The translations under genes were made by a program, and so were the position numbers. A stretch of DNA of 64,000 bases from Massilia sp. YIM B02443 (GTDB taxonomy: Bacteria; Pseudomonadota; Gammaproteobacteria; Burkholderiales; Burkholderiaceae_D). The notes beneath the pieces are model-generated. The model had not been told where the DNA came from. It ran no database searches and worked only from the letters and a program-made list of their open reading frames with translations. Below are positions 1-64,000 of the stretch, one piece after another; the first letter of the stretch is position 1; each line of letters begins with the position of its first letter. The DNA lies in the NCBI RefSeq assembly GCF_030411955.1, contig NZ_JASNRA010000003.1, positions 62,001 through 126,000 of the forward strand. Direction: 5' to 3'.

Positions 1-1107
1 GCTAAAAAATTACAAACCGCATATTGCTGAATGTTTCATTGACGTATTTGGTTTCTCAAGGGGGGCAGCGGAAGCGCGGGTATTTTGCAACTGGCTAAAT
101 GATTTGCTCGTCAATGGTCGCTTAGCTGGCGTTCCATTGCAATTTCGTTTCCTTGGAATAATTGACACTGTCGCGTCAGCAGGATTCTGGTCAGGTACAA
201 CAGCGCTAATTAAGAACTCAACTGGTGGGCATGGGTCATGGGCCAGTGCTAAATCACTGCGCGTCCCGAATTCAGTTCAGAACTGCCTGCATATGGTGGC
301 AATGCACGAACTTCGACGAAATTTTCCTTTGGATGCATTTGGAAGCAAAGATAGGATGTCATCCGGATGGGTACAATATGCTTATCCAGGCGCCCATAGC
401 GATGTTGGCGGCGGTTACCGGCCAGGCGAACTAGGTCTCGCGGTAGACGACGACTCCAAAAAGCTATCCCAAATTCCGCTGAATCATATGTTCGATTGTG
501 CTGTAGCTGCTGGCGTTCCATTGAAAAAAACCGTGACTCAGCTATAGGACGTGATCCATTTGCGATTCACTCTGACGTCATTAAGTCTTATGATGATTTC
601 ATTTCACAGGCAACGCTGACGCCGCGACCGATGTACGAGTGGCTCCAGCCTTATCTCAATTGGCGTTGGCAAATACGTGAAAGTTTTCATACATCAAATC
701 AAGTTACGCGGGCAGTCCAAGAAGAAAAAGAGATATTGCTAACTTTTAACAAGCGTCTTATCAATGATGCTAATGCCATGACAAGAACTAAAGATATGGG
801 TGTTGGTAGACGAATATTTGAAATTGTTAAAGATCGCACGTTTACTAGAGGTAGGAAAGATTTAATCACTAATCTATTTCTCGAGCCAGAAGCACAGTCA
901 GTGTTGGCACTTGCTAAGAAATCTAAGGCAACACTGCCATCTTTCGCCATATTGTTCGATAATTATGTGCATGACTCCCTTGCAGGATTCAATTTGCACC
1001 ATTTAGAACTATCTGGATACTGGCGATATAGAAAAGTCTTTTTAGATTCCGATGATCACCTCATCGCTATAAACGAGAGTGTCGCTGGGGCTGATAGCAT
1101 CGCCTGA
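1..1107 (+). pseudogene. Tle1-like T6SS phospholipase effector (DUF2235), 5' truncated and frameshifted
   Basis: Predicted type VI secretion lipase of the DUF2235/Tle1 alpha-beta hydrolase family, which attacks membrane phospholipids of rival cells. The frame open from base 2 carries the nucleophile elbow GFSRG (about bases 50-64) and the catalytic-Asp segment HSDVGGGY, then ends at a TAG at 545-547. The conserved C-terminus, including the catalytic-His segment NYVHDSLAGF (about bases 961-990), continues in a second frame to 1107. The switch falls at or near a run of seven A at 524-530; one extra A would join the frames. The triad is therefore split over two frames: a disrupted gene, a homopolymer sequencing error, or slippage. 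The upstream part lies outside the window. The stretch is visibly AT-rich compared with the rest, suggesting transfer. Confidence 0.8.
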
Positions 1108-1127
1108 GCAAATCAGTTAGGAGTAAA

Positions 1128-1385
1128 ATGAAAAATCAGAACGGACGTGGGGTTATTCGGCTAGGTGACAAGACCAGCCATGGCGGTAAGGTCACCTCCG
1201 CAACAAAGGATTTTACTGTACTCGGCAAGCCTGTGGCCGTCGAATGGGATTCAACCTATTGTCCTAAATGTAAAGGCATGTTTCCGATCCAACCAAATGG
1301 TAGCGATCGCAAACACCATGGAAAACAAGTCGCTTATCACATGGATACTACTGCATGCGGGGCCAAGCTGATTTCATCAATATGA
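1128..1385 (+). CDS. PAAR domain-containing protein (T6SS spike tip)
   Basis: An 85-residue protein formed almost entirely of a PAAR domain, the metal-binding cone that sharpens the VgrG spike of type VI secretion systems and recruits effectors. The N-terminal LGDKTSHGGKVTSA resembles the glycine-rich PAAR start, and Cys/His residues (CPKC, HH, H, C) in the second half could bind the metal. It starts 20 bp after the end of the Tle1-like effector gene, with the Shine-Dalgarno-like TTAGGAG just ahead of the ATG, so the two are probably cotranscribed and used together. Length is typical for a stand-alone PAAR protein. No vgrG or T6SS core gene is visible, but the window starts inside the locus. 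Confidence 0.88.
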   Translation: MKNQNGRGVIRLGDKTSHGGKVTSATKDFTVLGKPVAVEWDSTYCPKCKGMFPIQPNGSDRKHHGKQVAYHMDTTACGAKLISSI

Positions 1386-1394
1386 ATACCTATG

Positions 1395-1419
1395 GGTATG
1401 TCGACACTGTCGACATACC
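1395..1419. repeat. 25-bp near-perfect palindrome after the PAAR gene
   Basis: Two perfect 12-bp arms (GGTATGTCGACA and its reverse complement) around a single C, starting 10 bp after the PAAR stop codon. There is no T-run, so it is not a classical terminator. It could be an operator, a recombination site or an mRNA-end hairpin. Function unknown. Confidence 0.6.
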
Positions 1420-1437
1420 GGTATCGAAGCAGGAGCA

Positions 1438-1475
1438 TAAAAAGGCTGGAACCCTCTCAGATTCCAGCCCTTTTT
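1438..1475. terminator. Bidirectional Rho-independent terminator between the PAAR gene and acnA
   Basis: Perfect 8-bp stem GGCTGGAA/TTCCAGCC (1444-1451 with 1462-1469), with an A-run on the left and TTTTT at 1471-1475 on the right. It can end transcription of the plus-strand T6SS genes and of the converging acnA. Confidence 0.8.
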
Positions 1476-1514
1476 ATTTAGACAACCATCCCGTATTGAA
1501 AAGACTTTGCCCGA

Positions 1515-4223
<2,709 letters not shown>

Positions 4224-4334
4224 AATCTCTCCTTCAGTGGGGTATTGTTATTTCAACAGCAGAAATGCGGCCGTCATAACTTCGGGCGATTCGATTTTTC
4301 CCGGCCGGGACCGGGGCTTGCATCACATTTCGAT

Positions 4335-4901
4335 TCAACTTTTTACTGCGTCCGCCGGAGCCGCGGCGACGATCGCCGACTGCTCGGCGTTCTTGCATTC
4401 ATTGGCCAGCTGGCGGTTCAGCTTCGAGTCCAGCAGGATGCCCTTGGCCGGGATGCCGATCCAGATCAGGCCCCAGTGCGGGTTCTCGAAGCGCAGCGCG
4501 CCGGTGGTGGTGCCCACGCGCGACAGGCGGTGCAGGCGGTGCTTCCAGCGCAGCGCGATATGGCTGTCGTCGGTCTCGTTGGTGTAGATCGTGACCTTGT
4601 TGTTCAGTTCACACGCGTACTCGGTGACCTTGGTGTCGGTGATGTCCGGCTCGTTGACTTCGAGCGGGTCGGCGGCAACAACGGCCGCCGTGGCGGCGCC
4701 TGCAACGGCAACGCCGGCGACGGCAGCTTTCGCCTTCTTCGACGGTTTCTTCCTGGCTTGCGCCTTCAGGACTTTTTCCGCTTTCGGGTGCTTTTCCTTG
4801 GCGGCAGCGGTTGTACCAGCGGCTGCGGCCGGCACGCACATGCCGGCGCTCGCCAGCGCGACGGCGCAGGCGGCGATCAGTTTGGGGAGGAGGGTGGCCA
4901 T
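4335..4901 (-). CDS. Secreted protein with MliC-like (C-type lysozyme inhibitor) C-terminal domain
   Basis: A 188-residue protein with an N-terminal signal peptide (MATLLPKLIAACAVALASAG...AAA), an Ala/Lys-rich linker of about 50 residues, and a C-terminal domain of about 80 residues. That domain has the MliC pattern: YACELNN...VTIY near its start, ALRW, then GLIWIGIPAKGILL and a final NECKN, giving a likely Cys-Cys pair. MliC proteins inhibit C-type lysozyme in the periplasm or outer membrane. Here the usual YxCxxG and SGARY elements are only partly kept, so inhibitor activity is uncertain. I chose the ATG at 4901 because it precedes the signal peptide and lies 8 bp after the upstream lyase gene; a longer reading frame would overlap that gene. 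Likely cotranscribed with it. Confidence 0.72.
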   Translation of the reverse strand: MATLLPKLIAACAVALASAGMCVPAAAAGTTAAAKEKHPKAEKVLKAQARKKPSKKAKAAVAGVAVAGAATAAVVAADPLEVNEPDITDTKVTEYACELNNKVTIYTNETDDSHIALRWKHRLHRLSRVGTTTGALRFENPHWGLIWIGIPAKGILLDSKLNRQLANECKNAEQSAIVAAAPADAVKS

Positions 4902-4908
4902 GGTCGGG

Positions 4909-5901
4909 TCAGTTGGAGGCTGAGGCATTGGGGAGGTTGACGATTGCCGCAGCCGCCTCCGGCAGCGCGAGGCCGGCCAGCTTAGCGCGCTGCAACACCG
5001 ACCAATAATATCGGTAGCTCGCACGGTCGTGCAAGCGGCCATGTTGAGCAATCGGTCCCCAATCCGCGGCCATGGCCTCGGTCAAGATATTTGTTGCTTC
5101 GTTCACCTCGGAAAGACGCGGCGTAAACGCCTTCAGGATCGGCTTGATCTGGTCCGGGTGGATGCTCCACATGCGGGTAAAGCCGAACTCGGCACCGGCG
5201 CGCTGGGCGTCGTTGGCCACCGTTGCCGTGTCCTTGATGTCGGTGGTGACATTGTGCGACGCTACCTTGCCATGCGCATGGCAGGCCGCCACCATTTCCA
5301 GCTTGGCGCGCACCACCAACGGGTGGGTGAACTGGCCCGGGGTGCGCATCGCGCTGGCCGGAATCGCGCCATAGTGGCTGGAGACGAAGTCCATGATGCC
5401 GAACGACAGGCACTCGACCTGGGGCAGGGCGGCGATGTCGTAGGCTTCGCGCAGGGCGCCGTGGGTTTCGATCAGCACGTGCACCGGCAGATCGGTGCGG
5501 GTTCCCGCATGCCCGTTGACCAGGTCGATCGCGCGTCGCACCTCGTCCACGCCCGACACTTTCGGCAGCACCACGTAGGCCAGGCGCGCCGCAGCGCCGC
5601 CCACGATGGTAGCGACATCGTTGGCGAAATGCTCGCTGGCCGGCTCGTGCAGGCGCGCGCCGATGCGGTTGTGGCGGTTGTCTTCGCTATTGATGAGCGA
5701 CGCCACCAGCGCCGCATGCTCGGCTTCGCCGCCGGTCGGGGCGCCGTCCTCGCAGTCGAAGGTGATGTCGAACAAGGGGCCAAGCTCTTGTTGCAGGGCC
5801 ATCGATTTGCGCATCAGCTTCTCGCTGCCGGCGTAATGGTCGCAGGCGGGGAGAAGAAGCGGCTGGCGTTTGCCCTGGAATAAAACCTCGGAAGGATGCA
5901 T
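4909..5901 (-). CDS. CoA ester lyase, HpcH/HpaI aldolase / citrate lyase beta family
   Basis: A 330-residue TIM-barrel lyase of the CitE/malyl-CoA lyase family, which cleaves or forms C-C bonds in CoA thioesters such as malyl-CoA or citramalyl-CoA. Visible family features are the N-terminal LLLPACDHY, the metal-site region FDITFDCEDGAP (about 44-55), the barrel-strand Glu in VHVLIETHGAL, and FGIMDFVSSHYG. It lacks the other citrate lyase subunits (citD, citF) nearby, so it is not a citrate lyase complex member. It sits between mdh and acnA, suggesting a role tied to malate, glyoxylate and acetyl-CoA. The exact substrate cannot be read from sequence. Length is normal for stand-alone members. 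Confidence 0.88.
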   Translation of the reverse strand: MHPSEVLFQGKRQPLLLPACDHYAGSEKLMRKSMALQQELGPLFDITFDCEDGAPTGGEAEHAALVASLINSEDNRHNRIGARLHEPASEHFANDVATIVGGAAARLAYVVLPKVSGVDEVRRAIDLVNGHAGTRTDLPVHVLIETHGALREAYDIAALPQVECLSFGIMDFVSSHYGAIPASAMRTPGQFTHPLVVRAKLEMVAACHAHGKVASHNVTTDIKDTATVANDAQRAGAEFGFTRMWSIHPDQIKPILKAFTPRLSEVNEATNILTEAMAADWGPIAQHGRLHDRASYRYYWSVLQRAKLAGLALPEAAAAIVNLPNASASN

Positions 5902-5997
5902 ATCTCTTATGACGACGTAAGACGGTACTGCGCCGCGCCGGGTAAATGGCGCGGCGCGGTTGGCGCGCGGCAGTCGCCGCGCGCCGTGGTACGGCGA

Positions 5998-6987
5998 TCA
6001 GCCCAGCAGGTGAGCGACGCCGGCTTTCTCTTCTTCCAGCTCTTTCAGGGTCAGGTTGATGCGCTCTTGCGAGAATGCATCGATGTCCAGGCCCTGGACG
6101 ATGGTGTATTCGCCGTTCTCGGTGGTGACCGGGAAGCCGAACATGGTGCCTTCAGGGATGCCGTACGAACCGTCCGACGGGATGCCCATGGTGGTCCACT
6201 TGCCGTTGGTGCCCAGCACCCAGTCGCGCACGTGGTCGATCGCTGCGTTGGCGGCCGAAGCTGCCGACGACAGGCCGCGCGCTTCGATGATCGCGGCGCC
6301 GCGCTTGCCGACGGTCGGCAGGAAGGTGTTGGCGTTCCATTCCTGGTCGTTGATCAGGTCCTTGATCGACTCGCTGCCGGCGGTGGCGAAGCGGTAGTCG
6401 GCGTACATGGTCGGCGAGTGGTTGCCCCAGACGACCATCTTTTCGATGTCCTTGACCGCCTTGCCGGTCTTGGCGGCGACTTGCGACAGCGCGCGGTTGT
6501 GGTCCAGGCGCAGCATGGCGGTGAAGTTCTTGCTCGGCAGGTTAGGGGCCGATTTCATCGCGATGTAGGCGTTGGTGTTGGCCGGGTTGCCGACCACCAG
6601 CACTTTCACGTTGCGCGAAGCGACGGCGTCCAGCGCCTTGCCCTGCACGGTGAAGATCTGGGCGTTGGCTTCCAGCAGGTCCTTGCGTTCCATGCCCGGG
6701 CCGCGCGGACGGGCGCCGACCAGCAGGGCGACGTCGACGTCCTTGAAGGCGGTCATCGGGTCGGCGTGGGCGGTCATGCCGGCCAGCAGCGGGAACGCGC
6801 AGTCGTCGATTTCCATCATGACGCCCTTGAGCGCCTTCTGAGCCTTCTCGTTGTCGATCTCGAGCAGCTGCAGGATGACCGGCTGGTCCTTGCCCAGCAT
6901 GTCGCCGTTGGCGATGCGGAACAGCAGGGAATAGCCGATCTGGCCGGCGGCGCCGGTCACGGCAACGCGCATTGGGGTTTTAGCCAT
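5998..6987 (-). CDS. mdh: Malate dehydrogenase
   Basis: Oxidises malate to oxaloacetate with NAD+ in the TCA cycle. The 329-residue protein opens with the Rossmann motif [16 protein letters not shown] (8-23). Substrate-binding Arg residues are in [15 protein letters not shown] (Arg93, Arg95, Arg101). The active-site pair is Asp162-Arg165 in LDHNR and His190 in WGNHSPT. Length and the [22 protein letters not shown] signature match the cytosolic-type MDH of betaproteobacteria rather than the 312-residue enterobacterial form. It faces the GntR regulator gene across about 290 bp that contains a 16-bp palindrome. Downstream (about 5930-5990) are GC-rich hairpins without a T-run. Confidence 0.97.
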
Positions 6988-7198
6988 GATGAATCTCCAA
7001 AGTGGGAATGAACGTGCTCAATTAAGTTAAGCGGTCAACGCCTGGGACTTGCTGGTTCGGTGAAGCTGCAATGATACCAAAAGCGCATGCCAAATTAACC
7101 GTGTGTCGCGCGCGTACAATGTCTGCGCAAGTCGCCGCCGACGCCCGGTCGGCCACGAGTGTATTCCTCTGCCGTTGCCTCTGTCAATTCATATCATA

Positions 7199-7214
7199 TG
7201 TCTTATATAAGACA
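7199..7214. promoter_or_regulatory. Candidate GntR-family operator, perfect 16-bp palindrome
   Basis: TGTCTTATATAAGACA is perfectly self-complementary and sits 60-75 bp upstream of the gntR start, in the divergent region between mdh and gntR-sdhCDAB. CATATG hexamers flank it on both sides. GT...AC ends around a central TA-rich core resemble operators of the HutC subfamily. Binding by the adjacent regulator is inferred. Confidence 0.6.
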
Positions 7215-7273
7215 CATATGTTTGCCAGAGTTGCACTGGACGGTCGTGCGCTTTTGTGGTGAAATCGCGGTCT

Positions 7274-8041
7274 ATGAATTCCGCTCCGTCCAACCCGGCC
7301 ATCCCGGCCTCAGCCAGTGTCGGCTCGCCGTCGTTCCGGCCGCTGTACCAGCAGATCAAGGCCCTGATCACCCAGAGCCTGCAGGCGGGCGAATGGAAGC
7401 CGGGCGAACTGATGCCGAGCGAGGTCGAGCTGGCCGCGCGCTTCAAGGTGTCGCAAGGCACGGTGCGCAAGGCGATCGACGAACTGGCGGCCGAGAACCT
7501 GGTCGTGCGCCGGCAGGGCAAGGGCACCTTCGTGGCCAGCCATGCCGAGGAGCGCGCCCACTTCCGCTTCCTGCGCCTGATGCCCGACGAAGGCGTTCCC
7601 CACCATCCCGAGAACCGCTTCCTCGAAGTCAAGCGCATCCGCGCGCCGGCCGAAGTGGCGCGCCTGCTCGAGCTGAAATCGGGCGACGCGGTGGTGTACA
7701 TCAAGCGCGTGCAGTCGTTCGACGGCCAGCCGACCATCCTGGAAGAGTTGTGGCTGCCGGGCCAGCTTTTCAAGGGCCTGAGCGCCGAGCGCCTGGTGGA
7801 ATACAAGGGGCCGATGTATGGCCTGTTCGAGACCGAGTTCGGCACCCGCATGATCCGCGCCACCGAGAAGATCCGCGCGGTGGCGGCCGACGCGCAGACC
7901 GCCGAGCACCTGAAGGTGGCCGAGGGCACGCCGCTCTTGTGCGGCGAGCGGGTGTCGTTCACGTATGGCGACAAGGCGGTCGAATTGCGGCGAGAAATGT
8001 ATTCGACCGCGAAACACCATTATTTGAATGAGCTGTCATAA
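7274..8041 (+). CDS. GntR family transcriptional regulator, HutC subfamily (UTRA domain)
   Basis: A 255-residue regulator with an N-terminal winged helix (LYQQIKALITQSLQAGEWKPGELMPSE...VSQGTVRKAIDEL, about 20-85) and a C-terminal UTRA ligand-binding domain ending EMYSTAKHHY. HutC-type proteins are usually autoregulated repressors released by a small metabolite. It stands upstream of sdhCDAB in the same direction and divergent from mdh, so it is a reasonable candidate for controlling this TCA cluster; the ligand is unknown. I chose the ATG at 7274; a GTG six codons upstream is possible, and neither has a strong ribosome site. The next gene, sdhC, is about 275 bp away and probably has its own promoter. 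Confidence 0.9.
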   Translation: MNSAPSNPAIPASASVGSPSFRPLYQQIKALITQSLQAGEWKPGELMPSEVELAARFKVSQGTVRKAIDELAAENLVVRRQGKGTFVASHAEERAHFRFLRLMPDEGVPHHPENRFLEVKRIRAPAEVARLLELKSGDAVVYIKRVQSFDGQPTILEELWLPGQLFKGLSAERLVEYKGPMYGLFETEFGTRMIRATEKIRAVAADAQTAEHLKVAEGTPLLCGERVSFTYGDKAVELRREMYSTAKHHYLNELS

Positions 8042-8317
8042 AAACAAAATAAACACGATGGAAATCGATCGGTAAATATTCGCTCATTTCTGTCATTTCA
8101 AACAGTTCTGAAAATAGCCGAAAAGAATTAAAACTCGCGGCTGCGGCGATTGTTTGATGCGATTAAAATATATTGGTTTTGGGTACGCGACGGACATGAC
8201 CCGGTTCGCCGCTCGCTGTCCCGCTCGCCCGCTCCGAGTTTCCCCGGATCGGGCCATGCAATCGGCAAGAATGCAGGGTTCATACAAAAATTTGTCATAA
8301 ATGGGAGGTGTACCATC

Positions 8318-8743
8318 ATGTCGGAAGCCGTGAGAGAAGCAAGCAAGAAAGGGCGGCCGGTGTATCGCAACGTCGACATCGGCGACATCACGACCAAATA
8401 TCGCATGCCGCCGTCGGCGATCGTGTCGATCCTGCACCGCGTCAGCGGCGCCGGGTTGTTCCTGCTGCTGCCGTTCCTGCTCTACCTGTTCCAGCAGAGC
8501 CTGCTGTCCGAGTCGACCTTCGGCTATTTCCAGGGCATCGTCTCGCACCCGCTGGTCAAGATCATCCTGCTCGGCCTGTCGTGGGCTTACCTGCACCACT
8601 TCACCGCCGGCATCCGCCACCTGTTCATGGACAATCACTTTGCCCTGGACAAGGATGCAGCCCAGTCGACCGCCCGTTGGGTGCTGATCATCAGCCTGCT
8701 GCTGACCGCCGTGGTCGGCCTGAAACTGTTCGGAGTGTTCTAA
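8318..8743 (+). CDS. sdhC: Succinate dehydrogenase cytochrome b556 subunit
   Basis: Membrane anchor of complex II, which binds heme b and ubiquinone together with SdhD. The 141-residue protein has three transmembrane helices (about 42-60, 79-98, 120-140). The quinone-site segment ILHRVSG (38-44) is present, and His94 in LHHFTAGIRHLFMD is the expected axial heme ligand. Start is the ATG at 8318, with GGGAGGTG just upstream; a longer frame from 8150 lacks support. It is the first gene of sdhCDAB and is followed after 3 bp by sdhD. The 276 bp upstream, after gntR, is relatively AT-rich and probably contains the operon promoter. Confidence 0.96.
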   Translation: MSEAVREASKKGRPVYRNVDIGDITTKYRMPPSAIVSILHRVSGAGLFLLLPFLLYLFQQSLLSESTFGYFQGIVSHPLVKIILLGLSWAYLHHFTAGIRHLFMDNHFALDKDAAQSTARWVLIISLLLTAVVGLKLFGVF

Positions 8744-8746
8744 ATC

Positions 8747-9115
8747 ATGGCAAGCAAGAATAATATCGGCCAGCGCCGCCTCGTCGTCGGCGCGCACTAT
8801 GGCTTCCGCGACTGGCTGGCCCAGCGCATCACCGCGATCCTCATGGCGGTCTACACCGTCGTCCTGCTGGCCATGTTCCTGACCGGCCAGAATTTCACGT
8901 ATGAAGGCTGGGCCGGCCTGTTCGCCAGGCAGTGGTTCAAGCTGCTGTCGATGGTCACCTTCCTGGGCATGTACTACCACGTCTGGGTCGGCATCCGCGA
9001 CATCTGGATGGACTACATCAAGAACGTCGGCCTGCGCCTGACGCTGCAATTCATCACCATCTTCTGGCTGGTGGGCTGCGTCGCCTATACCGTGCAAATT
9101 CTCTGGAGTGTGTAA
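8747..9115 (+). CDS. sdhD: Succinate dehydrogenase hydrophobic membrane anchor subunit
   Basis: Second membrane anchor of complex II. It is 122 residues with three predicted membrane helices. The segments [16 protein letters not shown] near residue 15-30 and [17 protein letters not shown] (75-91) are characteristic of SdhD; Tyr76/Tyr77 and Asp85 lie in the region that in other species contacts quinone and heme. It begins 3 bp after sdhC and ends 2 bp before the GTG start of sdhA, so the three are translationally coupled. Confidence 0.95.
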
Positions 9116-9117
9116 TC

Positions 9118-10896
9118 GTGGCAGCAATCAAAACTGCAATCCCTACCCGTCGTTTTGACGCGGTCATCGTCGGCGCCGGCGGTTCCGGCATGCGCGCATC
9201 GCTGCAGCTGGCAGAAGCCGGCCTGAACGTGGCCGTGCTGTCGAAAGTGTTCCCGACCCGTTCCCACACCGTGGCTGCCCAGGGCGGCATCGGCGCCTCG
9301 CTCGGCAACATGAGCGAAGACGACTGGTACTGGCACATGTTCGACACCGTCAAGGGTGGCGACTACCTGGGCGACCAGGATGCGATCGAATTCATGTGCC
9401 GCGAAGCCCCGAAGGTCGTGTACGAGCTGGAACACTTCGGCATGCCGTTCGACCGCAACCCTGACGGCACCATCTACCAGCGCCCGTTCGGCGGCCACAC
9501 CGCCAACTTCGGCGAGAAGCCGGTCCAGCGCGCCTGCGCCGCGGCCGACCGTACCGGCCACGCGCTGCTGCACACGCTGTACCAGCGTAATGTCCGCGCC
9601 CGCACCCACTTCTTCGTCGAGTGGATGGCCCTGGACATCATCCGCGACGCCGAAGGCGACGTGGTCGGCGTGATGGCGCTGGAAATGGAAACCGGCGACG
9701 TCATGATCCTGGAAGCGAAGACCACCATCTTCGCTACCGGCGGCGCCGGCCGTATCTTCGCGGCCTCGACCAACGCCTTCATCAACACCGGCGACGGCAT
9801 GGGCATGGCGGCGCGCGCCGGCCTGCCACTGCAAGACATGGAGTTCTGGCAGTTCCACCCGACCGGCGTGTCCGGCGCGGGCGTCCTGATCACCGAGGGT
9901 GTGCGCGGCGAGGGCGGCATCCTGATCAACAGCAACGGCGAACGCTTCATGGAGCGCTACGCGCCGACCCTGAAGGATCTGGCGCCGCGCGACTTCGTGT
10001 CGCGTTCGATGGACCAGGAAATCAAGGAAGGCCGCGGCTGCGGTCCGAATAAAGACCACGTGCTGCTCGACCTGCGCCACATCGGCAAGGACACCATCGA
10101 GAAGCGCCTGCCGTCGATCCTGGAAATCGGCCACAAGTTCGCCAACGTCGATGCGACCAAGGAACCGATTCCCGTGGTGCCGACCATCCACTACCAGATG
10201 GGCGGTATTCCGACCAACATCCATGGCCAGGTGGTTGCCCCTGACGGCAACGGCGGCCAGAAGATCGTCAACGGCCTGTACGCAATCGGCGAATGCGCCT
10301 GCGTCTCGGTCCACGGCGCGAATCGCCTGGGCACCAACTCGCTGCTCGACCTGGTGGTGTTCGGCCGCGCGGCCGGCAACCACGTGGTGGCCTCGAACCT
10401 GAAGCAGCGCTCGAACAAGGCCTTGCCTGCCGACGCGGCCGACTTCGCGATGGACCGCCTGAACAAGCTGGAGAACGCGACCGGCGGCGAAAAAGTGCAG
10501 CACGTCGCCAACGACATCCGCGCCACGATGCAGAAGTACTGCGGCGTGTTCCGTACCCAGGAACTGCTGGACGCGGGCGTCACCGAAATCATGAAGCTCG
10601 ACGAGCGCCGCAAGCACGTGTCGTTCCAGGACAAGTCGAAGGTCTTCAACACCGCCCGCGTGGAAGCGCTGGAACTCGACAACCTGATCGAGACCGCGAA
10701 GGCGACCATCGTCTCGGCGGCGGCGCGTCCGGAATCGCGCGGCGCCCACGCCCACAGCGACTACCCGAACCGCGACGACGAGAACTGGATGAAGCACACC
10801 CTGTTCTTCTCGGAAGGCAACCGTCTCGAGTACAAGCCAGTGGTGCAGAAGCCGCTGACCGTGGACACCTTCAAGCCGAAGGCCCGTACTTTCTAA
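9118..10896 (+). CDS. sdhA: Succinate dehydrogenase flavoprotein subunit
   Basis: Catalytic subunit of complex II, oxidising succinate to fumarate. The 592-residue protein starts with GTG at 9118, two bases after the sdhD stop, with the upstream GGAGTG lying inside the sdhD end. The dinucleotide-binding motif [14 protein letters not shown] is at 17-30. The FAD-attachment histidine is His50 in [13 protein letters not shown]. Further family segments are FWQFHPTG, the active-site ALVHRTG-equivalent [26 protein letters not shown], and the C-terminal [20 protein letters not shown]. Covalent flavinylation would be assisted by SdhE, encoded downstream. A strong hairpin lies between this gene and sdhB. 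Confidence 0.97.
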
Positions 10897-10906
10897 TATT
10901 GATGTA

Positions 10907-10931
10907 AAGCCGGAGCAAACCGCTCCGGCTT
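10907..10931 (+). other. Intercistronic hairpin between sdhA and sdhB
   Basis: Perfect 10-bp stem AAGCCGGAGC/GCTCCGGCTT with a 5-nt loop, centred in the 53-bp sdhA-sdhB gap. It is not followed by a T-run, so it is more likely an mRNA-stabilising or processing structure, or a weak attenuator, than a full terminator. Confidence 0.6.
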
Positions 10932-10949
10932 GATAGAACAGGTAATCAA

Positions 10950-11660
10950 ATGGCACGCACCGTCCAACTGAAAATCTACCGCTACGATCCGGACAAGGAT
11001 CAGAAGCCTTATATGCAAGACGTGACCGTCGAGCTGAAAGACACCGACAAGATGCTGCTCGACGCCCTGCAGCGCATCAAGTCCGACGTCGACGATTCGC
11101 TGGCCCTGCGCCGCTCGTGCCGTGAAGGCGTGTGCGGTTCGGACGCCATGAACATCAACGGCAAGAACGGCCTGGCCTGCACCACCAACCTGAACGAACT
11201 GACCCAGCCGATCGTGCTGCGTCCGCTGCCGGGCCTGCCGGTGGTGCGCGACCTGATCGTCGACATGACCCAGTTCTTCAAGCAGTACCACTCGATCAAG
11301 CCGTACCTGATCAACGATTCGATCAAGCCGGAGAAAGAGCGCCTGCAGTCGCCGGAAGAGCGCGAAGAGCTCGACGGCCTGTACGAGTGCATCCTGTGCG
11401 CCTGCTGCTCGACCTCGTGCCCGTCGTTCTGGTGGAATCCGGACAAGTTCGTCGGTCCGGCCGGCCTGCTGCAGGCCTACCGCTTCATCGCCGACTCGCG
11501 CGACGAAGCCACCAACGAGCGCCTGGACAACCTGGAAGACCCGTACCGCCTGTTCCGCTGCCACTCGATCATGAACTGCACGGACGTGTGCCCGAAGGGC
11601 CTGAATCCGAACAAGGCGATCGGCAAGATCAAGGAACTGCTGGTTCGTCGCGCCATTTAA
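10950..11660 (+). CDS. sdhB: Succinate dehydrogenase iron-sulfur subunit
   Basis: Electron-transfer subunit of complex II with three Fe-S clusters. In 236 residues the N-terminal ferredoxin-like domain has Cys57, Cys62, Asp65 and Cys77 around [12 protein letters not shown]...GLAC; the Asp in place of the third Cys is normal for this family. The C-terminal domain carries [14 protein letters not shown] for the 4Fe-4S cluster and [17 protein letters not shown] for the 3Fe-4S and 4Fe-4S clusters. It follows sdhA by 53 bp that include a hairpin. The protein ends [10 protein letters not shown], the usual C-terminus. Confidence 0.97.
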
Positions 11661-11747
11661 TGGCGTAGTGCATGTGGCGCCGGAGCAGGGCGCCGCATGC
11701 GATCCGGTATGCAGACGTGCGTCGAACGGTGCGGTATGCAGACGCCG

Positions 11748-11818
11748 GTTGAACGCGTCGGCGGCATAGCCGCCAACCCTACGTAGGGTTGGCGGGTCCC
11801 CCGCCGACGCGTTCAGCC
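11748..11818. repeat. Pair of inverted REP-like palindromes between sdhB and sdhE
   Basis: Two copies of an element of about 35 bp in opposite orientation, touching at TACG: one reads GTTGAACGCGTCGGCGGC...CCAACCCTACG, the other TAGGGTTGGCGGG...CCGACGCGTTC. Each half is itself a GC-rich stem-loop. The same element recurs at 11840, 33014-33122 and 56370-56483. This makes up much of the 330-bp gap between sdhB and sdhE, where I see no gene. Confidence 0.75.
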
Positions 11819-11839
11819 AGCCTCGAATCAGCCGCGAAA

Positions 11840-11873
11840 CGTAGGGTGGACGGCTCGCCGTCCACGCGTTCGA
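11840..11873 (+). repeat. Single REP-like palindrome CGTAGGGTGGACGGC
   Basis: Third copy of the REP-like element in this gap: CGTAGGGTGGACGGC, a 1-nt loop, then GCCGTCCACGCG. It is nearly identical to the copies near 33.0 kb. It lies about 117 bp before sdhE. Confidence 0.7.
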
Positions 11874-11990
11874 CGCACGTGTGCATCACCCCGCATCGTC
11901 TTCCAAAAAGACGCTGCAATACAGTAAAAGTACCGTACTGCCGAATCGCGGCAGCCGGAGTATGATGTCGAACCAATAACGGACTGTAGA

Positions 11991-12269
11991 GTGAATCTGA
12001 GCTCAACCGCGCATCAAGCCGACCCTGCCAACCGTGCCCGCCTGCGCTGGCGCGCGCGCCGGGGCCTTCTCGAGAACGACCTGATCCTCACGCGCTTCCT
12101 GGATGCGCACGAAGAACAATTGACGGACGACGAGGTCGATGCGCTGACCCGCCTGCTGGACCTGGCGGACAATCCACTGATGGATCTGCTTTTGGGACGT
12201 GTAGAGCCCGAGGGCGATGTCGACCTGCCGCACGTGCGCGCCTTGCTGGCGAAGCTGCGGCAAGCGTAA
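11991..12269 (+). CDS. sdhE: FAD assembly factor SdhE (succinate dehydrogenase assembly factor 2 family)
   Basis: Small soluble protein that promotes covalent attachment of FAD to SdhA. It has 92 residues, a helical-bundle profile, and the signature RGxxE as RRGLLEND (Arg24-Gly25...Glu28). The GTG start at 11991 gives normal length; the preceding TGTAGA is a weak ribosome site. Its location between sdhB and gltA is the standard betaproteobacterial order, although here REP-like elements separate it from sdhB, so it may be transcribed partly on its own. Confidence 0.94.
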   Translation: MNLSSTAHQADPANRARLRWRARRGLLENDLILTRFLDAHEEQLTDDEVDALTRLLDLADNPLMDLLLGRVEPEGDVDLPHVRALLAKLRQA

Positions 12270-12360
12270 GCGAAATTGCGAAGCGGCCGCCGTGTGGCGA
12301 CCGGTTCACGTAAGGTTTCGTTTTATTTTGTAGAACCCACTCCCACAAGAAGGAAGTGCC

Positions 12361-13662
12361 ATGAATATCTCTGATACCAAAGCCACCCTGTCGTTCTCGG
12401 ACGGCAGCCCGTCGGTCGACATGCCGATCTACAAAGGCACCATCGGCCCGGACGTCATCGACATCCGCAAGTTGTACGGCCAGACCGGCAAGTTCACCTA
12501 CGACCCTGGCTTCATGTCGACCGCTTCGTGCAACTCGAGCATCACCTACATCGACGGTGACAAGGGCGAGCTGCTGTACCGCGGCTACCCGATCGAGCAA
12601 CTGGCCGTCAACTGCGACTTCCTGGAGACCTGCTACCTGCTGCTGAACGGCGAACTGCCGAACGCCGAGCAAAAAGAACAGTTCAGCGACACCGTGACCA
12701 AGCACACGATGATCCACGAGCAGATGAACTTCTTCTTCCGCGGCTTCCGTCGTGACGCGCACCCGATGTCGGTGCTGGTCGGCACCGTCGGCGCCCTGGC
12801 CTCGTTCTACCACGACTCGCTCGACATCAATGACGCCAAGCAGCGCGAAATCTCGGCCATCCGCCTGATCGCCAAGCTGCCGACCCTGGCCGCGATGGCC
12901 TACAAGTACTCGATCGGCCAGCCGTTCATGTACCCGCGCAACGACCTGTCGTACAGCGCCAACTTCATGTACATGATGTTCGCCAACCCGTGCGAAGAGT
13001 ACAAGGTCAACGACGTGCTGGTGCGCGCCCTGGACCGCATCCTGATCCTGCACGCCGACCACGAGCAGAACGCATCGACCTCGACCGTCCGCCTGGCCGG
13101 TTCGTCGGGCGCGAATCCGTTCGCCTGTATCGCAGCCGGCATCGCCTGCCTGTGGGGCCCGGCGCACGGCGGCGCCAACGAAGCGGCGCTGACCATGCTG
13201 AAGGAAATCGGCTCGGTCGAGAACATCCCTGCCTTCATCGAGAAGGTCAAGGACAAGAACTCGGGCGTGAAGCTGATGGGCTTCGGTCACCGCGTGTACA
13301 AGAACTTCGACCCGCGCGCCAAGCTGATGCGCGAAACCTGCCACGAAGTGCTGAACGAGCTGGGCCTGCAGGACGACCCGCTGTTCAAGCTGGCGATGGA
13401 GCTGGAAAAGATCGCCCTGAACGACGAATACTTCGTGTCGCGTAAACTCTACCCGAACGTCGACTTCTACTCGGGCATCGTGCAGTCGGCCCTGGGCATC
13501 CCGACCTCGATGTTCACCGGCATCTTCGCCATGGCGCGCACCATCGGCTGGATCGCGCAATGGAACGAAATGATCGCCGATCCGGAGCAGAAGATCGGCC
13601 GTCCACGTCAGCTGTTCGTGGGTTCGCCGGTGCGTGACGTGCCGTCGATCGACAAGCGCTGA
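12361..13662 (+). CDS. gltA: Citrate synthase (type II)
   Basis: Condenses oxaloacetate and acetyl-CoA to citrate. The 433-residue protein matches the hexameric, NADH-sensitive type of Gram-negative bacteria. The catalytic triad is visible as His269 ([10 protein letters not shown]), His310 ([13 protein letters not shown]) and Asp368 (YPNVDFYSG). The start ATG is preceded by AGAAGGAAG. A rho-independent terminator follows at 13685-13708. In many relatives sucA follows directly; here about 13 kb of other genes intervene. Confidence 0.97.
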
Positions 13663-13684
13663 TCGAAACGCGTTGTTACCAAGA

Positions 13685-13708
13685 AGCGGGCTGCGGCCCG
13701 CTTTTTTT
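13685..13708 (+). terminator. Rho-independent terminator of gltA
   Basis: Stem AGCGGGC/GCCCGCT with a TGCG loop followed by a run of seven to eight T, 23 bp after the gltA stop. The opposing AraC gene ends just beyond it. Confidence 0.9.
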
Positions 13709-13716
13709 ACGTCCGT

Positions 13717-14517
13717 TCAGGGCGGCGCGGCCGTCAGGCGCTGCTGGTACGCGCTCGGCGTGGCGCCGAATGCTCGCCGGAATACGGCGATGAAGGCGCT
13801 TGCGCTGGAGTAGCCCAGATCGAGCGCGATCGTGCTGACCGGCTGGCCGGTGGCCAGCAGTTCGAGCGAACGCATCAGCCGGGCACGCTGGCGCCAGGTG
13901 CTGAAAGTAAAACCGGTTTCCACCACGAAGCGGCGGCTGAGCGTGCGCGCGCTGATCGCGCCCCAGTCCGCCCATTCGTCCAGTCCGCGTTCTGACGCGG
14001 GATCGTCCACCAACGCGCGGGCAATACGGCTCAGCCTCGCATCGACCGGCATCGGCAGGCCGAGCGGCTCGGGTGGCAAAGTGCCGATCTCGTCCATGAT
14101 CACCTGCGCCACCCGGTCCTGAGCAGGCTGCAATGGCGTGGCGCGTTCCAACGGCCAGCTGCCGGCGCGCAGCACGGCTTCGCGCAGCAGGCCGGAAATG
14201 CGGATGGTGCAGGCGCGCTCCGGCAGGGCGCTGCAGGCGCCTTCGGCGACATACGCGCCCCAGCCTTCGAACGGTCCGTGCGAACAGGCCCAGTGAACCC
14301 GGTGCGGCGGCAGCCACACCGCGTGGCTGGACGGCACCACCCATACCGCGCTGTCGACACCGACTGTCAGCAGGCCGCGCACCGATCCGAACAGCTGACC
14401 GCGTGCGTGCGCATGCGGCGCGGACAGGTGCTCGCTGTCGTCGCGTCCGGCGACGACGATCACGACCGGGCCGTCGCTCCAGTTGACCATGCTGCGGTCG
14501 ACGGAAAAATCACTCAT
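13717..14517 (-). CDS. AraC family transcriptional regulator
   Basis: A 266-residue regulator. The N-terminal half is a cupin-like sensor domain (HAHARGQLFGSVRGLLTVGVD...VWLPPHRVHW), and the C-terminal half (about 165-260) holds the two AraC helix-turn-helices, ending with the signature LGYSSASAFIAVFRRAFGATPSAYQ. It resembles the single-domain-sensor AraC group that often controls an adjacent divergent gene. It diverges from a PPOX-type flavoprotein gene across about 107 bp, making that gene the likely target. Effector unknown. Confidence 0.92.
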   Translation of the reverse strand: MSDFSVDRSMVNWSDGPVVIVVAGRDDSEHLSAPHAHARGQLFGSVRGLLTVGVDSAVWVVPSSHAVWLPPHRVHWACSHGPFEGWGAYVAEGACSALPERACTIRISGLLREAVLRAGSWPLERATPLQPAQDRVAQVIMDEIGTLPPEPLGLPMPVDARLSRIARALVDDPASERGLDEWADWGAISARTLSRRFVVETGFTFSTWRQRARLMRSLELLATGQPVSTIALDLGYSSASAFIAVFRRAFGATPSAYQQRLTAAPP

Positions 14518-14624
14518 CAGATAGAAAATGTGGCGCCATTCTGTTATTGAATGGCGGCTTTACCGTACGGCCGCCAGATTGTCCGATGCTACAGTGGCCG
14601 CAACGATTCCACAAGGAGCCAGCC

Positions 14625-15254
14625 ATGCCCACCGACCAAGCCACCAGCGAGCAGGAGCGCGTCGATCTCGGCGCCCTGTACGCGCCGCCGCAAGAACGCA
14701 TCACCAAGGCGGTGCTCGACCACCTGGCCGACGTGCACGAGGAATACCTGCGCCGCGCCACCTTCTTCTGTCTGGCCACGGCCAGCGCCGATGGCCTGGA
14801 TGCCTCTCCGCGCGGCGGCCCGCCCGGCTTCGTGCGCGTGCTCGACCCGCACACGGTGGCGTTTGCCGACTGGCCGGGCAATAACCGCATCGAATCCATG
14901 CGCAACCTGGAACGGGACGAGCGGGTGGGCATGCTGTTCCTGTTTCCCGGGCTCGACATCTTCATGCGCATCAATGGCCAGGCGCGGGTCAGCACCTGGC
15001 CGGAATTGCTTGAGCAGCTGGCGGAAAACGGCAAGACGCCGAAGACCGCCACCGTGGTGCGGCTCAACGAAGTGCTGTTTCATTGCGGCAAAGCGGTCAA
15101 TCGGGCCAGGCTGTGGGACGAGTCGGGACGGATCGGGCGCGACCAGGTGCCGTCGCCGGGCCAGGTATTCGTCCGGCTTGCGGGAGTGACGCAAGAGCAG
15201 GGCGCGCAGCTCGACGAGCATTATGCGCATGCGGTAAAGCACGATCTGTACTGA
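14625..15254 (+). CDS. Pyridoxamine 5'-phosphate oxidase family protein (FMN-dependent PPOX-type)
   Basis: A 209-residue split-barrel flavoprotein. Family features include FFCLATASADGLDASPRGGPPGFVRVLD, NNRIESMRNLERDERVGMLFLFPG and the C-terminal HCGKAVNRARLWD. Members of this subgroup bind FMN or a related flavin and act as oxidoreductases of mostly unknown substrate; it is not the PdxH enzyme itself. Start is the ATG at 14625, preceded by AAGGAGCC; earlier in-frame codons lack a ribosome site. Divergent from the AraC regulator. Confidence 0.87.
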   Translation: MPTDQATSEQERVDLGALYAPPQERITKAVLDHLADVHEEYLRRATFFCLATASADGLDASPRGGPPGFVRVLDPHTVAFADWPGNNRIESMRNLERDERVGMLFLFPGLDIFMRINGQARVSTWPELLEQLAENGKTPKTATVVRLNEVLFHCGKAVNRARLWDESGRIGRDQVPSPGQVFVRLAGVTQEQGAQLDEHYAHAVKHDLY

Positions 15255-15624
15255 AAGGCCGATCCCGACGTCAAGCGGACGGCGCTGACGCCCGATTTGG
15301 CGGAATCACAATTGGCGGACTATACTGGTTGGAATCGTCTTCGTCGTCCGCCATGCATTCTTCCCGACTGCCAGTTCCTCACATCGTCCCGCGCCAGAAG
15401 CCAGGCGTGGCAGGCGCGTGCGCGGACAGTCGCATGAATGCCGCCATCGCGTGCCGAGCGGCACACCTCATCGTTCGTCACTGCGCCCGGCTTTCCCGGG
15501 CTCGGTGAGGAACCACGGGGGGCTGCCGCCCGCCCGTCCTCCCGAGCCACCTCCATCGCACCGTCGCGCCGGCCAAGCCGGCTTCAAGTCAGGGCCGTCA
15601 ACCGGCCACACCATGGAGAACACA
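15255..15624 (+). other. Long structured region upstream of rnk
   Basis: A 370-bp gap with no convincing gene. It contains several GC-rich inverted repeats, for example GCCCGG/CCGGGC near 15487-15504 and a G-run followed by GCTGCCGCCCGCC near 15514-15535. It would form a long structured leader if transcribed into rnk. I recognise no known riboswitch. Confidence 0.3.
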
Positions 15625-16032
15625 ATGAAACCTTCGATCACCGTATCCTGGCTCGACCTCGAGCGCCTGGAACGCATTCTCGACCGCCTGCCCGCCGCCC
15701 AGGCCAACGCACGCGACGCGTTGATGAGCGAACTCGACCGTGCAGAAATGGTCGAGCCCTGGGACATGCCGTCCGACGTCGTGACGATGAATTCGCGTGT
15801 GCGCTTTGCCTTTGCCGGCTCGAGCGAGGCGGTCACGATGACCCTGAGCTATCCGAAGGACATGCACGACAGCGACCAGCAACTGTCGGTGCTGACGCCA
15901 GTCGGCACGGCTCTACTGGGCCTGCGCATCGGCGACAGCATCACCTGGGAGCGCCCCGATGGCCGGACCTTCGAGGCAACCGTGCTCGACATCGACTATC
16001 AGCCGGAGCGGGCCGGCGAGCTGCATCGCTGA
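15625..16032 (+). CDS. rnk: Nucleoside diphosphate kinase regulator
   Basis: A 135-residue GreA/GreB-like protein. The N-terminal segment SITVSWLDLERLERILDRLP is the short Rnk-type helix pair, and the C-terminal domain (TPVGTALLGLRIGDSITWERPDG) is the FKBP-like GreA/GreB domain that binds RNA polymerase. Rnk was named for effects on NDK and alginate levels, and lacks the long coiled coil that inserts into the polymerase channel. The ATG at 15625 has TGGAGA upstream; another ATG four codons earlier (15613) is possible. Length fits the family. Confidence 0.9.
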   Translation: MKPSITVSWLDLERLERILDRLPAAQANARDALMSELDRAEMVEPWDMPSDVVTMNSRVRFAFAGSSEAVTMTLSYPKDMHDSDQQLSVLTPVGTALLGLRIGDSITWERPDGRTFEATVLDIDYQPERAGELHR

Positions 16033-16053
16033 GCCGTCTGGCCGCTCAGCCTT

Positions 16054-16467
16054 CTAGAACAGGCATTTGGCACGCGCCCGCGCGACAAAGATGAAGGGCA
16101 GGGCCAGATAGCCGCCGATGACGAAGGGGCCGATGCCGGTCGGTTGGCGCTTGAGGCCATCGTGGTGCAGGCAATACGGCACCTTCGCCTCGGCAAACTC
16201 ACGCGAAAATGCCCGGTAGCTGTCCCCGCTGAGCGCGGTTTCTTTTTGCTGCCACTCCGCCTCGGATTTAGTGGCCTCGGGTGCGATATCGGGCAGGGCG
16301 CTGCGTACAGCCTGCTCCAGCGGCCGCTCGCGGACGGCCTGCCGCAAGTCAGTGGCAGGGGCGGCGGGCAGTTCCTGCGCCAGCACATTGGCTTGCGCCA
16401 GGATCATCAGGCCCATCACCGGGCGCAGTACCACACTACGAAACAAGCCCTGCCGGAAACGCGTCAT
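16054..16467 (-). CDS. Hypothetical exported protein with C-terminal membrane segment
   Basis: A 137-residue protein of unknown function. It has a signal-peptide-like N-terminus (LRPVMGLMILAQANVLAQ, cleavage about residue 31), a polar middle with KSEAEWQQKETALSG, a Cys in KVPYCLHHDGLKRQPTG, and a hydrophobic stretch GPFVIGGYLALPFIFVARA near the C-terminus. It is encoded opposite to both neighbours and is probably monocistronic. The composition and codon use look like real coding sequence, but I do not recognise the family. Confidence 0.65.
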   Translation of the reverse strand: MTRFRQGLFRSVVLRPVMGLMILAQANVLAQELPAAPATDLRQAVRERPLEQAVRSALPDIAPEATKSEAEWQQKETALSGDSYRAFSREFAEAKVPYCLHHDGLKRQPTGIGPFVIGGYLALPFIFVARARAKCLF

Positions 16468-16592
16468 CGCCTAGCCTCATCGTCACGATATTGGCAAATA
16501 TACACCGGCATCGACGGTCGCAGCAGATTGCATGATTCGCCACATTTCCGTGTGTACAATATCCGCTCGACTCTTGAACTGAAAGGACTTTC

Positions 16593-17084
16593 ATGAAGCG
16601 CTTCCTGACCGCCTGTTTCCTGTTCCTCAGCATGCTTGGCAGCGCCCATGCTGCCACTGACGCCGCCCTGACCCGCGACGTCAACGCCTTCCTCGACGGC
16701 TGGCACCAGGATGCCGCCAACACCCGCATGTCCTACTTCGACAAGATCGCCAAGGATGGCGTCTACATCGGCACCGACCGCACCGAAGTCTGGACACGCG
16801 ACGAATTCCGCAAGTGGTCCAAGCCCTATTTCGACGCCAGGAAAGCGTGGACCTTCAAGGCTACCAAGCGCAACGTCTACGCGTCGGCCGACAAGTCGCT
16901 GATCTGGTTCGACGAGCAGTTGCACACCGAAAACCTGGGCCCGTGCGTGGCCAGCGGCGTGATCCGCAAGACCAGGACCGGCTTCGAGATCGTGCACTAC
17001 CAGCTGGCGGTCGCGGTGCCCAACGACGTGGTCGAGCAGGTGACCGGCATCATCGCCGAGCACGAGAAGAAGGCCAAGAAGTAA
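16593..17084 (+). CDS. Exported nuclear transport factor 2-like (SnoaL-like) family protein
   Basis: A 163-residue protein with a clear signal peptide (MKRFLTACFLFLSMLGSAHA, cleavage about residue 20). The mature part has the NTF2-like cone fold pattern: an N-terminal helix DVNAFLDGWHQDAA, then YFDKIAKDGVYIGTDRTEVWTRDEFRKWSKPYF, and strands ending GFEIVHYQLAVAVPNDV. Periplasmic members of this family often bind small molecules or are enzymes of unknown substrate. ATG start preceded by GAAAGGAC. Single-gene unit. Confidence 0.82.
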   Translation: MKRFLTACFLFLSMLGSAHAATDAALTRDVNAFLDGWHQDAANTRMSYFDKIAKDGVYIGTDRTEVWTRDEFRKWSKPYFDARKAWTFKATKRNVYASADKSLIWFDEQLHTENLGPCVASGVIRKTRTGFEIVHYQLAVAVPNDVVEQVTGIIAEHEKKAKK

Positions 17085-17173
17085 TCCGCGCATCGCCCAA
17101 GGCGCCGGCCGCCGCCGGCGCGCGCCGCTTGTGCTAAGGTGGCCGCTTCCCCGCAATAACGAACTTCCCGCCA

Positions 17174-18103
17174 GTGACTGCATCCCGTCCCATCCCCTAC
17201 GTCGGCCGCTTCGCGCCATCCCCGACCGGCCCGCTGCATGCCGGTTCGCTGGTGGCTGCGCTGGCCAGCTACCTCGACGCCAAATACCACGACGGCACCT
17301 GGCTGGTGCGCATCGAGGACATCGACGAAGGCCGCAGTGTGGCGGGCGCGGCCGACGGCATCCTGGCGCTGCTCGATGCGCTCGGGATGCACGCCGACGG
17401 CGACATCGTCTGGCAGAGCCAGCGCAAGCACCTGTACCAGGCCGCGGCCGAGCGCATCGTCCAGGATACCTATCCCTGCGGCTGCAACCGGCGCGAGATC
17501 GCCGATTCGCGCCTCGGCTTCGCGCCCGACGGCGCCGCCATTTATCCCGGCACCTGCCGCCACGGCCTGGGGCCGGGACGCACCATGCGCAGCCAGCGCG
17601 TGCGCGTACCCGATGCGGGACAGGACGAGATCAGTTTCGTGGACCGCTTCGCCGGCCGCCATACCCAGCATCTGGCGCGCGACTCGGGCGACTTCGTCCT
17701 CAAGCGCGCGGATGGCTTCTGGGCCTATCAGCTGGCGGTGGTGGTGGACGACTGGGAGCAGGGCGTGACCGACGTGGTGCGCGGCGCCGACCTGCTCGAC
17801 TCCACCCCGCGCCAGATCTACCTGCAGCGGCTGCTCGGAGCCCCGACGCCGCGCTACCTGCACGTGCCGGTGGTGCGCAATGCGAACGGCGAAAAGCTGT
17901 CGAAGCAGACCGGCGCGCTGGCGGTGACGGTGGAAGACGAGCCGGCCGCCGTGGCTGCGCTCCTGGGGGCGGCGCAGGCGCTGGGCCTGGTGCTGGATGC
18001 TGCCCTCGGGCCGAGCGCATCGCGCCAGGACTTCTGGCGCGCGGCGGTCCCGGCCTGGGGCAGGCTGCTGGCGCAATGCGAAATGCCTACACCGGCGGCA
18101 TGA
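17174..18103 (+). CDS. gluQ: tRNA glutamyl-Q(34) synthetase GluQRS
   Basis: A 309-residue truncated relative of glutamyl-tRNA synthetase that attaches glutamate to the queuosine base at position 34 of tRNA-Asp. It has the class I signature FAPSPTGPLHAGSL (HIGH-type) at 13-26 and GEKLSKQT (KMSKS-type) near 239-246, and it lacks the anticodon-binding domain. A zinc-site region CGCNRR...YPGTCRHG lies between about 103 and 132. The GTG start at 17174 puts VGRFAPSPTG at the expected position. Its 3' end overlaps the end of the opposite-strand PEP-CTERM gene by 17 bp. Confidence 0.94.
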   Translation: MTASRPIPYVGRFAPSPTGPLHAGSLVAALASYLDAKYHDGTWLVRIEDIDEGRSVAGAADGILALLDALGMHADGDIVWQSQRKHLYQAAAERIVQDTYPCGCNRREIADSRLGFAPDGAAIYPGTCRHGLGPGRTMRSQRVRVPDAGQDEISFVDRFAGRHTQHLARDSGDFVLKRADGFWAYQLAVVVDDWEQGVTDVVRGADLLDSTPRQIYLQRLLGAPTPRYLHVPVVRNANGEKLSKQTGALAVTVEDEPAAVAALLGAAQALGLVLDAALGPSASRQDFWRAAVPAWGRLLAQCEMPTPAA

Positions 18104-18695
18104 CGCGGCGCCGGCCGTACAGCGCCAGCATTCCCAGGCCCAGCCCCAGCATGCCCCAGGTCGTCGGTTCCGGAATCGGCGCCGCCACGGCGAAGCCGCG
18201 GATTTCGCCGGCCGGATAACGCTCGGAGTGGATGTTGACGTAGGCCTGGTTGGCGTTGAAGGCGTCGATCAGCGCGCCGCTGGCCAGCTGCGGCGTGCCG
18301 CCATTGGCGGTCAGGAAAGCGGGATCGTAGATCGCGGCGTCGCCCAGATCGAAGCTGTAGCTGTAGTCGCCGGCCCGTCCTCCCAGCGGGAAGTCGACGA
18401 AGGGGATTGCGATGGGCGCCACGCCGCGGAAGGCATCCGTCGTGCAGCAGTGGATGTGGGCGCTGATGGCCGGGGCGCTGAGATCGCGGAACGGCACCTC
18501 GGCGCGCAGGATCATGTCGTCGATCTCGAAGGTCGACACGCTCGAGCCGGGCGAACCGTTGGGGATGTCCTCGGCCGGGCCGCTGGCCACCGCGCGGTAG
18601 GTGACCGGTACGGCCTGGCTCGCCGTGGCGGCGAACAGGGTGGACGCCGCCAGGGCCAGCGCAGCCAGCCTGGGCAGAGTGTGGGCTTTCTTCAT
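18087..18695 (-). CDS. CHRD domain-containing PEP-CTERM sorted protein
   Basis: A 202-residue exported protein. It has an N-terminal signal peptide (about 28 residues to SQA), a CHRD-like domain (VPFRDLSAPAISAHIHCC...YVNIHSERYPAGEIRGF), and a C-terminal PEP-CTERM signal: PIPEPTTWGMLGLGLGMLALYG then an Arg cluster. PEP-CTERM proteins are processed by exosortase EpsH/XrtA and released to the cell surface or exopolysaccharide matrix. The CHRD domain is of unclear function. The ATG at 18695 follows AGGAGGTA, a strong ribosome site, which decides the start. No exosortase gene is in the window. Confidence 0.9.
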   Translation of the reverse strand: MKKAHTLPRLAALALAASTLFAATASQAVPVTYRAVASGPAEDIPNGSPGSSVSTFEIDDMILRAEVPFRDLSAPAISAHIHCCTTDAFRGVAPIAIPFVDFPLGGRAGDYSYSFDLGDAAIYDPAFLTANGGTPQLASGALIDAFNANQAYVNIHSERYPAGEIRGFAVAAPIPEPTTWGMLGLGLGMLALYGRRRVMPPV

Positions 18696-18880
18696 GGCAT
18701 ACCTCCTGATTAGGAAAGGATTCCAAGCGCGCTTCCGGCCGGAAGCGCCGCCCAAAAAATTAGCACAGCAAGAAGCAGTCGCCCACACGGTACGGGCGGT
18801 CAAAGACCGCTGAGAAACCTCGTCAGCTCAAGAAAGAGTTACCCGGCAAGAAACGGAGCGGCGCAGCGCAAGGAAAAGAT

Positions 18881-19345
18881 TCAGGACGGATTGCGCAGGA
18901 TGCTGATCCGGCCATCGGCTTCGAGAAAGGCGCACTTCATGTCCGGACGCGGGCAGTCGGCTTCGCGCAACGCTTCCTCGACGTCGCTCTGCGACAGGCG
19001 GCAGCGCTTCAGCACCGATTCGAAGAACACGCCGTCGCGCCCGATCAGCACCGGGCTGCCTTCGATGAGCTCTTCCAGCTTCTTGCTGCGCGACGTAAGA
19101 AAGGCGAACAGCACGGTCAGCGACACCAGCGTCGCTGCGATGATCAGGCCGCCGAACAGTGTTTCGTCGCCGCCGGTCATCGAGTTCGACACCGCCTCCG
19201 ACAGCAGCATCACCACCAGCAGGTCGAACGGGGTGAACTGCCCGACCGTGCGCCGGCCGGACAAACGCATCATGGCCAGCAGCGCCAGATACACGATGGC
19301 GCCGCGCGCAATGAGTTCCCACCATGGAAGATCGAGATCGAACAT
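18881..19345 (-). CDS. DUF421 domain-containing membrane protein (YetF-like)
   Basis: A 154-residue protein with two or three N-terminal membrane helices (from ELIARGAIVYLALLAMMRLSG to about residue 85) and a short cytosolic C-terminal domain (PVLIGRDGVFFESVLKRCRLSQSDVEEALRE...KCAFLEADGRISI). The segment RLSGRRTVGQFTPFDLLVVMLLSEAVSNSM is the DUF421/YetF signature. YetF relatives in Gram-positives affect germinant receptors and membranes; the role here is unknown. Start at 19345 lies just after AGGGCAT on its strand. Confidence 0.88.
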   Translation of the reverse strand: MFDLDLPWWELIARGAIVYLALLAMMRLSGRRTVGQFTPFDLLVVMLLSEAVSNSMTGGDETLFGGLIIAATLVSLTVLFAFLTSRSKKLEELIEGSPVLIGRDGVFFESVLKRCRLSQSDVEEALREADCPRPDMKCAFLEADGRISILRNPS

Positions 19346-19697
19346 ATGCCCTCCGCAGGCATGAGGCTGGTGTATGCATTGTAATCACTTTGCCAACAAT
19401 GCGGTTCCAAGCGTGCGCTTGTCTTAGCTGTGCGGTCACTGCGACTGATTCGGCTATTTATTAGTCTATTTCTTTCAACTAAATGAAATTCTAATAATTA
19501 TCATTCTAAGAACTGTCAGATAAATAATGAATTTTTCCCGGTATTTGACGGCCTGAACGGATAGGTCCATAGGGCCGGGTCCTACAGAACGGTTGGCGCT
19601 TTTCGGTGTTCAGGCTGCCTGACGGTGGCTACGATGGAGTCCTTCGAGTCGGCTTCGGCTGACACGTTTTTTACACTGCATTTGACCGGAGGTAATC
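19346..19697. promoter_or_regulatory. AT-rich intergenic region upstream of the KGG protein gene
   Basis: This 352-bp stretch has no gene. Its first half, about 19440-19560, is strikingly AT-rich for this genome and contains an imperfect palindrome near 19482-19505 (AATGAAATT ... AATTATCATT) that loosely resembles a Fur site. The KGG gene has a good ribosome site, GGAGGTAATC. Promoter position not resolved. Confidence 0.35.
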
Positions 19698-20099
19698 ATG
19701 GCAAACAACGACCAAGGCAACAACCAGTACACCAAGCAGGGTAACAACCAGAGCGACAACCGCGGCAACAACCAGTACACCCAGCAGGGCAACAACCAGA
19801 GCGGCAACCAGGGCAACCAGGGCAGCGGCAACCAGGGCTTCGCGTCGATGGATCCGCAACGCCAGCGCGAGATCGCCAGCGAAGGCGGCCGTGCCGCACA
19901 CGCATCGGGCAATGCGCACGAGTTCAACTCGCAGGAAGCGCGCGACGCCGGCTCGATGAGCCACAAGAACGGCAACCAGCAAAGCGGCAACCAGGGCAAT
20001 CAGGCTAACCAAGGCAACCAGCAGAGCGGCCAGCGCGGCGGTACGCCGGAGCAACATGCCGAAGCCGGCCGTCAAAGCCACAAGAACGACCAGCGCTAA
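19698..20099 (+). CDS. KGG-type general stress protein with Asn/Gln/Gly-rich repeats
   Basis: A 133-residue, very hydrophilic protein without signal or membrane segment. Residues 1-50 and about 94-112 are low-complexity, built from NNQYTKQG, NNQSDNRG and NQGNQ type units. The core GFASMDPQRQREIASEGGRAAHASGNAHEFNSQEAR and the C-terminal GTPEQHAEAGRQSHKN match the KGG / conidiation-10 stress repeat, found in GsiB-like desiccation and starvation proteins. These are thought to be disordered protectants. Preceded by GGAGG. Monocistronic. Confidence 0.85.
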   Translation: MANNDQGNNQYTKQGNNQSDNRGNNQYTQQGNNQSGNQGNQGSGNQGFASMDPQRQREIASEGGRAAHASGNAHEFNSQEARDAGSMSHKNGNQQSGNQGNQANQGNQQSGQRGGTPEQHAEAGRQSHKNDQR

Positions 20100-20153
20100 G
20101 CACCGGTCAAGGGCGGGCGGACTGATGTGACAGTCCCGTGCCCTTTATCCATT

Positions 20154-20183
20154 GCCTGCATCCGCCTTCGTGCGGACGCAGGC
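20154..20183. terminator. Hairpin between convergent genes
   Basis: GCCTGC...GCAGGC with an inner CCGC...GCGG stem, located between the convergent KGG gene and the Pro-rich protein gene. There is no clear T-run, so termination strength is uncertain. Confidence 0.35.
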
Positions 20184-20212
20184 TCGCGTCGTTAACAAGG
20201 CAAGGAACTTGC

Positions 20213-20662
20213 TCAGCCGACGTGGTGACGCCGCATCTGGAAACGCATCTTGCCGCTTTCCTTTCGGCACACACCGGCCATCGTTTCATGCGGTCCCAGC
20301 TTGACCGTCATCTTGCTGCCGTTCTTGCGCCTTGCGCAGGCAGCGTGCGCGGATTCCGGAATCTCGGCCACGGCGGTCGGCGCCAGCGGGATGGCGGGAT
20401 TGGGCGGCATCGACGGCGCCGCCAGCGAAGGCGGTCCCATCATTGACGGCGCCACCATCAAGCTCATCGCAGCATCGCCTGGCTTGTCGGGCGGCAGGAC
20501 CGGCTTCCCGGGCGGCGCGGGTGGCGCCGGTGGCGCGGGTTCCTTCTCGCAATCGCCGCCGCTGGCGCTGCATTTGACGATCACCTGGGCCTGGTAGGCG
20601 CCGGCGCTGGTGCCGGCGCACGCCAGCAGGGCGAACAGGATGAGTGGTAACGATTGCTTCAT
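20213..20662 (-). CDS. Hypothetical exported Pro-rich protein
   Basis: A 149-residue protein with a signal peptide (MKQSLPLILFALLACAGTSAGA), a conserved-looking VIVKCSASGGDCEKEP just after it, a Pro/Ala/Gly-rich middle (about 40-95), and a basic C-terminal part with HAACARRKNGSKMTVKLGPHETMAGVCRKESGKMRF. Four mature cysteines could form two disulfides. I do not recognise the family. ATG at 20662 follows AAGGAGTCC. Single gene, divergent from ydcF. Confidence 0.68.
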   Translation of the reverse strand: MKQSLPLILFALLACAGTSAGAYQAQVIVKCSASGGDCEKEPAPPAPPAPPGKPVLPPDKPGDAAMSLMVAPSMMGPPSLAAPSMPPNPAIPLAPTAVAEIPESAHAACARRKNGSKMTVKLGPHETMAGVCRKESGKMRFQMRRHHVG

Positions 20663-20833
20663 GATGGGGACTCCTTGTCGGTGGCCAGCGGCGCATGGGG
20701 CGGCTGGCTGCCACCATCATGCGCCCGAACGTCTTCTCATTCTTGTCATTCTGAAAAGTTCTTGACGTCATCATATCGCTTACGGTCTACTCAGGGCGCT
20801 CGCATCCGCAATGCTTCGACCACGACCGTTCAC

Positions 20834-21616
20834 ATGCTCAATCTGCTCAACGCCATCCCCCGCGACCTGATTCTTCCTCCGACCAGCCTGTTCTTCGTGA
20901 TCGGACTCGGCCTGGCGCTGTGGCGCTGGTGGCCGCGCACCGGGCGCATCCTGGCAGCCGGCGGACTGGCGGCGCTGGCGATCCTGTCGAGCAATGCCGG
21001 CGCCGGCTTCTTCGTGCGGCCGCTGGAAGCGATGACCACGCCACTGCTGGCGCCGGAGAGCGCCGGCGCCCAAGCCATCGTGGTGCTGGCGGCGGGGCGG
21101 TTGCAGGACGCACCCGAATACGGCGAGCGCGACATTCCCGACTACATCGCGCTGGCGCGCCTGCGCTACGCGGCCCACCTGCAGCGGCGCACCGGCTTGC
21201 CGCTACTGGTGAGCGGCGGCAATGGATCGAGCGGCGCCGATCCCAAGCCGGAAGACCGCGCCTATACCAAGGCCGACGCGATGGCGACCGCGTTGCGCGA
21301 GGATTTCGGGGTACCGGTCAAGTGGGTGGAGGGCAATTCGCGCGACACGGGCGAGAACGCCAGCTACAGCGCGGCGATGCTGGGCAAGGATGGCGTCAAG
21401 CGCGTCCTCCTGGTGACCGATGCGATGCACATGGCGCGCGCCCGCTCGGTGTTCCAGCGCGCCGGGCTCGAAGTGGTCGATGCGCCGACGATGTTCTTCA
21501 GCGACCAGGCGAGGGGCATCCGTGCATGGCTGCCGAGCGCGGAAGGCATGCGGCGCTCGTGGTATGCAGTGTATGAACTGCTGGGGCTGGCCTGGTACCG
21601 GCTGCGTTTCGGCTAA
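20834..21616 (+). CDS. YdcF family protein (DUF218)
   Basis: A 260-residue membrane-anchored protein. Two N-terminal hydrophobic helices (about 15-30 and 38-52) precede a DUF218 alpha-beta domain with AQAIVVLAAGRL, LPLLVSGGNG, the acidic/serine segment GNSRDTGENASYSAAML and VLLVTDAMHMARARSVFQRAGL. This fold includes ElyC/SanA/YdcF proteins linked to envelope integrity and peptidoglycan lipid-carrier metabolism. The ATG at 20834 places the first membrane helix properly; upstream in-frame codons run through non-coding sequence. Its stop overlaps the stop of a convergent small membrane protein gene. Confidence 0.87.
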   Translation: MLNLLNAIPRDLILPPTSLFFVIGLGLALWRWWPRTGRILAAGGLAALAILSSNAGAGFFVRPLEAMTTPLLAPESAGAQAIVVLAAGRLQDAPEYGERDIPDYIALARLRYAAHLQRRTGLPLLVSGGNGSSGADPKPEDRAYTKADAMATALREDFGVPVKWVEGNSRDTGENASYSAAMLGKDGVKRVLLVTDAMHMARARSVFQRAGLEVVDAPTMFFSDQARGIRAWLPSAEGMRRSWYAVYELLGLAWYRLRFG

Positions 21617-21852
21617 GGGTTGTAGCCGGTGTTGATGATGCTGAATCCCAGGACGAACATAGCGACGGCAACCGCCATCGGGATCATCGACACCAGCATG
21701 CCCAGGCGGCTGTAGGGGCCGGGCCTGCGGCGGCGCGCCTGGTAGGCCTTGTAGCCGACGTAGAACGCGAGCGGCGGGAAGATGAATACCGGGATCATGA
21801 GCCAGAGGGTAAAGAGGGTCAGGATCGACAGCAAGAGCGAGAGTGCGTACAT
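21613..21852 (-). CDS. Small two-helix membrane protein
   Basis: A 79-residue protein of unknown function. It has two hydrophobic helices: about 3-32 (LSLLLSILTLFTLWLMIPVF) and about 50-72 (LGMLVSMIPMAVAVAMFVLG), joined by a basic loop QARRRRPGPYSR. Predicted inner membrane with the basic loop in the cytoplasm. It shares four bases with the end of the convergent ydcF-like gene. The upstream region has only a weak ribosome site, but composition and hydrophobic pattern support coding. Confidence 0.65.
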   Translation of the reverse strand: MYALSLLLSILTLFTLWLMIPVFIFPPLAFYVGYKAYQARRRRPGPYSRLGMLVSMIPMAVAVAMFVLGFSIINTGYNP

Positions 21853-21950
21853 GATTCCCGGATGGTAGTTGCAGGAGCGTTGCCGGGAATGTAGGTGCTT
21901 ATTGCTGAGGTCGCAAGTTGGGCTGCAATCGTGCGCTGAGAGCATGGACT

Positions 21951-23303
21951 CTAATAGACGTCGCGCCGGTAACGTCCATCCGCCATCAGGCGCTCGACCA
22001 CATCGAGGCCCAGCAATGCGCCCAAGGCCTCGTGCACGCCGCCAGCCATACCCTGCAGGCTGCCGCAGACATAGATCGCCGCGCCGTCGCCCACCCAGCG
22101 CCTCAGCTCGTCGCCATGCGCCAGCAGCAGGTGCTGCACGTAGCGCGTTGCGCCGCCGTCGCGCGAGAAGGCGAGGTCGAGCCGCTCCAGCACGCCACCG
22201 TCGCGCCACGCTTCCAGCTCGTCGCGGCACAGGAAGTCGTGGGCCGCATTGCGTTCGCCGAACAGCAGCCAGTTGCGCCGCTCGCCGGCGTCGATGCGCG
22301 AACGCAGCAGCGCGCGCAGCCCGGCCAGGCCGCTGCCGTTGCCGATCGCAATCAGGGGCCGGCGCGCATTGTCTCCCAGCCGGAAGCGCGCATGGGCGCG
22401 CAGGCGCAGGCGGATCGGTTCGCCGTCCTGAGCCCCGCCGCACAGCCAGCTGGAGGCGACGCCGGCGCTGCCATCTTCGCGCTGCTGCAGGCGCACCATC
22501 AGGCCCAGGCTGCCTTCTTCCGGCAGCGAGGCAATCGAATACTCGCGCGGATGCTCGGGGTCGCCTGGCGCGCTGACCTGGGCCAGGTCGCCCGCTTCCC
22601 ACACGGGCAGGATGCCCGACACCGGCACCAGCGCCAGGCGGAACAGGGGCGCGCCCTGGCTGCCGGGATTCATCAGTTCGCGCCGCGCGATGCGCCAGTC
22701 GTCATACGTCGGCGCTTCCCATTCGGGCGCGTCGCTGGTGCCGGCCAGCCGGCCGACCTGGTGCTGCCATTCGGCCAGCGCGGACGGGGCGCCACGGTCG
22801 ACGTCGATGCGCTCGAACAGCGGCGTGGCGCCGCGCGCCGCCAGCCAGGTGTCGAGGGCGCGGCCGAAGCCGCAGTAATTGGTGTAGGTGGCGTCGCCCA
22901 GTGCCAGCACCGCGTAGTGCAGGTGCGACAGGTCGGGCAGGGCGTCCATGATCTGTCCGGCGAAGCGGGCGCCGGTGTCGGGGGCGTCGCCTTCGCCGTA
23001 GGTGCTGCAGATAAAAAGGATGCGCGAGTTTGCCGCCAGCCCGGCTGCGTCCAGGGTCGACATGCAAGCGGCGCGTGCATTCAGGCCGCCCAGCAGCAGG
23101 GTGGCGGAGGTACGTTCGGCCAGAGATTCGGCGCTGCCGGTCTGGCTGGCGTGCACCACCAGCCAGTCGGCCCGCATATCGGACACCCCCGCCGCCCCGG
23201 CATGCGCCAGGCGCTGGCGCCAGATGTTCAGGCACATGGCCAGCCAGGCGCCGGACAGGGCCAGCGCGCCGCCCCAGCGCAATGGATCGACGGTCAACAT
23301 CAT
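21951..23303 (-). CDS. Membrane-anchored diflavin reductase (sulfite reductase flavoprotein-like)
   Basis: A 450-residue CysJ/cytochrome P450 reductase-type protein. It has an N-terminal hydrophobic anchor (about 8-28), a flavodoxin domain binding FMN (ASQTGSAESLAERTS, STYGEGDAPDTG, LGDATYTNYCGFG; about 47-185), an FAD domain with REYSIASLPEEGSLGLMVR, and an NAD(P)H domain with IGNGSGLAGLRALL, FGERN and YVCGSLQGMAGGV. It would pass electrons from NADPH through FAD and FMN to an acceptor. It is the last gene of the Fur-box operon and its start overlaps apbE by four bases. The acceptor is probably the PepSY/DUF2271 part of the operon (inference). Confidence 0.9.
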   Translation of the reverse strand: MMLTVDPLRWGGALALSGAWLAMCLNIWRQRLAHAGAAGVSDMRADWLVVHASQTGSAESLAERTSATLLLGGLNARAACMSTLDAAGLAANSRILFICSTYGEGDAPDTGARFAGQIMDALPDLSHLHYAVLALGDATYTNYCGFGRALDTWLAARGATPLFERIDVDRGAPSALAEWQHQVGRLAGTSDAPEWEAPTYDDWRIARRELMNPGSQGAPLFRLALVPVSGILPVWEAGDLAQVSAPGDPEHPREYSIASLPEEGSLGLMVRLQQREDGSAGVASSWLCGGAQDGEPIRLRLRAHARFRLGDNARRPLIAIGNGSGLAGLRALLRSRIDAGERRNWLLFGERNAAHDFLCRDELEAWRDGGVLERLDLAFSRDGGATRYVQHLLLAHGDELRRWVGDGAAIYVCGSLQGMAGGVHEALGALLGLDVVERLMADGRYRRDVY

Positions 23304-24304
23304 TGCTGCATCCGGCTCCAGGCGGCGGACACGGATTCACGCAACCCGTCCGCATCGCGCACCAGGAAGCGCGCGGCGATGCCGCGTGCGTCGGCGAAGG
23401 CGAGCCCATCCTTCGGACCCAGCACGGTGAGCGCGGTCGACAGCGCGTCGGCCGCCATGCAGGTGGCTGCCAGCACCGTCACCGAGGCGACATTGTTAGC
23501 GACCGGCTGGCCGCTGCGCGGGTCGAGCGTGTGCGAAGCGCGCTGCGCGCCGTGTTCGAAGTACTGGCGGTAGTCGCCCGAGGTGGCGATCGCCAGCCCG
23601 TGCAGGGCCACTACCGCTTGGCGCGCTTGGCCGTCCGGCACACTTTCAATCTCGACCCACCATGGCTCGCCATTGTCCTTGACCCCGGCGCCGCGCAGCT
23701 CGCCGCCGGCCTCGACCACGAAATGGCGCACGCTGCGCGCTTCCAGGCAGGCCGCCATGCGGTCGACCGCGTAGCCCTTCGCAACCGAAGAGAAGTCGAG
23801 CGTCGCGCCGCCCGGCTGCAGCAGGCGTCGGTTGACGCGGTCGAGCAGGGGCTGGCGTTCGCTACGACGTGCCAGCAGCGCGCCGATCGTCAGTGCGTCG
23901 GGCGTCCGAAAGCCGTTCTGGTCGTAACGCGCGCTGGAACCGAAGCCCCATAGGGTGACCAGTTCGCCCGCGGCCGGATCGTAGGCGCCGCCGCTATCCT
24001 GCGCCACCTGCAGCGCGTAGTCGGCCACCTCATAGAACTGCGGCGGCAGGGCATGCCAGCTGCCGGCCGGCGCACGGTTGTAGCGCGCCAGCAGCGAAGC
24101 ATTATCCCAGTGGCTCATCTGCGCGACGATCTCATCCAGCTCGGCCTGAAGCGCACGCTCGACGGCGGCGCCGTCGGCACCCGGCGGCAGCATCATGCGC
24201 GCCGACCAGCCGGTGCCCATGGTGCGTCCGTCTGCCTTGAACAGCGTGCTGCCGCCAGGCGGCAAGGCCTCGTCAATGGCCAGCGGAACGATCACGTCGC
24301 GCAT
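23300..24304 (-). CDS. apbE: FAD:protein FMN transferase
   Basis: A 334-residue ApbE-family enzyme, which transfers FMN from FAD to a Ser/Thr in extracytoplasmic flavoproteins. Visible family segments: MGTGWSARMM near residue 30, GGAYDPAAGELVTLWGFG, LDFSSVAKGYAVDRMAACL, VEAGGELRGAG, ATSGDYRQYFEHG and SHTLDPRSGQPV, and the metal-site Asp/Thr in MAADALSTALTVLG. There is no obvious signal peptide or lipobox, so it may act in the cytoplasm, or a start further upstream may have been missed. It lies between the DUF4198 gene (9-bp gap) and the diflavin reductase gene. The probable substrate is the DUF2271 protein two genes upstream. Confidence 0.93.
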   Translation of the reverse strand: MRDVIVPLAIDEALPPGGSTLFKADGRTMGTGWSARMMLPPGADGAAVERALQAELDEIVAQMSHWDNASLLARYNRAPAGSWHALPPQFYEVADYALQVAQDSGGAYDPAAGELVTLWGFGSSARYDQNGFRTPDALTIGALLARRSERQPLLDRVNRRLLQPGGATLDFSSVAKGYAVDRMAACLEARSVRHFVVEAGGELRGAGVKDNGEPWWVEIESVPDGQARQAVVALHGLAIATSGDYRQYFEHGAQRASHTLDPRSGQPVANNVASVTVLAATCMAADALSTALTVLGPKDGLAFADARGIAARFLVRDADGLRESVSAAWSRMQQ

Positions 24305-24313
24305 CGAGGCTCC

Positions 24314-25132
24314 TTACTGCGGCAGCACTTCGAGCGTGGCGGCGTAGCTGTAGCGGCGCGCGCCAGGCTCCGGGCGGCCCTTGCCGGCCTCGAACGGATA
24401 CTTGGCGCTGAGCCAGTACATGTTCGCGCTCGGCACCGTGAAGCTGGCCTCGCCCCTGGCGTCGGTGCTGAAGCGCAGCTCGCCCAGCGTGCCGCGGTAT
24501 TTGACACCGCCCGGCACCATGCTGAACGGGAAATTGGCCAGCGGCTTGCCGTCGAGCTGGAACTTGAAGCGGATCGGCTCGCCCGTGCGCAGGTCGGTCG
24601 GATTGGTCACCGGCACCAGTTCCAGGCCGACGCCGCTCGGCTTGAGGGCACCGTCGCTGGTGCTGTTGGCCGAGACAAAGGTTTCCAGGCGTGCGTGGGT
24701 GGTGCTGGTCTCGACGTCGGTGGCGCCGGCCGGGACCTGGGCGCCAGGCGAACCTTCCGCGCCGCGGAAGCGCTTGGTTTCGCCATTCAGTTTGTAGCTG
24801 CCGAACACATTGTTGTTGACGATCGCCAGGCGATACGTGCCGTCCTTCGGCAGGCGCACGTCGATGGTGCTGCGGTACTTGCCGAGCACGGCGCCGGTGG
24901 CCTGGGTGGAGACGCCGTCCGGATCGGTGATCGTCAGGCCGTCCAGGCGCAGCGGCACGTGGTGGAATTCGAACAGGCCTTCCGAGATCGCGCCGTCGAG
25001 CGTGACCCAGGCTTCCTTGGCCTCGACCATCGAGTTGCTCGGCAACAGCCAGCCGCGGTGGGCCTGGGCCGACAGCGTCAGCGTGGCCAGGGCCAGGCCG
25101 AGCGCGGCCGCCTTCATCGTACGAAGTTGCAT
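24314..25132 (-). CDS. DUF4198 domain-containing exported protein
   Basis: A 272-residue periplasmic protein with a signal peptide ending LSAQA, directly followed by HRGWLLPSNSMV, the typical DUF4198 mature start. The rest is beta-rich, with VTLDGAISEGLFEFHHVPLRLDGL and the late YWLSAKYPFEAGKGRPEPGARRYSYAATLEVLPQ. DUF4198 proteins are often in metal-related loci and their N-terminal His may bind metal after signal cleavage (inference). Third gene of the Fur-box operon, between the DUF2271 gene and apbE. Start has AAAGGAG 8 bp upstream. Confidence 0.88.
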   Translation of the reverse strand: MQLRTMKAAALGLALATLTLSAQAHRGWLLPSNSMVEAKEAWVTLDGAISEGLFEFHHVPLRLDGLTITDPDGVSTQATGAVLGKYRSTIDVRLPKDGTYRLAIVNNNVFGSYKLNGETKRFRGAEGSPGAQVPAGATDVETSTTHARLETFVSANSTSDGALKPSGVGLELVPVTNPTDLRTGEPIRFKFQLDGKPLANFPFSMVPGGVKYRGTLGELRFSTDARGEASFTVPSANMYWLSAKYPFEAGKGRPEPGARRYSYAATLEVLPQ

Positions 25133-25155
25133 GGTGATCTCCTTTATTGTTGGGA

Positions 25156-25692
25156 TTATTGGATCTGCAGCGACACCGCGCCCAGTTCTTCCTTGCCGGC
25201 CGCGTTGGCGGCCAGCTTGCCCTTGCCGGCCCAGTTGAATGGCACCTTGACCAGTTCGCGTCCGCCCGCTTCGCGCGCCGCTTCCACCACCAGCTTGTAT
25301 TCGCCGGCCGGCAATTTATCCAGGCCATTGCGGGCGGCATTGAAGTTCATGGTGTGGCTGCCGGCGGCGCGGGTGGCGCCGCTGACGCCGTCGATCGGCA
25401 GGGTGGCTTCGCGCCCGGCCTTGCGCCACCAGGTGCGCAAGTCCTTGACCCATTTCTCGCCGGCGTTGTCCTTCTTCTTGACGTCGTACAGCAGGGCCAG
25501 GCTGGAGGCGACGCTCTGGTCGGCGCGCTCGATCCAGATCGCGACGTAGGGCTTGTGGTATTCGGCCACGTTCAGCTGCGGCAGGTCGAATTTGACCGAC
25601 AGGTCGGCGGCCATGGCCCAGCCGGAGGCCAGCGGCAGGGTCAACATCAGGGAACGGGACAGCAGGGTGGGCATCTTGTTGGACATGTTCAT
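25156..25692 (-). CDS. DUF2271 domain-containing exported protein, predicted flavinylated
   Basis: A 178-residue periplasmic protein with signal peptide to about AMA (residue 28), then the DUF2271 pattern DLSVKFDLPQLNVAEYHKPYVAIWIERADQ, LRTWWRKAGRE, and YKLVVEAAREAGGRELVKVPF. Residues 101-107 read DGVSGAT, which matches the DxxSGAT-type site modified by ApbE in NqrC and RnfG; Thr107 would carry FMN. With apbE two genes downstream, a reductase and a PepSY membrane protein in the same operon, it is a strong candidate for an extracytoplasmic electron carrier. Flavinylation is inferred from motif and context. ATG at 25692 has AGAAGAG upstream. Confidence 0.88.
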   Translation of the reverse strand: MNMSNKMPTLLSRSLMLTLPLASGWAMAADLSVKFDLPQLNVAEYHKPYVAIWIERADQSVASSLALLYDVKKKDNAGEKWVKDLRTWWRKAGREATLPIDGVSGATRAAGSHTMNFNAARNGLDKLPAGEYKLVVEAAREAGGRELVKVPFNWAGKGKLAANAAGKEELGAVSLQIQ

Positions 25693-25719
25693 TCTTGCTC
25701 TTCTCTCGGGTTGTTGGAA

Positions 25720-26436
25720 TCAATGTACGAATAACAAAGCCAGTACGGCCGGCAGCACGATGCCGAACCCCACCACCGGCCAGGTCGACGGCCGCTTGGC
25801 CGCGTGGTACTTCAGGATCAGGAAGCCGGTGATGCAGAACACCAGGCAGGCGATGGCGAACAGGTCGATGAACCAGCTCCAGGCCGGGCCGGTGTTGCGG
25901 CCCTTGTGCATGTCGTTCAGCCACGAGATCCAGCCGCGCGAGGTGACTTCGTATTCGGCGCCGCCGTCGACCGCGATGCGCAGCCAGGCGTCGCCGCCGG
26001 GGCGGGGCAGGGCGATGTAGGCGTCGTCGGGCGTCCATTCGGCGCGCTTGCCGCGCACGTCGACCGGGAAGGTGCGGTTGGTCCAGTCCGCCAACTCTCC
26101 CGGCAGCGGCACTTCGGCGTCGGCGTGCTCCTCGGCCCAGGCGCGCAGCTGGATGCGCAGCGGTTCCGGCAGCGTGGCTTTCAGGTGCGTGACCTGGGGC
26201 TTCGCTTCGATCAGCGCCGCGTTGTTCAGGGTCAGGCCGGTAAAGCTGAACAGCAGCATGGCCATCAGGCAGATCGCCGAGCTGATCCAGTGCCACTGGT
26301 GCAATTGCTTGAGCCACATGGCGCGCCTGGCGCCGGGCAGGGGAGCGGCCGCGGGCACGGCGGCAGCGGCTGCAACGGCAGGCGTTACGCCATCGGGCGA
26401 GCTGGTGCGTGGAGCGGAGGGCAGGGTCGAATCCAT
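25720..26436 (-). CDS. PepSY-associated transmembrane protein
   Basis: A 238-residue membrane protein. After an Ala/Pro-rich N-terminus it has a first helix (HQWHWISSAICLMAMLLFSFTGLTLNN, about 46-72), a periplasmic PepSY-like region (QVTHLKATLPEPLRIQLRAW...EYEVTSRGWISWLNDMHKGRN) and two C-terminal helices (about 182-200 and 211-235). The conserved HxWHW and DMHKGRN histidines resemble heme-ligand positions of PiuB-type iron-uptake reductases. First gene of a five-gene operon whose start lies immediately behind a Fur box. No ribosome site is visible before the ATG, so translation may be leaderless. Confidence 0.88.
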   Translation of the reverse strand: MDSTLPSAPRTSSPDGVTPAVAAAAAVPAAAPLPGARRAMWLKQLHQWHWISSAICLMAMLLFSFTGLTLNNAALIEAKPQVTHLKATLPEPLRIQLRAWAEEHADAEVPLPGELADWTNRTFPVDVRGKRAEWTPDDAYIALPRPGGDAWLRIAVDGGAEYEVTSRGWISWLNDMHKGRNTGPAWSWFIDLFAIACLVFCITGFLILKYHAAKRPSTWPVVGFGIVLPAVLALLFVH

Positions 26437-26440
26437 CTGT

Positions 26441-26460
26441 AAATAATAATCATTATCATT
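26441..26460 (-). promoter_or_regulatory. Fur box of the PepSY-DUF2271-DUF4198-apbE operon
   Basis: Read on the minus strand the site is AATGATAATGATTATTATTT, close to the Fur consensus of GATAAT hexamers. It begins four bases upstream of the PepSY start codon, so Fur-Fe2+ binding would block initiation. This predicts induction of the operon under iron limitation. Confidence 0.8.
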
Positions 26461-26498
26461 TACGTGGTCAACTCAGCCGTTGGAAGAATGTCGGAAAT

Positions 26499-26512
26499 AC
26501 CACGTACGTGGT
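26499..26512. promoter_or_regulatory. 14-bp perfect palindrome between the Fur operon and sucA
   Basis: ACCACGTACGTGGT is perfectly self-complementary, and AATGTC/GACATT half-repeats lie outside it. It sits about 60 bp upstream of the PepSY gene and 230 bp upstream of sucA. It could be an operator for either; no regulator can be assigned. Confidence 0.4.
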
Positions 26513-26619
26513 GACATTTTGAAATAAATAATTTATAGAGGGTGGGTCTATACCGACTGAGATGATGCGTTACAATAACGTGCGCAAATTGGCAGGATTT
26601 TGCACACGATTTTGGTCTT

Positions 26620-26743
26620 GAACAGTCCTTCCCCCACAACTTGATGTCTTGAAGTGCAATCCGCTAACCGGTCAGGCCGTGCCGCGGAAGGTTAATTTAA
26701 CCCGCCCCAACCTCGCGAAGCGCGAAAAGAAAGGTGAGCAAGA
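26620..26743 (+). promoter_or_regulatory. Candidate structured 5' leader of sucA
   Basis: The bases before sucA contain GGTTAA-T-TTAACC (26690-26702) and CGCGAAGCGCG (26713-26723), and ACCT near 26710 can pair with AGGT in the ribosome site near 26732. A conserved cis-regulatory 'sucA RNA motif' is known upstream of sucA in Burkholderiales, with a stem over the ribosome site. I cannot confirm membership without a covariance search. Confidence 0.4.
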
Positions 26744-29599
26744 ATGATGCAACAATATAACGCCAACTCCTACCTGTTCGGCGGTAATGCGCCGTACGTG
26801 GAAGAGTTGTACGAAGCGTATCTGAACAATCCGACGTCGGTGCCCGAAAACTGGCGCGCCTACTTCGACCAGATGCAGCACGTGCCGGCAGTCGACGGCT
26901 CGAGCCGCCCCGACGTGGTGCACTCGTCGGTCGTCGCTTCGTTCGCGGAACGCGCCAAGCAGGGCCCGATCCGTACCGTGGTCGCCTCGGCCGACTCCGA
27001 ACTGGGCCGCAAGCGCGTGGCCGTCACCCAGATCACCGCCGCCTACCGTTACCTCGGTTCGCGCTGGGCCAACCTGGACCCGCTGCAGCGCCAGGAACGT
27101 CCGCCCCTGCCGGAACTCGACCCAAGCTTCTACGGCTTCACCGAAGCCGACATGGACACCGTCTTCAACATCAGCAACACCTACTTCGGTCAGGAAACCG
27201 CGCCGCTGCGCGACATCCTGAACATGCTGCGTGACACGTACACCCGTTCGATCGGCGCCGAGTTCATGTACATCAGCGACCCGACCGAAAAGCGTTGGCT
27301 GCAAGAGCGCCTGGAGTCGATCCGTTCGACCCCGACCTTCAGCGCCGAAAAGAAAAAGCACATCCTCGAGCGCCTGACCGCGGCCGAAGGCCTGGAACGC
27401 TACCTGCACACCAAGTACGTCGGCGCCAAGCGCTTCTCGCTGGAAGGCGGCGAATCGTTCATCGCCTCGATCGACGAAGTGATCCAGCGCGCCGGTGAAA
27501 AAGGCATCCAGGAAATCGTGATCGGCATGGCCCACCGCGGCCGCCTGAACGTGCTGGTCAACACCCTGGGCAAGAGCCCGGCCGACCTGTTCGAAGAATT
27601 CGAAGGCAAGCACGCCGACGACCTGCCGGCCGGCGACGTCAAGTACCACCAGGGCTTCTCGAGCGATATCTCGACCCCGGGCGGTCCGGTCCACCTGTCA
27701 CTTGCTTTTAATCCTTCTCACCTCGAGATCGTCAACCCGGTCGTCGAAGGTTCGGTCAAGGCGCGCATGATGCGCCGCGGCGACCGCAAGGGCAAGGAAG
27801 TGCTGCCGATCCTGGTGCACGGCGACGCTGCATTCGCCGGCCAGGGCGTGGTCATGGAAACCCTGAACCTGGCCCAGACCCGCGGCTACGGTACCGGCGG
27901 TACCGTGCACATCGTCATCAACAACCAGATCGGCTTCACCACCTCGGACCCGCGCGACGCCCGTTCGACGCTGTACTGCTCGGACGTTGTGAAAATGATC
28001 GAAGCGCCGGTGCTGCACGTCAATGCCGACGATCCTGAAGCCGTCGTGCTGGCCAGCCAGATCGCCCTCGACTACCGCGCCGAATTCGGCAAGGACGTCG
28101 TGGTCGACATCATCTGCTACCGCAAACTGGGCCACAACGAGCAGGACACCCCGGCGCTGACCCAGCCGCTGATGTACAAGAAGATCGCCAAGCACCCGGG
28201 CACGCGCAAGCTGTACTCGGAAAAGCTGGCCGCGCAGAACACCATCCCGGCGGACGAGGGCGACAAGCTGGTCGCCGCCTTCCGCGACGCGATGGACGCC
28301 GGCAAGCACACGGTCGACCCGGTGCTGACCAACTTCAAGAACAAGTACGCCGTCGACTGGGCGCCGTTCCTGAACAAGAAGTGGACCGACGCCGCCGACA
28401 CCGCCGTGCCGCTGACCGAACTGAAGCGCCTGGCCGAACGCATCACCAAGGTCCCAGAGGGTTTCAAACCACATTCGCTGGTCGAAAAAGTGCTGGCCGA
28501 CCGCGCCACCATGGGCCGCGGCGAGATGAACCTGGACTGGGGCATGGGCGAGCACCTGGCCTTCGCGTCGCTGCTGTCGTCGGGCTATGCGATCCGCCTG
28601 TCGGGCCAGGACGCCGGCCGCGGCACCTTCGTGCACCGCCACGCCGTGCTGCACGACCAGAACCGCGAGCGCTGGGACCAGGGCATCTACCTGCCGCTGG
28701 CCAATGTCTCGGATAACCAGGCCGACTTCACCGTGATCGACTCGGTGCTGTCCGAAGAAGCGGTGCTCGGCTTCGAGTACGGTTTCTCGACCGCAGAACC
28801 GAACACGCTGACCATCTGGGAGGCCCAGTTCGGCGACTTCGTGAACGGCGCGCAAGTGGTCATCGACCAGTTCATCGCTTCGGGCGAAGTCAAGTGGGGC
28901 CGCGCCTCGGGCCTGGTCATGATGCTGCCGCACGGCTACGAAGGCCAGGGTCCGGAGCACTCGTCGGCCCGTATCGAGCGCTTCCTGCAACTGTGCGCCG
29001 ACAACAACATGCAAGTCGTGCAGCCGACCACGGCCGCGCAGATCTTCCACCTGCTGCGCCGCCAGATGGTGCGCCAGTTCCGTAAGCCGCTGGTGATCTT
29101 CACGCCGAAGTCGCTGCTGCGTAACAAGGATGCCGGCTCGGCACTGGGCGACCTGGCCAAGGGCGGTTTCCAGACCGTCATCGGCGAGTGCGACGACAAG
29201 ATCGACGCGTCGAAGGTCAAGCGCGTGCTGGTGTGCTCGGGCAAGGTGTATTACGACCTGGTCAATTCGCGCAAGACCCGTAATGCGACCGACACCGCGA
29301 TCATCCGCATCGAGCAGATGTATCCGTTCCCGCACAAGTCGTTCGCGGCCGAACTGAAGAAGTTCCCGAACGCGCTTGAAGTGGTGTGGGCCCAGGACGA
29401 GCCGCAGAACCAGGGTCCATGGTTCCAGATCCAGCACAACATCTTCGAAGGCATGGAAGCCGGCCAGCGCCTGGCCTATGCCGGTCGCGCCGCTTCGGCT
29501 TCGCCGGCGGTCGGCTACGCCGACAAGCACGTGGCGCAGCAGAAGGAACTGCTGGACACCGCGTTCTCGAAGCTCAAGGGTTTCATCCTGACGAAGTAA
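26744..29599 (+). CDS. sucA: 2-oxoglutarate dehydrogenase E1 component
   Basis: Thiamine-diphosphate-dependent decarboxylase of the 2-oxoglutarate dehydrogenase complex (also odhA). The 951-residue protein begins MMQQYNANSYLFGGNAPYVEELYEAYL, the N-terminal E2-binding arm. It carries MAHRGRLNVLVN, the ThDP/Mg motif from Gly360-Asp361 (HGDAAFAGQG) to Asn393-Asn394 (INNQIGF), YRKLGHNEQDTP, and the transketolase-like domain with GRGTFVHRHAVLHDQ and LPHGYEGQGPEHSS. Start preceded by AAAGGTGAG. Followed by a terminator-like hairpin and then sucB. In relatives it usually follows gltA directly. Confidence 0.97.
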   Translation: MMQQYNANSYLFGGNAPYVEELYEAYLNNPTSVPENWRAYFDQMQHVPAVDGSSRPDVVHSSVVASFAERAKQGPIRTVVASADSELGRKRVAVTQITAAYRYLGSRWANLDPLQRQERPPLPELDPSFYGFTEADMDTVFNISNTYFGQETAPLRDILNMLRDTYTRSIGAEFMYISDPTEKRWLQERLESIRSTPTFSAEKKKHILERLTAAEGLERYLHTKYVGAKRFSLEGGESFIASIDEVIQRAGEKGIQEIVIGMAHRGRLNVLVNTLGKSPADLFEEFEGKHADDLPAGDVKYHQGFSSDISTPGGPVHLSLAFNPSHLEIVNPVVEGSVKARMMRRGDRKGKEVLPILVHGDAAFAGQGVVMETLNLAQTRGYGTGGTVHIVINNQIGFTTSDPRDARSTLYCSDVVKMIEAPVLHVNADDPEAVVLASQIALDYRAEFGKDVVVDIICYRKLGHNEQDTPALTQPLMYKKIAKHPGTRKLYSEKLAAQNTIPADEGDKLVAAFRDAMDAGKHTVDPVLTNFKNKYAVDWAPFLNKKWTDAADTAVPLTELKRLAERITKVPEGFKPHSLVEKVLADRATMGRGEMNLDWGMGEHLAFASLLSSGYAIRLSGQDAGRGTFVHRHAVLHDQNRERWDQGIYLPLANVSDNQADFTVIDSVLSEEAVLGFEYGFSTAEPNTLTIWEAQFGDFVNGAQVVIDQFIASGEVKWGRASGLVMMLPHGYEGQGPEHSSARIERFLQLCADNNMQVVQPTTAAQIFHLLRRQMVRQFRKPLVIFTPKSLLRNKDAGSALGDLAKGGFQTVIGECDDKIDASKVKRVLVCSGKVYYDLVNSRKTRNATDTAIIRIEQMYPFPHKSFAAELKKFPNALEVVWAQDEPQNQGPWFQIQHNIFEGMEAGQRLAYAGRAASASPAVGYADKHVAQQKELLDTAFSKLKGFILTK

Positions 29600-29607
29600 T
29601 GGCACCG

Positions 29608-29640
29608 GCCCCACGCACGCACCGCGGCGTGGGGCTTTTT
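29608..29640 (+). terminator. Terminator-like hairpin between sucA and sucB
   Basis: Nine-bp stem GCCCCACGC/GCGTGGGGC with a 10-nt loop followed by TTTTT at 29636-29640. It is positioned inside the sucA-sucB transcription unit, so it probably works as a partial terminator or attenuator that lowers E2 relative to E1. Confidence 0.75.
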
Positions 29641-29667
29641 GCACAGAATAATTAATCGGAGTTATAC

Positions 29668-30933
29668 ATGGCACAAATCGAAGTCAAGGTCCCCCAACTG
29701 TCGGAATCGGTTGCTGAAGCGACCCTGCTGTCCTGGCACAAGAAGGTCGGCGAAGCCGTCTCGCGCGACGAGAACATGATCGACATCGAAACCGACAAGG
29801 TGGTCCTGGAACTGCCGGCCCCTGGCGCCGGCGTGATCGTGCAACTGCTCAAGGCCGACGGCGCGACCGTGGTCTCGGGCGAAGTCATCGCGATCATCGA
29901 TACCGAAGCATCGGCCCAGACCAGCCCGATCGCCGTCAAGGCCATCCCGTCGGCAGCCCCGAACGCGCCGATCGAAAGCGCCGCGCCAGCTGCTGCTCCT
30001 TCGGCTGACCAGTCGAAAGCCGGCGTCGCCATGCCTGCCGCCGCCAAGATCCTGGCCGACAACAACATGAACGCCTCGGGCATCGAAGGCTCGGGCCGCG
30101 ATGGCCGCGTGACCAAGGGCGACGCCCTGAATGCGGTGGCCAACAAGCCGGCCGCTGCACCTGCTCCTGCCGCCGCGCCTGCCAAGGCACCGCTGCAGCA
30201 AGTCGCCGCGCCGGCGCCAGCCAACCTGGGCGACCGTCCGGAAGAGCGTGTGCCGATGAGCCGCCTGCGCGCCCGTATCGCCGAGCGCCTGCTGCAATCG
30301 CAGTCGACCAACGCCATCCTGACCACCTTCAACGAAGTCAACATGGCTCCGGTCATGGAACTGCGTAACAAGTACAAGGACAAGTTCGAGAAAGAACACG
30401 GCGTCAAGCTGGGCTTCATGTCGTTCTTCGTCAAGGCCGCTGTCGCCGCCCTGAAGAAGTACCCGATCCTGAACGCCTCGGTCGACGGCAACGACATCAT
30501 CTATCACGGCTACTTCGACATCGGTATCGCTGTCGGTTCGCCGCGTGGCCTGGTGGTGCCGATCCTGCGCAACGCCGACCAGATGTCGATCGCCGAAATC
30601 GAGAAGAAGATCGGTGAATTCGGCCAGAAGGCCAAGGACGGCAAGCTGACCCTGGACGACCTGTCGGGCGGTACCTTCTCGATCTCGAACGGCGGCGTGT
30701 TCGGCTCGATGCTGTCGACCCCGATCATCAACCCGCCACAGTCGGCAATCCTGGGCGTGCACGCGACCAAGGACCGCGCCGTGGTCGAAAACGGCCAGAT
30801 CGTGATCCGTCCGATGAACTACCTGGCGATGTCGTACGACCACCGCATCATCGACGGCCGCGAAGCCGTGCTGGGCCTGGTTGCGATGAAGGACGCGCTG
30901 GAAGATCCGGCCCGCCTGCTGCTGGACCTGTAA
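29668..30933 (+). CDS. sucB: Dihydrolipoyllysine-residue succinyltransferase (2-oxoglutarate dehydrogenase E2)
   Basis: Core of the 2-oxoglutarate dehydrogenase complex (also odhB). In 421 residues: an N-terminal lipoyl domain with the lipoylated Lys44 in ETDKVVLE; a first Ala/Pro-rich linker; a peripheral subunit-binding domain ([19 protein letters not shown], about 117-152); a second Ala/Pro-rich linker; and the catalytic acyltransferase domain ending in the active-site His392 and Asp396 of SYDHRIIDG. One lipoyl domain is the usual number for this E2. Follows sucA by 68 bp with a hairpin, and precedes a PspC protein and lpdA. Confidence 0.97.
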
Positions 30934-30989
30934 TCACCACTTGCCGGCATTCCTGAAAAGGTGCCGGCTGCTGTTTGCCGGAGAATGAC

Positions 30990-31343
30990 ATGCTGTCAGA
31001 CGAAATCAAGCGGCTGCACGAGCTGCACCAGGCCGGCGCGCTGTCGGACGCCGAATTCGAGCAGGCCAAGGCCCGCATCCTGTCCGGCGCCGCGACCGTG
31101 AGCCTGAGCAAGGAGCACGTGTCGCGCGACTCGACCTCGTTCGCCACCCACCGCGACGACCTGCTGAGCGGCCTGCGCCGCTCGCGGCTGGACCGCTGGC
31201 TGGGCGGCGTGTGCGGCGGCCTGGCGCGCACCTATGGCCTCGAGTCCTGGGTCTGGCGCCTGATCTTCGTGCTGTTCGTGCTGACCTTCGGCTTTGGCGT
31301 CCTGATATACCTGCTGCTGTGGGTATTTGTTCCGGAAGAATAA
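30990..31343 (+). CDS. PspC domain protein with N-terminal SHOCT-like region
   Basis: A 117-residue protein. The N-terminal MLSDEIKRLHELHQAGALSDAEFEQAKARIL is a SHOCT-type short helical hairpin, and the C-terminal half (RSRLDRWLGGVCGGLARTYGLESWVWRLIFVLFVLTFGFGVLIYLLLWVFVPEE) is a PspC domain with one membrane segment. PspC proteins take part in envelope stress sensing. The ATG at 30990 follows GGAGA; a TTG five codons earlier is less likely. It interrupts the sucB-lpdA order; no psp operon is nearby. Confidence 0.87.
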   Translation: MLSDEIKRLHELHQAGALSDAEFEQAKARILSGAATVSLSKEHVSRDSTSFATHRDDLLSGLRRSRLDRWLGGVCGGLARTYGLESWVWRLIFVLFVLTFGFGVLIYLLLWVFVPEE

Positions 31344-31388
31344 ACACGTTTGATGCGTGAAAGTGTGTCGGTAACCCGCACCTTTGGC

Positions 31389-31495
31389 ACGTCGTTCCCG
31401 CGAAGGCGGGAACCCAAGTTCGCCGCGCCGCCATTCGATTCGAGCGCAGCCAGTGTGCAAGCAAACTTGGATCCCCGCCTGCGCGGGGATGACGT
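31389..31495. repeat. Inverted pair of palindromic intergenic repeats before lpdA
   Basis: Left copy 31389-31420 (ACGTCGTTCCCGC...CCAAGTT) and right copy 31464-31495 (AACTTGG...ATGACGT) face each other across 43 bp. Each has a GC-rich stem (TTCCCGC/GCGGGAA on the left, ATCCCCGC/GCGGGGAT on the right). This is the common 'CCCGCGAAGGCGGG' type of intergenic repeat of proteobacteria and fills most of the gap. Confidence 0.75.
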
Positions 31496-31557
31496 GCCGA
31501 GGGCGCGGGCCTGTTCCCGCCATACGATCGTGCAAAGGACTTAACAAGGAATTAGTA

Positions 31558-32994
31558 ATGAGCGATAAACAATTTGACGTCGTCGTGATCGGCGGCGGTC
31601 CTGGCGGCTACATCGCCGCCATCCGCGCGGCCCAGCTGGGCTTCAAGACCGCCTGCATCGACGAGTGGAGCAACGCCGCCGGCAAGCCTGCCCCGGGCGG
31701 CACCTGCACCAACGTCGGCTGCATCCCATCGAAAGCGCTGCTGCAGTCGTCGGAACACTTCGAGCACGCCGGTCACGCCTTCGCCGACCACGGCATCAAG
31801 GTCTCGGGACTGGAACTCGACCTGGGCACCATGCTCAAGCGCAAGGACACCATCGTCAAGCAGAACAACGACGGCATCCTGTTCCTGTTCAAGAAGAACA
31901 AGGTCACCTTCTTCCACGGCCGCGGCAGCTTCGCCGGCAAGGCGGAAGGCGATGCGGGCTACACCATCAACGTCAGCGGCCCGACCACCGACACCATCAC
32001 CGCCAAGAACGTGGTCGTCGCGACCGGTTCCAACGCGCGTCAACTGCCGGGCGCTGAGTTCGACGAGAAACTGATCCTGTCGAACACCGGCGCACTGGCG
32101 ATCGATGCCGTGCCGGGCAAGCTGGGCGTGATCGGCGCCGGCGTCATCGGCCTGGAAATGGGCAGCGTGTGGCGCCGTGTCGGCGCCGACGTCACCGTGC
32201 TGGAAGGTCTGCCGACCTTCCTGGGCGCGGTCGACGAGCAGATCGCCAAGGAAGCGCACAAGCTGTTCACCAAGCAAGGTCTGAAGATCAACCTGGGCTG
32301 CAAGATCGGCGCCATCACCAAGAACGCCAACAGCGTCACGGTCGAATACGCCGACAGCACAGGCGCGGCGCAAACCGCCGAGTTCGATCGCCTGATCGTT
32401 TCGATCGGCCGCGTGCCGAACACGACCGGCCTGGGCGTCGAGACCGTCGGCCTGCAGGTGGACGAGCGCGGCTTCGTGGTGGTGGACGACGAATGCCGCA
32501 CCAGCCTGCCTGGCGTGTGGGCGGTGGGCGACGTCGTGCGCGGCCCGATGCTGGCGCACAAGGCGGAAGAGGAAGGCGTTGCGGTTGCCGAGCGCATCGC
32601 CGGCCAGCACGGCCACGTCAACTTCAACACCATTCCTTGGGTCATCTACACCTCGCCGGAAATCGCGTGGGTCGGCAAGACCGAGCAGCAGCTGAAGGCC
32701 GAAGGCGTGCAATATAAAGCCGGCACCTTCCCGTTCATGGCCAACGGCCGTGCGCGCGCGCTGGGCGACACCTCGGGCATGGTGAAGTTCCTGGCCGACG
32801 CCACCACCGACGAAATCCTGGGCGTGCACATCGTCGGCCCGATGGCTTCGGAACTGATCTCGGAAGCCGTGGTCGCGATGGAGTTCAAGGCGTCGTCGGA
32901 AGACATCGCCCGCATCTGCCACGCCCACCCGTCGCTGTCGGAAGCGACCAAGGAAGCCGCACTGGCGGTGGACAAGCGTTCGCTGAATTTCTAA
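31558..32994 (+). CDS. lpdA: Dihydrolipoyl dehydrogenase (E3)
   Basis: Reoxidises the dihydrolipoyl groups of 2-oxoglutarate and related dehydrogenase complexes, passing electrons to NAD+. The 478-residue protein has the FAD motif [15 protein letters not shown] (8-22), the redox disulfide Cys50-Cys55 in [16 protein letters not shown], the NAD motif [16 protein letters not shown], and the C-terminal catalytic His457-Glu462 in HAHPSLSEA. Start ATG at 31558 follows AAGGAATTAG. It has no N-terminal lipoyl domain, unlike the pyruvate-dehydrogenase-linked E3 of many betaproteobacteria, which supports use by the SucAB complex. Confidence 0.97.
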
Positions 32995-33013
32995 GCATAC
33001 GCATCTCGTAGTT

Positions 33014-33122
33014 CGTAGGGTGGACGGCTCTGCCGTCCACGCGTTCAACCGGCATGCATGGCCGCGGTGCTGATCGGCATACGTGCGTTGAACGCGTGGA
33101 CGGGGGACCCGTCCACCCTACG
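33014..33122. repeat. Inverted pair of REP-like palindromes between lpdA and zapE
   Basis: Copy one 33014-33049 (CGTAGGGTGGACGGC...GCCGTCCACGCGTTCAAC) and inverted copy two 33087-33122 (GTTGAACGCGTGGACGG...CCGTCCACCCTACG). The second is followed by TTTTT, so the pair may also end lpdA transcripts. Same family as the copies at 11.8 and 56.4 kb. Confidence 0.78.
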
Positions 33123-33139
33123 TTTTTGGTATCCGGCTT

Positions 33140-34237
33140 ATGAACGTTCAAGAGTATTACCAGCACGCGCTGCAAGAGCGCGGCTTCAAGTCCGATCCTG
33201 CGCAGCAGATGGCGGTGGACCGCCTGCAACAGGCGTACGACGACTGGGTCGACTACAAGGCCCAGCGGTCGTCCGCTTTCAAGCGCCTGATCAACCGTCC
33301 CGATGTGCCCAAGGGCGTGTACATGTGGGGCGGGGTGGGGCGCGGCAAATCCTTCCTGATGGATTCGTTCTATTCGGTGGTGCCGGTGGTGCGCAAGACG
33401 CGCCTGCACTTCCACGAGTTCATGCGCGCCGTGCACGGCCAATTGGATGAGCTGAAAGGCGTGGCCGATCCGCTCGACGAAGTGGCCAAGCGCATCGCCA
33501 AGAAATACCGCCTGATCTGCTTCGACGAATTCCACGTCTCGGACATCGCCGACGCGATGATCCTGTACAACCTGCTCAAGGCCCTGTTCGACAATGGCGT
33601 CAGCTTCGTGATGACCTCGAACTACGAGCCGTCGACGCTGTACCCGGACGGCCTGCACCGCGACCGCATGCTGCCGACCATCGCCCTGCTGCAGGACAAG
33701 CTCGACATCCTGAACGTGGACGCCGGCAACGACTACCGCAAGCGCGCCATGGAACAGGTCGAGGCCTATTACATGCCGCTCGACGCCGCCTCCGACAAGG
33801 CGCTGCGCGATGCTTACGCGAAAGTCGCCGATACCGCCGACGAAGCGCCGGTCGTGCACATCGAAAAGCGCGAGATCCGCGCCCTGCGCCGCGCCGGCGG
33901 GGTGATCTGGTTCGACTTCGCCACCCTGTGCGGCGGCCCACGCTCGCAGAACGACTACCTGGAACTGGCGCACCAGTTCCATACGGTGATCCTGTCCGGC
34001 ATCCCGGCCATGTCGGCGGGGCAGTCGTCGGAAGCGCGCCGCTTCACCTGGCTGATCGACGTGTTCTACGACCACAAGGTCAAATTGATCATGTCGGCCG
34101 CGGTCGAGCCGGAAGAGCTGTACACGCAAGGTCAGCTGGCAAACGAATTCCACCGCACCGTATCGCGTATCATCGAGATGCAGTCGCGCGAATACATGCT
34201 CGCCGAACGGCGCGGCGCGGCCGCCGCCATCGCCTGA
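33140..34237 (+). CDS. zapE: Cell division protein ZapE (AFG1-like ATPase)
   Basis: A 365-residue AFG1/LACE1-family P-loop ATPase; in E. coli ZapE associates with the Z-ring and is needed under low oxygen or stress. Walker A is GGVGRGKS (64-71), Walker B LICFDEFHVSDIADA, with the sensor segment FVMTSNYEPSTLYPDGLHRDRMLP and the C-terminal Arg-rich SSEARRFTWLIDVFYDHKVKLIMSA. Length is typical. It is close to the 2-oxoglutarate dehydrogenase genes, as in several betaproteobacteria, and is followed by a lipoprotein gene after 14 bp. Confidence 0.94.
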   Translation: MNVQEYYQHALQERGFKSDPAQQMAVDRLQQAYDDWVDYKAQRSSAFKRLINRPDVPKGVYMWGGVGRGKSFLMDSFYSVVPVVRKTRLHFHEFMRAVHGQLDELKGVADPLDEVAKRIAKKYRLICFDEFHVSDIADAMILYNLLKALFDNGVSFVMTSNYEPSTLYPDGLHRDRMLPTIALLQDKLDILNVDAGNDYRKRAMEQVEAYYMPLDAASDKALRDAYAKVADTADEAPVVHIEKREIRALRRAGGVIWFDFATLCGGPRSQNDYLELAHQFHTVILSGIPAMSAGQSSEARRFTWLIDVFYDHKVKLIMSAAVEPEELYTQGQLANEFHRTVSRIIEMQSREYMLAERRGAAAAIA

Positions 34238-34251
34238 CCGAAAGGACCACC

Positions 34252-34944
34252 ATGAACCATCACCCGACGCTGCGCCTCCTGGCCGGCGTATGCCTGGCGG
34301 CGCTGCTGGGCGCCTGCTCCACGGTCGACCAGACCGCCACCGAGGCGCCGGCCGCGCCGAGCACCTCCGTTGCCCAGGCGGAGCAGCGCCTGGCCGCCGT
34401 CGCCGCCGAGCGCGCCGCCATCGAAGCGCGCTACGCCGAGCGCGAAGCGGTCTGCTACGACAAGTTCTTCGTCAACCGCTGCCTGGACCAGGCCAATGAA
34501 CGGCGCCGCGTGGCGCTGCTGGCCCAGCGTGCGATCGAGATCGAGGCCGAACGCTACCTGCGCCGCAGCAAGGTCGAGGAGCGCGACCGCGCCATCGCCG
34601 AGGCCGAGGCAGCGTACCAGAAAGAAGAAGCGGCACTGGCGGCGAATCCACCGCCGGTCAAGCAAGCCGAACCGACGCCGCCGCCGCGTACCAGGACGGC
34701 CGAGTCGCGCAGCAAACAGCGTGCCCAGGAAAACAAGGCGCGTCCCGAGGACGATGCGGCCGTGCGCGCGGCCAACGTCGCCGCTTATGAGGAGCGCAAG
34801 CGCAAGTCGGAAGAGCGGCAGAAGGAAGTGGCGCGCCGGGTTGCCGAACGCGAGGCCAAGGCGGCGCGGCGGGCAGCGGCGGAGGCGGCCAAGGCAAACG
34901 GCACCGCGACCGCGCCGGCGCCTGCGCCTGCGCCTGCGCAGTAA
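34252..34944 (+). CDS. Charged, coiled-coil-like lipoprotein
   Basis: A 230-residue predicted lipoprotein. Lipobox LLGACSTV gives Cys22. The body is rich in Ala, Glu and Arg with long helical stretches (AEQRLAAVAAERAAIEARYAEREAVCYDKFFVNRCLDQANERRRVALL), a Pro-rich break and a highly charged C-terminus ending in Ala-Pro repeats. Two cysteines in AVCYDKFFVNRCLDQ could pair. Function unknown; the central segment recurs in betaproteobacterial lipoproteins next to zapE as far as I recall. ATG follows GAAAGGACC. Confidence 0.75.
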   Translation: MNHHPTLRLLAGVCLAALLGACSTVDQTATEAPAAPSTSVAQAEQRLAAVAAERAAIEARYAEREAVCYDKFFVNRCLDQANERRRVALLAQRAIEIEAERYLRRSKVEERDRAIAEAEAAYQKEEAALAANPPPVKQAEPTPPPRTRTAESRSKQRAQENKARPEDDAAVRAANVAAYEERKRKSEERQKEVARRVAEREAKAARRAAAEAAKANGTATAPAPAPAPAQ

Positions 34945-34952
34945 GCGAACAC

Positions 34953-35741
34953 CTAGCGGCCCGGGTTGGCGAACGCGCCGCCCTGGGCCGGTTCCACCAG
35001 CTTGACGATCGCCATCGTGCAATTGCCGCCTTTGCCCTGCGAGCGCTCGGCGGCTTTCTCGATCAGCTTTTCCGACGCTTGGCGCGGCGTCGACTTGGCC
35101 GTCACCGCGCCCAGTTCGGCGTCAGTGAAGAAGTGCCACAGCCCATCCGAACACAGCAGGAAACTGTCCCCCGCCTTCAAGCCGCTATGGCTGCCGGTCG
35201 TCACGAACGGCTCCTTGCGGCTATTGCCCAACGCATTGAGCAGCAGCTTCGAGCGGCGATGATTGCGCGCCGCGTCCGGCGGCAGGCGGTCGCTCAGGAT
35301 CAGGTGTTCGACATAGGCCGCGTCGCCGGTGCGCAGCGCGCACGCCCCATCCTCGAACCGGTACAGGCGCGAATCGCCGACGTGCGCCCACACCGCCTCG
35401 CCATGCGGGCTGAGCACCAGCCCGACGAAGCTGGCCTGGATCTCGGCCTTGGCGGCGATCGCATTCATCTTGATGACCGTGTGCGTCTCGCTGATGATTT
35501 CATGGAGCAGGGCGGCCAGGCGCTCGATGTCGGGGCCGTCGGCCGGCTTGAACCCGTCGAAGACCTGGCGCGCCGTGTGCAGCACCTGGTCGGCCCCGGC
35601 GGCGCCGGTGATGCCGTCCGACAGCACGGCCAGCACGTAGCCGGGCGCGCGCGCGCCGGTGAACAGGGCGGCGCGGTCGTTCTGTTGGGGGCGATTGCCG
35701 ATGTGTTGCGCGGTTCCCGCTTCGATCTTGTATGCAGTCAT
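34953..35741 (-). CDS. PP2C family serine/threonine protein phosphatase
   Basis: A 262-residue PPM/PP2C phosphatase. Conserved metal-site motifs are present in order: GNRPQQNDRAA, VLAVLSDGITG, VWAHVGDSRLYRF, and SFLLCSDGLWHFF, with a C-terminal Asn (GGNCTMAIVKL) in the expected metal-site position. It dephosphorylates Ser/Thr in proteins, often opposing a Hanks-type kinase or in T6SS signalling; no partner kinase is in the window. I chose ATG 35741 because the protein then begins as the family does (YKIEAGTAQHIGNR); longer forms lack support. Convergent with the lipoprotein gene. Confidence 0.9.
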   Translation of the reverse strand: MTAYKIEAGTAQHIGNRPQQNDRAALFTGARAPGYVLAVLSDGITGAAGADQVLHTARQVFDGFKPADGPDIERLAALLHEIISETHTVIKMNAIAAKAEIQASFVGLVLSPHGEAVWAHVGDSRLYRFEDGACALRTGDAAYVEHLILSDRLPPDAARNHRRSKLLLNALGNSRKEPFVTTGSHSGLKAGDSFLLCSDGLWHFFTDAELGAVTAKSTPRQASEKLIEKAAERSQGKGGNCTMAIVKLVEPAQGGAFANPGR

Positions 35742-35926
35742 AAATCCGTGTTTTCCGTAGCGCTTACGCCATTCTTTGTTGGCGGCAACCTCTGCCTGCA
35801 TTAAACTATGCACCGAGAAGCCGCCGCCTTGCAAGCCAAGTTGCCGACACGCTCATCTTTTCACCCATCCAGCCGGCGCCGCCCGCCGCATTCCACTTTC
35901 GCTTAACACTGTTTGGAACAGTAATC

Positions 35927-36127
35927 ATGACCGACGTCCAGGACATCCAGCGCCGTATTATCGAACTCGATGTGGAGCACCGCGACCTCGACGCCGTCAT
36001 ATCGCTGCTGACGGCCGACGGCCATGCTGACCAGCTTCAACTGCGCCGGCTGAAAAAGCGTAAACTACAGCTCAAAGACCATATCACGCTGCTCAAGATG
36101 CAGCTGGTCCCCGACATCCCGGCCTGA
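35927..36127 (+). CDS. YdcH family protein (DUF465)
   Basis: A 66-residue protein, predicted helical hairpin or coiled coil: RRIIELDVEHRDLDAVISLLTADGHADQLQLRRLKKRKLQLKDHITLL. The R-I-x-x-L-x-x-E-H-R-x-L-D and L-K-x-x-K-L-x-L-K-D motifs define DUF465. Function unknown. It precedes the helicase gene by 32 bp in the same direction and is probably cotranscribed. Confidence 0.88.
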   Translation: MTDVQDIQRRIIELDVEHRDLDAVISLLTADGHADQLQLRRLKKRKLQLKDHITLLKMQLVPDIPA

Positions 36128-36159
36128 CGCGCTTCATCCAGGCCCAACAGAACACGATT

Positions 36160-38289
36160 TTGACCGACCATCTTCCCGATCCTCTGCCTGGTTCCGGCCA
36201 CGCAGATCTGTCCGCCGTGCCTGGCGGCGTTGTTGCCGATGCTACCGCTGCCGTAGCCGATCCTGCCGCGCCTGCTGCATCCGACGCATCGGACGTCGCG
36301 ACCGCTCCGGCTGGCAAGTACGACGCCGACCTCGACCGTCTGTTCGGCGCCGGCGGACCGCTCGCGCCCGCCGTCGGCACCTTCAAGCCGCGCCGTTCCC
36401 AGACCGAGATGGCCAAGGCCGTGGCCCAGGCCATCGCCGACCAGCAAGTGCTCATGGCCGAGGCCGGCACGGGCACGGGCAAGACATTCGCCTACCTTGT
36501 CCCTGCGCTGCTGTGGGGCGGCAAGACCATCGTCTCGACCGGGACCAAGAACCTGCAGGATCAATTGTTCCTGCGCGATATCCCGACCGTGCGCGCCGCC
36601 CTGCGCGCGCCGGTTTCGGTGGCGCTGCTCAAGGGCCGCTCCAACTACGTCTGCCATTTCCACCTGGAGCGTACGCTGCAGAACGGGCGCCTGACTTCGC
36701 GCGACGACGTCGGCCACCTGCGCGAGATCTCGCGCTTCATCAAGATGACCAGCTCGGGCGACAAGGCCGAGCTGGCCAAGGTGCCGGAAAGCGCCACCGT
36801 CTGGAACCTGGTGACCTCGACCCGCGACACCTGCATGGGCGCCGAGTGCCAGTACTACCAGGACTGCTTCGTGATGAAGGCGCGGCGTGAGGCGCAGCAG
36901 GCCGACGTGGTGGTGGTCAACCACCACCTGTTCTTCGCCGACGTGGCGCTGAAGGACACCGGCGTGGCCGAGCTGCTGCCGTCGGCCAACACCATCATCT
37001 TCGACGAGGCGCACCAGCTGCCCGATACCGCGACCCTGTTCTTCGGCCAGTCGGTCTCGACCTCGCAGGTACTGGAGCTGTGCCGCGACGTGCTGGCCGA
37101 AGGCCTGGCGCATGCGCGCGGCGGCCCGGACTGGGCCAAGGTGGTGACCGTGGTCGAGAAGGCCGCGCGCGACCTGCGCCTGTCGTTTGGCGACGGCAAC
37201 CTGCGCCTGTCGCTGCCGCAGATCATGCCGACCTCGCAGTTCTTCCCGGCCCTCGAAAAGCTCAAGGACGAGCTGTCCGGCATGATCACGGTGCTGGAAG
37301 AAAACGCCGCGCGCGCCGAGACGGTCGAGGCTTGCCGGGTGCGCGCGATCGAGCTGGCCGCCGCCTTCGAGGGCTGGCGCCCGGACCCGAAGGCCAAGGC
37401 TTCCGAGCAGGCCGTGCTGTGGGCCGAAGCGTTCTCGTCCTCGCTGCAATTGCACAAGACACCGCTGTCGATCGCGCCGATCTTCGCCAGCCAGCGCGAA
37501 GGCACGCCGCGCAGCTGGATCTTCACCTCGGCCACGCTGGCGGTGAAGAACGACTTCAAGCATTTCTCCGATCAATTGGGCCTGACCGGCGAGCCGGCCA
37601 AGACCTGGCCCAGCCCGTTCGACTACGAGAACCAGGGCATCCTGTACGTGCCGACCGGCCTGCCCGAGCCGCAGGCGGCGGTGTACACCGACGCCGTGGT
37701 CGACGCCGCGCTGCCGGTGATCGAGGCGGCGGGCGGGCGCACCTTCTTCCTGTGCACCACGATCCGCGCCGTGAACAAGGTGGCCGAGCGCCTGCGCGCC
37801 GAGTTCGCCGAGCGCGGCTGGGACTTCCCGCTGTTCGTGCAGGGCGAGCGCGGCCGCACCGAACTGCTCGACTCGTTCCGCAATGCCGGCAACGCGGTGC
37901 TGGTGGGCAGCCAGAGCTTCTGGGAAGGCGTCGACGTGCGCGGCGATGCGCTGTCCCTGGTGATCATCGACAAGCTGCCGTTCGCGCCGCCCGACGATCC
38001 GGTGCTGGCGGCGCGCATCGAGGTGATGGAAAAGCAGGGCCTGAACGGCTTCATGCACCATCAGTTGCCGGAAGCGATCATCACGCTGAAGCAGGGCGCC
38101 GGGCGCCTGATCCGCGACGTCGAGGACCGCGGCGTGCTGATGATCTGCGACCCGCGCATCATCACCAAGCCGTACGGGCGCCGCATCTGGCAGAGCCTGC
38201 CGTCGTTCAAGCGTACCCGGGTGCAGGAAGACGTGATCCGCTTCTTCCGCGAAGGGCCCGGCGAGGAAGCCGGCCAGGACGCTGCCTGA
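36160..38289 (+). CDS. ATP-dependent DNA helicase, DinG/YoaA family
   Basis: A 709-residue XPD-like superfamily 2 helicase with an iron-sulfur cluster. Walker A AGTGTGKT with Lys108, Walker B DEAH at 282-285, four cluster cysteines (Cys165, Cys225, Cys230, Cys236), and C-terminal motifs SQSFWEGVDVRGD and QGAGRLIRD. These enzymes unwind R-loops and damaged-fork structures 5' to 3'. The reading frame begins with TTG at 36160, giving a low-complexity Ala-rich N-terminus of about 60 residues before DADLDRLFGAGGPL, where related proteins begin; a later start is possible. Whether it is DinG or YoaA cannot be decided from sequence alone. Confidence 0.9.
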   Translation: MTDHLPDPLPGSGHADLSAVPGGVVADATAAVADPAAPAASDASDVATAPAGKYDADLDRLFGAGGPLAPAVGTFKPRRSQTEMAKAVAQAIADQQVLMAEAGTGTGKTFAYLVPALLWGGKTIVSTGTKNLQDQLFLRDIPTVRAALRAPVSVALLKGRSNYVCHFHLERTLQNGRLTSRDDVGHLREISRFIKMTSSGDKAELAKVPESATVWNLVTSTRDTCMGAECQYYQDCFVMKARREAQQADVVVVNHHLFFADVALKDTGVAELLPSANTIIFDEAHQLPDTATLFFGQSVSTSQVLELCRDVLAEGLAHARGGPDWAKVVTVVEKAARDLRLSFGDGNLRLSLPQIMPTSQFFPALEKLKDELSGMITVLEENAARAETVEACRVRAIELAAAFEGWRPDPKAKASEQAVLWAEAFSSSLQLHKTPLSIAPIFASQREGTPRSWIFTSATLAVKNDFKHFSDQLGLTGEPAKTWPSPFDYENQGILYVPTGLPEPQAAVYTDAVVDAALPVIEAAGGRTFFLCTTIRAVNKVAERLRAEFAERGWDFPLFVQGERGRTELLDSFRNAGNAVLVGSQSFWEGVDVRGDALSLVIIDKLPFAPPDDPVLAARIEVMEKQGLNGFMHHQLPEAIITLKQGAGRLIRDVEDRGVLMICDPRIITKPYGRRIWQSLPSFKRTRVQEDVIRFFREGPGEEAGQDAA

Positions 38290-38325
38290 ACGCCGGCGGT
38301 GATTCCGCCGCACAATTGCACAGAA

Positions 38326-38360
38326 ACACGGGCCTCCCGCATTGCGCGGCAGGCCCGTGT
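38326..38360 (+). terminator. Hairpin after the helicase gene
   Basis: Ten-bp stem ACACGGGCCT/AGGCCCGTGT with a 15-nt loop, 37 bp after the helicase stop. The following CTGCTTGTTC has few T, so termination may be partial. Confidence 0.5.
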
Positions 38361-38448
38361 CTGCTTGTTCGACCGCAAAGCTCGGTGAAGTCGGCGCGCT
38401 AGAGTCATGGGGTTGCGAGCGCCACGGCGCCGCGGAACGGGGACCAGC

Positions 38449-39054
38449 ATGGCGATACGTTACGGTTGTTTCTTCAGCTACGCCCATGGGCGCCACGAGC
38501 TCATGCGGCAATTCAAGACCAGCCTGGCGGACGCGCTGCGCTGCTATCTCGAACCTTATTTCGACAACGAAGACGAACTCTTCGTCGACACCGAGCAGCT
38601 CGGCGGTGGCGACGACCTCGACCGGAAGATTGCGCGCGCGATGTGCGAGAGCGTGTGCATGATCCTGATCTACACGCCCAAGTACGAAGCGCACGCCTAC
38701 ACCCGGCGCGAATACGCCGCCATGCAATTGCTCGAGGCCGAGCGCAGCAACTGGTACGTGCTGCCCAGCCGGCTGGTGATCCCGGTGATCATGACGCGCC
38801 ACCCTGAGTCGCTCCCGCGCCAGATTTCCGAGTCAACGTTCTACGTCGACTTCTCGCACTACACCATGGCCACCGCCGATCTCAAGTCGAACCCCGACTT
38901 CCTGCCCGACATCGACAAGATGGTCAAGCGCATCGCCACCCACTACGCCTGCCAGAAAAAACACACGCCGCACGATCATGACTGCAACCAATTCGTGCTT
39001 CCCGCTGTCCCACCCGAATGGCGCGACGTTCCGGACCTGACTTTTCCCAAATGA
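38449..39054 (+). CDS. TIR domain-containing protein
   Basis: A 201-residue protein whose first two thirds form a Toll/interleukin-1 receptor domain: box 1 YGCFFSYAHG (5-14), ELFVDTEQLGGGDDLDRKIARAM (44-66) as the BB-loop region, and MILIYTPKYEAHAYTRREYAAM (71-92). Glu88 lies where catalytic NADase TIR domains carry their glutamate. Bacterial TIR proteins degrade or convert NAD+ in anti-phage defence, or act as scaffolds. The last 60 residues include CQKKHTPHDHDCNQF. ATG at 38449 is the family start. The stop overlaps the ribosome site of the next gene (ATGAGGAG), so the pair is coupled. Confidence 0.85.
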   Translation: MAIRYGCFFSYAHGRHELMRQFKTSLADALRCYLEPYFDNEDELFVDTEQLGGGDDLDRKIARAMCESVCMILIYTPKYEAHAYTRREYAAMQLLEAERSNWYVLPSRLVIPVIMTRHPESLPRQISESTFYVDFSHYTMATADLKSNPDFLPDIDKMVKRIATHYACQKKHTPHDHDCNQFVLPAVPPEWRDVPDLTFPK

Positions 39055-39062
39055 GGAGCCCT

Positions 39063-39263
39063 ATGGACCACAACCGCATTGCGTTCCAGCCGCTGGCCAC
39101 GCCCGGCGAAGTGACGACGTTCTACGCATACGAGGGGGGAGCGGCGCGCAACGCCGTTCTGTCGGCGCTGGCGCTGCATCTGGCGGGTGCGAGGTGCAAC
39201 GCCAGCGCCGATACCGGACCGATGGCCGGCCCGCTGGCAAGCGTTGCCGGTCCGCCCACCTAA
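39063..39263 (+). pseudogene. N-terminal fragment of KGGVGR-type P-loop ATPase, P-loop degraded
   Basis: A 66-codon frame with a strong ribosome site (GAGGAG), ended by TAA at 39261-39263. The segment VTTFYAYEGGAARNAVLSALALHLAG aligns by eye with the FYSYKGGVGRSMALANVA start of MinD/ParA-related ATPases that accompany TIR proteins. The P-loop Lys is Glu, and Val-Gly-Arg is Ala-Ala-Arg, so nucleotide binding is unlikely. The frame continues after the stop into the next entry without a shift. It is best read as the first part of one gene split by a nonsense codon. Confidence 0.7.
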
Positions 39264-39266
39264 GAC

Positions 39267-41756
39267 ATGGGCGCCGCCACGGCGCCGGACGGGGAGGATG
39301 CACCGGTGCTGGTAATCGACTGGGACCTGGAAGCGCCTGCACTGCACCGCCACTTCGCGCTTCCCTCCGACTGCGCCGACCTGGCCGAGGATGCGGCGCC
39401 GGACGCCGACGCCGCGCCTATGCGCGCCGGCCTGCTCGAATTCTTCGAGGCCTGCCGCGCGCGCCTGCGCGGGGCCGGCGGCCACGGCGAAGAACTGGCC
39501 GACCGCGTGATCGACGATGCCGGCTGGCGAGCCCACATCGAACGCGCCGACGGCCGCCGTCCGCTGTATCTGATGCGCGCCGGCCGCTTCGACGACAGCT
39601 ACACCGAGCGCGCCGGCCGGCTCGATTGGGAAGCGCTGTTCGATGCCTGCCCGGCCCTGTTCCGGCGCTTCGCGGCGCGCATGGCCGCCCACTTCCGGCA
39701 CGTGCTGGTGGCGACCGGCGCCGGCCGGACGGCCGCGGTCAGCGTCTGCTCGACCCTGCTGCCCGACCGCCTGGCCGGCCTGTTCACGCCGGCCCCCGGC
39801 AGCCTGGAAGGGCTGGAAGGGGTGGTGCGGCGCGCCATCGACTATCGCTGCACGCACGAGGACGAACAGCGTCCGTTGCTGCTGTACCCGATCGCCTGCA
39901 GCGCCGACGGCGCGCGCAGCGATCCGCACGGTCGCTGGCGCCGCGGCGACGTGCGTAACGGCGCGCCGGGCTACCAGCCGCGCCTGGAAGCATTGCTGCG
40001 CGCCTGCTATGGCTGGCCGCGCGTGAACCTCGACAGTTACTTCGACGAGGTGCAGCTGGCGCTGGCCGACGCCGTGTCCACGACCGGCGCCGGCGGCGAC
40101 CGGCGTGCGCTGGCGCGCTTCGCCGCGCAGCTTGGCGAGTGGCTGGCGCCGGGATACTTTCCCTGGCAATCGCTCGACGAAATCCGCCTGCGCGCGGCGT
40201 TGGCGCAGGCGCGCGCGGCGACGCAGGAAGGCGCGCAACAGGCTGCGCCGGCAGGGCAGCACGTGCCAGAGCCGCATGGAGGCGCATCGAACGCGGCACC
40301 CGCCACGTTGGCCGACGTGCTGGCGCGCCTGGGCCTTCTGTACCGGCGCGAACGGCGGCGCGACGAGGCGCGCGCCTGCTTCGAAGAGAGCCTGGCGTTG
40401 CGCGAACGCTTCCAGGGCGAGGACCACGCTGCTACCCGCGCCGCGCGCGCCACCCTGGCCTCGCTGCTGTTCGAGAGCGGTAGCCTGTCCGAGGCGCGGC
40501 GCCACTACGATGTACTGGTGCAGGCATGCGCGCGGCGCGCCGGCGCCGACGACCCGGAAACCCTGTGCGCCCGTTCGCAGCTGGCGCGCGTGCTGGCCGG
40601 CCTGGGCGAGGGCGAGCGTGCGCTGGCGCTGCACGAGCAGGTGGTGGCGGCCTGCGAGCGCGCGCTGGGCGACGATCATCCGGCCACCCTGGGCTGCCTG
40701 GAAGATCTGGCGCGCAGCCTGGCGCAGCAGCACGAAAGCGCACGCGCGCGCATCGTGTACGAGCGCGTGCTCGAAGGCCGCCGCCGCCGCCAGGGCGCCG
40801 AGCATCCGGACACGCTGCGTTGCGCCCAGGGGCTGGCGCTGCTGTTCGGCGAGACCGGTGAGCTGGGCAATGCCCGGCGCATGCTGGAAGCGGTGCTGCG
40901 TGCACGCGAACGGCATGACGGCCCGGATGCCGCCGGCACTCTCGGGGCGCGCGAGGCGTTGGCCGAGATCCTGGCCGCGCAGGGCGACCTGGCGGCGGTG
41001 CGCAGCATCCAGGAATCGTTGGCCCGCGCGCGCGAACGGCACCTGGGGGCCGGCCATCCCGAAACCCTGAACATGCAGCTGCGCCTGGCTTCGACGCTCG
41101 GCCAGCAGGGCGAAGCCGAAGCCGCGAGACGGCTGCGCGAGCAGGTGGCCGATCTGCGCCAGCGCTTGCAAGAGGCGGAAGGGTGGGGTAAAGGTCATGC
41201 AGGTCTCGACGGTGTTGACGCCGGCGCCACCAATCTTGGCGGAACCGATCCGGTGCCCAGCCGACATTCCATCGCCAGCACCGGCGCATCGGATACCGCG
41301 GCTGCTGGAGCTGCCGAAGCGGCCGGCGCCGGCTCCCGCCCGCCGGGCCGGTCGGCGGGCTTGCACGCCGCGTTCCATGACCGTCATGGGCACGAGAGTC
41401 GTCGCCCGCACGAGCGCGAGGCGGTGCGTCCGCTGGGCGCGACGGGCATGGCGGGCGACCACGGCGAACCGGGTCATGTCGCCGATAACCTGGGGCACAA
41501 GCTCGCACAATTGCAAGACCTGATCGACAGCCGTAGTCCGGGCGAGGCGCGCGCACTGGCCGACAGCCTGCGCACCTCGGTGCTGCGTCCGAGCGCCGCC
41601 CACCCGCTACGCCGGCGCGGCGCCGCCATGATCAAGCAGGTCTATTTGCAGGATGGCGACAAGGATGCCTTGCTCTCGTTCACGCAGGACGAGGTATCGC
41701 TGCTCGAAGGAGCCCTGATCGAAGCCGCGCGCGACAATCCCATGACGATGCGCTGA
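39267..41756 (+). CDS. KGGVGR-ATPase remnant with tetratricopeptide repeats
   Basis: An 829-residue protein in the same frame as the preceding fragment, beginning with ATG three bases after its TAA. Near the start VLVIDWDLEAPALHRHF is the second conserved block of the TIR-associated MinD-like ATPases (usually VDWDLEAPGLHRFF). About residues 346-640 hold six to seven TPR units of 42 residues, kinesin-light-chain type (for example LARLGLLYRRERRRDEARACFEESLALRERFQGEDHAATRAARATLASLL). A disordered linker and a C-terminal helical part (DNLGHKLAQLQDLIDSRSPGEARALADSL) follow. It could be made by reinitiation, without the P-loop. Likely partner of the TIR protein; function in conflict or signalling is inferred. 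Confidence 0.75.
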   Translation: MGAATAPDGEDAPVLVIDWDLEAPALHRHFALPSDCADLAEDAAPDADAAPMRAGLLEFFEACRARLRGAGGHGEELADRVIDDAGWRAHIERADGRRPLYLMRAGRFDDSYTERAGRLDWEALFDACPALFRRFAARMAAHFRHVLVATGAGRTAAVSVCSTLLPDRLAGLFTPAPGSLEGLEGVVRRAIDYRCTHEDEQRPLLLYPIACSADGARSDPHGRWRRGDVRNGAPGYQPRLEALLRACYGWPRVNLDSYFDEVQLALADAVSTTGAGGDRRALARFAAQLGEWLAPGYFPWQSLDEIRLRAALAQARAATQEGAQQAAPAGQHVPEPHGGASNAAPATLADVLARLGLLYRRERRRDEARACFEESLALRERFQGEDHAATRAARATLASLLFESGSLSEARRHYDVLVQACARRAGADDPETLCARSQLARVLAGLGEGERALALHEQVVAACERALGDDHPATLGCLEDLARSLAQQHESARARIVYERVLEGRRRRQGAEHPDTLRCAQGLALLFGETGELGNARRMLEAVLRARERHDGPDAAGTLGAREALAEILAAQGDLAAVRSIQESLARARERHLGAGHPETLNMQLRLASTLGQQGEAEAARRLREQVADLRQRLQEAEGWGKGHAGLDGVDAGATNLGGTDPVPSRHSIASTGASDTAAAGAAEAAGAGSRPPGRSAGLHAAFHDRHGHESRRPHEREAVRPLGATGMAGDHGEPGHVADNLGHKLAQLQDLIDSRSPGEARALADSLRTSVLRPSAAHPLRRRGAAMIKQVYLQDGDKDALLSFTQDEVSLLEGALIEAARDNPMTMR

Positions 41757-42319
41757 GCCCAGCGCCAATGGTGTCCGGCCGGGCAGCAGAGCCGCCGGGC
41801 CGGCCTGCTTGGCCTGGCGCCGTTGCTCGTTAAGCCGGCCAGTCTGGCGCAATGGCCAGTCGTTCTTTTCGGTTTGGCGCCTGGCCCGTCGTCCCTTTCG
41901 GTCTGGCGCCAGGGCCCGCCGTGCTGTGCGGCTTGATGCCATGGCTCGCCGTCTGCGCAGGCTGGACGGTGTACGCCTGTGCATGGAACGAGTGCTGGCA
42001 TGAGACCTGAATGGCAGCGGACGCCGTGTCACAGCGTCTACTCAGCGGTCGCGCACGGATTTACGCCCCATACCCCGGCTTACTATAATGGTCACGAACG
42101 GCATTTTCCTCGCTTGACGAACTGACAAGCGCACGCGAAAAGCCGCGCCGACCGTTGTTTTCATGCCCGCTCCGGCGTTGTCAGCCTGTTCAGCTTTCGC
42201 TAGCGCGCTCCTAGTGCGCTCGATCGCGGCGCTGGCGGCCTTCCCAGATTATGAAATCCCGGCGCGAATTTCGCCCTTCAAACGTCGATACAGGCGTTGC
42301 TTCGGGTAAAATCTTCGAC
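41757..42319. other. Gene-free interval with degenerate tandem repeats before surE
   Basis: A 563-bp stretch with no convincing gene. Between about 41805 and 41917 it has degenerate repeats of about 29-30 bp; the best two are 41859-41887 and 41888-41917, sharing GTCGT, CTTTTCGG-like and TGGCGCC blocks. Later sequence is less GC-rich and probably contains the surE promoter. Confidence 0.45.
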
Positions 42320-43069
42320 ATGCGAATTCTTATCAGTAACGACGACGGATATCTGGCGCCTGGTATTAACGCGCTGGCCGACGCGCTCGCCGCAATCGCG
42401 GAGATCGTGGTCGTCGCGCCCGACAGCAACCGCTCGGGCGCGTCGAACTCGTTGACACTGGATCGTCCATTGTCGGTGACCAAGGCTGCCAACGGTTTTT
42501 ACTTCTGCAACGGCACGCCGACCGACTGCGTCCACATCGCCCTGACCGGCATGTCCGACAGCCCGCCCGACCTGGTCGTCTCGGGCATCAACAACGGCCA
42601 GAACATGGGCGACGACACGCTATACTCCGGCACCGTCGCCGCCGCCACCGAAGCCTACCTGTTCGGCCTGCCTGCGATCGCCTTCTCGCAGGTCAACGCC
42701 GGCTGGGCCCACGTCGATTCCGCCGCGCGCGTGGCGCGCGACATCGTGCAGCGCTACCTGGACGGCGGCCTGGCCATGCTGCCAACGCCGTTCCTGCTCA
42801 ACGTGAACATTCCGAACCTGCCGTACGAGCAGATCGGTCCGCTGACGCCGACCCGCCTCGGCCGCCGTCACCAGTCCGAACCGGTGATCCGCGCACAGGA
42901 CCCGCGCGGGCGCGAAATCTTCTGGATCGGCGCGGTCGGCGCCTGCCGCGACGCCGGCGAGGGCACCGACTTCCACGCCACCAGCCAGGGCCAGGTTTCG
43001 CTCACGCCCTTGCAGATCGACCTGACTCACAAGACCCAGCTTGACCTGCTGGCGCGGGGACTGGCATGA
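42320..43069 (+). CDS. surE: 5'/3'-nucleotidase SurE
   Basis: A 249-residue stationary-phase nucleotidase that removes phosphate from nucleoside monophosphates. It begins [16 protein letters not shown] with metal ligands Asp8-Asp9, followed by [12 protein letters not shown] with the metal-site Ser and [22 protein letters not shown] at 42320 is the family start; an upstream in-frame extension would be untypical. Its stop overlaps the pcm start (ATGA), so surE and pcm are coupled in the conserved surE-pcm-nlpD-rpoS order. Confidence 0.97.
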
Positions 43070-43953
43070 GCGATCAGCGCAGCAATTTCCCCTTGCCGCT
43101 GTCGTCGGTTACCGGCGGCGCCGGGCGCACCACCAAGCCGGCCGCGCGCGGCCCGGTCGCCACGCCGCAGACCGCTACCCGCAACGCCGCCAGCACCGCC
43201 ACCCAGGGCGGATCGGCCAAGGCGCCGCCGGCCCCGGCCCCGGCGCCTCGTCCGCCGAGCTATGTTCCCAAGGCCAGCAGCGCGCCGGCCGCGCAGCGTT
43301 CCGACCTGATGGCCACCGAGGCGGTGCGCCGCGCGATGGTGGCGCGGGTTGCGCGCCAGGGCGTGGCCAACCCCAAGGTGCTGGCCGCCCTGGAAACGGT
43401 GCCGCGCCACCTGTTCATCGAACCGGCCCTGTCGAGCCAGGCGTACATCGACGCCTCGCTGCCGATCGGCCACAACCAGACGATTTCCCAGCCCTATATC
43501 GTCGCCCGCATGATTGAGCTGATGAGCGAATCGGTGCGCGGCGGCAAGGCGCTGGAACGCGTGCTCGAGATCGGCACCGGCTGCGGCTACCAGGCCGCGG
43601 TCCTGTCCTTCGTCGCGAAGGAGGTGTATTCAATCGAGCGCATCAAGCCCCTGCACGAGCTCGCAAAGACCAACTTGCGGCCGCTGCGGATTTCCAACCT
43701 TCGTTTGCAGTACGGCGATGGTATGCTAGGCTTGCCGCAGGTGGCGCCATTCGATGGCATCATCCTCGCGGCCGCCGGACTCGAGGTGCCGCAAGCCTTG
43801 CTCGAGCAGCTGGCCATCGGTGCGCACCTCGTTGCGCCCGTCGGCGCCCAGGTGCAGCATCTGCACCGCATCACCCGCATCGGCAAATCCGAGTGGACCA
43901 GCGAAACGCTGGAAGCCTGCCACTTCGTGCCGCTGCGTCCGGGCACCATCTAA
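43066..43953 (+). CDS. pcm: Protein-L-isoaspartate O-methyltransferase
   Basis: Methylates L-isoaspartyl residues in aged proteins for repair. The 295-residue protein has an N-terminal extension of about 80 residues, low-complexity and Ala/Pro-rich, ahead of the usual domain of about 210 residues. The catalytic domain shows [18 protein letters not shown] and the SAM motif [16 protein letters not shown], then YGDGMLGLP and [17 protein letters not shown]. Such extensions occur in betaproteobacterial PCMTs. Start ATG overlaps the surE stop by four bases. Confidence 0.95.
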
Positions 43954-44003
43954 CCAGGAAAGGAGCCTGCCAGGCTCCGCCGTACGCCGATAGACTAATT
44001 AGA

Positions 44004-44924
44004 ATGCCAATGAAACAAGCACCGCGTTTAGCCCTCCTGACGATCTTCCTCGGCCTCGTTGCCGGTTGCTCCACCACCACCCGCCAGGCCCCGGTCGTCG
44101 AACGTCCGGCCACCCAGGCCCACACCCGTCCGGCGCCGGCGCGCGTCGAAGAAGCGCCCAAGCAGGACGAGCGCGGCATGTACACCGTGCGCAAGGGCGA
44201 TACCCTGCTGCGCATCGCCCTCGATTTCGGCCAGAACTACCGCGACCTGGTCGCCTGGAACAACCTGGCCAACCCGGACGACATCAAGGTCGGCCAGGTG
44301 CTGCGCGTCAATCCTGTCGAGCGCGCGACCGCCGCCGTGACCACCCAGCCGGTGCCGATGCCGCCGAGCGCCGGCAGCGTGCCGCGCAAGACCGAACCGC
44401 GCGCCGACAAGAAGCCGTACAGCGAGACCGCCGTCGCCGACGCGCGCAAGGACGCCGCGCCGGCCGGCGCGCGCACCGACGCCGTGACCCCGGCCCCGAC
44501 CTCGGCCGCCGGCAACGCCAGCGTGGCCGCCGGCAGCACCAGCGCTCCCGGCGACGAGAAGCTGAGCTGGATGTGGCCGTCGGACGGCCGCATCATCGCC
44601 ACCTTCGACGAAGGCCGCAACAAGGGCATCGACATCGCCGGCAAGATGGGCCAGCAGGTGGTCGCGGCCGGCGCCGGCAAGGTAATGTACGCTGGCAGCG
44701 GCATCCGCGGTTATGGTAATCTCGTCATCGTCAAGCACAGCAACAGCTTGCTGTCCGCCTACGCCCACAACCGCAAGATCGTGGTCAAGGAAGGCGACAA
44801 CGTGGCCAAGGGCCAGATGATCGCCGAAATGGGCGATTCGGACGCGGACCTGGTCAAATTGCATTTCGAGATCCGTCAACAGGGCAAACCGGTCGACCCG
44901 ACGAGGTTCCTGCCCGGCCGATAG
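44004..44924 (+). CDS. nlpD: Murein hydrolase activator NlpD
   Basis: Outer-membrane lipoprotein that activates the amidase AmiC at the septum. In 306 residues: lipobox LGLVAGC with Cys22; a LysM domain ([29 protein letters not shown]...VGQVLRV, about 60-103); an Ala/Pro-rich linker; and a C-terminal LytM/M23 domain. The metal-site residues of active LytM enzymes are replaced (NKGIDIAG for HxGxD, KLHFE for HxHFE), as expected for an activator. Start may be 44004 or the ATG two codons later. It is followed after 7 bp by rpoS; in other species the main rpoS promoter lies inside nlpD. Confidence 0.95.
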
Positions 44925-44931
44925 GAAGGAC

Positions 44932-45963
44932 ATGACGCAGCCGCCGCATTCGCTGGACCTCGACGATTCGGACGAATTTCCGGATGATCCGGACAGCGAG
45001 CGTGTGCATGCTGCGGACGGTGCCGGCCATGCCGATGGCGCCGACGGCGCGGATGGCGTTGCCTTGTTGCCCGTCAGCGCCGGCATCGAAACGGTCGACG
45101 AGCTGCGCAAGGTGCTGCAGTCCGAACTGGCCACCGACACCACCCAGCACTACCTGAACCAGATCGGGGCCCGCGCGCTGCTCACCGCGCCCGAAGAAGT
45201 GCACTTCGCCACCCTGGCCAAGGCCGGCGATTTTTCCGCGCGCCAGAAGATGATCGAGCATAACCTGCGCCTGGTCGTCTCGATCGCCAAGCACTACATC
45301 AACCGCGGCGTGGTCCTGCTTGACCTGATCGAGGAGGGCAACATCGGCCTGATGCGCGCCATCGACAAGTTCGAGCCCGAGCGCGGTTTCCGTTTCTCCA
45401 CCTACGCCACCTGGTGGATCCGCCAGAGCATCGAGCGCGCCATCATGAACCAGGCGCGCACGGTGCGCCTGCCGGTGCACATGGTGCGCGAACTCAACAG
45501 CGTCCTGCGCGCCAAATACCACCTCGAATCGCAGCACCACGACGGCAAGGAAGCCTCGAGCGAAGACATCGCCAGCCTGCTCGACCGCCCGGTGGAAGAG
45601 GTGCAGGACATCCTGGCGCTGTCCGAGCACGCCACCTCGCTCGACGCGCCGCTGGACAACGATCCCGGCTCGAGTCTGATGGACATGCTGCCCGACGAAG
45701 CCGGCGACAGCCCCGACGCACGCGCCGAGCAGCACGAGATGGCGCTGCTGGTGCGCGACTGGCTGGCGCGCCTGCCCGACAAGCAGCGCCTGGTCGTGAC
45801 CCGGCGCTACGGCCTGGACAACGACGATCCGGCCACGCTCGAGGTGCTGGCCGAGCAGATGGGCGTGACGCGCGAGCGGGTGCGCCAGATCCAGCAGGAA
45901 GCGCTGGTCAAGCTCAAGCGGGCGATGGCGGCGCGCGGCGTGGAGCGCGACTCGTTGCTGTAA
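44932..45963 (+). CDS. rpoS: RNA polymerase sigma factor RpoS
   Basis: Sigma-38 of the general stress and stationary-phase response. The 343-residue protein has an acidic N-terminal extension ([16 protein letters not shown]) then region 1.2 ([25 protein letters not shown]), region 2 ([66 protein letters not shown]), region 3, and region 4.2 ([22 protein letters not shown]). Ribosome site GGAAGGAC. Its stop codon is the first base triplet of a 13-bp tandem repeat. Confidence 0.96.
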
Positions 45964-46009
45964 CTGCGTGCTGTAACTGCGTGCCGTAACTGCGTGCCGT
46001 AACCGTGGC
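45961..46009 (+). repeat. 13-bp tandem repeats starting at the rpoS stop codon
   Basis: Units of TAACTGCGTGC plus two bases begin at 45961, 45974 and 45987, with a degenerate fourth at 46000. The unit is not a multiple of three. The rest of the 350-bp gap to rlmD has GC-rich sequence without a recognised gene. Confidence 0.8.
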
Positions 46010-46314
46010 ATACAACATTGCGTTGACGCTCTGGGCGCGCAGCATCACCGTCGTGGTCGTACTGCCTATAAAAATGTAACTAACCAACAGGGATTTGTAC
46101 TCGCCGAACCCCGGGTCTGCAGGCGCCGACGCCCGCTACGCGCCTGGCCTGCCGCTGGCTTGCGCCTGGCCCGCACCCGGCCCCGCGGTAGCGCCCACCC
46201 CGATTCCTTGCTATCATGCCCGCCGGGCGTGAACAGCCCATTTTTTGTTTGTGTCGTCCGCCCGCGCCGCCTTGCGCCGGGCCGGTCAGTGGTCCACTCC
46301 CAACTTCTCTCGCC

Positions 46315-47724
46315 ATGCAAGAAATATTCATCGACATCAAATCCCTCGACGCGGATGCCCGTGGCGTCGGCCACCTCGAGAACGAAGACGGCACCCCAGG
46401 AAAGGTGATCTTCGTCGAAGGCGCGCTGCCGGGCGAGCGGGTCAGCTTCGAGACGCTGCGCAAGAAGAAGAACTGGGAATCGGGCCGCATGGTCACCCTG
46501 CAGCGCGCATCGTCGATGCGGGTCGAACCGAAGTGCCAGCACTTCGGCTACTGCGGCGGCTGCTCGATGCAGCACCTGGAGCCGTCGGCCCAGGTGGCGA
46601 TGAAGGGCCGCGTGCTGGAAGACAACCTGTGGCACCTCGGCAAAGTGAAGGCCGAGATGATCATGCGCCCGATGTATGGCCCGACCTGGGACTACCGCTA
46701 CCGCGCGCGCCTGTCGGTGCGCCACGTGGCCAAGAAGGGCGGCGTGCTGGTCGGCTTCCACGAGCGCAGCTCGTCCTACGTGGCCGACATCACCACCTGC
46801 GAGATCCTGCCCGACCACGTGGCGCAACTCCTGATGCCGCTGCGCGAACTGATCGGCGCGCTGTCGATCTACAACCAGATGCCGCAGATCGAAGTGGCGA
46901 TCGGCGAAGAGACCACGGTGCTGGTGCTGCGCATCATGGCGCCGCTGAGCGCCGCCGACGAAGTGCTGGTCAAGGCCTTCGCCGACAAGTGGAACATCCA
47001 GTGGTGGCTGCAGCCGAAGGGCCCGGACACCGCCTATCCGTTCTATCCTTTGGGCAAGGAGCTGTACTACACGCTGCCCGAGTTCGGCATCCGCATGCCG
47101 TTCAAGCCGACCGATTTTACCCAGGTCAACCACCACATCAACCGCGTGCTGGTGGCCAAGGCGCTGCGTTTGCTGGAAGTGCAGCCGCAAGACCGCGTGG
47201 CCGACCTGTTCTGCGGCCTGGGCAACTTCACGCTGCCGCTGGCGACCCAGGCGCGCGAAGTGGTCGGCATCGAGGGCAGCACCGCACTGACCACGCGCGC
47301 GCTGGACAACGCCCAGGCCAATGGCCTGGCCGCCAAGACCTCGTTCTCGACCCGCAACCTGTTCGAAGTGACGAAGGATGACCTGGTCGCCCTCGGCAAA
47401 TTCGATCGCATGCTGATCGATCCGCCGCGCGACGGCGCCATGGCGCTGGCGCTGGCGCTGGCCGAACTGCGCGAGACGCATGAGGAACTGATGCCGCAGC
47501 GCATCGTCTACGTCTCGTGCAGCCCGTCGACGCTGGCGCGCGACGCCGGTATCCTGGTGCACAAGGCCGGCTACGTGATGAAGAAGGCGGGCGTGGTGAA
47601 CATGTTCCCGCACACTTCGCACGTGGAGTCGATCGGCGTGTTCGAGCTGGGCGAGAGGCCGGTTCCGGGCGCCGTGGTGCCCGGGATCGAAGCGGCGCCG
47701 AGCGCGTCCGACGCGCACGCGTAA
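46315..47724 (+). CDS. rlmD: 23S rRNA (uracil(1939)-C(5))-methyltransferase RlmD
   Basis: A 469-residue SAM-dependent RNA methyltransferase of the RumA type. N-terminal TRAM-like domain (IDIKSLDADARGVGHLENEDGTPGKVIFVEGALPGERV), then a 4Fe-4S site with Cys in PKCQHFGYCGGCSMQH and a later CEIL, the SAM domain (VADLFCGLGNFTLPLA), and the catalytic motif YVSCSPSTLARD with the nucleophile Cys. ATG at 46315 is the expected start (MQEIFIDI). A possible -10 TATCAT lies near 46211. Confidence 0.95.
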   Translation: MQEIFIDIKSLDADARGVGHLENEDGTPGKVIFVEGALPGERVSFETLRKKKNWESGRMVTLQRASSMRVEPKCQHFGYCGGCSMQHLEPSAQVAMKGRVLEDNLWHLGKVKAEMIMRPMYGPTWDYRYRARLSVRHVAKKGGVLVGFHERSSSYVADITTCEILPDHVAQLLMPLRELIGALSIYNQMPQIEVAIGEETTVLVLRIMAPLSAADEVLVKAFADKWNIQWWLQPKGPDTAYPFYPLGKELYYTLPEFGIRMPFKPTDFTQVNHHINRVLVAKALRLLEVQPQDRVADLFCGLGNFTLPLATQAREVVGIEGSTALTTRALDNAQANGLAAKTSFSTRNLFEVTKDDLVALGKFDRMLIDPPRDGAMALALALAELRETHEELMPQRIVYVSCSPSTLARDAGILVHKAGYVMKKAGVVNMFPHTSHVESIGVFELGERPVPGAVVPGIEAAPSASDAHA

Positions 47725-47753
47725 GCCCAGGCGCGCTCCAGGCGCCGGCCACG

Positions 47754-47783
47754 CGGCCCGGCCGGATCGTTCCGGCCGGGCCG
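47754..47783 (+). terminator. GC-rich hairpin after rlmD
   Basis: Perfect 12-bp stem CGGCCCGGCCGG/CCGGCCGGGCCG with a 6-nt loop, followed by TTGTCGT. Strong stem but a poor T-run. Confidence 0.6.
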
Positions 47784-47880
47784 TTGTCGTCCATGCCTTA
47801 TGGATGAGTGTTAGCGAACAGACCGCTGCGCCTTGCATCGGTTCAACTGCTGTAATGACGCAATGGCGGGTGCAGGCACA

Positions 47881-50346
47881 ATGAACAACGACAAGGATCA
47901 GGGCAAGCAACTGGAAGAGGGCTGGCGCGCGGCGCTGCTGGCGCTGACCGACCAGCTCGGCCAGCACGACGACACGTCCAGCCTGGCCGACGTCGCCAGC
48001 CGCATCCTGGGCCAGACGCTGGACGTGGAGCTGGTCGGCTATGGCACGATCGACCTCGAGGCCGAGACCTTGACCGTCGAGTGCGATTGGACCCGCGGCG
48101 ACGCCGGATCGCTCGCCGGCACCGTGCCGTTCCGCGATTTCGGCGCCCACATCGACGCCTTCCGGCGCGGCGACACGGTGGCGGTGCGCGACGTGCGCCG
48201 CGATCCGCGCACGCGCGACCATGCGCCGCAGCTGGAGGCGGGCGGCGTGCGCGCCTTTGTCGACACGCCGGTGCTCGAACGCGGCAGCCTGGTCGCTTTG
48301 CTGTACGTCAGCAGCGCCCACGCGCGCGAATGGAGCGAAGGCGAGCTGGCCTTCATGCGCGAGGTGGCGCAGCGCACCCATGCCGCCACCGCCCGGCGCC
48401 AGGCCGAGCAGTCGCTGCGCCAGCTGGCGGCCTCGCTCGAGCAGCAGGTCAAGGCCCGCACCCGCGAACTCGACCGCTCCTGGCAGCTGTCGCAGGAGCT
48501 TCTGGTCGTGGCGCTGCCGGACGGCACCATCGAGATGGTCAATCCGATGTGGACCGTGCTGCTGGGCTATGAGAAGCACGAGATCGTCGGCAAGAAGTTC
48601 ATCGAATTCACGCACCCGGACGACCTCGACGCAACCTTGATCACATTTGCAGGAATGCTCGAGAAGCCGCTGTCGGTGCCTTACGTCTACCGCTTCCGCC
48701 ACCGGGACGGCTCCTACCGCCCGCTGTCGTGGACCGGCGCCTTCGAGGAGGGCAAGGTGTACGCCGCCGGACGCGACCTGACCCCCGAGCGCGCGCGCGA
48801 ACAGGCCTTGAGCGAAGCCGAGGCATTCTCGCGCCTGGCGCTCAATTCGGTCGGCGGCGTCGGCGCCTGGACCTTGGACCTGCACACCGGACGCTACGTA
48901 TGCGACGCCGCCATTGCTGAGCTGTACGGCGTCGATCCGGTGCGCGGCGCCGGCGGCGTGCCGGTCGAGGAGTTCCTGGCCAACGTCCATCCTGACGACC
49001 TGCCGCAGTTGCGGGTCGAGATCGCGCGCAGCATGACGTCCGGCAAGGACATGGCCTACGAGTACCGCCTGCGCCATCCGGGCGGCGCGATCCGCTGGGT
49101 GCTGTCGCGCTGGCGCACCCAGCTGGACGAGCACGGCCTGCCGGCGCGCCGCAGCGGGATCGGGATCGAGACCACCGGCCAGCGCAACCTGGAAGAGCAA
49201 TTGCGCCAGGCGCAGAAGATGGAAGCGGTGGGGCAGCTCACCGGCGGCCTGGCGCACGACTTCAACAACCTGCTGGCCGGCATCACCGGCGCGCTCGACC
49301 TGATGCAGATCCGCATTCGCCAGGGCCGCACGGCGGAGCTGGAGCGCTACATGACGGTGGCCCAGGGCGCGGCGCGGCGCGCGGCGGCGCTGACCCATCG
49401 CCTGCTGGCGTTCTCGCGGCGCCAGACGCTCGACCCCAGGCCGACCAATGTCAACCAGCTGGTGGCCGGCATGGAAGAACTGATCCGGCGCACCATCGGC
49501 CCGCAGGTGGCGCTCGAGGTGGTGGGCGCGGTCGGGCTGTGGCCGGCCCTGATCGACGCCGGCCAGCTCGAGAATGCGCTGCTGAACCTGTGCATCAATG
49601 CGCGCGACGCGATGCCCGACGGCGGCCGCATCACGATCGAGACCGCCAATAAATGGCTCGACTATTCGGCGGCCAAGACGCACGCGATCCCGGAAGGCCA
49701 ATACCTGTCGCTGTGCGTGACGGACACCGGCACCGGCATGACGCCCGAGCTGATGGCCAAGGTGTTCGAGCCGTTCTTCACCACCAAGCCGATTGGCGAG
49801 GGCACCGGGCTCGGCCTGTCGATGATCCACGGCTTCGCGCGCCAGTCGGGCGGCGAGGTGCGCATCTATTCCGAGGTGGGGCAGGGGACGACCGTGTGCA
49901 TCTACCTGCCGCGCTACTACGGCGAGCTGGAGATTGAAGATGCGGGCCTGAAGACCGCCGCCGGCGCCCACGGCGGGCAGGGCGAGACGGTGCTGATCGT
50001 CGACGACGAGCCGTCGGTGCGCATGCTGGTGACCGAGGTGCTGCAGGACCTCGGCTACAACGCGCTGGAGGCGGGCGACAGTGCGGCCGGCCTCAAGCTG
50101 CTGCAGTCGGATGCGCGCATCGACCTGATGGTGACCGACGTCGGCCTGCCGGGCGGCATGAACGGGCGCCAGCTGGCGGAGGCGGCGCTGGAGCGGCGCC
50201 CGGGGCTGCAGGTGCTGTTCATCACCGGCTACGCCGAGAACAGCCTGATCGGCAACGGCCACCTGAAACCGGGCATGCAGGTGCTGACCAAGCCGTTCGC
50301 GATCGACGCATTGGCCGCGCGCATCCGCGAGATGATCGCCGCTTAG
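47881..50346 (+). CDS. Hybrid sensor histidine kinase (GAF-PAS-PAS-HisKA-HATPase-REC)
   Basis: An 821-residue soluble-looking hybrid kinase. Order: GAF domain (about 20-175), a coiled-coil stretch (RRQAEQSLRQLAASLEQQVKARTRELDRSW), two PAS domains (about 205-305 and 320-435), HisKA with phospho-acceptor His459 in GGLAHDFNNLLAGI, a HATPase with NARDAM, DTGTGM and EGTGLGLSMIHGF, and a C-terminal receiver with Asp753 in VTDVGLPGGMNG and Lys in LTKPF. No membrane helix. No separate response regulator is next to it. Start could also be ATG 47863. It ends at a shared bidirectional terminator. Confidence 0.92.
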   Translation: MNNDKDQGKQLEEGWRAALLALTDQLGQHDDTSSLADVASRILGQTLDVELVGYGTIDLEAETLTVECDWTRGDAGSLAGTVPFRDFGAHIDAFRRGDTVAVRDVRRDPRTRDHAPQLEAGGVRAFVDTPVLERGSLVALLYVSSAHAREWSEGELAFMREVAQRTHAATARRQAEQSLRQLAASLEQQVKARTRELDRSWQLSQELLVVALPDGTIEMVNPMWTVLLGYEKHEIVGKKFIEFTHPDDLDATLITFAGMLEKPLSVPYVYRFRHRDGSYRPLSWTGAFEEGKVYAAGRDLTPERAREQALSEAEAFSRLALNSVGGVGAWTLDLHTGRYVCDAAIAELYGVDPVRGAGGVPVEEFLANVHPDDLPQLRVEIARSMTSGKDMAYEYRLRHPGGAIRWVLSRWRTQLDEHGLPARRSGIGIETTGQRNLEEQLRQAQKMEAVGQLTGGLAHDFNNLLAGITGALDLMQIRIRQGRTAELERYMTVAQGAARRAAALTHRLLAFSRRQTLDPRPTNVNQLVAGMEELIRRTIGPQVALEVVGAVGLWPALIDAGQLENALLNLCINARDAMPDGGRITIETANKWLDYSAAKTHAIPEGQYLSLCVTDTGTGMTPELMAKVFEPFFTTKPIGEGTGLGLSMIHGFARQSGGEVRIYSEVGQGTTVCIYLPRYYGELEIEDAGLKTAAGAHGGQGETVLIVDDEPSVRMLVTEVLQDLGYNALEAGDSAAGLKLLQSDARIDLMVTDVGLPGGMNGRQLAEAALERRPGLQVLFITGYAENSLIGNGHLKPGMQVLTKPFAIDALAARIREMIAA

Positions 50347-50367
50347 CACGTACGAATCGTCAGTGCG

Positions 50368-50397
50368 AAAAAAACCGGCCAGCGGCCGGTTTTTTTA
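50368..50397. terminator. Bidirectional terminator between the hybrid kinase and BI-1 genes
   Basis: AAACCGGCC, loop AGC, GGCCGGTTT, with A-run on the left and seven T on the right. It serves the two convergent genes. Confidence 0.92.
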
Positions 50398-50413
50398 TCG
50401 TTGCAGAGGCGAA

Positions 50414-51106
50414 TCAGTCGCGGTCGCCGCCGGCAATGCCCAGCAGGTGCAGCAGGCTGGTGAAGATGTTGTACACGTCCAGGTAGATCGCCAGGGTGGC
50501 CGAGATGTAGTTGGTCTCGCCGCCGTTGATGATGCGCTGCACGTCGAACAGGATGAAGGCCGAGAAGATACCGATTGCCAGGATCGAGATCACGATCGAC
50601 AGCGCCGACATCTGCAGGAAGATGTTGGCGACGGCGGCCAGCACCAGGATGATCACGCCGGCCATCAGCCAGCTGCCCATGCCCGAGAAGTCGCGCTTGG
50701 TGGTGGTGGCGATGCTCGCCATCACGGCGAACACGGCCGCGGTACCGCCGAACGCGGTCATGATCAGGCTGCCGCCATTGTTGAAGCCCAGCGTGTAGGT
50801 GAGCAGCGGGGTCAGCATCAGGCCCATGAAGAAGGTGAAGCCGAGCAGCACCGCCACGCCGACTGCCGAATGCTTGGTCTTTTCGATCGCGAACATGAAG
50901 CCGAAGGCGATCGCCAGGAAGACGATGAAGCCGATGCCGCCGGTGAGCATCGGCAGCTGCATCGACACGCCGATGAATGCGCCCAGGACGGTCGGGATCA
51001 TCGACAGCGCCAGCAGCCAATACGTGTTGCGCAACACCTTGTTGCGCGTGGCCTGGCCGCCTTTGGTCAGGTCGATGGTACTTTGCTGTTGGGTACTAGG
51101 GTACAT
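50414..51106 (-). CDS. Bax inhibitor-1/YccA family membrane protein
   Basis: A 230-residue inner-membrane protein with seven hydrophobic helices from NTYWLLALSMIPTVLGAFIGV to the C-terminal DVYNIFTSLLHLLGIAGG. Family markers include FFMGLMLTPLLTYTLGF and FSAFILFDVQRIINGGETNYISATLAIYLDVYNIF, with the conserved Asp in FDVQR. The family includes YccA, a modulator of FtsH, and calcium-leak channels. ATG at 51106 follows GGAGGC. The upstream region holds two direct copies of TGCTGCACAATG. Confidence 0.93.
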   Translation of the reverse strand: MYPSTQQQSTIDLTKGGQATRNKVLRNTYWLLALSMIPTVLGAFIGVSMQLPMLTGGIGFIVFLAIAFGFMFAIEKTKHSAVGVAVLLGFTFFMGLMLTPLLTYTLGFNNGGSLIMTAFGGTAAVFAVMASIATTTKRDFSGMGSWLMAGVIILVLAAVANIFLQMSALSIVISILAIGIFSAFILFDVQRIINGGETNYISATLAIYLDVYNIFTSLLHLLGIAGGDRD

Positions 51107-51408
51107 ATAGTGCCTCCGGTTGAGTAAAAAGATGCTGCACAATGTTGCAAGGTTTGCTGCACAATGGTGTTGCACTTCGATTGCAACGTGCTTCCAGGGG
51201 ACTTCGACCGCATCCTACACCGCCAGTCTTAACCGGGGATGAAGAACGGGGGCGAAACCGGGACGGAATTCGTCGCCACTGTACCACCATGCTTGCCACT
51301 ACCGCAATATCGGTTATATGCGGCAGGTATGCTAAAATTAAAGGTTGATTGAGCCCCGAAGTTCTCACGAATTTCTTAGATTTAACCTTACTTTTATCGG
51401 AGTTTTAC
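51107..51408. promoter_or_regulatory. Divergent control region between the BI-1 gene and ndk
   Basis: About 300 bp without a gene. It has direct repeats TGCTGCACAATG at 51133-51144 and 51155-51166, spaced 22 bp, close to the BI-1 start. A possible ndk promoter is TTGCCA (51293-51298) with TATATG near 51315. Assignment is by eye. Confidence 0.35.
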
Positions 51409-51834
51409 ATGGCAATCGAACGCACCCTGTCCATCATCAAGCCGGACGCAGTTGCAAAAAACGTGATCGGCCAAATCTACAGCCGCTTCGAAGGCGCTGG
51501 CCTGAAGGTCGTCGCTGCCCGCATGGTGCAACTGTCGCAAGCTGAAGCCGAAGGCTTCTACGCCGTGCACGCCGCACGTCCGTTCTTCAAGGACCTGGTC
51601 AGCTTCATGGTCTCGGGCCCGGTCATGGTCACCGTCCTCGAAGGCGAAGGCGCGATCCTGAAGAACCGCGACCTGATGGGTGCCACCGATCCGAAGAAAG
51701 CCGACGCCGGCACCATCCGCGCCGACTTCGCCGATTCGATCGACGCCAACGCCGTGCACGGTTCGGACGCTGCCGAAACCGCCGCCGTGGAAATCGCTTA
51801 CTTCTTCCCGGCACTGAACGTCTACTCGCGTTAA
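51409..51834 (+). CDS. ndk: Nucleoside-diphosphate kinase
   Basis: Balances nucleoside triphosphate pools by transferring the gamma phosphate through a phosphohistidine. A full-length 141-residue protein starting [15 protein letters not shown], with catalytic His117 in [15 protein letters not shown] at 51409 follows CGGAG. Same direction as rlmN, with terminator-like hairpins between them. The rnk regulator gene is elsewhere in the window. Confidence 0.97.
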
Positions 51835-51853
51835 TTGGTCGAGGGGGAGCGCA

Positions 51854-51876
51854 GTCCGGGCGCTTCCCGGACGTTT
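51854..51876 (+). terminator. Terminator-like hairpin after ndk
   Basis: Seven-bp stem GTCCGGG/CCCGGAC with a 5-nt loop followed by GTTTT. Starts about 20 bp after the ndk stop. Confidence 0.65.
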
Positions 51877-51903
51877 TCCTCCCCCGGACTAATTGAATGA
51901 GTA

Positions 51904-51944
51904 ACCCGCTCGCCCGCAGCCAAGGGCTGGCGCGAGCGGGTGTT
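51904..51944 (+). terminator. Hairpin just upstream of rlmN
   Basis: Ten-bp stem ACCCGCTCGC/GCGAGCGGGT enclosing an inner CAGCC/GGCTG stem, followed by GTTT. It may be a second terminator for ndk or a leader structure for rlmN. Confidence 0.45.
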
Positions 51945-51963
51945 TGAAATAAAGGAATTTGCC

Positions 51964-53132
<1,169 letters not shown>

Positions 53133-53133
<1 letters not shown>

Positions 53134-53939
53134 TGCGCCGCGCCGCCGCACTCGCGCTGCCCTTGATCCTGACCCTGGCCGCTTGCGCCGGGTCCGGTTC
53201 GGGCGCCGGCACGACCGCGCGCGGCGAACTCAAGACCGCCTCGGACCAGACCGCGCTCGAAAAGCGCGCCAACATCCGCCTGCAGCTGGCGGTCGGCTAC
53301 TACCAGGAAGGCAAGCTCGAGATCGCGCTGGACGAGATCAAGCAGGCGATCGCGGCCGACCCCGACTATGCCGACGCCTACGGCGTGCGGGCGCTGATCT
53401 ATACCGCGATGGGCCAGCTGCCGCTGGCCGACGACAACTACCAGCATGCGCTGCGGCTGGCGCCCGGCAACCCGGACCTGTCGAACAACTACGGTTCGTT
53501 CCTGTGCCAGTCGCTGAACCGCCCGCAGGAATCGTTGCGCTATTTCGATGCCGCCATCAGGAACCCGAGCTACCAGACGCCGACCAGCGCGCTGGTGAAC
53601 GCGGGCGTGTGCAGCATCAAGCAAAAGAATTTCGACGCGGCCGAGCGCTACCTGCTCGACGCCCTGCGTCTGAGCCCCGACCTGGAGCCGGTCAACGCCG
53701 GCCTGGCGCGGGTGTACTACGAGCGGCGCGACATGACCCGCGCCGGATTCTTCATTAACCGCCTGATCGAGACAGCCAAACTGGAGACGCTGTCGGCCGA
53801 TGCGCTGTGGCTTGCCATGCGCGTCCAGCGCAAGCTGGGCGACCGCAGCCACGAAGCGAGCCTGGCCGCGCAGCTGCGGCGCCGCTTCCCCGGATCGCCC
53901 GAGTATGCGGCGTTCGAGCGCGGGGCTTTCGACGAATGA
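53133..53939 (+). CDS. pilW: Type IV pilus biogenesis/stability protein PilW
   Basis: Outer-membrane lipoprotein needed for PilQ multimer stability. The 268 residues begin with a lipobox (LILTLAACAGS, Cys18) and hold about five TPR units (ANIRLQLAVGYYQEGKLEIALDEIKQAIAADPDYADAYGVRALIYTAMGQLPLADDNYQHALRLAPGN). Name rests on this lipoprotein-TPR layout and its position between rlmN and rodZ, which is standard in betaproteobacteria. Start overlaps the rlmN stop. Confidence 0.92.
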
Positions 53940-53961
53940 GAAAAGGACAAGGACGAGCACA

Positions 53962-55044
53962 ATGAACGAGCACGCAGACCAGCCGGCCACGCCGGGCAAC
54001 CAGCCCGGCATTCCTGGCCAGACCCTGCAGTCCCAACGCGAAGCGATGGGCTGGACCGTGGAGCAGGTGGCCGACCAGCTGAAGCTGGCGCCGCGCCAGG
54101 TGGTGGCGCTGGAAGCCGGCGATTACGCCTCCCTGCCGAGCCCGGCCGTGACGCGCGGCTTCGTGCGCGCCTACGCCAAGTTGCTGCGCATCGACGCCGC
54201 GCCGCTGGTGTCGATGATCGAGCTGAACATGCCGCCCGAAGCCCAGGCCGGCGCCAACGCCACCGCCAGCGCCAACCTGCGCCGCGAGCAGCGTCCGGCC
54301 GCGTTCTCGGAAACCCGGTTCCCGATCGGTGGCCGCCGCAACCGCTTGCCGCTGGGCTGGATCGCCGCCGTGGTGGTGGTGGCCGGCGCCGCCGTCGCCG
54401 CCTGGCAGCTGGGCGCGATTCCCGGCACCGCCCAGCATGACGCGGCCGAGGCCAACCACGTGCTGGAAAACCCGGTCGGCACGGCGGCGCCGAACGGCGT
54501 GGCCGTCCCGGCCGGCGCCACCTCGGGCGCAGCCCAGCAGGACCAGTTGCTCAATCCATCGGTGCCGCTGATCTCGGTGCCGTCGCCGGCCGGCGAGGGC
54601 GCGCCGTCGAACCCGGCCCCGGCCGCCGCTCCGGGCGCCACACCGGCCACCACCGCGCCTGCAGCCCCGGTCACCACGCCGGCGCCCACCCCGGCGCCCG
54701 GCGCGCCGACCGCCGCCACCGTGACCGCGAACGCGCCCGCCGTCGCGACGCCGGTGGCCGCCACCGCTCCTGCCGCCGCCGCTGCTGCGCCTGCCGCTGC
54801 CGGCGCCAACACCCTGGTGCTGAACGTGCGCGAAGATTCCTGGGTCCAGGTCGCGCCCGCCGGTGGCGGCCGTCCGCTGATCTCGCGCCTGGTGAAAGCC
54901 GGCAGCACCGAATCGATCGAACTGAACGGCCCGGCGACCCTGGTGGTCGGCGCCCCTGGCGGCGTGAGCGCAACCCTGCGCGGCGCCAATGTTCCGCTGC
55001 CGCAGCAGCCGGGCAAGACGGTCGCGCGCGTGGCACTGAAATAA
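53962..55044 (+). CDS. rodZ: RodZ-like helix-turn-helix membrane protein (DUF4115)
   Basis: A 360-residue protein with the RodZ layout: N-terminal HTH_25 domain ([54 protein letters not shown], about 25-80), a basic juxtamembrane region, one membrane helix ([18 protein letters not shown]), a long Ala/Pro/Thr-rich periplasmic linker, and a C-terminal DUF4115 domain ([40 protein letters not shown]). RodZ links MreB to the cell-wall elongation machinery. Start is ATG 53962 after AAGGACGAG. Confidence 0.9.
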
Positions 55045-55063
55045 ACAAGGGAATCCAAGCCTG

Positions 55064-56362
55064 ATGATCTCTCCGAACCAAGTCTCCGAGCTGACCCCGA
55101 CCGACGCCGCCATCCCGTCCGGCCCGCTGGCGCGCCGCGCCAGCCGCAAGGTCGCGGTGTCGCACGGCGCCCGCACCGTCTGGGTCGGCGGCGACGCCCC
55201 GGTGGTGGTGCAGTCGATGACCAACACCGACACCGCCGACGCGATCGGCACCGCAATCCAGGTCAAGGAACTGGCGCGCGCCGGTTCCGAGATCGTGCGC
55301 ATCACGGTCGACACCCCGGCCGCGGCGGCCGCCGTGCCGGCGATCCGCGAACAACTGGACCGCATGGAAGTCGACGTGCCGCTGGTCGGCGATTTCCACT
55401 ACAACGGCCACCTGCTGCTGCGCGACTATCCGGAATGCGCGCAGGCGCTGTCGAAATACCGGATCAATCCGGGCAACGTGGGCCAGGGCGCCAAGCGCGA
55501 CACCCAGTTCGCCCAGATGATCGAGATCGCCGCCAGGTACGACAAGCCGGTGCGCATCGGCGTCAACTGGGGCTCGCTCGACCAGTCGCTGCTGGCGCGC
55601 ATCATGGACCAGAACGCCGCGCGCGCGAATCCGTGGTCGGCCCAGGCCGTGATGTACGAAGCATTGATTACCTCGGCGATCGAGAATGCCGTGCGCGCCG
55701 AAGAAGTCGGCCTGGCGCGCGACAAGATCATCCTGTCGTGCAAGGTGTCCGGCGTGCAGGACTTGATCGCGGTCTACCGCGAGCTGGCGCGCCGCTGCGA
55801 TTACCCGCTGCACCTGGGCCTGACCGAGGCCGGCATGGGCAGCAAGGGCATCGTCGCCTCGACTGCGGCGCTGTCGGTGCTGTTGCAGGAAGGCATTGGC
55901 GACACCATCCGCATTTCGCTGACCCCGGAACCGGGCGGCGACCGCACCCGCGAAGTGGTGGTCGGCCAGGAAATCCTGCAGACCATGGGCCTGCGCAAGT
56001 TCACGCCGATGGTGATCGCTTGCCCGGGTTGCGGCCGTACTACCTCGACCGTGTTCCAGGAACTGGCCGACAACATCCAGAGTTTCCTGCGCGAGCAGAT
56101 GCCGGAGTGGAAGAAGACCTATCCGGGCGTGGAAGCGATGAACGTGGCCGTGATGGGCTGCATCGTCAACGGTCCAGGCGAATCGAAGCACGCCAACATC
56201 GGCATCAGCCTGCCCGGCACCGGCGAATCGCCGGCCGCGCCGGTGTTCGTCGACGGCCAGAAATTCGCGACCCTGCGCGGCGAGCGCATCGTCGACGAGT
56301 TCAAGACCATCGTGCTGGATTACGTGCAGAAAAACTATAGCCGCGAGGCGGCGACCCAATAA
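55064..56362 (+). CDS. ispG: 4-hydroxy-3-methylbut-2-enyl diphosphate synthase (flavodoxin)
   Basis: [4Fe-4S] enzyme of the MEP isoprenoid pathway, converting MEcPP to HMBPP. The 432-residue protein has the N-terminal TIM barrel ([37 protein letters not shown]) and the C-terminal ferredoxin-like part with cluster cysteines Cys320 and Cys323 in CPGCGRTT and Cys366 in [11 protein letters not shown]. Length fits the direct bacterial form. It lies between rodZ and hisS as usual; the gap to hisS is occupied by a pair of REP-like repeats. Confidence 0.97.
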
Positions 56363-56369
56363 TATGCAT

Positions 56370-56483
56370 CGTAGGGTTGACGGCTCCGCCGTCGACGCGG
56401 TGGTAGTTTGCAGCAAGATCATCCGGCGCGAAATCGGCGCCGGTCACTATCACCGCGTCGACGGCAGAGCCGTCGACCCTACG
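56370..56483. repeat. Inverted pair of REP-like palindromes between ispG and hisS
   Basis: Copy one 56370-56400 (CGTAGGGTTGACGGC...GCCGTCGACGCGG) and inverted copy two 56453-56483 (CCGCGTCGACGGC...GCCGTCGACCCTACG), separated by 52 bp. Same family as copies at 11.8 and 33.0 kb with two changed stem positions that are compensated on the other arm. Confidence 0.78.
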
Positions 56484-56502
56484 CGAATCACGAGATAACC
56501 CT

Positions 56503-57858
56503 ATGTCCAAACCAGAAAAAATCGTCGCCATCAAAGGCATGAACGACATCCTCCCGCAAGACGCACCGCTGTGGGAGCTGTTCGAGAACACCACCGAAAC
56601 GATCCTGAAAAGCTACGGCTACCAGAAGATCGTGACCCCGATCGTCGAGGAAACCCGCCTGTTCTCGCGCGCCATCGGCGCCGTGACCGACATCGTCGAA
56701 AAGGAAATGTATTCCTTCGAAGACTCGATGAACGGCGACCAATTGACCCTGCGCCCGGAAGGCACCGCCAGCGTGGTGCGCGCCGTGCTCGAACATAACC
56801 TGGTCTACGACGGCCCGCGCCGCCTGTGGTACAAGGGCCCGATGTTCCGCCACGAGCGTCCGCAGCGCGGCCGCTACCGCCAGTTCTTCCAGTTCGGCGC
56901 GGAAGCGGTCGGCTTCTCGGGCCCGGACATCGATGCCGAGCTGATCATGATGTGCCGCCGCCTGTGGGACGACCTCGGCATCCAGAACGTGCGCCTGGAG
57001 CTGAACTCGATCGGCAATGCCGAAGAGCGCGCCCGTCACCGTACCGACCTGATCGCCTACCTCGAGAAGCACGAAGACATCCTCGATGCCGAAGCCAAGC
57101 GCCGCCTGCACAGCAACCCGCTGCGCATCCTGGACACCAAGAACCCGGCGATGCAGGAGATGGTCAACGGCGCCCCGCGCCTGCTCGACTACCTGGGCGA
57201 AGAGTCGCTGGCGCACTTTAATGGCGTCAAGAACATCCTGGACCGCGCCGCCGTCCAGTACACCGTCAACCCGCGCCTGGTGCGCGGCCTGGATTACTAC
57301 AACCGCACCGTGTTCGAGTGGGTCACCGACGAGCTGGGTTCGCAGGGCACCATCTGCGCGGGCGGCCGCTACGATCCGCTGATCGAAACCTTCGGCGGCA
57401 AAGCCACGCCGGCGGTCGGCTTCGCGATGGGCATGGAGCGCATCATCGAGCTGATGAAGGCGATGGGCGAGCCGGCCCAGCCGAACCAGTGCGACGTCTA
57501 CATGGTGCACCAGGGCGAAGAAGCGCGCATGCAGGCCTTCATCCTGGCCGAGCGCATTCGGGATGCCGGCCTGGATGTTGTGTTACATTGCGCAACGCCG
57601 GCCGGCGCGGGCAGCTTCAAGAGCCAGATGAAGAAGGCCGACGGCAGCGGCGCGGCGTTCGCCGTGATCATCGGCGAGGACGAGATCGCCAACAACGTGG
57701 CGGCCATCAAGTCGATGCGCGGCGCGGCCGGCGAGCAGCAGCAGACCAGCGTGCCGTTCGAGGAAGTGGTCGATCACCTGGTCGACCAGATCATCAGCGG
57801 CGGCGGTCATGACCACGATCACGACCACGATCACGGCCACGTGCACTACCATCCGTAA
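56503..57858 (+). CDS. hisS: Histidine--tRNA ligase, with His-rich C-terminal tail
   Basis: Class II synthetase that charges tRNA-His. In 451 residues: motif 1 region ([18 protein letters not shown]), motif 2 ([22 protein letters not shown]), the HisA signature [15 protein letters not shown], and motif 3 ([15 protein letters not shown]), followed by the anticodon-binding domain. Unusual is the tail 433-451, [19 protein letters not shown], with eight His in nineteen residues, beyond the normal end [11 protein letters not shown]. The tail may bind metal, or make completion of translation sensitive to His-tRNA supply. Start ATG after ACGAGATAACC, weak. Confidence 0.96.
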
Positions 57859-57904
57859 TCAGTCCACAACAGCAATCCGAACCTTTCAATAAAAGAAGAC
57901 GCAC

Positions 57905-58588
57905 ATGGCATACGATCATCAAGAACAGGAACAGCTCGATTCCTTCAAGGCGTTCTGGTCGAAGTACGGCAGCATCATCACCTGGGTGCTGATCATCGCG
58001 CTCGGTTCCTACGCCGGTTTCAACTACTGGAAATCGCACAAGCGCAACCAGTCGGTCGAAGCCTCGGCCCTGTACGACGAGCTGCAGACTGCGATGATCG
58101 CCAACGACAATGCCAAGGTGCAGCGCGTGGCCGGCGACATCCGCGCCAAGTACGACGGCACCGCCTACGCCCAGATGGCGGCGTTCGGCGCCGCCAAGGC
58201 CGCCTTCGAAGCGAACGACCTGAAGACCGCCAGGGCGCAGCTGCAGTGGGTGGTGGACAACGGCAACGACGAATACAAGTCGATCGCCCGCATCCGCCTG
58301 GCCGGCGTGCTGCTGGACGAAAAAGCCTACGATGAAGCGCTGAAGGTGCTGAACGGTAACGTGCTGCCGCAGTTCGCCGCCGAAGCCAACGACCGCAAGG
58401 GCGACGTGCTGGTGGCGCAGAACAAGCTGAAGGAAGCGCGCGAAGCCTATGTCGCGGCGATCGCGGCCATGGATGCGAGCAATCCGGGCCGCCAGGTCGT
58501 GGTGATCAAGCTCGAGTCGATCGGCGGCACCGCCCCGGCCGACAAGAACGCGGAACAACAGAAGGCGGCGCAAAAGGCAGCCGCATAA
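57905..58588 (+). CDS. yfgM: YfgM family tetratricopeptide protein (ancillary SecYEG translocon subunit)
   Basis: A 227-residue inner-membrane protein. A short cytosolic N-terminus (DHQEQEQLDSFKAFWSKYG) leads to one membrane helix (SIITWVLIIALGSYAGFNYW, about 23-42) and a periplasmic TPR-like domain (YAQMAAFGAAKAAFEANDLKTARAQLQWVVDNG...YKSIARIRLAGVLLDEKAYDEAL). YfgM associates with SecYEG and PpiD and passes clients to periplasmic chaperones. Position hisS-yfgM-bamB-der is conserved. Start preceded by AAAAGAAGA. Confidence 0.92.
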   Translation: MAYDHQEQEQLDSFKAFWSKYGSIITWVLIIALGSYAGFNYWKSHKRNQSVEASALYDELQTAMIANDNAKVQRVAGDIRAKYDGTAYAQMAAFGAAKAAFEANDLKTARAQLQWVVDNGNDEYKSIARIRLAGVLLDEKAYDEALKVLNGNVLPQFAAEANDRKGDVLVAQNKLKEAREAYVAAIAAMDASNPGRQVVVIKLESIGGTAPADKNAEQQKAAQKAAA

Positions 58589-58605
58589 CAATCGCGCACG
58601 AGATG

Positions 58606-58637
58606 GCCCGCGCACGCCCTATGGCGGCGCGGGCTTT
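58606..58637 (+). other. Hairpin between yfgM and bamB
   Basis: Eight-bp stem GCCCGCGC/GCGCGGGC with a 13-nt loop and only TTT after it. It is probably a weak attenuator or an mRNA-processing structure inside the operon. Confidence 0.45.
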
Positions 58638-58672
58638 GCGTCCTCTATAGTCCAGGAACAAGGTAGAAGAAA

Positions 58673-59827
58673 ATGCGTATTAGCAGGAAGCTTGTTGGTG
58701 TCGGCGTACTGGCCCTGATGACGGGTTGCTCGACCCTGAGTTCGCTCAATCCGTTTGGCGACAAGGATAAGGCCGACCAGCCGGCCAAGCTGGTCGAACT
58801 GAAGGGCACGATGGCCGTGCGCACCGCATGGAAACTCGACATCGGCAAGTCGGAGGGCTACCAGTTCTCGCCGGCGCTGACCGGCAACACCCTGGTCGTG
58901 GCCAGCGGCGCCGGCCACATCGCGCGCGTGGAAGCGGCCGGCGGCAAGCAGCTGTGGCGCATCAACACCAAGGAAGAACTGAGCGCCGGCGTCGGCACCG
59001 ACGGCAACCTGATCGTGGTCGGCGGCGCCAAGGGCAAGCTGCTGGCCTTCGACATGGACGGCAAGCCGCTGTGGGACGTCCAGCTGTCGAGCGAGATCCT
59101 GTCGGCCCCGGTCGTGTCGCAAGGCATCGTGGTGGCGCGCTCGATCGACAACCGCATCGTCGGCTTCGACGCCAAGACCGGCGCCCAGAAGTGGATCGTG
59201 CAGAAGGTGGCGCCGCCGCTGACCCTGCGCACCGCGCCGGGCATGATCGTGGCCGGTACCGATGTGATCGTGGCCCAGCCGGGCGGCAAGCTGTCGGCAT
59301 TGATCCTGGCCACCGGCGCCCCGCGCTGGGACGTCGAGGTCGGCGTGGCGCGCGGCGCCACCGAACTGGAACGCGTGACCGACATCGGCGGCGCCCCGGT
59401 GCTGTTCGAGAACGACGTCTGCGCGGTGTCGTACCAGGGCCGCGTCGGCTGCTTCGATCTCGGCACCGGCTCGGCGCGCTGGACGCGCGAACTGTCGTCC
59501 AGCGTCGGCGTCGCCGTCGACCAGCGCTTCGTGTTCGCCCCGGACGACAAGGGCGGGCTGAACGCGTTCGCACGCGACACCGGCTCGAGCAGCTGGAAGA
59601 ACGACAAGCTGTCGTTCCGCCGCCTGTCGACGCCACTCTCTTATGGCCGCGCCGTCGCGGTCGGCGACTATGAAGGCTATGTGCACTTCCTGTCGCGCGA
59701 AGACGGCACTTTCCTGGCGCGCGCCGCCACCGATGGCAGCCCGATCGTGGGCACGCCGCTGGTGGCCGGCACGAACCTGATTTTTCAAACACAAAACGGA
59801 ACAGTGACCGCGATCGCGGTCGAATGA
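58673..59827 (+). CDS. bamB: Outer membrane protein assembly factor BamB
   Basis: Lipoprotein of the BAM complex that inserts beta-barrel proteins in the outer membrane. The 384-residue protein has lipobox LALMTGCSTL (Cys19) and an eight-bladed PQQ-type beta propeller, with repeated A-x-x-G-x-x-x-W units such as AAGGKQLWRI, DMDGKPLWDVQL, DAKTGAQKWIV, LATGAPRWDVE and DLGTGSARWTREL. Start ATG at 58673 after AAGGTAGAAG. Directly followed by der after 8 bp. Confidence 0.96.
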   Translation: MRISRKLVGVGVLALMTGCSTLSSLNPFGDKDKADQPAKLVELKGTMAVRTAWKLDIGKSEGYQFSPALTGNTLVVASGAGHIARVEAAGGKQLWRINTKEELSAGVGTDGNLIVVGGAKGKLLAFDMDGKPLWDVQLSSEILSAPVVSQGIVVARSIDNRIVGFDAKTGAQKWIVQKVAPPLTLRTAPGMIVAGTDVIVAQPGGKLSALILATGAPRWDVEVGVARGATELERVTDIGGAPVLFENDVCAVSYQGRVGCFDLGTGSARWTRELSSSVGVAVDQRFVFAPDDKGGLNAFARDTGSSSWKNDKLSFRRLSTPLSYGRAVAVGDYEGYVHFLSREDGTFLARAATDGSPIVGTPLVAGTNLIFQTQNGTVTAIAVE

Positions 59828-59835
59828 ATTAACAC

Positions 59836-61173
59836 ATGAAGCCGGTAATCGCACTCGTCGGTCGTCCCAATGTCGGGAAATCGACCCTATTCAACCGCCT
59901 GACCCGTTCGCGTGACGCGCTGGTGGCCGACCTTCCAGGCCTCACCCGCGACCGCCACTATGGCGAAGGCCGGATCGGCGAACGGCCGTTCCTGGTCATC
60001 GACACGGGCGGTTTCGAGCCGGTCGCCAAGGAAGGCATCATGCACGAAATGGCGCTGCAGACGCGCCAGGCCGTGGCCGAGGCCGACGTGGTCGTGTTCA
60101 TCGTGGACGGCCGCCAGGGCCTGACCCCGCATGACAAGACCATCACCGACTACCTGCGCAAGAGCGGCCGCAGCGTCATGCTGGTGGTCAACAAGTCGGA
60201 AGGCATGAAGTACACTTCCGTCACCGCCGACTTCTACGAACTCGGCATGGGCGACCCGTACGTGATCTCGGCCGCCCACGGCGACGGCGTGCACGACCTG
60301 GTCAACGAGGCGCTCGACATCGCGTTTGCCAGCCGCCCGAACGAGCCGGAAGAACTGGAACCGGCCGACCACGGCTTCAAGATCGCCATCGTCGGCCGCC
60401 CCAACGTCGGCAAGTCCACCCTGATCAACACCTTGGTCGGCGAGCAGCGCGTGATCGCCTTCGACATGCCGGGCACCACCCGCGACGCGATCGAAGTGCC
60501 GTTCGAGCGCGACGGCAAGAAGTTCACCCTGATCGACACCGCCGGCATCCGCCGCCGCGGCAAGATTTTCGAAGCCATCGAGAAGTTCTCGGTGGTCAAG
60601 ACCATGCAGTCGATCTCGGACGCCAATGTCGTGATCCTGCTGCTCGACGCCCAGCAGGACATCTCGGAGCAGGACGCCCACATCGCCGGCTTCATCCTGG
60701 AATCGGGCAGGGCGCTGGTGGTGGCTGTCAACAAGTGGGACGGCCTGCAGACCGACCAGCGCGACCAGGTCAAGAACGACCTCGACCGTAAACTCGATTT
60801 TCTCGGCTTCGCCAAGACCCACTTCGTGTCGGCACTGCGCGGCACCGGCATTACCCAACTGATGAAATCGGTCGAGTCGGCGTATGCCGCCGCCACCGCC
60901 AACCTGTCGACCCCGCGCCTGACGCGCGCGCTGCAGGAAGCGGTCGAGAAGCAGGAGCCGAAGCGCAAGGGCACCAGCCGTCCGAAGATGCGCTACGCCC
61001 ACCAGGGCGGCCAGAACCCGCCGATCATCGTCATCCACGGCAATGCGCTGGAAGGCATTACCGAACCGTACAAACGCTACCTGGAAAAGCATTTCCGCGA
61101 GACGTTCAACCTGGTCGGCACGCCATTGCGCATCGAACTGCGCAGCGGGAAAAATCCGTTCGCCAAGGATTGA
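59836..61173 (+). CDS. der: Ribosome biogenesis GTPase Der
   Basis: Essential GTPase of 50S subunit maturation with two tandem G domains and a KH-like C-terminus, 445 residues. First P-loop GRPNVGKS at about 8-15, with [12 protein letters not shown] and NKSEG; second P-loop GRPNVGKS at 187-194, with [23 protein letters not shown] and NKWDGL. KH-like part carries [32 protein letters not shown]. Conserved neighbour of bamB and hfq. Confidence 0.97.
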
Positions 61174-61182
61174 AACCAACAG

Positions 61183-61210
61183 GCTAGGGGCCCGATGTGC
61201 GGCCCCTAGC
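61183..61210 (+). terminator. Hairpin after der
   Basis: Perfect 10-bp stem GCTAGGGGCC/GGCCCCTAGC with an 8-nt loop, ten bp after the der stop. No T-run follows, so termination may be partial before hfq. Confidence 0.5.
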
Positions 61211-61343
61211 AGTACGACAAAAAGTGGCAAAACAGGTTACAGTAGCTCAGAGCACGCATTCGCCATCGCGGAATGTAGCCCAAGACCTTGAAATCCGGCA
61301 AAACGCCTCAAACTTTTAACTACAACAACATTACGGAGCTGTC

Positions 61344-61583
61344 ATGAGCAACAAAGGGCAACTGTTACAAGACCCATTCCTCAACGCCTTGCGCAAGGAA
61401 CACGTCCCTGTCTCGATCTACCTCGTCAACGGTATCAAACTCCAGGGCCACATCGAATCCTTCGACCAATACGTCGTTTTGCTTCGTAATACCGTGACCC
61501 AGATGGTCTACAAACATGCCATTTCCACCGTCGTGCCGGCCCGCGCCGTCAACCTTAACCTCGATTCCAACGAAGCCGAGTAA
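61344..61583 (+). CDS. hfq: RNA-binding protein Hfq
   Basis: RNA chaperone that pairs small RNAs with mRNAs. A 79-residue Sm-like protein: [35 protein letters not shown] (Sm1, with Gln8 of the proximal face) and [12 protein letters not shown] (Sm2, about 56-67). The C-terminal tail is short compared with the 102-residue E. coli protein, as is usual in betaproteobacteria. It has about 170 bp upstream that includes a hairpin and probably its own promoter, and is followed after 5 bp by hflX. Confidence 0.97.
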
Positions 61584-61588
61584 GGCCG

Positions 61589-62827
61589 ATGGCTGACGCC
61601 CCCGGCACTCCAACCCTGCGCGCAGCGCTGGTCGGCATCGACTTCGGGACTGGCGACTTCGCCGCCAGCCTCGAAGAGCTGTCGCTGCTTGCGCGTTCCG
61701 CCGGCGCCGAACCGATCACCACGATCACGGCGAAGCGCTCCAGCCCCGACCCCGCCCATTTCGTCGGCAGCGGCAAGGCCGACGAAATCGCCCTCGACGC
61801 CAAGTCGCAGGGCGCAGAAATCGTCATCTTCAATCACGCCCTGTCGCCCGCCCAGCAGCGTAACCTGGAGCGCCGCCTCGGCCTGCGCGTGATCGACCGC
61901 ACCAGCCTGATCCTCGACATCTTCGCCCAGCGCGCCAAGAGCCACGAGGGTAAATTGCAGGTCGAACTGGCCCAGCTGCAGCACCTGGCCACGCGCCTGA
62001 TCCGCGGCTGGACCCACCTTGAACGCCAGAAGGGCGGTATCGGCCTGCGCGGGCCCGGCGAAACCCAGCTCGAGACCGACCGCCGCCTGATCGGCGAACG
62101 GGTCAAGATGCTGCGCGCGCGCCTCGGCAAACTGCGCAAGCAACACGAAACCCAGCGCCGCCAGCGTGGCCGCAACAACACTTTCTCGGTGTCGCTGGTC
62201 GGCTACACCAACGCCGGCAAGTCGACCCTGTTCAACACCCTCACCAAGGCCGGCGTGTACGTGGCGAACCAGCTGTTCGCCACGCTCGACACCACCAGCC
62301 GCCGCATGTACCTGGGCGACGAGGCCGGCAGCGTGGTGATTTCCGACACCGTTGGCTTCGTGCGCGAACTGCCGCACCAACTGGTGGCGGCGTTTCGCGC
62401 CACGCTCGAGGAAACCATCCACGCCGACCTGCTGCTGCACGTGGTCGACGGCTCGTCGCCCGCGCGCATGGAGCAGATCGAGCAGGTCAACGAGGTGCTG
62501 CGCGAGATCGGCGCCGATCACGTGCCCCAGATCCTGGTCTGGAACAAGATCGACGCCGCCGGGCTGGAGCCGGCGGTCGAGCGTGATGAGTATGATAAGA
62601 TCAGCCGGGTTTTCATCAGTGCCCACAGCGGCGCCGGCCTGGACTTGCTGCGCGAGGCCATCGCCGAAGCCGCCAAGTCCGTGCAACGCGAGCCGTACGG
62701 AGCAGCGTTCGAAGCGCAAGAATACGAAGAGCAGGACGACCCCCTCGGGCTCGACGACGACGACGACGAGAACGCCGAGCGTCCTGCCGACAATATGCCA
62801 ACTTCCAACCATGTCAGGCCCCATTAG
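61589..62827 (+). CDS. hflX: GTPase HflX
   Basis: Ribosome-associated GTPase that splits stalled or heat-damaged 70S ribosomes. The 412-residue protein has the N-terminal HflX domain (AHFVGSGKADEIALDAKSQGAEIVIFNHALSPAQQRNLERRLGLRVIDRTSLILDIFAQRAKSHEGKLQVELAQL), the coiled-coil linker, and the G domain with P-loop GYTNAGKS (205-212), DTVGFVRELP and NKID. The C-terminus is acidic (EEQDDPLGLDDDDDENAE). Follows hfq by 5 bp and precedes hflK by 3 bp. Confidence 0.97.
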   Translation: MADAPGTPTLRAALVGIDFGTGDFAASLEELSLLARSAGAEPITTITAKRSSPDPAHFVGSGKADEIALDAKSQGAEIVIFNHALSPAQQRNLERRLGLRVIDRTSLILDIFAQRAKSHEGKLQVELAQLQHLATRLIRGWTHLERQKGGIGLRGPGETQLETDRRLIGERVKMLRARLGKLRKQHETQRRQRGRNNTFSVSLVGYTNAGKSTLFNTLTKAGVYVANQLFATLDTTSRRMYLGDEAGSVVISDTVGFVRELPHQLVAAFRATLEETIHADLLLHVVDGSSPARMEQIEQVNEVLREIGADHVPQILVWNKIDAAGLEPAVERDEYDKISRVFISAHSGAGLDLLREAIAEAAKSVQREPYGAAFEAQEYEEQDDPLGLDDDDDENAERPADNMPTSNHVRPH

Positions 62828-62830
62828 CCT

Positions 62831-64000
62831 ATGTTTGTTTCTATACTAAAAAGATTCGGCGTCAAGTTGTCGCTGAACGATCCACGCTGGGGCCGTAACC
62901 CGGACGACGACCGCAAGGCGCAGGAAGGCCGCCGCCCCGGCGACGGACCGCCCGACCTCGACCAGATGTGGCGCGACTTCAATGCGCGCCTGAACCGCAT
63001 GTTCGGCGGCCGTGGCAACAACGGCGGCGACAACAACGGCGCGCCGGGCCGCGGCGAAATGCGCGGCGCCGGCATCGGCGCCGGCGTGGTCGCCGTCATC
63101 GTCGGCCTGATCTGGCTCGCCAGCGGCGCCTTCATCGTGCAGGAAGGCCAGACCGGCGTGGTCACCACGTTCGGCAAGTTCAGCCACTCGACCACGCCGG
63201 GCTTCAACTGGCGCTGGCCGTATCCGTTCCAGGCGCACGAGACCGTCAACGTGTCGCAGATCCGTACCGCCGAGATCGGCTATCGGGGCACCGTGCGCAA
63301 CAAGCAGCCGCAGGAAGCGCTGATGCTGACCGACGACGAGAACATCATCGACATCCAGTTCGCGGTGCAATACACCCTGAAGGATCCGGTGGCGTGGCTG
63401 TTTAACAACCGCGAGCGCGACGACACCGTGCGCCAGGTGGCCGAGACGGCGATCCGCGAAGTGGTCGGCCGTAACAAGATGGACTTCGTGCTGTACGAAG
63501 GCCGCGAGCAGGTCGCGACCGACGTCCAGACCATGATCCAGCAGATCACCGACCGTTATGCGCTGGGCGCCCTGATCACCAACGTGACGATGCAGGGCGT
63601 GCAGCCGCCGGAGCAGGTGCAGAGCGCCTTCGACGACGCCGTGCGCGCCGGCCAGGACCGTGCCCGCGCCCGCAACGAGGGCGAGGCATATGCCAACCAG
63701 ATCATCCCGGCCGCCCGCGGCCAGGCCTTCCGCCTGCAGCAGGACGCCGAGGCGTACCGCTCGATGGTGGTCGAGAACGCGACCGGTAACGCTTCGCGCT
63801 TCGACCAGGTGGTGGCAGCCTACTCGCGCGCTCCGGCCGTGACGCGCGACCGCATGTACATCGACACCATGCAGCAGATCTTCACCAGCACCACCAAGGT
63901 GATGGTCGACTCGCGCGCCGGCAACAACATGCTGTACCTGCCGCTGGATAAGCTGATGCAGCAGGTGCAGGCCAACGACGCCGCCATCGGCAGCAAGTCG
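62831..64000 (+). CDS. hflK: FtsH protease activity modulator HflK (3' end outside window)
   Basis: Subunit of the HflKC membrane complex that encloses and regulates the FtsH protease. The 390 residues in the window begin MFVSILKRFGVKLSLNDPRWGRNPDD. A Gly/Asn-rich segment (FGGRGNNGGDNNGAPGRGE) precedes one membrane helix (GIGAGVVAVIVGLIWLASGAFIV, about 77-99), followed by the SPFH domain (VQEGQTGVVTTFGKFSHSTTPGFNWRWPYPFQ) and a helical C-terminal part (ARGQAFRLQQDAEAYRSMVVENA). The open frame continues to the last base, so the stop is beyond it. hflC is expected next. Confidence 0.95.
   Translation, partial: MFVSILKRFGVKLSLNDPRWGRNPDDDRKAQEGRRPGDGPPDLDQMWRDFNARLNRMFGGRGNNGGDNNGAPGRGEMRGAGIGAGVVAVIVGLIWLASGAFIVQEGQTGVVTTFGKFSHSTTPGFNWRWPYPFQAHETVNVSQIRTAEIGYRGTVRNKQPQEALMLTDDENIIDIQFAVQYTLKDPVAWLFNNRERDDTVRQVAETAIREVVGRNKMDFVLYEGREQVATDVQTMIQQITDRYALGALITNVTMQGVQPPEQVQSAFDDAVRAGQDRARARNEGEAYANQIIPAARGQAFRLQQDAEAYRSMVVENATGNASRFDQVVAAYSRAPAVTRDRMYIDTMQQIFTSTTKVMVDSRAGNNMLYLPLDKLMQQVQANDAAIGSKS

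Follow-up and report, generated by a model that had tools for sequence, protein, structure and literature searches.

Histidine-rich tails and loops that serve the storage or delivery of nickel or zinc are known from SlyD, HypB, and UreE. In Helicobacter pylori, the GroES protein HspA carries a C-terminal His/Cys tail that was reported to bind nickel in vitro, and deletion of this tail led to a lower nickel content of the cells and to a higher nickel sensitivity (PMC3856676). The deletion is viable, and two reports present this essential housekeeping protein as a nickel store (PMC3856676, PMC4671568). Similarly, mycobacterial GroEL1, a highly expressed chaperone, was described as co-purifying with His-tagged proteins and likely has a His-rich C-terminus (PMC3076238). 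Here, we describe a His-rich tail at the C-terminus of a histidyl-tRNA synthetase (HisRS). No report of such a tail was found in the open-licence literature, which was covered partially by titles and abstract openings, with subscription papers mostly outside this coverage.

The window, i.e., the whole stretch of 64,000 nt from Massilia sp. YIM B02443 that was analysed, harbors on its forward strand the gene hisS (56503..57858, with the stop codon at 57856-57858), encoding a HisRS of 451 aa. Comparison with TIGR00442 resulted in a match of 504.5 bits (cut-off 286.75) covering profile positions 2-404 of 406, and both the class II catalytic core (PF13393, 12-314, and PF00587) and the anticodon-binding domain (PF03129, 331-427) were found above their cut-offs, the Pfam hits on the ORF being tRNA-synt_His and HGTP_anticodon. 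It was the only HisRS above the TIGR00442 cut-off in its own genome, apart from which four weaker matches stayed below it. Among the best 80 of 345 matching loci, its product showed 87% and 91% identity to those of two other Massilia loci, L006 and L007, respectively. Between hisS and the upstream ORF, which we take to be ispG, we detected an inverted repeat of 38 nt with 92% complementary arms (56370-56407 and 56446-56483) and a spacer of 38 nt. This repeat was absent from 11 relatives examined, and loci L007 and L089 harbored other GC-rich inverted repeats at this place.

The last 19 residues of the enzyme (433-451; 57799..57855, forward strand) form a tail rich in His and Asp, eight of them being His, and eight of the 16 codons that precede the stop encode His. 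This tail follows the last helix predicted in an AlphaFold2 model (residues 419-432; 57757..57798, forward strand), which belongs to the aligned region common to relatives without a tail. The preliminary description had reported eight His in 19 residues beyond the family end, which translation of the ORF confirmed in regard to composition, and its placement beyond the family end was also right: the Pfam anticodon domain stops at residue 427, the helix at residue 432, and the alignment with 4e51, the nearest solved HisRS, reaches residue 433 only. The tail does lie in the stretch given there, 57801-57858, though its start had been set two bases late. Based on the core His frequency of the relatives (0.024), the naive chance of at least eight His in 19 residues is 6.6e-9, and in the core of the 127 tailed HisRS described below the maximum number of His per 16-residue window was four or fewer in all and two in 101. 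Residues 434-451 were modelled with pLDDT <50, suggesting that the tail is probably disordered and flexible; since the model is of middling quality (24 rows, mean pLDDT 76, pTM 0.68) and stretches with pLDDT <50 occur in the modelled core too, e.g., at residues 53-85, this value indicates disorder only weakly.

For the distribution of the tail, 145 genomes of the same family were surveyed, of which 143 revealed a HisRS match. After exclusion of the match in genome G007, which is cut at the contig end, 142 sequences were obtained, and 140 of these were aligned, including the window's own, leaving aside L227, which is truncated ahead of the C-terminus, and L226, a partial sequence with a His-rich end. 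A quick tree based on the core only, with the tail columns removed, without outgroup and drawn at its midpoint, showed poor support on 49 of 136 inner branches, and a branch with an SH-aLRT of 100 splits 129 HisRS from the 11 others. Calling a tail at three or more His/Cys, a threshold set after inspection of the tails, we identified tails of 7-25 residues in 127 of the 129 clade members, the two exceptions being L204, which ends with QAE, and L214, which has one Cys. The 11 HisRS outside the clade were without a tail apart from the weak case of L224 (LPHEHH), which reaches three His/Cys. The absence from close relatives, which the preliminary description had named as part of a refuting outcome, did not occur. 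The tail was also retained in L182, encoded by a genome of 1.7 Mb (G102) that is given as 99% complete.

Judged from its named members, the clade corresponds to the Oxalobacteraceae. Among the best 80 of 345 matches, for which HDHDHDHD served as one search pattern, tails were encoded by loci of Massilia (L006, L007, and L009) and Collimonas (L010), by the Oxalobacteraceae MAGs L011 and L012, and by a Pseudomonadota MAG (L008); L008 and L009 are apparently identical in sequence to L106 and L109. The 73 other loci of this set, with betaproteobacterial names (Paraburkholderia, Ralstonia, Cupriavidus, Polynucleobacter, Achromobacter, Nitrosomonas, and others) or vague MAG titles, all had two or fewer His/Cys in their last 20 residues. 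A sample from the whole phylum comprised 120 genomes, of which 119, including the own one, encoded a HisRS, leaving 118 others with a match. From these, 40 C-termini were picked by hand, four from the same order, 21 from the same class, and 15 from further away, and none of the 40 displayed a comparable tail: in 39, no more than two His/Cys were counted immediately before or beyond the end of the profile, and in L279 three His and one Cys were scattered through the last 23 residues. Presence throughout the clade and absence from the wider samples indicate that, as far as sampled, the tail was acquired in one clade.

The 127 tails had a mean length of 15.6 residues and contained three to nine His and Cys (mean 6.7) and about a quarter Asp/Glu, but almost no Lys/Arg. 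Compared with the core across all 140 aligned rows, His was enriched 15-fold in the tail (36.4% vs 2.4%), and Asp (20.1% vs 6.7%) and Cys (3.5% vs 1.1%) about threefold each, with Lys and Arg at 0.6% each. At the very end, 70 of the 127 tails carried H[VIL]HY[HKR] plus or minus one final residue, and at least three of the last six residues were His in 112. Cys was present in 47 tails, three of which consist in their ligands of one His and three Cys, with one further tail having three Cys and no His at all; Cys-led tails are exemplified by GDDHCCC, GDEHDCDCCG, ECGCGENHSSHDCCSH, and SCCLDGLCSVEDGQQGQ. On the core tree, the presence of Cys has switched at least nine times. The numbers of His and Cys were negatively correlated over 98 distinct tails (Spearman -0.61), a value that ignores kinship and that limited tail length alone favors, and among six independent pairs 2.0 went the same way, 0.7 the opposite way, and 3.3 revealed no difference; the rank correlation suggests a direct trade of His for Cys, which is not proven when relatedness is taken into account. 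Altogether, the comparison of the tails shows that their sequence diverges, while the ligand chemistry is kept. The most Cys-rich and His-poor tails were found in L175, L179, L184, and L208-L213. These HisRS come from genera g7 and g41, whose genomes measure about 1.9-2.6 Mb.

Codons of the tail were compared in 39 disjoint pairs, taken from the 139 pairs left after filtering, using tails of equal length without gaps, which inflates pN between differing tail types. The tail revealed a pS of 0.44 and a pN of 0.10, corresponding to a ratio of 0.23, and at the His/Cys positions of these pairs 198 codons were identical, 46 differed synonymously, and 41 had changed the residue. Within the clade (38 pairs), the tail had a pN/pS of 0.18 and the core one of 0.10, so that the tail is less constrained; after three pairs with mixed tail types were dropped post hoc, the ratio was 0.09 in tail and core alike. 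His codon choice in the tails (CAC:CAT 437:348) was like that in the core (793:646). Mainly synonymous changes together with ordinary codon choice point to selection on the peptide, and this suggests that peptide chemistry, rather than the His codons, is the selected object. By these comparisons, the tail is a real, clade-wide, and selected feature.

A flexible tail that combines His, Cys, and Asp/Glu has the usual makings of a metal-binding peptide. We lean modestly towards the reading that the tail of HisRS is a metal-binding one acting as a cytosolic metal buffer and that it is ancestral in the clade. HisRS would have gained a short flexible tail before the clade diversified and retained it since. 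The three to nine His/Cys side chains of this tail, together with neighboring Asp/Glu, would coordinate a single ion or a few ions of a borderline divalent metal (Zn, Ni, Co, or Cu), and in this way the housekeeping enzyme might double as a metal buffer of the cytosol. Free histidine chelates Zn, Ni, Co, and Cu, and for this reason a buffer carried by the histidine-consuming enzyme may in addition shield its substrate and active site from metal. A metal store or sensor had been the second option of the preliminary description, and it agrees with the composition, the retention in the clade, and the exchange of His and Cys; metal binding itself, as likely, and likewise the choice of metal and a benefit by buffering or protection, are what we infer from the sequences.

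A search of the own genome for HxHxHxHxH resulted in 51 matches (nine in the control), of which 38 fell into five clusters of at least four, three into a TGCCAC repeat, and ten were single. Apart from the one in hisS, the other four clusters, each of at least four overlapping matches, are located in proteins of the CbiX, CobW, COX1, and cation-efflux families, all of which we take to be metal-handling or metal-containing. Separately, it was observed that the CbiX-family protein (L258:30-1874) has a His-rich C-terminus of more than 50 residues and that the COX1-family protein, a cytochrome oxidase subunit I (L260:433-2046, reverse strand), has a His-rich N-terminus, HDHLHGHGHDHAHDHPH, before its COX1 domain. 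A search for the FUR family revealed two matches, and no metal-handling gene was recognised among the ORFs neighboring hisS on reading of the ORF list. Compensation for a missing SlyD tail was considered and rejected; in the own genome, to which this was confined, the five FKBP-domain C-termini read of six matches (the sixth being L307) had no His-rich tail.

Supply of nickel enzymes was considered as well. Using urease alpha (PF00449) and NiFe hydrogenase (PF00374) at an E-value of 1e-15, urease was identified in 87 and NiFe hydrogenase in 12 of the 145 genomes, and 45 of the 127 tailed genomes revealed matches to neither, a number to which gaps in the drafts may contribute. This renders a dedicated role of this kind unlikely; the tail does not simply feed nickel enzymes. 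By tail type, urease was present with 26 and absent with 21 of the Cys tails and present with 54 and absent with 26 of the other tails, which, as raw counts, gives no clear pattern.

The preliminary description had proposed self-sensing, in which histidine starvation would stall ribosomes at the 3' end of hisS; stalling on the His codons there would tune HisRS synthesis. The eight His codons among the last 16 speak for it, as do runs of three to five His in 23 of the 127 tails, and it recalls the leader of the his operon in enteric bacteria, where consecutive His codons are combined with an attenuator and likewise lie close to a histidine-related gene. However, neither a consecutive-His run nor an attenuator was found at the hisS locus of the window, as the His of its tail alternate, and the longest run was zero to two in 104 of the 127 tails. 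In addition, Cys replaces His in many relatives, up to the tail lacking His altogether, and the codon choice is ordinary. In the window, the 3' region of hisS folded no better than its shuffles (z 0.12), no terminator-like site was detected on the forward strand after hisS, the 46-nt gap to the next ORF (57859..57904, forward strand) shows no unusual fold, and a search of positions 54000-60000 against Rfam at the gathering score resulted in no match. The distance to the next gene, which is presumably yfgM-like, was measured in 54 of 55 loci tried; it varied between 11 and 141 nt and was only 11-12 nt in 15 of them, which also speaks against self-sensing. These short gaps may, as an observation of their own, mean translational coupling. 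Self-sensing by His codons was thus rejected and appears highly improbable. Neutral slippage of a CAYGAY repeat tolerated at the free C-terminus is also improbable as an explanation of the tail, although the related tails of L149 and L160 differ by whole DH units and slippage probably contributes to tail length. Retention in 127 of 129 members and constraint at the peptide level (pN/pS 0.18-0.23) are not explained by it, though such changes in length may be; moreover, the Cys-type tails are non-repetitive, and the tail was kept even in the genome of 1.7 Mb.

The strongest remaining rivals act at the level of the protein. The tail could be an acidic, flexible one with another job, such as solubility, protein contact, a degradation signal, or a pH response, the His being incidental. 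In the outgroup, 15 of the nearest 24 HisRS and 22 of all 73 (among the best 80 of 345 loci) have at least three Asp/Glu in their last eight residues, which indicates that an acidic tail may be ancestral and that the His/Cys tail may have grown from one. However, replacement of His by Cys does not agree with pH sensing, and the 15-fold enrichment of His, kept at the peptide level, does not look incidental, so that we regard this reading as rather unlikely, though worth keeping in mind. Alternatively, HisRS might be metal-responsive: the tail would take up Zn, Ni, Co, or Cu, shield histidine, and fold onto the enzyme or tRNA upon metal binding, thereby changing the charging, so that the supply of His-tRNA follows the metal status or the pool of metal-bound histidine. 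The tail is, after all, carried by an enzyme with a substrate that is itself a chelator of these metals. Furthermore, copper sensitivity was reported for histidine auxotrophs of Brucella abortus, which links histidine to metal stress in another bacterium and does not concern HisRS directly (PMC13001215). On the other hand, length and sequence of the tail vary, as would be expected of a sink more than of a switch, and we consider a coupling of metal status to His-tRNA charging unlikely.

Should the tail indeed bind metal, a whole clade would have an essential enzyme of translation moonlighting in metal handling, as GroES does in Helicobacter, and the tails would provide a natural and much-replicated case of ligand turnover between His and Cys in a fast-evolving metal-binding peptide. 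This would also offer a testable link from histidine use to metal homeostasis and, on the practical side, untagged HisRS of the clade could bind to metal-affinity resin.

Since metal tails on housekeeping proteins are already known, what is new here is the carrier, the clade, and the turnover of His and Cys that can be followed on a tree. SlyD, HypB, and UreE are dedicated metal-handling proteins, whereas the carrier of the tail described here is an aminoacyl-tRNA synthetase. With mycobacterial GroEL1, the HisRS tail shares the His-rich C-terminus, but protein and lineage differ. HspA is a co-chaperonin and not a tRNA synthetase, and no sequence relation between the two is claimed; nickel binding and control by NikR are known features of HspA. 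The HisRS tail is, like that of HspA, a His/Cys-rich C-terminal extension, and in the samples taken it is limited to one clade; in its way of working, its closest parallel would be the His/Cys tail with which Helicobacter HspA binds nickel.
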